NCBI GenBank assembly: GCA_016926595.1 | Contig: JAFGOG010000229.1 | Location: 1 to 15,536 of the forward strand | Direction of reading: 5' to 3' | Source of the DNA: Anaerolineae bacterium | GTDB taxonomy: Bacteria > Chloroflexota > Anaerolineae > JAAYZQ01 | Length of the DNA: 15,536 nt | Shown here: positions 1 through 15,536 of the stretch, piece after piece | Layout of the letters: each line of letters begins with the position of its first letter | Position numbering within the stretch: the stretch's first letter is position 1 | Notes under the pieces: generated by a model | Databases searched by the model: none | Seen by the model: only the letters and a program-made list of their open reading frames with translations | What the model was told of the DNA's origin: nothing | Made by a program: the position numbers and the translations under genes

Positions 1-2
1 AC

Positions 3-944
3 CACCGGCTGCTGGGCACGCCGACATTCACGCCAACGCCTACCCGCACGCCTACTCCCACCGCAACCGCCACGCCTACATCCACCCCAACCCCGACCCA
101 CACCCCGACTCGGACCCCGACTCCGACCTCAACCCCGACACCCACACTAACGCCCACCGTGGCCACCCCGACGCCGGAACCGGCTTCAGCCCACCTGTGG
201 CTGCTGGCACCTATTGGACCGGACGCGACCGGCGACCGCCAACCCCAATCTTACTTTCCCTATGGCGCCACCGGCGGCGGCAAGTACCATCTCCACCATG
301 GCGTCGATTATATGAATCCGGCCGGCACGCCGGTGCTGGCCGCGGCAAACGGCACAGTCATCGTTGCCGGGGACGACAGGACGACGGTGTACGGCCTCGA
401 ACCCGATTTCTACGGGAACCTGGTGATCCAAGAGCTTGATCGGCGCTTTCAAGACCGGCCGGTCTATCTGCTGTACGGTCACCTGTCACAGGTGAATGTC
501 CAGGTTGGACAGCATCTCGACACCGGCGACGTGCTGGGTCTGGTGGGCATGACCGGAGTCGCGATCGGCAACCACCTGCACCTCGAAGTGCGGATCGACG
601 CCAACACCTACCAGAACACGCGCAATCCGGCCCTTTGGCTGCGCCCCGATCCCGGCCAGGGCGCCATCGCTGGCTTGCTCGTGGACGTTAAGGGCAAGCC
701 GATCCTCGAGACACCTATTACCTTCTTCCGCGCCGAAGACCCAAGCAAGTGGTGGCGCCAGATCCAGACCTACGGCCAGGGCGACATCAACGGCGACGAC
801 GCATTGGCCGAGAATTTCGCCCTGCCCTACGTGCCAGCCGGCGAATATATCGTCAAGGCCAAAGTGGGCAACAGATCGTACACCCAGCGCGTGACCGTCG
901 CGCCCGGCGAAGTGGCCTTTGTCCAGATCGTAGCCGGAAAATAA
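3..944 (+). CDS. Exported M23-family metallopeptidase with Thr-Pro linker and C-terminal regulatory-like beta domain (5' truncated)
   Basis: The frame is open from the window edge, so the N-terminus, probably with a signal peptide, is missing. The GTG at 159 is only an internal Val codon inside a Thr-Pro linker. After the linker comes an M23 (lysostaphin-type) peptidase domain: HHGVDY supplies the first His and Asp zinc ligands and GNHLHLEVR supplies the HxH motif, with the usual YGHLS segment between them. M23 enzymes cut peptide crosslinks in peptidoglycan, outside the cytoplasmic membrane. The last ~90 residues (from about [14 protein letters not shown]) resemble a carboxypeptidase regulatory-like beta-sandwich, a probable binding module. 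All visible ligands are present, so it is probably active. The stop is 19 nt before the lipoprotein ATG, so the two are probably co-transcribed. Inference: an envelope remodelling enzyme. Confidence 0.88.
27..185 (+). repeat. Low-complexity Thr-Pro coding repeat
   Basis: This stretch is a degenerate array of ACN-CCN codons encoding alternating Thr and Pro, with occasional Arg, Ala, Ser, His, Leu and Val. The plus strand is very C-rich and G-poor here. It is an extended linker between the missing N-terminus and the M23 domain. Such tracts in secreted proteins are common in Chloroflexota. Confidence 0.85.
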
Positions 945-963
945 ACACACCAGAGGAATGGGC

Positions 964-1377
964 ATGCACAAGCGCTTATCTGGCTGTATGCTGTTGGCAG
1001 TGATGATCCTTACTTTGCTTATCTTGAGTGGCTGCGGCGAGCAGTTTGGGACCGTAAAGGGCACGGTCACCCAGATGCAAGACCCGAACAAACCAGCAGA
1101 TGAGCCGTCCAATGCCGGCCCGGCGATCGCCCAGGCCACTGTCGTCGTCTATGCCTTGGAGAGGTTTGCAGGCGTCAAGGAGATCGAAGTCTACAATAAA
1201 GGCTCGATCATACAAAAGATGCTCACCGATGCAACCGGCGCCTTTACTTTCTCCCTGTCCAAAGGCAAATATGTGATCGAAGTATGGGTCGGCGGGCTTA
1301 CGGTGGCCAGCCGACAGGTAGAAGTCAAGGGGGGGCAAACTACGAACCTCAGCTTTAATGTCGCAGCCGCACCATAG
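964..1377 (+). CDS. Small lipoprotein with carboxypeptidase regulatory-like domain
   Basis: This is a 137-residue protein from ATG 964. An in-frame ATG at 958 directly abuts the Shine-Dalgarno AGAGGA (952-957), leaving no spacer, whereas 964 has a 6-nt spacer and is preferred. Residues 2-4 are basic and residues 9-21 hydrophobic, followed by a clear lipobox LSGC with the lipidated Cys at residue 24. The mature part has the hallmarks of a carboxypeptidase regulatory-like (Cna-B-like) beta fold: a TVVVYALE strand, a TDATGAFTFSLSKGKYVIEV core, and a terminal QTTNLSFNV strand. It has no catalytic motif. The preceding peptidase ends with a similar fold, so the pair may act together at the cell surface. 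The specific function is unknown. Confidence 0.8.
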   Translation: MHKRLSGCMLLAVMILTLLILSGCGEQFGTVKGTVTQMQDPNKPADEPSNAGPAIAQATVVVYALERFAGVKEIEVYNKGSIIQKMLTDATGAFTFSLSKGKYVIEVWVGGLTVASRQVEVKGGQTTNLSFNVAAAP

Positions 1378-1391
1378 CTGGATACCGCGCC

Positions 1392-1420
1392 TTGACTGTC
1401 TGGCCATGACAGGGTATAAT
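1392..1420 (+). promoter_or_regulatory. Sigma70-type promoter of the pot operon
   Basis: TTGACT (1392-1397) is separated by exactly 17 nt from a perfect TATAAT (1415-1420). It lies 44 nt before the potA ATG, which has its own GGAG ribosome site at 1456-1459, giving a leader of about 38 nt. An inverted repeat, CTGTC-N7-GACAG (1396-1412), lies between and partly over the two hexamers, so a repressor could bind here. Confidence 0.8.
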
Positions 1421-1464
1421 TGCCGTTGGTAGAATAACAAGCGCTTGATATCACCGGAGCGGAC

Positions 1465-2589
1465 ATGGAAGAGAAATTCGCCGTAGAGGTCCGAAACGTA
1501 ACCAAGCGGTTCGCAGGCCCAACCGGCCGGCCTGGCAGTGAGGTCGTGGCCGTCGCCGACGTGACGCTCCGAGTTTGCGAGCGCGAGTTCTTTTCCATGT
1601 TGGGACCCAGCGGTTGCGGCAAGACGACGACGCTGCGCATGATCGCCGGTTTTGAGAACCCCACCGCAGGCGAGATCTATATCCACGGCAAGCCGATGGG
1701 CTTGACCCCGCCGTACCAGCGCAACACCAACATGGTGTTCCAGAACTATGCCCTCTTTCCCCACATGACAATTGCCCGCAACGTGGGCTTTGGCCTGGAG
1801 ATGAAAAAGGTTCCCAAATCCGACATAGAACGCCGCGTGCAGGAGGTTTTGGAGATGGTGCGCCTGCCCGGTTTCGGTCCACGCCGGCCAAACCAGCTTT
1901 CAGGCGGCCAGCAGCAGCGCATTGCGCTGGCCCGCGCCTTGGTCAACCGGCCAGAAGTGCTGCTGCTGGACGAGCCGCTCGGCGCCCTGGACCTCAAGCT
2001 GCGCAAAGAGATGCAGCTCGAGCTCAAGACCTTGCAGCAGGATGTGGGTATCACCTTTGTGTATGTGACCCACGATCAGGAAGAGGCCCTGACCATGTCA
2101 GACCGGATCGCGGTCATGCACCAGGGCAAGGTCCTGCAGGTGGGCACGCCAACCGAGATCTATGAGCGCCCCACCTGTCGTTTCGTGGCCGATTTCATCG
2201 GCGAGTCCAATTTCCTGGCTGGCGCTGTCCAGGAACAGCGGGCCAGCCTGGCAACTGTTCTGGTGGATGGCCGGCTGTCGATCGTGGCTCACACCGACCA
2301 GGCTCTGAACCCAGGCGACCTAGTGACCGTCGCGGTCCGCCCCGAAAAGGTCCGGCTACTGCCCCGGGCCTTGGGGGGCGAAAACAATACCTTTGACGGG
2401 CGGGTCGAGCAGGTAGTATACATCGGTACGGCAACTGTTTTCAAAATCCGCCTGTCCGACCAGGTACTGCTGACAGTGCGCGAGCAAAACGTCATCTCCG
2501 CCGCCGAGCGCCGGGCCTACGACTGGGGCAGCGGCGGCCAGGTGCATGTCACCTGGCCGTACGACGCCGGACGGATTCTGCTGGACTGA
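1465..2589 (+). CDS. potA: Spermidine/putrescine ABC transporter ATP-binding protein
   Basis: This 374-residue cytoplasmic ATPase energises polyamine import through the PotB-PotC channel. All nucleotide-binding motifs are intact: Walker A GPSGCGKT (47-54), Q-loop Gln93, ABC signature LSGGQQQ (145-151), Walker B VLLLDE (165-170), D-loop GALD and switch His203 in VTHDQEEA. The C-terminal ~120 residues form a TOBE-type regulatory domain, starting near FIGESNF and containing VAVRPEKVRL, as is usual for PotA/CysA/MalK-type subunits. Length is normal for PotA. The start is ATG 1465, with GGAG 5 nt upstream. It is first in a potABCD operon, which supports polyamines over other CUT1-like substrates. 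The exact polyamine cannot be read from the sequence. Confidence 0.95.
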   Translation: MEEKFAVEVRNVTKRFAGPTGRPGSEVVAVADVTLRVCEREFFSMLGPSGCGKTTTLRMIAGFENPTAGEIYIHGKPMGLTPPYQRNTNMVFQNYALFPHMTIARNVGFGLEMKKVPKSDIERRVQEVLEMVRLPGFGPRRPNQLSGGQQQRIALARALVNRPEVLLLDEPLGALDLKLRKEMQLELKTLQQDVGITFVYVTHDQEEALTMSDRIAVMHQGKVLQVGTPTEIYERPTCRFVADFIGESNFLAGAVQEQRASLATVLVDGRLSIVAHTDQALNPGDLVTVAVRPEKVRLLPRALGGENNTFDGRVEQVVYIGTATVFKIRLSDQVLLTVREQNVISAAERRAYDWGSGGQVHVTWPYDAGRILLD

Positions 2590-2603
2590 ATGGGCAAAGA
2601 ACT

Positions 2604-3494
2604 ATGACCGTCGCACCGGCAGCTTCGCAGGCGCCAAGCTGGAAGGATAGGATACGCCGCAGCCTGGGGTTCCGGATCCTGGTGCTTCTTTCGCCGAGCC
2701 TTTTCTGGCTGATCGTCTTTTTTGTCCTGCCGCTGGTCATCGTCTTTGTTTACAGCTTTCTAAAACGCGGCCCGTACGGCGACATCCGCTGGGAGTTCAA
2801 TCTTCAGAATTACGTCCGCTTTTTCGACCCACTCTACCTGAAGATATTCCTGCGGTCGTTCAAGATCGCAGCCATCACCACCGTGGTCTGCTTTCTGTTA
2901 GGCTATCCCATGGCCTATTGGCTCGCCACCCGGCCAAAAAAGTGGCGCAACACCCTGCTGCTGCTGATCATGATCCCCTTCTGGACCAACTTTTTGATCC
3001 GCACCTACGCCTGGATCCTGATCCTTCAGGACACGGGCCTGGTCAACCAGTTCCTCCTGAACCTGGGGATCATCGGCAAGCCGTTGTCGTTATTCGGCAC
3101 CGAAACCGCGGTCATCATCGGCCTGGTTTACGGTTGGTTCCCAGATATGGTCCTGCCCTGCTACGCCGCGCTGGAGCGCCTCGATTTCTCACTGGTAGAG
3201 GCCGCCGAGGATCTGTATGCCAACGAGTTCCGCGCTTTTCTGCGTGTCATCTTTCCACTCAGCCTGCCGGGCGTCGTAGCTGGTTCGATCCTGGTTTTCG
3301 TGCCATCGCTGGGCGCGTACATCACGTCTGACCTGCTGGGAGGCGCCAAGTCGGTGATGATCGGCAACGTGATCCAGAGCCAGTTCCTCAGCGTGCGCGA
3401 TTATCCTTTCGGTTCGGCCTTTTCCTTTGTGCTGATGGCTATCATGCTGATCGCCACGCTGCTCTATTTCCGCACGGGCGGGCGAACGATGTGA
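2604..3494 (+). CDS. potB: Spermidine/putrescine ABC transporter permease PotB
   Basis: This 296-residue inner-membrane permease forms half of the polyamine channel. It has an N-terminal hydrophobic segment at about 26-52, several further membrane spans (about 84-108, 117-141, 168-188, 222-240 and 270-290), and the cytoplasmic coupling (EAA) loop beginning EAAEDLYANEFRAF at about 199 and ending FPLSLPG, which docks on PotA. The ATG at 2604 follows the potA stop by 14 nt. The upstream ribosome site is weak, so translation may be coupled to potA. PotC follows immediately. Confidence 0.93.
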   Translation: MTVAPAASQAPSWKDRIRRSLGFRILVLLSPSLFWLIVFFVLPLVIVFVYSFLKRGPYGDIRWEFNLQNYVRFFDPLYLKIFLRSFKIAAITTVVCFLLGYPMAYWLATRPKKWRNTLLLLIMIPFWTNFLIRTYAWILILQDTGLVNQFLLNLGIIGKPLSLFGTETAVIIGLVYGWFPDMVLPCYAALERLDFSLVEAAEDLYANEFRAFLRVIFPLSLPGVVAGSILVFVPSLGAYITSDLLGGAKSVMIGNVIQSQFLSVRDYPFGSAFSFVLMAIMLIATLLYFRTGGRTM

Positions 3495-3504
3495 GGGGGC
3501 CGGC

Positions 3505-4359
3505 ATGAGCGTGACAGCAGCAGAAGCACCGCCCCTGAGCCGTGTGGCCCGCCACGGCAGCCGCCTGGGCCAATTGATGCGCGCCTCGTTTGCGGCCAAC
3601 GGCATTTTCGGCTATGTCTTTCTCTACGCGCCGATCGTCGTCCTGGTGGTCTTTTCCTTCAACTCCTCCCGGTTTGTGACCGACTGGTCGGGGTTTAGCC
3701 TGCGCTGGTACAAAGTCATGCTCGGAGATGAGGCGATGATGGCCGCGCTCAAGAATAGCCTGATCGTGGCTGTGATCTCGACCTTTTTCTCGACCATCTT
3801 TGGCACAATGGCCGCCCTGGCCATGGAACGGTACCGGTTCAGGGGCAAGCTCACCATGGATGCCCTGCTCTACCTGCCGATCATCATCCCCGAAATCTCG
3901 ATGGCGGTCATGCTGTTGCTCTTTTTCGTCATGGCCAAGATCAAGCTGGGGCTTGCTACCGTCATCATTTCGCATATAGCTTTCAACATCTCTTTCGTCG
4001 CCATAGTGGTCCGTGCCCGGCTGGCCGGCATGGATCAACGCCTGGAGGAGGCCGCTCAGGATCTGGGCGCCAACGAACTCCAGACGTTCCGGCATGTCAC
4101 CTTTCCGCTCATGATGCCCGGCATCCTGGCCGGCGCGCTGATGGCCTTTACATTGTCGCTGGACGATTTTGTCATTACCTTCTTTACCGCTGGCGTCGGT
4201 TCGACCACACTGCCGCTACGGATCTATTCGATGGTCAAGCTAGGCATTACGCCCGAGATCAATGCCATCTCTACGCTGATGCTCGTGGCTTCGATGACCC
4301 TGGTATTGGTGTCGTTGTTCTTACAGCAGAGAGGGGGCAGCTCGCTCCCTGAGAGGTGA
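3505..4359 (+). CDS. potC: Spermidine/putrescine ABC transporter permease PotC
   Basis: This 284-residue membrane permease is the partner of PotB. Hydrophobic spans lie at about 35-52, 84-106, 120-143, 150-170, 203-228 and 255-275. The EAA loop reads EEAAQDLGANELQTF (from about 181) and continues to FPLMMPG, followed by the LSLDDFVITFF segment characteristic of PotC-type permeases. ATG 3505 has GAGGGGG (3493-3499) 5 nt upstream. Only 10 nt separate it from potB, so the two form one transcriptional unit. Length and motifs are normal. Confidence 0.93.
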   Translation: MSVTAAEAPPLSRVARHGSRLGQLMRASFAANGIFGYVFLYAPIVVLVVFSFNSSRFVTDWSGFSLRWYKVMLGDEAMMAALKNSLIVAVISTFFSTIFGTMAALAMERYRFRGKLTMDALLYLPIIIPEISMAVMLLLFFVMAKIKLGLATVIISHIAFNISFVAIVVRARLAGMDQRLEEAAQDLGANELQTFRHVTFPLMMPGILAGALMAFTLSLDDFVITFFTAGVGSTTLPLRIYSMVKLGITPEINAISTLMLVASMTLVLVSLFLQQRGGSSLPER

Positions 4360-4405
4360 TGTCAAACCGCAACACAAAAACGGTGTAAAAAGAAAGGGAG
4401 GAAAG

Positions 4406-5530
4406 ATGAAAAAGAGATATCTGATGGCGATATTGCTCGTCTGTGTGCTTGTCCTGGCAAGTTGTGGGGCCGAGCCAGAGCCGACCAAGGAACCCACCGC
4501 CCCGACCGCCGTGCCTGCAACGGCCGAGCCAACCGCAACCAGCAAGCCCGAGCTGGCCAAGGAGCTGCACGTCTACAACTGGTCGGAGTATATCGATCCC
4601 CAGATCTACGCCGACTTTGAAGCCGAGTTCGGCGTCAAGGTGATCGAGGATACCTTCGCCAGCAATGAGGACCTGCTGGCCAAGCTGCAGGCTGGGGCTA
4701 CCGGCTATGATGTGATCGTGCCCAGCGACTATATGGTCGAGATTATGATCAACCTCGATCTGCTGTCGCCCCTGAACTATGACAACATCCCCAACTTTAA
4801 GAACATCGGGGCCACCTTCCAGGACCCACCCTACGATCCCGGCAACAAATACTCGGTGCCATATCAATGGGGCACCTCCGGTATCGGCTACGATAGCAAC
4901 GTCTTTGAGGAGCCGCCCGACAGTTGGGCCTACCTGTTTGATCCGGCCCAGGCCAGCCAGTATACGGGCAAGATCAGCATGCTGAACGACAGCCGGGAGA
5001 CGATCGGCGCGGCGCTCAAATACCTGGGCTACTCGCTCAACTCGACCGATCCCGCCCAGTTGGAGGAGGCCAAGCAGCTCCTACTTCAACAGAAGGCGTG
5101 GATCAAGGCTTACGACAGCGAAGCGTTCGAGGATCTGCTGGCCACAGGTGAAACGGCGCTGGCCCACGGCTACAGCGGCGACTTTTTCATGGCGGCGGTG
5201 GAAGCTGAGCAGATCGGATATGCTATTCCTCAAGAGGGGGCTACCATCTGGGCCGACAACCTGTGCATCCCAAAGACGGCCAACAGCCAGTACACCGCCG
5301 AAGTTTTCATCGACTACCTGCTGCGGCCTGAGGTGAGCGCCAAAATCAGCAACTATACCTGGTACGCCAGCCCCAACGACGCGGCCAACGAGTTCATCGA
5401 CGCAGAGATCCTGGAAGACCCGGCCATCTACCCGCCGCCGGAGGTGATGGACAAGCTGGAATTCATCCGCGATGTCGGCGAGGCCACCACGCTCTACGAC
5501 CGGCTCTGGACGGAGATCAAGACGGAGTAG
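4406..5530 (+). CDS. potD: Spermidine/putrescine-binding lipoprotein PotD
   Basis: This 374-residue extracytoplasmic solute-binding protein delivers polyamine to PotBC. A Lys/Arg start and hydrophobic core lead to lipobox LASC, with the lipidated Cys at 20. A Pro/Thr/Ala-rich tether follows up to about residue 50. The mature domain shows the PotD/PotF family landmarks: ELHVYNWSEYI at its start, DVIVPSDYMV, the YQWGTSGIGYDSN hinge segment, the NDSRETIGAALKYLG helix, YSGDFFMA and PQEGATIWADNLCIPKTA. Several of these supply aromatic and acidic ligands in known structures. Strong ribosome site GGGAGG lies just upstream of ATG 4406. It is last of the four transporter genes. The lipoprotein form suits a Gram-positive-like or monoderm envelope. 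Confidence 0.94.
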   Translation: MKKRYLMAILLVCVLVLASCGAEPEPTKEPTAPTAVPATAEPTATSKPELAKELHVYNWSEYIDPQIYADFEAEFGVKVIEDTFASNEDLLAKLQAGATGYDVIVPSDYMVEIMINLDLLSPLNYDNIPNFKNIGATFQDPPYDPGNKYSVPYQWGTSGIGYDSNVFEEPPDSWAYLFDPAQASQYTGKISMLNDSRETIGAALKYLGYSLNSTDPAQLEEAKQLLLQQKAWIKAYDSEAFEDLLATGETALAHGYSGDFFMAAVEAEQIGYAIPQEGATIWADNLCIPKTANSQYTAEVFIDYLLRPEVSAKISNYTWYASPNDAANEFIDAEILEDPAIYPPPEVMDKLEFIRDVGEATTLYDRLWTEIKTE

Positions 5531-5535
5531 AGGCT

Positions 5536-5910
5536 TTGATCCTTCTGAGCCGCGAGGTCTTTGAAGCACTGGTGGACGAGGCTATCAACAGCCTGCCCGA
5601 CGAGGTTCAGACATGGCTCGACAACGTCGCCATCGTCGTTGCCGACAGGCCTTCACCCGAACAGCAGGCGCGCGCCGGTCTGAGACCGGGCAGCCTGCTG
5701 TTCGGCCTGTACGAAGGGGTGCCCAAGACCAAGCGGGGGGTTACCTACGGTGAGGTCGTCCCTGACAAGATCCTGATCTTTCAGCGGCCGACCGAGATGG
5801 TGTGCCGCACACCCGCCCAGGTACGTGACCAGGTACGCCGGACCGTACTACACGAGATCGGCCACCACCTGGGGATGGACGAGGAAGAACTGGAGGATTC
5901 GGGGTACTGA
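5536..5910 (+). CDS. Minimal zincin-like metallopeptidase-family protein (PF06262 type)
   Basis: This 124-residue cytoplasmic protein has no signal peptide. Near the C-terminus it carries the zinc-binding HExxH motif in HEIGHHLGMDEEEL (His106, Glu107, His110), followed by acidic residues that could give the third ligand. The N-terminal SREVFEALVDEAINSLPDE and DNVAIVVADRPS segments match the small 'Zincin_1' family, which is widespread in Actinobacteria and Chloroflexota but whose substrate is unknown. The start is TTG 5536, because no ATG fits the conserved N-terminus. The potential ribosome sites GGAG (5524-5527) and AGAGG (5529-5533) overlap the potD stop. It starts 5 nt after potD and is likely the last gene of that operon. 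Whether it acts as a protease is not shown. Confidence 0.82.
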   Translation: MILLSREVFEALVDEAINSLPDEVQTWLDNVAIVVADRPSPEQQARAGLRPGSLLFGLYEGVPKTKRGVTYGEVVPDKILIFQRPTEMVCRTPAQVRDQVRRTVLHEIGHHLGMDEEELEDSGY

Positions 5911-5952
5911 GTTCAGGCCTTGGGGGTCTTCCGCAACCCCCAAGGTCTGAGC
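5911..5952. terminator. Long hairpin between convergent operons, candidate bidirectional terminator
   Basis: The arms 5911-5927 and 5936-5952 pair over 17 positions, including a perfect 10-bp core (CCTTGGGGGT against ACCCCCAAGG) and two G-T wobbles, around an 8-nt loop. It begins right after the zincin stop (5910) and ends 3 nt before the AOR stop on the other strand (5956). Neither side has a strong T-tract, so termination efficiency is uncertain, but placement and stability fit a shared transcription barrier. Confidence 0.7.
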
Positions 5953-5955
5953 TGG

Positions 5956-7797
5956 CTAGCCCAAACCGAGCATCGCCAGTCGCTCCTGCGTCGGCACCCC
6001 ATCTGCCGTCCAGCCGCGAGCGTGATAGTATTCCTCCAACAGCAGGGGCTGATCGGGCAGCACACCCGCCGCGCCGCCCGAGGGCCGGGGCTCAGCCAAC
6101 AGCCGCCGGGGCAGAGTGTCATCAGCGCCGGTGACGCCCAGCCGCATGTTGATCAGCCTTTTCAGATTGAACAGCCGCTCACCCATTTGTAGCAGGTCGC
6201 CGGCAGTCCAGCCCCAGCCAAGGGCCACGTTGACCAGGTCGACAATGTGCTGCGGTCCCACCTGGCCCTTGGCGATGAACTTGCACACGCCCAATGGGTT
6301 ATAGACGGATAGGTAATTCTGGAAATCGACTGCCACCTGCCCCTTGCCGGCGCTGTCGTGATCGTCGAACGCTTCAGGGGCGTACCATCCCGGCCAGCGT
6401 ACCCCATAGCCCATCCAGTAGGAAAGGGCCTCCAAGTGGCAGGCGCCCCGATTGGCAGTGGCATAGTTGGCCGCCATGGTGACGAACGCGCGTGGATCGT
6501 GGTAGGCCACTTCCATCCCCTTGACATGAACCGCAAAGGCCTCAGCCCCTTGCCCGATGCGGGCTGCCGCTGCCCGCACCCCATCGGCCAGCAGGCCGGC
6601 AATGCCAGTCTGACCGGCGATGGCGTGAATGGCGCCGATAATCGCCTCGGCGTTGCCCCAGGTCAAATCCAGGCCGCCGGTATCGCGCCGGGAGATCAGG
6701 CCTCGTTCGTAAGCTTCCATGGCAAAGGCGATGGCCGACGAGGTGCTGATCGTATCCAGGCCATAGCGGTTGCACAGATCGTTCATTTGGACAATGGCAT
6801 CCAGGTCGTCGCACTGGCAGTTTCCGCCAAAGCCGGCCAGCGTCTCGTATTCTGGCCCATGGCCGTAGATACCGGCATACGAGCCGTCGGCAATCCGTAC
6901 CGTTTTGCCGCAGCCGATGGGGCAGGCGAAGCAGTGGGTGTGTCGCTCAAAGATCGTCTCAGCGATCCGCTGACCAGTGATGCGCGCCGCTTCCTCCTTC
7001 CAACTGCCCTGCGCCCAGTTCTTGAGCGGCAGGTCGCCGGCTGCTTCCGCCCCGCCCACGCCGCCGGCCGTGCCAAAGCGCGACAGGCCCAGTGAGTTCT
7101 GCTGGATAAACTTGTTGATCTGCTGCACAAAGTCGCGAAAGGCCTTAGGGTCGGGATACTGGGGCTTATCTTGGCCGCGCACGACGATCGCTTTCAGGTT
7201 CTTGGAGCCAAGCAGCGCTCCCATGCCGCCTCGCCCAGCGGTGCGGGTATGACCCTGACCGCCCTGCACGACGTTGGCCAGGCGCACCAACCTCTCGCCA
7301 GCCGGGCCGATGCACGCTACCTGGGCCTTGGAGTCGGTCTCGGCCCGGATCCTTTCGAATGCGTCAAAGTGATCCAGCCCCCAAACCTGTTCAGCAGGCC
7401 GGATTTCCGCCTGGCCGTCGTGGACCCACAAATAGACCGGTTCCGCCGCCCGCCCGGTGACGATCAGGCCGTCGTAGCCGGCAAAGCGCAGCTCAGCGCC
7501 CCAATGGCCGCCCATGTTGGACTCGTTCCAGATGCCGGTCAACGGCGAGCGGCCGCACCACGAGCTGCGGCAGCCGGTCGGCGCAAAGGTGCCGGTGAGC
7601 AGCCCATTGAAGGCCAGCAGCGGGCTAGACGGATCGAGCGGGTCCAGGGCCGGGTCCATCTCCTCGAAAAAGATCTTGGCCGCCAGTCCGCTGCCCAACA
7701 GGTATGAGCGCAGGTCATCGTCGGCTATGGGCTCGTCGCGCTGTTGGCCTGTGGTCAAATCGATCCGCAGCAGCCTGCCTGCATTAGTGTATGGCAT
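5956..7797 (-). CDS. Aldehyde ferredoxin oxidoreductase-family (tungsten/molybdenum pterin) enzyme
   Basis: This 613-residue protein is the full length for the AOR family. These enzymes bind a bis-pterin tungsten (or molybdenum) centre and one [4Fe-4S] cluster. They typically oxidise aldehydes to acids with ferredoxin, or catalyse related low-potential steps, in the cytoplasm of anaerobes. The cluster ligands are visible as CFACPIGC (Cys289, Cys292, Cys296) and Cys505 in PLGVCKF, spaced as in known AORs. Pterin-binding landmarks include GRGGMGALLGSKNLKAIVV (188-206) and LDTISTSSAIAFAMEAYE (348-365). The ATG at 7797 has GAGGAGG (7810-7804) 6 nt upstream. It is the last gene of the minus-strand unit. 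The substrate is not determinable: the family includes AOR, FOR, GAPOR and BamB-like members, and the BamB assignment is not supported. Confidence 0.92.
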   Translation of the reverse strand: MPYTNAGRLLRIDLTTGQQRDEPIADDDLRSYLLGSGLAAKIFFEEMDPALDPLDPSSPLLAFNGLLTGTFAPTGCRSSWCGRSPLTGIWNESNMGGHWGAELRFAGYDGLIVTGRAAEPVYLWVHDGQAEIRPAEQVWGLDHFDAFERIRAETDSKAQVACIGPAGERLVRLANVVQGGQGHTRTAGRGGMGALLGSKNLKAIVVRGQDKPQYPDPKAFRDFVQQINKFIQQNSLGLSRFGTAGGVGGAEAAGDLPLKNWAQGSWKEEAARITGQRIAETIFERHTHCFACPIGCGKTVRIADGSYAGIYGHGPEYETLAGFGGNCQCDDLDAIVQMNDLCNRYGLDTISTSSAIAFAMEAYERGLISRRDTGGLDLTWGNAEAIIGAIHAIAGQTGIAGLLADGVRAAAARIGQGAEAFAVHVKGMEVAYHDPRAFVTMAANYATANRGACHLEALSYWMGYGVRWPGWYAPEAFDDHDSAGKGQVAVDFQNYLSVYNPLGVCKFIAKGQVGPQHIVDLVNVALGWGWTAGDLLQMGERLFNLKRLINMRLGVTGADDTLPRRLLAEPRPSGGAAGVLPDQPLLLEEYYHARGWTADGVPTQERLAMLGLG

Positions 7798-7866
7798 CTT
7801 TTTCCTCCTCAGTTACGGCCTTGTGTTATAGTCAAGAGTCGATCCCTCATCACGTCAGCGCCGGAT

Positions 7867-7965
7867 TCAAGCGGGCTGCGCCGGCCGAGGCTGGGGTTCA
7901 GGCGCCTCACGATCTGAGCGGAACTGAACTATGGCGCCCACGACCGGCAGGTTGCTTGTGGTCAT
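7867..7965 (-). CDS. Hypothetical 32-residue small protein between activase and AOR genes
   Basis: This is a short ORF from ATG 7965 to TGA 7867. It is preceded by a near-ideal ribosome site GGAGGGG (7977-7971) with a 5-nt spacer. The predicted peptide starts MTTSNLPVVGAIVQF, a short hydrophobic stretch, then a charged SDRE segment and a tail in which Pro alternates with Glu, Gln, Arg and Ala. It lies 33 nt after the activase stop and 69 nt before the AOR start, both on the same strand. I recognise no family. The strong ribosome site in an otherwise gene-free gap is the main support. It could instead be a leader peptide or a chance ORF. Confidence 0.4.
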   Translation of the reverse strand: MTTSNLPVVGAIVQFRSDREAPEPQPRPAQPA

Positions 7966-7998
7966 CTCTTCCCCTCCAAAGGCGCTATGTCTGACAGA

Positions 7999-8754
7999 TC
8001 ATCCTGGCCCGGCGGCGTGCAGCGCCGCGCCCAGCGCCCCGACGATCTGCGGATCATCGGGCACGTAGACCGGCACGCCCAGCGCTTCAGCGAAAAGCTG
8101 CCGCAGGCAGAGGTTGAGCGCCACGCCGCCGGCAAAAATGAACCTCTCGTGCACGCCGACACGCCGGACCATGCCCCCAACCCGGTTGACAATGGCCCAA
8201 TGCAGGCCCAGGGCCACGCGCCGGCTGTCCTCGCCCCTGGCGACTAGCGACACTACCTCCGACTCGGCAAAAACGGTACACATGCTGGAAATGCTCACTG
8301 CTCGACCGCCGGCTTTCAGTGCGTGCGGCCCCAGATCCTCGACAGCCATCCCCAGCGCGTGGGCCATATTCTCCAGGAAGCGGCCCGTCCCGGCGGCGCA
8401 GCGATCGTTCATCTCAAAGCGCAGCACCCGCCCGCCGGGGCCGACCTCGATGGCCTTGCTGTCCTGGCCGCCAATGTCCAGCACCGTGCCGACGTCGGGG
8501 TAGATGTGATATGCGCCCAGGCCGTAGGCCTTGATCTCGGAGATCACCTCGCCGGCCAGCTCGCGTTCGGCGGCCAGGTTGCGCCCATAGCCGGTGGCCA
8601 CCAGCCGGTCGTAAGTGCGACCCACGATCAGCGCCCGCGCATTGCCCAACGGATCGTTGCCGGTATCGACCACGACCGACCGCACGATCTGCATCCCGTC
8701 CCACTCGACCAGGGCGATGGTCCGGGAACCGATGTCGAGCCCTGCTACGAGCAT
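7999..8754 (-). CDS. Acyl-CoA dehydratase activase-type ATPase (HgdC/BadF/BcrA family)
   Basis: This is a 251-residue ASKHA-fold ATPase. Family members form a homodimer bridging one [4Fe-4S] cluster and use ATP to push one low-potential electron into a partner enzyme. Visible motifs are phosphate-1 GLDIGSRT (5-12), DIGGQDSK (93-100), the cluster Cys in NDRCAAGTG (Cys119), the second cluster Cys in SSMCTVFAESE (Cys159), and adenosine-site FAGGVALN (207-214). ATG 8754 gives the family-typical MLVAGLDIGS start. A TTG at 8763 overlaps the cupin stop but lacks a ribosome site. Single-domain length suits the HgdC type. No 2-hydroxyacyl-CoA dehydratase, benzoyl-CoA reductase or double-cubane partner is encoded in the window, so the target is unknown; the AOR downstream is only a neighbour by evidence. 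Confidence 0.9.
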   Translation of the reverse strand: MLVAGLDIGSRTIALVEWDGMQIVRSVVVDTGNDPLGNARALIVGRTYDRLVATGYGRNLAAERELAGEVISEIKAYGLGAYHIYPDVGTVLDIGGQDSKAIEVGPGGRVLRFEMNDRCAAGTGRFLENMAHALGMAVEDLGPHALKAGGRAVSISSMCTVFAESEVVSLVARGEDSRRVALGLHWAIVNRVGGMVRRVGVHERFIFAGGVALNLCLRQLFAEALGVPVYVPDDPQIVGALGAALHAAGPG

Positions 8755-8759
8755 AGCCT

Positions 8760-9110
8760 TCAACCGGTTACCGGCTCAACCGCCAGGTAGATCGTCAACT
8801 GCGGAAAGACCAGCCGGAACGGCTTGCCGGCAGCCAGCACTGCGGATTCCCCCTGGCTGAGGTAGCTCACCTCTTCTGAGGGGTCAGAGATCTCGACCCG
8901 GCCATCCAGGATCCACAACAGGCGATCATGGGCGACCGCCTGCGGCTTGTCGCTCATCGGTCCATAACCGGCGGCGATTAGCGCCCGGCAGCCGTTCATC
9001 GGCCCCATCTCCAGGCGGACATTGGCGGTGCCCCCGCCGAGCACCCGGCCGGCGGTCATCTTGCGCACCTTCTTTTTGAGCTGTTCGATATCCGTCACTG
9101 TTAGCTGCAC
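8760..9110 (-). CDS. EutQ-like cupin-domain protein
   Basis: This 116-residue protein starts at GTG 9110, chosen because GGAGGG (9120-9115) lies 4 nt upstream. Extending it 17 residues further would add a Pro/Trp-rich stretch unlike the family and cover the ribosome site. After a short helical N-terminus (TDIEQLKKKVRKM) comes GRVLGGGTANVRLEMG, then a single cupin barrel with AHDRLLWILDGRVEI as its central strands and LSQGESAVLAAGKP as the second motif. This resembles the C-terminal domain of EutQ (DUF861/cupin_3), which in ethanolamine utilisation binds a small ligand or acts as an acetate-kinase-like factor. Most classical metal-binding His residues are missing. Its stop lies 5 nt before the activase ATG, so the genes are translationally linked. 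Confidence 0.75.
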   Translation of the reverse strand: MQLTVTDIEQLKKKVRKMTAGRVLGGGTANVRLEMGPMNGCRALIAAGYGPMSDKPQAVAHDRLLWILDGRVEISDPSEEVSYLSQGESAVLAAGKPFRLVFPQLTIYLAVEPVTG

Positions 9111-9178
9111 AGGTCCCTCCCACAAAAAGACCGTGGGCCATGGCCAAGGGCCAGCCCTCACGCCTATCCGGCGGACCG

Positions 9179-9207
9179 ATTATACCTGAAAAGCGAGGAA
9201 CCGGCAA
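9179..9207 (-). promoter_or_regulatory. Promoter for the cupin-activase-AOR unit
   Basis: On the minus strand, TTGCCG (9207-9202) is separated by 17 nt from a perfect TATAAT (9184-9179). Transcription would start near 9172, giving a leader of about 60 nt before GTG 9110. This is the best-spaced promoter in the divergent region. Confidence 0.65.
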
Positions 9208-9265
9208 GCAAGCGGCGGGGCAACTGCTGATTGGACGCAGATCAACGCTGACCATACCGGCTAAT

Positions 9266-9294
9266 TTGCAAGTAGAGCCAAGTTGGGGTAGACT
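9266..9294 (+). promoter_or_regulatory. Weak candidate promoter of the lysR gene
   Basis: TTGCAA (9266-9271) and TAGACT (9289-9294) are 17 nt apart, and each matches the consensus at 4 of 6 positions. It lies just upstream of the dyad at 9304-9320, where the regulator could bind its own promoter. This call is tentative. Confidence 0.35.
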
Positions 9295-9303
9295 ATGGCC
9301 TAT

Positions 9304-9320
9304 TATAACTGATTGTTATA
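9304..9320. promoter_or_regulatory. Candidate LysR-type operator (T-N11-A dyad)
   Basis: TATAAC-TGATT-GTTATA is a perfect 6-bp inverted repeat around 5 nt. Its core TAAC-N5-GTTA (9306-9318) has the T-N11-A form of LysR-type binding sites. It lies 31 nt before the lysR ATG, in the divergent intergenic region, the usual place for autoregulatory sites. A minus-strand TATAAT (9307-9302) overlaps it but lacks a good -35. Confidence 0.6.
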
Positions 9321-9351
9321 GAGATCATACAGCTCGGAAAGGCAATTGAAT

Positions 9352-10251
9352 ATGAACGTGCAGCACCTGCGCACCCTATTAACCGTGGTCGAACAAGGCA
9401 GCCTGTCGGCAGCGGCCCGCGCCATGGACGTCAGCCAGCCAGCGGTCACCAAGCAGGTGCAGCGGCTGGAGCAGGAGCTGGGGGCGGCGCTGCTGGTGCG
9501 AGGGCCTCAACAACAGGCGGCGCTCACGCCGGCTGGGGAACAGGTCCTGGCCTTTGCCCGTGAGACCCTGGCCCATTTCGAGGCGCTCCAGGAGCGGTTG
9601 GCCCTGCTCAAAACGATCACTCGGGGAAATCTGGCCCTGGCCGCCAGCACCATCCCCGGCGAGTACCTGCTGCCGGGCCTGCTGGCTGCCTTCCGAGAGC
9701 AGTATCCCCAGACCCAGGTGGAGGTGATCATCGCCGACACGGCCGAGGTGGCCCGCCGCGTACTGGACGGCGACGCAGACGTGGGCTTTGTCGGGGCCGT
9801 GGTGGACAGGGCAGGGCTCCGCCTGGAGCGCCTGGTGGCCGACGAGGTGGTCCTGGCCGTGCCGCCCCATCACCCTTTCGCCGGGCGAGGCCACGTGGCA
9901 GTGGAGGAGCTGCGGGGACAGCCGCTCGTGATGCGCGAGGGGGGCTCGGGCACGCGGCGCAGTGTCGAAGGGGCGCTGGCCATGGCCGGTCGGACGCTGG
10001 CCGAAAAGAACGTGGTACTGACCTTGGGCAGCACCCAGGCGGTGCTCCAGGCGGTGGAGCAAGGGCTGGGGCTGGGATTCGTATCAGCCCGGGCCGCCGC
10101 CCAGGCTCAGGCCGATGGCCACCTGGTCTGCGTCCGGCTCGACGGCGTGGATCTCCGCCGCGATCTGTACCTGGCCTACCTGTCGCAGCGTCCGACCGAC
10201 CCGGTGGTGGCGCGCTTTTTGACATTCACCCGGGCGCGGTTTGCCGGGTGA
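9352..10251 (+). CDS. LysR-family transcriptional regulator
   Basis: This 299-residue regulator has an N-terminal winged helix-turn-helix (MNVQHLRTLLTVVEQGSLSA and the recognition helix QPAVTKQVQRLEQELG, residues about 29-44). A linker helix leads to a periplasmic-binding-like effector domain starting near GNLALAASTIPGEYLLPGLL. The ATG at 9352 has AAAGG 9 nt upstream; a TTG at 9346 would leave only 3 nt. Residues such as MREGGSGTRRSVE in the effector domain resemble CysB/CbbR/YeiE-type regulators, whose co-inducers vary, so the ligand is not predicted. It is divergent from the cupin-activase-AOR unit, which by convention for this family is its probable target. Confidence 0.93.
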   Translation: MNVQHLRTLLTVVEQGSLSAAARAMDVSQPAVTKQVQRLEQELGAALLVRGPQQQAALTPAGEQVLAFARETLAHFEALQERLALLKTITRGNLALAASTIPGEYLLPGLLAAFREQYPQTQVEVIIADTAEVARRVLDGDADVGFVGAVVDRAGLRLERLVADEVVLAVPPHHPFAGRGHVAVEELRGQPLVMREGGSGTRRSVEGALAMAGRTLAEKNVVLTLGSTQAVLQAVEQGLGLGFVSARAAAQAQADGHLVCVRLDGVDLRRDLYLAYLSQRPTDPVVARFLTFTRARFAG

Positions 10252-10257
10252 TCCATG

Positions 10258-10286
10258 CCGGTCGTTTTCTTATCGAAAGCGACCGG
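10258..10286. terminator. Hairpin between convergent lysR and rnhB, overlapping the rnhB end
   Basis: CCGGTCGTTTTC (10258-10269) pairs with GAAAGCGACCGG (10275-10286) over 12 positions with one wobble, around a 5-nt loop. It includes the last codons and stop of rnhB (TAA at 10272-10270) and starts 6 nt after the lysR stop. There is no T-tract outside the stem, so terminator strength is unsure. Confidence 0.6.
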
Positions 10287-10920
10287 AATCGCTGCCACGA
10301 AGGGGAGCAAAGGACAACCGGTGCGCCGGGCTCGGCCCCAACGCCGTCAGGGCGGCCTGGTGCAGCGCCGTGCCATAGCCCTTGTGCCGGCCAAAACCAT
10401 AGCCGGGCAGCCGCTCCTCCAGCTCGACCATCATCCGGTCGCGGCTGACCTTGGCCACTATTGACGCCGCGGCGATCGATAACACTCGGGCATCCCCCTT
10501 GGGCAGACTGTATTGGGGCAGCGCCACTTCGGCGAGAGGCAGGTAATCGATCAGAAGATAGTCAGCCGGCGGCGAGATCGCTTCCAGGGCCAGGACCATG
10601 GCCCGGCGCGTGGCGGGCACGATGCCCAGCCGGTCGATCTCATCCGGCAGCACGGCGCCAATGCCGACTGCCGCGGCGCATTCCCGGATCACCTCCAGCA
10701 GGATCTCGCGCTGCTTTGGCGTCAATTGCTTGGAATCGCGCACGCCGCACAGGCGCTCTAGCAGCGCCCGGTCACCGGGCGGCAGCACTACCGCAGCAGC
10801 CACTACCGGGCCAGCCCAGGCGCCCCGCCCCGCCTCGTCCAGCCCGGCCACACGCCGGTAGCCGGCTGCCCAGCGGGGTGTCTCGTAATCCAGGTTCGGC
10901 AGAATGCGACCCTCAGTCAT
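10270..10920 (-). CDS. rnhB: Ribonuclease HII
   Basis: This 216-residue enzyme cleaves RNA in RNA-DNA hybrids and removes single ribonucleotides from DNA, in the cytoplasm. All type II landmarks are present: GLDEAGRG with catalytic Asp28 and Glu29, the RDSKQLTP segment, LLIDYLPL with the third acidic residue, KGDARVLSIAAASIVAKVSRDR with the fourth, GYGFGRHKGYGT, and the HRLSFAPL tail. ATG 10920 has AGGG 6 nt upstream. It lies downstream of rplS in the same direction, a gene order conserved in many bacteria. Confidence 0.95.
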   Translation of the reverse strand: MTEGRILPNLDYETPRWAAGYRRVAGLDEAGRGAWAGPVVAAAVVLPPGDRALLERLCGVRDSKQLTPKQREILLEVIRECAAAVGIGAVLPDEIDRLGIVPATRRAMVLALEAISPPADYLLIDYLPLAEVALPQYSLPKGDARVLSIAAASIVAKVSRDRMMVELEERLPGYGFGRHKGYGTALHQAALTALGPSPAHRLSFAPLRGSDSGRFR

Positions 10921-10942
10921 AAAAGCCCTACAAATGTAACAA

Positions 10943-10973
10943 GGGCCGTGCGATGGTTGACCCTCGCACGCCC
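10943..10973 (-). terminator. Hairpin between rplS and rnhB, candidate terminator or attenuator
   Basis: GGGCCGTGCGA (10943-10953) pairs with TCGCACGCCC (10964-10973), with one bulged C and a 10-nt loop. In the minus direction the stem is followed by a moderately U-rich TTGTTACATTTG. It lies between the rplS stop and the rnhB start and may reduce read-through into rnhB. Confidence 0.5.
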
Positions 10974-11000
10974 CTCGTCACCGTAGCGCAGAACTGCACT

Positions 11001-11363
11001 CTATTTCTTGGCCAGCCGCTTTTCTCTCAGACGGGCCGCTTTGCCCTGTCGCCCGCGCAGGAAATAGAGCCTGGCGCGGCGGACGTGGGCATGGCGCAGC
11101 ACTTCGACTTTTTCGATGCGCGGCGAATGGGTGGGAAAGGTACGCTCGACGCCCACGCCGTGCGAGGCAATGCGGCGTACGGTAAAGCTGGCGTTGACCG
11201 TCCCCCGCCTGATGCGCATCACGGTGCCACGGACCAGTTGGATCCGCTCCTTGCCGCCCTCGACGATGCGGAAATGGATCTGTACATCGTCGCCCGGCAG
11301 GAGATCGGGTACTGTCTCTTTCAACTGCTGTTCTTCTACTGACCTCAAGAGATCGGTGCTCAT
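11001..11363 (-). CDS. rplS: 50S ribosomal protein L19
   Basis: This 120-residue ribosomal protein sits at the 30S-50S interface. Typical L19 segments are seen: a LPDLLPGDDVQIHFRIVEGGKERIQ-like start of the barrel, RGTVMRIRRGTVNASFTVRRI, GVGVERTFPTHSPRIEKVEV, and the basic tail ending KRLAKK. ATG 11363 gives the usual MSTDLLRSVEEQQLKE start; an in-frame TTG at 11393 would add ten atypical residues and lies at the predicted transcription start. An AAGGA ribosome site sits about 10 nt upstream. rnhB follows after 80 nt. Confidence 0.95.
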   Translation of the reverse strand: MSTDLLRSVEEQQLKETVPDLLPGDDVQIHFRIVEGGKERIQLVRGTVMRIRRGTVNASFTVRRIASHGVGVERTFPTHSPRIEKVEVLRHAHVRRARLYFLRGRQGKAARLREKRLAKK

Positions 11364-11399
11364 GATCGTGTCATCCTTCCTACTGATTGGCAAGCGGCG

Positions 11400-11427
11400 A
11401 TTATACCACAGGCCTGGCAGTGTGCAA
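11400..11427 (-). promoter_or_regulatory. Extended -10 promoter of rplS
   Basis: On the minus strand a perfect TATAAT (11405-11400) is preceded by TGG, giving the extended -10 form, with TTGCAC (11427-11422) 16 nt upstream. The start would be about 30 nt before ATG 11363. The surrounding sequence is shared with the promoter at 15019-15053. Confidence 0.6.
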
Positions 11428-11472
11428 AATCAGGGGCAGGGCTAGGCAAATGGCCGATAGCCGCCAGGCAGA

Positions 11473-11494
11473 TTTGCCGGTTTGCCGATTTGCA
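11473..11494 (+). repeat. Tandem 8-bp direct repeat in the promoter region
   Basis: TTTGCCGG (11473-11480), TTTGCCGA (11481-11488) and a shortened TTTGCA (11489-11494) follow head to tail, ending at the -10 box. The first copy supplies the predicted -35 (TTGCCG). It may be an operator or simple slippage. Confidence 0.5.
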
Positions 11495-11501
11495 CTATAA
11501 T
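11474..11501 (+). promoter_or_regulatory. Promoter of the DUF1786 gene
   Basis: TTGCCG (11474-11479) is 16 nt from a perfect TATAAT (11496-11501), which lies 43 nt before ATG 11545. The same -35 hexamer is used in the promoter at 9179-9207. Confidence 0.6.
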
Positions 11502-11544
11502 ACTGGTCGTTTGAGGAAACTGAGCCTAGACTGGAGAGGATTCT

Positions 11545-12648
11545 ATGCAGATCCTGGCCGTTGACATTGGCACCGGCACGCAGGACGTGCTGCTGTTCGA
11601 CACCGACAAGGAGCCGGAGAATGCTCTGAAGCTGGTCATGCCCTCGCCAACCATGCTGCTGGCTCAGGCGATCCGGGCTACCACCCATGACGGCCAGGAC
11701 CTGCTGCTGACCGGGGTGACGATGGGCGGCGGGCCGTGCAGTTGGGCCGCCGAGGATCACCTAAAGGCAGGCGGGCGAGTGTTTGCCACGCCCGACGCTG
11801 CCCGCACCTTCAACGACGACCTGAACGAAGTTGCGGCCATCGGCGTGCAGATCGTCGACGAGGAACAGGCGGCTGGCCTGCCGGGCATCCGCCGCCTGGT
11901 GATGAGGGACCTGGACTATAATGCGCTGGCCTGCGCCTATGGCGCCTTTGGCCTCGATCTTGACCGGGTCGACGCGCTGGCTGTGGCCGTCTTTGACCAC
12001 GGCGCCGCGCCGCCCGGCGTCAGCGACCGGCTCTTCCGCTTCGGATACCTAGCCGAGCGCATCCGTGACGGATCAGGCCTGGCTGGCTTTGCCTTTCCGC
12101 GGGAAGCGATCCCGGCCAGTATGACCCGCCTGCAGGCCGCGGCTTCCAGTGCGCCGGCAGGCCGGCCCGTGGTGGTGATGGACACCGCCCCAGCGGCCGT
12201 GCTCGGCGCGTTAGAAGACCCCCAGGTCGGCAGTCGTGAGGAGGTGATCATCGCCAACGTGGGCAACTTGCACACCCTGGCTTTTCACCTGCGCCGGGGG
12301 AACATCGCCGGGCTGTTTGAGCACCACACCGGCAAGCTCAGCCAAGCGCAGTTGGAAGAGCTGCTGGTCCGCCTTGCCGCCGGCACCCTATCGAACGACG
12401 AGGTATTTGCAGATCATGGCCATGGAGCGCTGATCGTCGACCGGTCGTCTGCCCAGCCTGACGCACTATGGGTGGCCGTCACCGGCCCGCGCCGAAGGCT
12501 GCTGGCCGGATCAAAGCTAAAACCCTACCTGGCGGCGCCCCATGGCGACATGATGATGACCGGCTGCTGGGGACTGATCCGGGCATGCGCCTACCACCTG
12601 CCGTGGACAGCAGGAGCAATCGACGGGGCGCTGCGGCAGGGGTTATGA
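11545..12648 (+). CDS. DUF1786 (COG4012) family protein with ASKHA-like N-terminus
   Basis: This 367-residue cytoplasmic protein starts MQILAVDIGTGTQDVLLFD, which resembles the phosphate-1 loop of the actin/sugar-kinase/Hsp70 superfamily and is the hallmark of DUF1786. Other conserved-looking blocks are TMGGGPCSWA (about residues 58-67), VAVFDHGAAPPGVSDR (about 147-162), VIIANVGNLHTLAF (about 234-247), FEHHTGKL (about 256-263) and TGCWGLIRA near the end. Members are often labelled 'putative pyruvate formate-lyase activating enzyme', but this protein lacks a radical-SAM CxxxCxxC motif, so that label is not supported. ATG 11545 has AGAGGA 4 nt upstream. It has its own promoter and overlaps the convergent methyltransferase gene by 6 bp at its 3' end. 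Function unknown; ATP binding is a reasonable inference. Confidence 0.8.
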   Translation: MQILAVDIGTGTQDVLLFDTDKEPENALKLVMPSPTMLLAQAIRATTHDGQDLLLTGVTMGGGPCSWAAEDHLKAGGRVFATPDAARTFNDDLNEVAAIGVQIVDEEQAAGLPGIRRLVMRDLDYNALACAYGAFGLDLDRVDALAVAVFDHGAAPPGVSDRLFRFGYLAERIRDGSGLAGFAFPREAIPASMTRLQAAASSAPAGRPVVVMDTAPAAVLGALEDPQVGSREEVIIANVGNLHTLAFHLRRGNIAGLFEHHTGKLSQAQLEELLVRLAAGTLSNDEVFADHGHGALIVDRSSAQPDALWVAVTGPRRRLLAGSKLKPYLAAPHGDMMMTGCWGLIRACAYHLPWTAGAIDGALRQGL

Positions 12649-13449
12649 GTGGCGGCGCTGGCGGATTATTTCGTATACCATCGCCGCCGCCGCCGCCGAA
12701 ACGTTTAGCGAAGTAGCCCGCCCGAACATTGGCAGGCGGACAAGCAGATCGGCCCCGTCGCGGAGGTCGGACGGCAGCCCATAGCGCTCGTTGCCGACCA
12801 ACAGCGCCACGGGATGACGGTAATCGACCTCATAGTAATCCTGCCAGCCGTGAGCCGACGAAGCCACGACACACAGCGGCACTCTCGCCGCCCGGACCTC
12901 CGCTACCCATCGCTCCAGGGCCGGAGGCTCGACCGGGTAGATCACGGGCAGGGCAAAGAGCGAGCCCATCGTCGCCCGCACCGTCTGAGGATCGTACAGG
13001 TCAACCGACGGCGTCACGGCTATTACCCCGGTCGCGCCGGCTGCGTCGGCCGTGCGGATGATCGCCCCAAGGTTGCCCGGATCGCTCAACTGGTAGGCGA
13101 CGATGACCAGCATCTCCGCTGAGAGGGACAGCGCAGACAGGGGCCGGTCCTCGATGCGTACCACAGCCGCGATCCCCTGCGGATCATCCCGGTCCGAAAG
13201 GCTGCGAAAAGCCTCGGCCGACAGAGCGAGGCGACGACCCGGCCCTGCCTGCTCGACGAGCGCCTGCGCCCGTTCGCTCACCAGCAGATCGGGTGCGTAC
13301 ACAACCATATCCACAGGCGCAGCGCAGGCCAGCGCCTCTTCTACCACACGGATGCCCTCGACCAGGAAGCAGCCCTCCTGCTCGCGGTATTTGCGCAGCC
13401 GGAGGGAACGCAGGAGCTTGACCTTGGGGTTGTGCAGGCTGGTAATCAC
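12643..13449 (-). CDS. SpoU/TrmH-family RNA 2'-O-methyltransferase
   Basis: This 268-residue enzyme is a SAM-dependent knot-fold (SPOUT) methyltransferase. An N-terminal SpoU substrate-binding domain (residues 1 to about 100: ITSLHNPKVKLLRSL, FLVEGIRVVEEAL) precedes the catalytic domain. Motif 1 is DPGNLGAIIRTADAAG (123-138), motif 2 VGNERYGLP (218-226), and motif 3 LPMFGRATSLNVSAAAA (239-255), which together form the SAM site. Motif 2 has Arg-Tyr where many members have Gly-x. The likely substrate is rRNA or tRNA ribose, but the target nucleotide cannot be assigned. The start is GTG 13449, with no strong ribosome site, 19 nt after the LysM/M23 stop, consistent with one operon. Confidence 0.88.
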   Translation of the reverse strand: MITSLHNPKVKLLRSLRLRKYREQEGCFLVEGIRVVEEALACAAPVDMVVYAPDLLVSERAQALVEQAGPGRRLALSAEAFRSLSDRDDPQGIAAVVRIEDRPLSALSLSAEMLVIVAYQLSDPGNLGAIIRTADAAGATGVIAVTPSVDLYDPQTVRATMGSLFALPVIYPVEPPALERWVAEVRAARVPLCVVASSAHGWQDYYEVDYRHPVALLVGNERYGLPSDLRDGADLLVRLPMFGRATSLNVSAAAAAMVYEIIRQRRHS

Positions 13450-13468
13450 GTCCGATCCGCCGATTCCG

Positions 13469-15010
13469 TCAGTCTGCGGTCAGGCCGTTGACCTGTGCAT
13501 TCCACGTCTCAGAGGCGGTTATGGTCCGCCCACCCCGCGTCATGGTGCCCTCGTAGTCGGTTCCACTCGAATGGGCCTGCCAGCCCGACAGGATAAGCGG
13601 CAGCGGCCCATCGGCGGCGATCCACTCGCCGTTGTACTTGCGGGCAAAGTGCAAATGGGAGGACTGGGAAAAGCCACCCTCGCACGAAGGATGGCCGATC
13701 GGATCGCCCTGCCTGACTTGAGTATCGACCGGCGCGCGCCCGTCGCTGGCTATGTGGAGGTAGAATAACACCCAACCGGTTTCCTCGTGGCCGTCCCCGT
13801 CGAGGTCGACCAGCACTTCGCCGTCCTGGCTGTATATGACCAGGCCGGGTGCAGCGGCCGTGGCCCAAGAGGCGGGCACTGCACAACCAAACGGCCCGCC
13901 GGTCGGGACAAAGTCGAGGGCGGCCCAGGCGCTGCCGTCCTCCCAGGCGCCGTGCGGGCCGCCGGTAAAGTGCCAGGTCTCCCCCTTGGTCCAGGGCAGC
14001 GACAGGGTTGGATTGGCCAGGTCGGCCGGGACGAGCGGCTGCACGGCGTATTGGGCCGGGTCGCCGAACAGGCGCCGGTAGGTAGCGATAAAGCTGTCCG
14101 GGCCGTCGCCCACCCACGTCGCCCACTGGCTCTTGGTCGCATCCAGCGACAGAAAGTATTGCAGCCCGACCGTCCCGGCATTCAGGGTGGAGGCATAGCG
14201 GGTGACCGAGCCGTCGTCCCAGGTGATCAGCTCCATGCCACGGCCCCGCCAGTCGTAGTAACCTTTGTTGAGCCGATCAGCCGCCCAGGCCAACTGATAG
14301 CTGAACAGGCTCGACCGGCTGCTGTTGCGGCCCAGCGCCGCTGCAACCGGGCTGGCATCAGTCACCCAACCGCCCTTGAGCTCGATCATCGCCAGCAGCA
14401 ACCTGGGGCCAACGCTGTAGTGGTGAGCCACCAGGCGCACGATCTCTGCCCCGCTCAGAACCCTACCTCCGACATTTTCGGAATAATTGGCCAGGTAGCC
14501 ACCCTGACCGACCACAAAAGCGGCGACGTCGAAATCGACATAGGCCGGGCCGTTGACGAACTCGCTGTCGGGCAGCAGCCGGGCGGCGGGTCCGGTCTCG
14601 ATCTGGGGGGAAGGGATCTCCAACTGCTGTCCCACACTTAGGACATTCGGGTTGGCAATCTTGTTGGCTCGGACGATGGCGTCCACCTGGCAGCCAAAAC
14701 GGGCCGCTATCCCGCCCAGGGTGTCGCCCGATTGGACGATGTACACCTGGGCCGGAGGCGTCGGCTCGGCCGTCACCATGCCGACGCTGGGCAGCTCCGG
14801 AGCAGTAGTAAGGGTGGACGGCGCGATGCGTGACGCCTGCGGACTGGAGGTCAAAGTCGCCGCCGCCGGGGCGCCAGGGTCCTGATGGCAGGCATCTGCC
14901 ACCAGCCAGATGATCAGGACGGCGATGGCGATGGGGATTATCCACTTGGCCACAGCCGGGATCCGCAAGGGCAGGCGGCTGTCCGCACGAGGGTTGGCTC
15001 CTTTTCTCAT
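13469..15010 (-). CDS. Membrane-anchored LysM/M23-domain envelope protein
   Basis: This 513-residue protein has a short basic cytoplasmic N-terminus, a single transmembrane anchor (about 22-40) and a Thr/Ser/Pro-rich tether. A LysM peptidoglycan-binding domain follows (89-133; YIVQSGDTLGGIAARF and NPNVLSVGQQLEIP). The middle (about 185-315) is helical, with RLLLAMIELKGGWV and YASTLNAGTVGLQYFL, and resembles lytic-transglycosylase-like domains, but no catalytic residue can be assigned. The C-terminus (about 345-470) resembles M23 peptidases: GGPHGAWEDGSAWAALDF, a Ca-binding-like DLDGDGHEE insert, LFYLHIASDG and SSHLHFARK (His452, His454). Spacing around the first ligands is looser than in classic M23, so activity is uncertain. 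ATG 15010 lies only 8 nt after the -10 box and has no ribosome site, suggesting a very short or absent leader. Confidence 0.87.
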   Translation of the reverse strand: MRKGANPRADSRLPLRIPAVAKWIIPIAIAVLIIWLVADACHQDPGAPAAATLTSSPQASRIAPSTLTTAPELPSVGMVTAEPTPPAQVYIVQSGDTLGGIAARFGCQVDAIVRANKIANPNVLSVGQQLEIPSPQIETGPAARLLPDSEFVNGPAYVDFDVAAFVVGQGGYLANYSENVGGRVLSGAEIVRLVAHHYSVGPRLLLAMIELKGGWVTDASPVAAALGRNSSRSSLFSYQLAWAADRLNKGYYDWRGRGMELITWDDGSVTRYASTLNAGTVGLQYFLSLDATKSQWATWVGDGPDSFIATYRRLFGDPAQYAVQPLVPADLANPTLSLPWTKGETWHFTGGPHGAWEDGSAWAALDFVPTGGPFGCAVPASWATAAAPGLVIYSQDGEVLVDLDGDGHEETGWVLFYLHIASDGRAPVDTQVRQGDPIGHPSCEGGFSQSSHLHFARKYNGEWIAADGPLPLILSGWQAHSSGTDYEGTMTRGGRTITASETWNAQVNGLTAD

Positions 15011-15018
15011 GGTGCTTT

Positions 15019-15048
15019 ATTATACCACAGGCCAGGCACATAACACAA
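15019..15048 (-). promoter_or_regulatory. Extended -10 promoter of the LysM/M23-trmH operon
   Basis: A minus-strand TATAAT (15024-15019) preceded by TGG forms an extended -10, with TTGTGT (15048-15043) 18 nt upstream. The transcription start would fall near 15012, almost at the ATG (15010). The sequence around it nearly repeats that of the rplS promoter. Confidence 0.6.
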
Positions 15049-15071
15049 AATCACAGGCCGCTCCACAAGAC

Positions 15072-15100
15072 TTGACACCCACGCCGCGAAACCATATAAT
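15072..15100 (+). promoter_or_regulatory. Perfect-consensus sigma70 promoter of the OsmC-like gene
   Basis: TTGACA (15072-15077), a 17-nt spacer and TATAAT (15095-15100) match the consensus at all positions. Six nucleotides separate the -10 box from GTG 15107, so transcription should begin at or beside the start codon. This predicts strong, housekeeping-sigma expression of a leaderless mRNA. Confidence 0.85.
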
Positions 15101-15106
15101 GGCGTT

Positions 15107-15536
15107 GTGGACGATTCAACGCTGATCAACCGCGTCACGACGACCTACCTGGGCGACAACCGGGTATCGATTTCCGCGATCGGCTCTGAGAATCGCGACC
15201 GCCACTTTGTGGCAGATCAGCGGACCCACCTCGACCACGCGGGCGCCGGGTTTTGCCCCCTGGAGCTGGTGGCTGCCGCGCTGGGCGCTTGAATGGCGCT
15301 GACCATGGCGGCGGTCGCCGCCAACAAGGGGATAACACTCGGCAGGCTGGCCGTTTCAGTGGAAAGCCGCACCGAACTTGCCGACCGCAAGGCCGCCACC
15401 GTCTTTACCAGCCGCGTGGAATTGGACAAAGGGCTCACCGCGCGCGAACGGCGCATCCTGTTCAATTCAGCCCGCCTGTGCGAGGTGCACAAAATGCTGC
15501 GGGGCGAGATCACCTTCGAGGAAGAGATCACGGAAG
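15107..15536 (+). CDS. OsmC-family thiol peroxidase-like selenoprotein with in-frame TGA as Sec62 (3' truncated by window)
   Basis: OsmC/Ohr proteins are cytoplasmic dimers that reduce organic hydroperoxides through a peroxidatic and a resolving cysteine. Here the frame from GTG 15107 gives an OsmC-like N-terminal half (TTTYLGDNRVSISA, HFVADQRTHLDHAGAG, PLELVAAALGA). It then meets TGA at codon 62, exactly where the family has the peroxidatic Cys after LGA/LGS. The same frame continues without another stop for at least 81 codons: MALTMAAVAANKGITL, the TFSRVELDKGLT-like strand (here VFTSRVELDKG), then SARLCEVHKML with the second Cys at 125, as expected of the resolving Cys. A SECIS-like hairpin follows the TGA. 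Together this indicates selenocysteine. OsmC-like selenoproteins are known from bioinformatic surveys. An extra Cys50 precedes PLEL. There is no ribosome site, because the mRNA seems leaderless. A pseudogene or sequence error is less likely. Confidence 0.85.
15306..15323 (+). promoter_or_regulatory. Candidate bacterial SECIS element
   Basis: Following the TGA (15290-15292), TGGCGGC pairs perfectly with GCCGCCA over 7 bp around the tetraloop GGTC (15313-15316). The loop begins 20 nt after the TGA, close to the spacing in the E. coli fdhF element, whose loop also contains GGUC and is bound by SelB. It is translated as part of the OsmC-like frame, as bacterial SECIS elements are. Confidence 0.75.

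Follow-up and report, generated by a model that had tools for sequence, protein, structure and literature searches.

A TGA-interrupted OsmC-like gene as a probable active-site selenoprotein of Chloroflexota-type bacteria

The locus and its reading frame

The window, i.e. the whole stretch of 15,536 nucleotides that was analysed, closes with an OsmC-like gene on the forward strand (Table 1). The sole stop in the frame 15107–15535 is the TGA at 15290–15292. It was found, as claimed in the original prediction from which this work starts, to interrupt an OsmC-like frame right after the motif PLELVAAALGA, and the second redox cysteine named there is indeed present 63 codons past it. As the window ends at position 15536, the C-terminus of the protein is cut; the part after the TGA comprises 81 residues here versus 83 in the closest database relatives, which have two more at the end.

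Table 1. Features of the OsmC-like locus and a supporting gene in the window.
Feature	Position	Strand	Remarks
Putative OsmC-like selenoprotein gene	15107..15535	+	GTG start; 143 residues visible; C-terminus cut by contig end
TGA codon 62, predicted to be read as selenocysteine	15290..15292	+	TGA in 16/16 Sec-type loci; TGC in Cys orthologue
Cys50 codon (CPxEL)	15254..15256	+	Cys in 16/16 full-length rows
Cys125 codon (TGC, in SARLCEVHKML), predicted resolving Cys	15479..15481	+	Cys in 16/16 full-length rows
Consensus sigma-70 promoter TTGACA-N17-TATAAT	15072..15100	+	12/12 consensus matches; 2 sites in region vs 0.3 expected
bSECIS-like hairpin	15306..15323	+	7 bp in window; core 15307-15312 with 15317-15322; loop GGUC 15313-15316; 20 nt past TGA
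Covarying central pair, wobble positions of two Ala codons	15310 + 15319	+	Watson-Crick 16/16, three pair types; broken in Cys orthologue
LysR regulator, selenium metabolism-associated type (NF040786)	9346..10251	+	261.5 bits vs cut-off 250; supporting, separate from the gene

The match to the Pfam OsmC family PF02566 spans the TGA codon (residues 46-139, 3e-14), and with a Pfam score above 27.5 and an OsmC fold the read-through protein is a member of this family. The fold is that of the structure model, which has a pLDDT of 86 and places codon 62 within a predicted helix of residues 51-74. For the six pairs of sequences computed, dN/dS is 0.05-0.31 before the TGA and 0.05-0.45 after it. The domain match across the codon, the TGA in the same column of all 16 loci compared below and the low dN/dS on both sides indicate that the interrupted frame is more than chance.

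A sequencing error or a decaying gene would likewise show up as a lone stop in a frame that is open elsewhere and runs to the end of the contig. However, the TGA is common to 16/16 loci from separate genomes, and selection past it is purifying in 6/6 pairs, which makes this option hardly credible. Decayed downstream frames in all close homologues had been named in advance as a finding that would speak against a selenoprotein; the frames are instead conserved on both sides.

The GTG start lies only 7 nt past the sigma-70 promoter, and the transcript may therefore be leaderless, to judge from this spacing. A similar element, TTGACA-N16-TATAAT, was seen by eye upstream of the OsmC-like copy in the related locus L001.

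Elsewhere in the window, the minus strand between 5956 and 9161, beside the selenium-type LysR gene, encodes an aldehyde:ferredoxin oxidoreductase, an acyl-CoA dehydratase activase-like ATPase and an unnamed 133-residue protein. At 11545-12648 there is a 367-residue protein with a DUF1786 match (in Pfam a putative pyruvate formate-lyase activating enzyme) and no NCBIfam match.

TGA and cysteine forms of the gene

A search of 5.8 billion proteins returned 210 homologues with E-values up to 1e-3, which adds a sizeable putative selenoprotein subfamily from uncultured Chloroflexota-type bacteria. Among the 120 homologues listed, one of which is the window's own fragment, 119 begin as M-x-L-T at the residue directly after the TGA codon, while the remaining one (P0040) starts four residues later. 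From these protein start positions, seen without the corresponding DNA, we infer that a TGA precedes the metagenome homologues as well. The original prediction had expected annotation to leave a 61-residue fragment and a second open reading frame. In the databases, however, it is the stretch of about 81 residues downstream of the TGA that is retained. The 120 listed homologues are stored truncated to 78-100 residues, and the databases thus lack their N-terminal portion as well as the active-site residue.

At the DNA level, a scan of genome contigs gave seven loci, all in metagenome-assembled genomes (MAGs) named Chloroflexi, Chloroflexota, Anaerolineae or Anaerolineales, with TGA in 7/7. In the class to which one of these genomes (G001) belongs, 19/396 genomes have a match at the 1e-6 level; fifteen have one TGA, including the seven, and four have no stop. 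One of the four, G048, holds an orthologue with TGC at codon 62, and the other three (G057, G146 and G248) are distant matches with 31-36% identity. The DNA-level set thus consists of 16 TGA loci, i.e. the window and 15 genomes, and one Cys locus. Other TGA-containing homologues, which had been called for as a check, are therefore at hand, with the TGA at codon 62 in every Sec-type locus read. In a sample of the phylum 6/400 genomes match, with TGA in G001 alone; the order of G001 holds G001 and G002 only and gave no further loci, and none of 32 pattern matches in viral contigs is a relative.

A search with the G048 protein gave eight proteins, each of which carries Cys in the column occupied by Sec. 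The idea that the TGA sits in the column of the peroxidatic Cys is thereby upheld, since orthologues have either TGA or Cys there (TGC in one related genome and Cys in the eight database proteins). The full-length alignment comprises 15 TGA rows and the Cys row; the TGA locus of G126 was left out because its start is unclear. An unrooted tree was calculated with 15 Sec and 8 Cys rows, leaving out P0122, which is 99% identical to the G048 query. One change suffices for each of the two labels; among the Sec rows, G077 is the partner of the Cys clade (96/98), and G001, G002 and the window fall together (100/99). Being unrooted, the tree is compatible with either direction of change between Sec and Cys. 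With a Cys clade beside one Sec member in this tree, the two forms make a pair with which to ask why Sec has been kept.

Hairpin and selenocysteine machinery

The 16 TGA sequences give a gap-free alignment of 51 columns that starts at the TGA. Columns 18-23 pair with columns 28-33 around a GGUC loop, which is GGUU in G002 and AGUU in G077. The central pair 21-30, between the wobble bases of two Ala codons, is G-C in ten sequences, U-A in five and A-U in one, with a permutation p of 2.5e-5 in a test that ignores relatedness. In the Cys orthologue, the only gene of the Cys clade seen as DNA, the positions are T-T and this pair is lost. Over the whole main helix, both partners vary in three of the six pairs, and 91.1% of the cells are paired. 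A first small helix (columns 4-8/13-17) has no covariation among the aligned TGA loci.

According to the available text of the source, a bSECIS element has a loop of 3-9 nt, a stem of 4-16 bp and a distance of 16-37 nt, with a G in the first two loop positions and a minimum free energy (MFE) of -7.5 or lower (PMC13188914). The hairpin in the window agrees with these rules, with an MFE of -13.3, 7 bp, a GGUC loop and 20 nt. So do 11 of the 16 TGA loci, while those of G001, G002, G007, G013 and G145 fail on energy; the Cys locus fails, and 404/4148 control codons pass. Compared to synonymous shuffles the folding energy of the window is not lower (fraction as stable 0.22; 0.04-0.65 across the 16 TGA loci). 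Folding energy alone is therefore no evidence, and it is the covariation that carries the case for the hairpin. An Rfam scan of the window gave 0 matches. In five of the relatives' genomes, the SelD gene has a GGCGCAGGU-type hairpin after its own TGA.

Another option considered was that UGA is a true stop and that the downstream part is made as a second polypeptide by re-initiation at the next ATG. An ATG does follow the TGA directly in 13/16 loci, but G126 and G145 have ATC at this place and G077 has ATA. Furthermore, relatives have an unbroken frame with Cys at codon 62, the TGA falls precisely on the active-site residue within the predicted helix described above, and the hairpin covaries. 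Two separate polypeptides are thus very improbable.

The machinery for selenocysteine insertion (selA, selB, selC and selD), for which the original prediction had proposed a search, was looked for in the relatives' genomes and is present in most of those tested. These genomes, MAGs among them, are of unknown completeness, and absences are thus weak evidence. For tRNA-Sec, the model RF01852 also matches tRNA-Ser and tRNA-Leu at 48-50 bits, so only ARAGORN calls of tRNA-SeC(tca) were counted. Such a tRNA was found in 11/15 TGA genomes and also in G048. Neither ARAGORN nor BLAST with the tRNA-Sec of G013 found it in G003, G004, G005 and G126, where a TGA gene without a recognisable tRNA-Sec may reflect assembly gaps or a divergent tRNA. 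SelB is above the cut-off in 11/15 TGA genomes (5/7, then 6/9 of the TGA genomes), with partial matches in G002 and G004 and none at 1e-40 in G077 and G126. SelA was found in 14/15, the match in G007 starting at the first base of a contig; it is also found in 318/396 genomes of the class, and its presence therefore discriminates little for the OsmC-like gene. SelD is above the cut-off in six of the seven genomes tested, each with a TGA-bearing copy. In G002 two SelD matches were observed (L051 and L058), one in a 770-residue TGA-free open frame and one with a TGA.

It is also conceivable that the TGA is read as another residue, through a changed code or general read-through, for which the open frame itself speaks and nothing further was found. 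However, TGA terminates 9/15 genes in the window and is thus not reassigned, Cys is the sole sense residue in the column, and a tRNA-Sec with anticodon TCA is present in 11/15 relatives' genomes. We consider this reading extremely improbable. Re-initiation, a code change and decay were all rejected on the grounds set out above.

It is, on the other hand, very likely on these comparisons that the gene with the apparent stop makes one OsmC-fold selenoprotein with Sec at its active site. SelB with Sec-tRNA would decode UGA62 as selenocysteine, and we propose that the hairpin 20 nt downstream would help it to do so. Sec62 would then occupy the place of the peroxidatic Cys of OsmC/Ohr proteins, with the resolving Cys125 kept.

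Known OsmC proteins, gene neighbours and proposed chemistry

OsmC-like selenoproteins as such are no novelty, having been on record since 2005. In the available parts of the two reports, the Sargasso Sea survey has three such sequences with the motif UxxT (PMC1088965) and the GOS survey five (PMC2398784), which bears out the statement in the original prediction that they had been proposed from genome surveys; the later tables, in their accessible portions, include them too (PMC9312934, PMC13188914). As described there, the marine proteins (COG1765/PF02566) resemble the window family in belonging to the OsmC superfamily, in having Sec for the active-site Cys and in having a bacterial SECIS (PMC1088965, PMC2398784). 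In contrast to the published UxxT, however, the window family has U62-x-x-x-T66 in all aligned rows, and it is a large group from Chloroflexota-type MAGs rather than 3 + 5 sequences from sea water.

The window protein is only weakly similar to the OsmC-related (seleno)protein family NF041052 (24.9 bits vs a cut-off of 95). None of the 16 genomes reaches this cut-off, and their Cys-type OsmC paralogues have equal or better scores (up to 44 bits). The subfamily was not found in the titles and abstract starts of the open-access papers searched on OsmC and selenocysteine and on selenoproteins of Chloroflexi/Anaerolineae. By its UxxxT motif, its Cys50 and a score far below the NF041052 cut-off, the window family is a distinct subfamily of predicted OsmC-like selenoproteins.

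The Ohr/OsmC lipoyl-dependent thiol peroxidases are alike in fold, in the residue at the peroxidatic position, in the resolving Cys and in the lipoyl genes found near 11/17 loci (see below). They are unlike in that Sec replaces Cys, in the extra invariant Cys50 and in the score of the window protein for the OsmC peroxiredoxin subfamily TIGR03562, which is 23.9 bits and below the cut-off of 85.8. The two redox residues of the Ohr/OsmC type, Sec/Cys62 and Cys125, are present in 16/16 full-length rows, as is Glu53, a candidate for the catalytic Glu of these peroxidases, while Arg39, the candidate for their catalytic Arg, is present in 13/16 (two have Lys and one Gly). Glu53 is located 9 residues before Sec62, versus 10 in XfOhr (Glu51/Cys61). 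In the available text, Ohr is re-reduced by lipoylated proteins and the Ohr/OsmC relatives are peroxidases, the YhfA branch of the superfamily being the named exception to thiol-peroxidase activity (PMC4069020). The predicted Sec62/Cys125 hydroperoxide reductase thus stands as far as the selenoprotein is concerned, given the column, the Cys relatives, the frames, the hairpin and the sel genes in relatives; its peroxidase part is weakened by the low TIGR03562 score and by the YhfA exception.

We now turn to the gene neighbours, which were counted at 17 loci. An LplA-type lipoate ligase, located by tblastn, is encoded upstream in the same orientation in 9/17 (PF21948 in the G008 copy) and GcvH upstream in five, namely G005, G006, G032, G073 and G145 (PF01597 checked in G006 and G145). 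One or both are near the gene in 11/17 loci, counts that are not independent, as G006/G032 and G008/G073 are near relatives. Neither was found near the gene in the window (15 kb before, nothing after), in G004 (3.5 kb contig) or in G001, G002, G126 and G048. Through these neighbours, selenocysteine becomes linked to lipoyl-dependent redox chemistry.

On the basis of the nearby lipoate-ligase and GcvH genes, a lipoyl-dependent Sec peroxidase is proposed, to which we give roughly an even chance. Peroxide would be reduced at Sec62, Cys125 would resolve the product, perhaps with Cys50, and a lipoylated carrier such as GcvH would re-reduce the enzyme. The OsmC peroxiredoxin cut-off that is not reached and the lack of a lipoyl gene near the window's own copy speak against this. 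A study of Trichomonas hydrogenosomes reportedly concerns OsmC with an incomplete glycine decarboxylase complex; by its title, OsmC works there with a GcvH-type lipoyl protein, in a eukaryotic organelle system unlike the bacterium of the window.

The main rival is that the selenoprotein is no peroxidase but a thiol/disulfide oxidoreductase, tied through lipoyl-GcvH to an Hdr/MvhD electron module. The gene order in G145 fits this, running from an HdrA-like part over MvhD/FlpD, a 4Fe-4S protein and an NAD-binding oxidoreductase to GcvH, LplA and OsmC. In G002 and G005, moreover, a TGA-bearing HdrA-like frame and MvhD/FlpD are located upstream of the Sec gene, and Cys50 and the low subfamily scores are ill-suited to a plain Ohr/OsmC protein. 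However, HdrA is near the Sec gene in only 3/17 loci, and the Ohr/OsmC relatives are, in the part of the source available, peroxidases reduced by lipoylated proteins (PMC4069020). We therefore regard an Hdr-tied oxidoreductase as rather unlikely.

More speculative still is a reading in which a three-centre site of Cys50, Sec62 and Cys125 would be the terminal reductase of a lipoyl-GcvH relay, fed in some members by an Hdr/MvhD and NAD(P)H oxidoreductase module with a selenoprotein HdrA. If such a relay were true, it would be a chain for peroxide or disulfide detoxification in anaerobes with selenium at both ends.

Sec-containing HdrA is a known kind of selenoprotein. The HdrA-like frames upstream in L002 and L005, the loci of G002 and G005, are probably a second selenoprotein, judged by their TGA codons, each followed by a hairpin that differs in its stem from that of the OsmC-like gene but shares the GGUC loop. 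In plain ORF calls, these frames are split by the in-frame TGA (L002, about 3339-5900; L005, 1492-3459).
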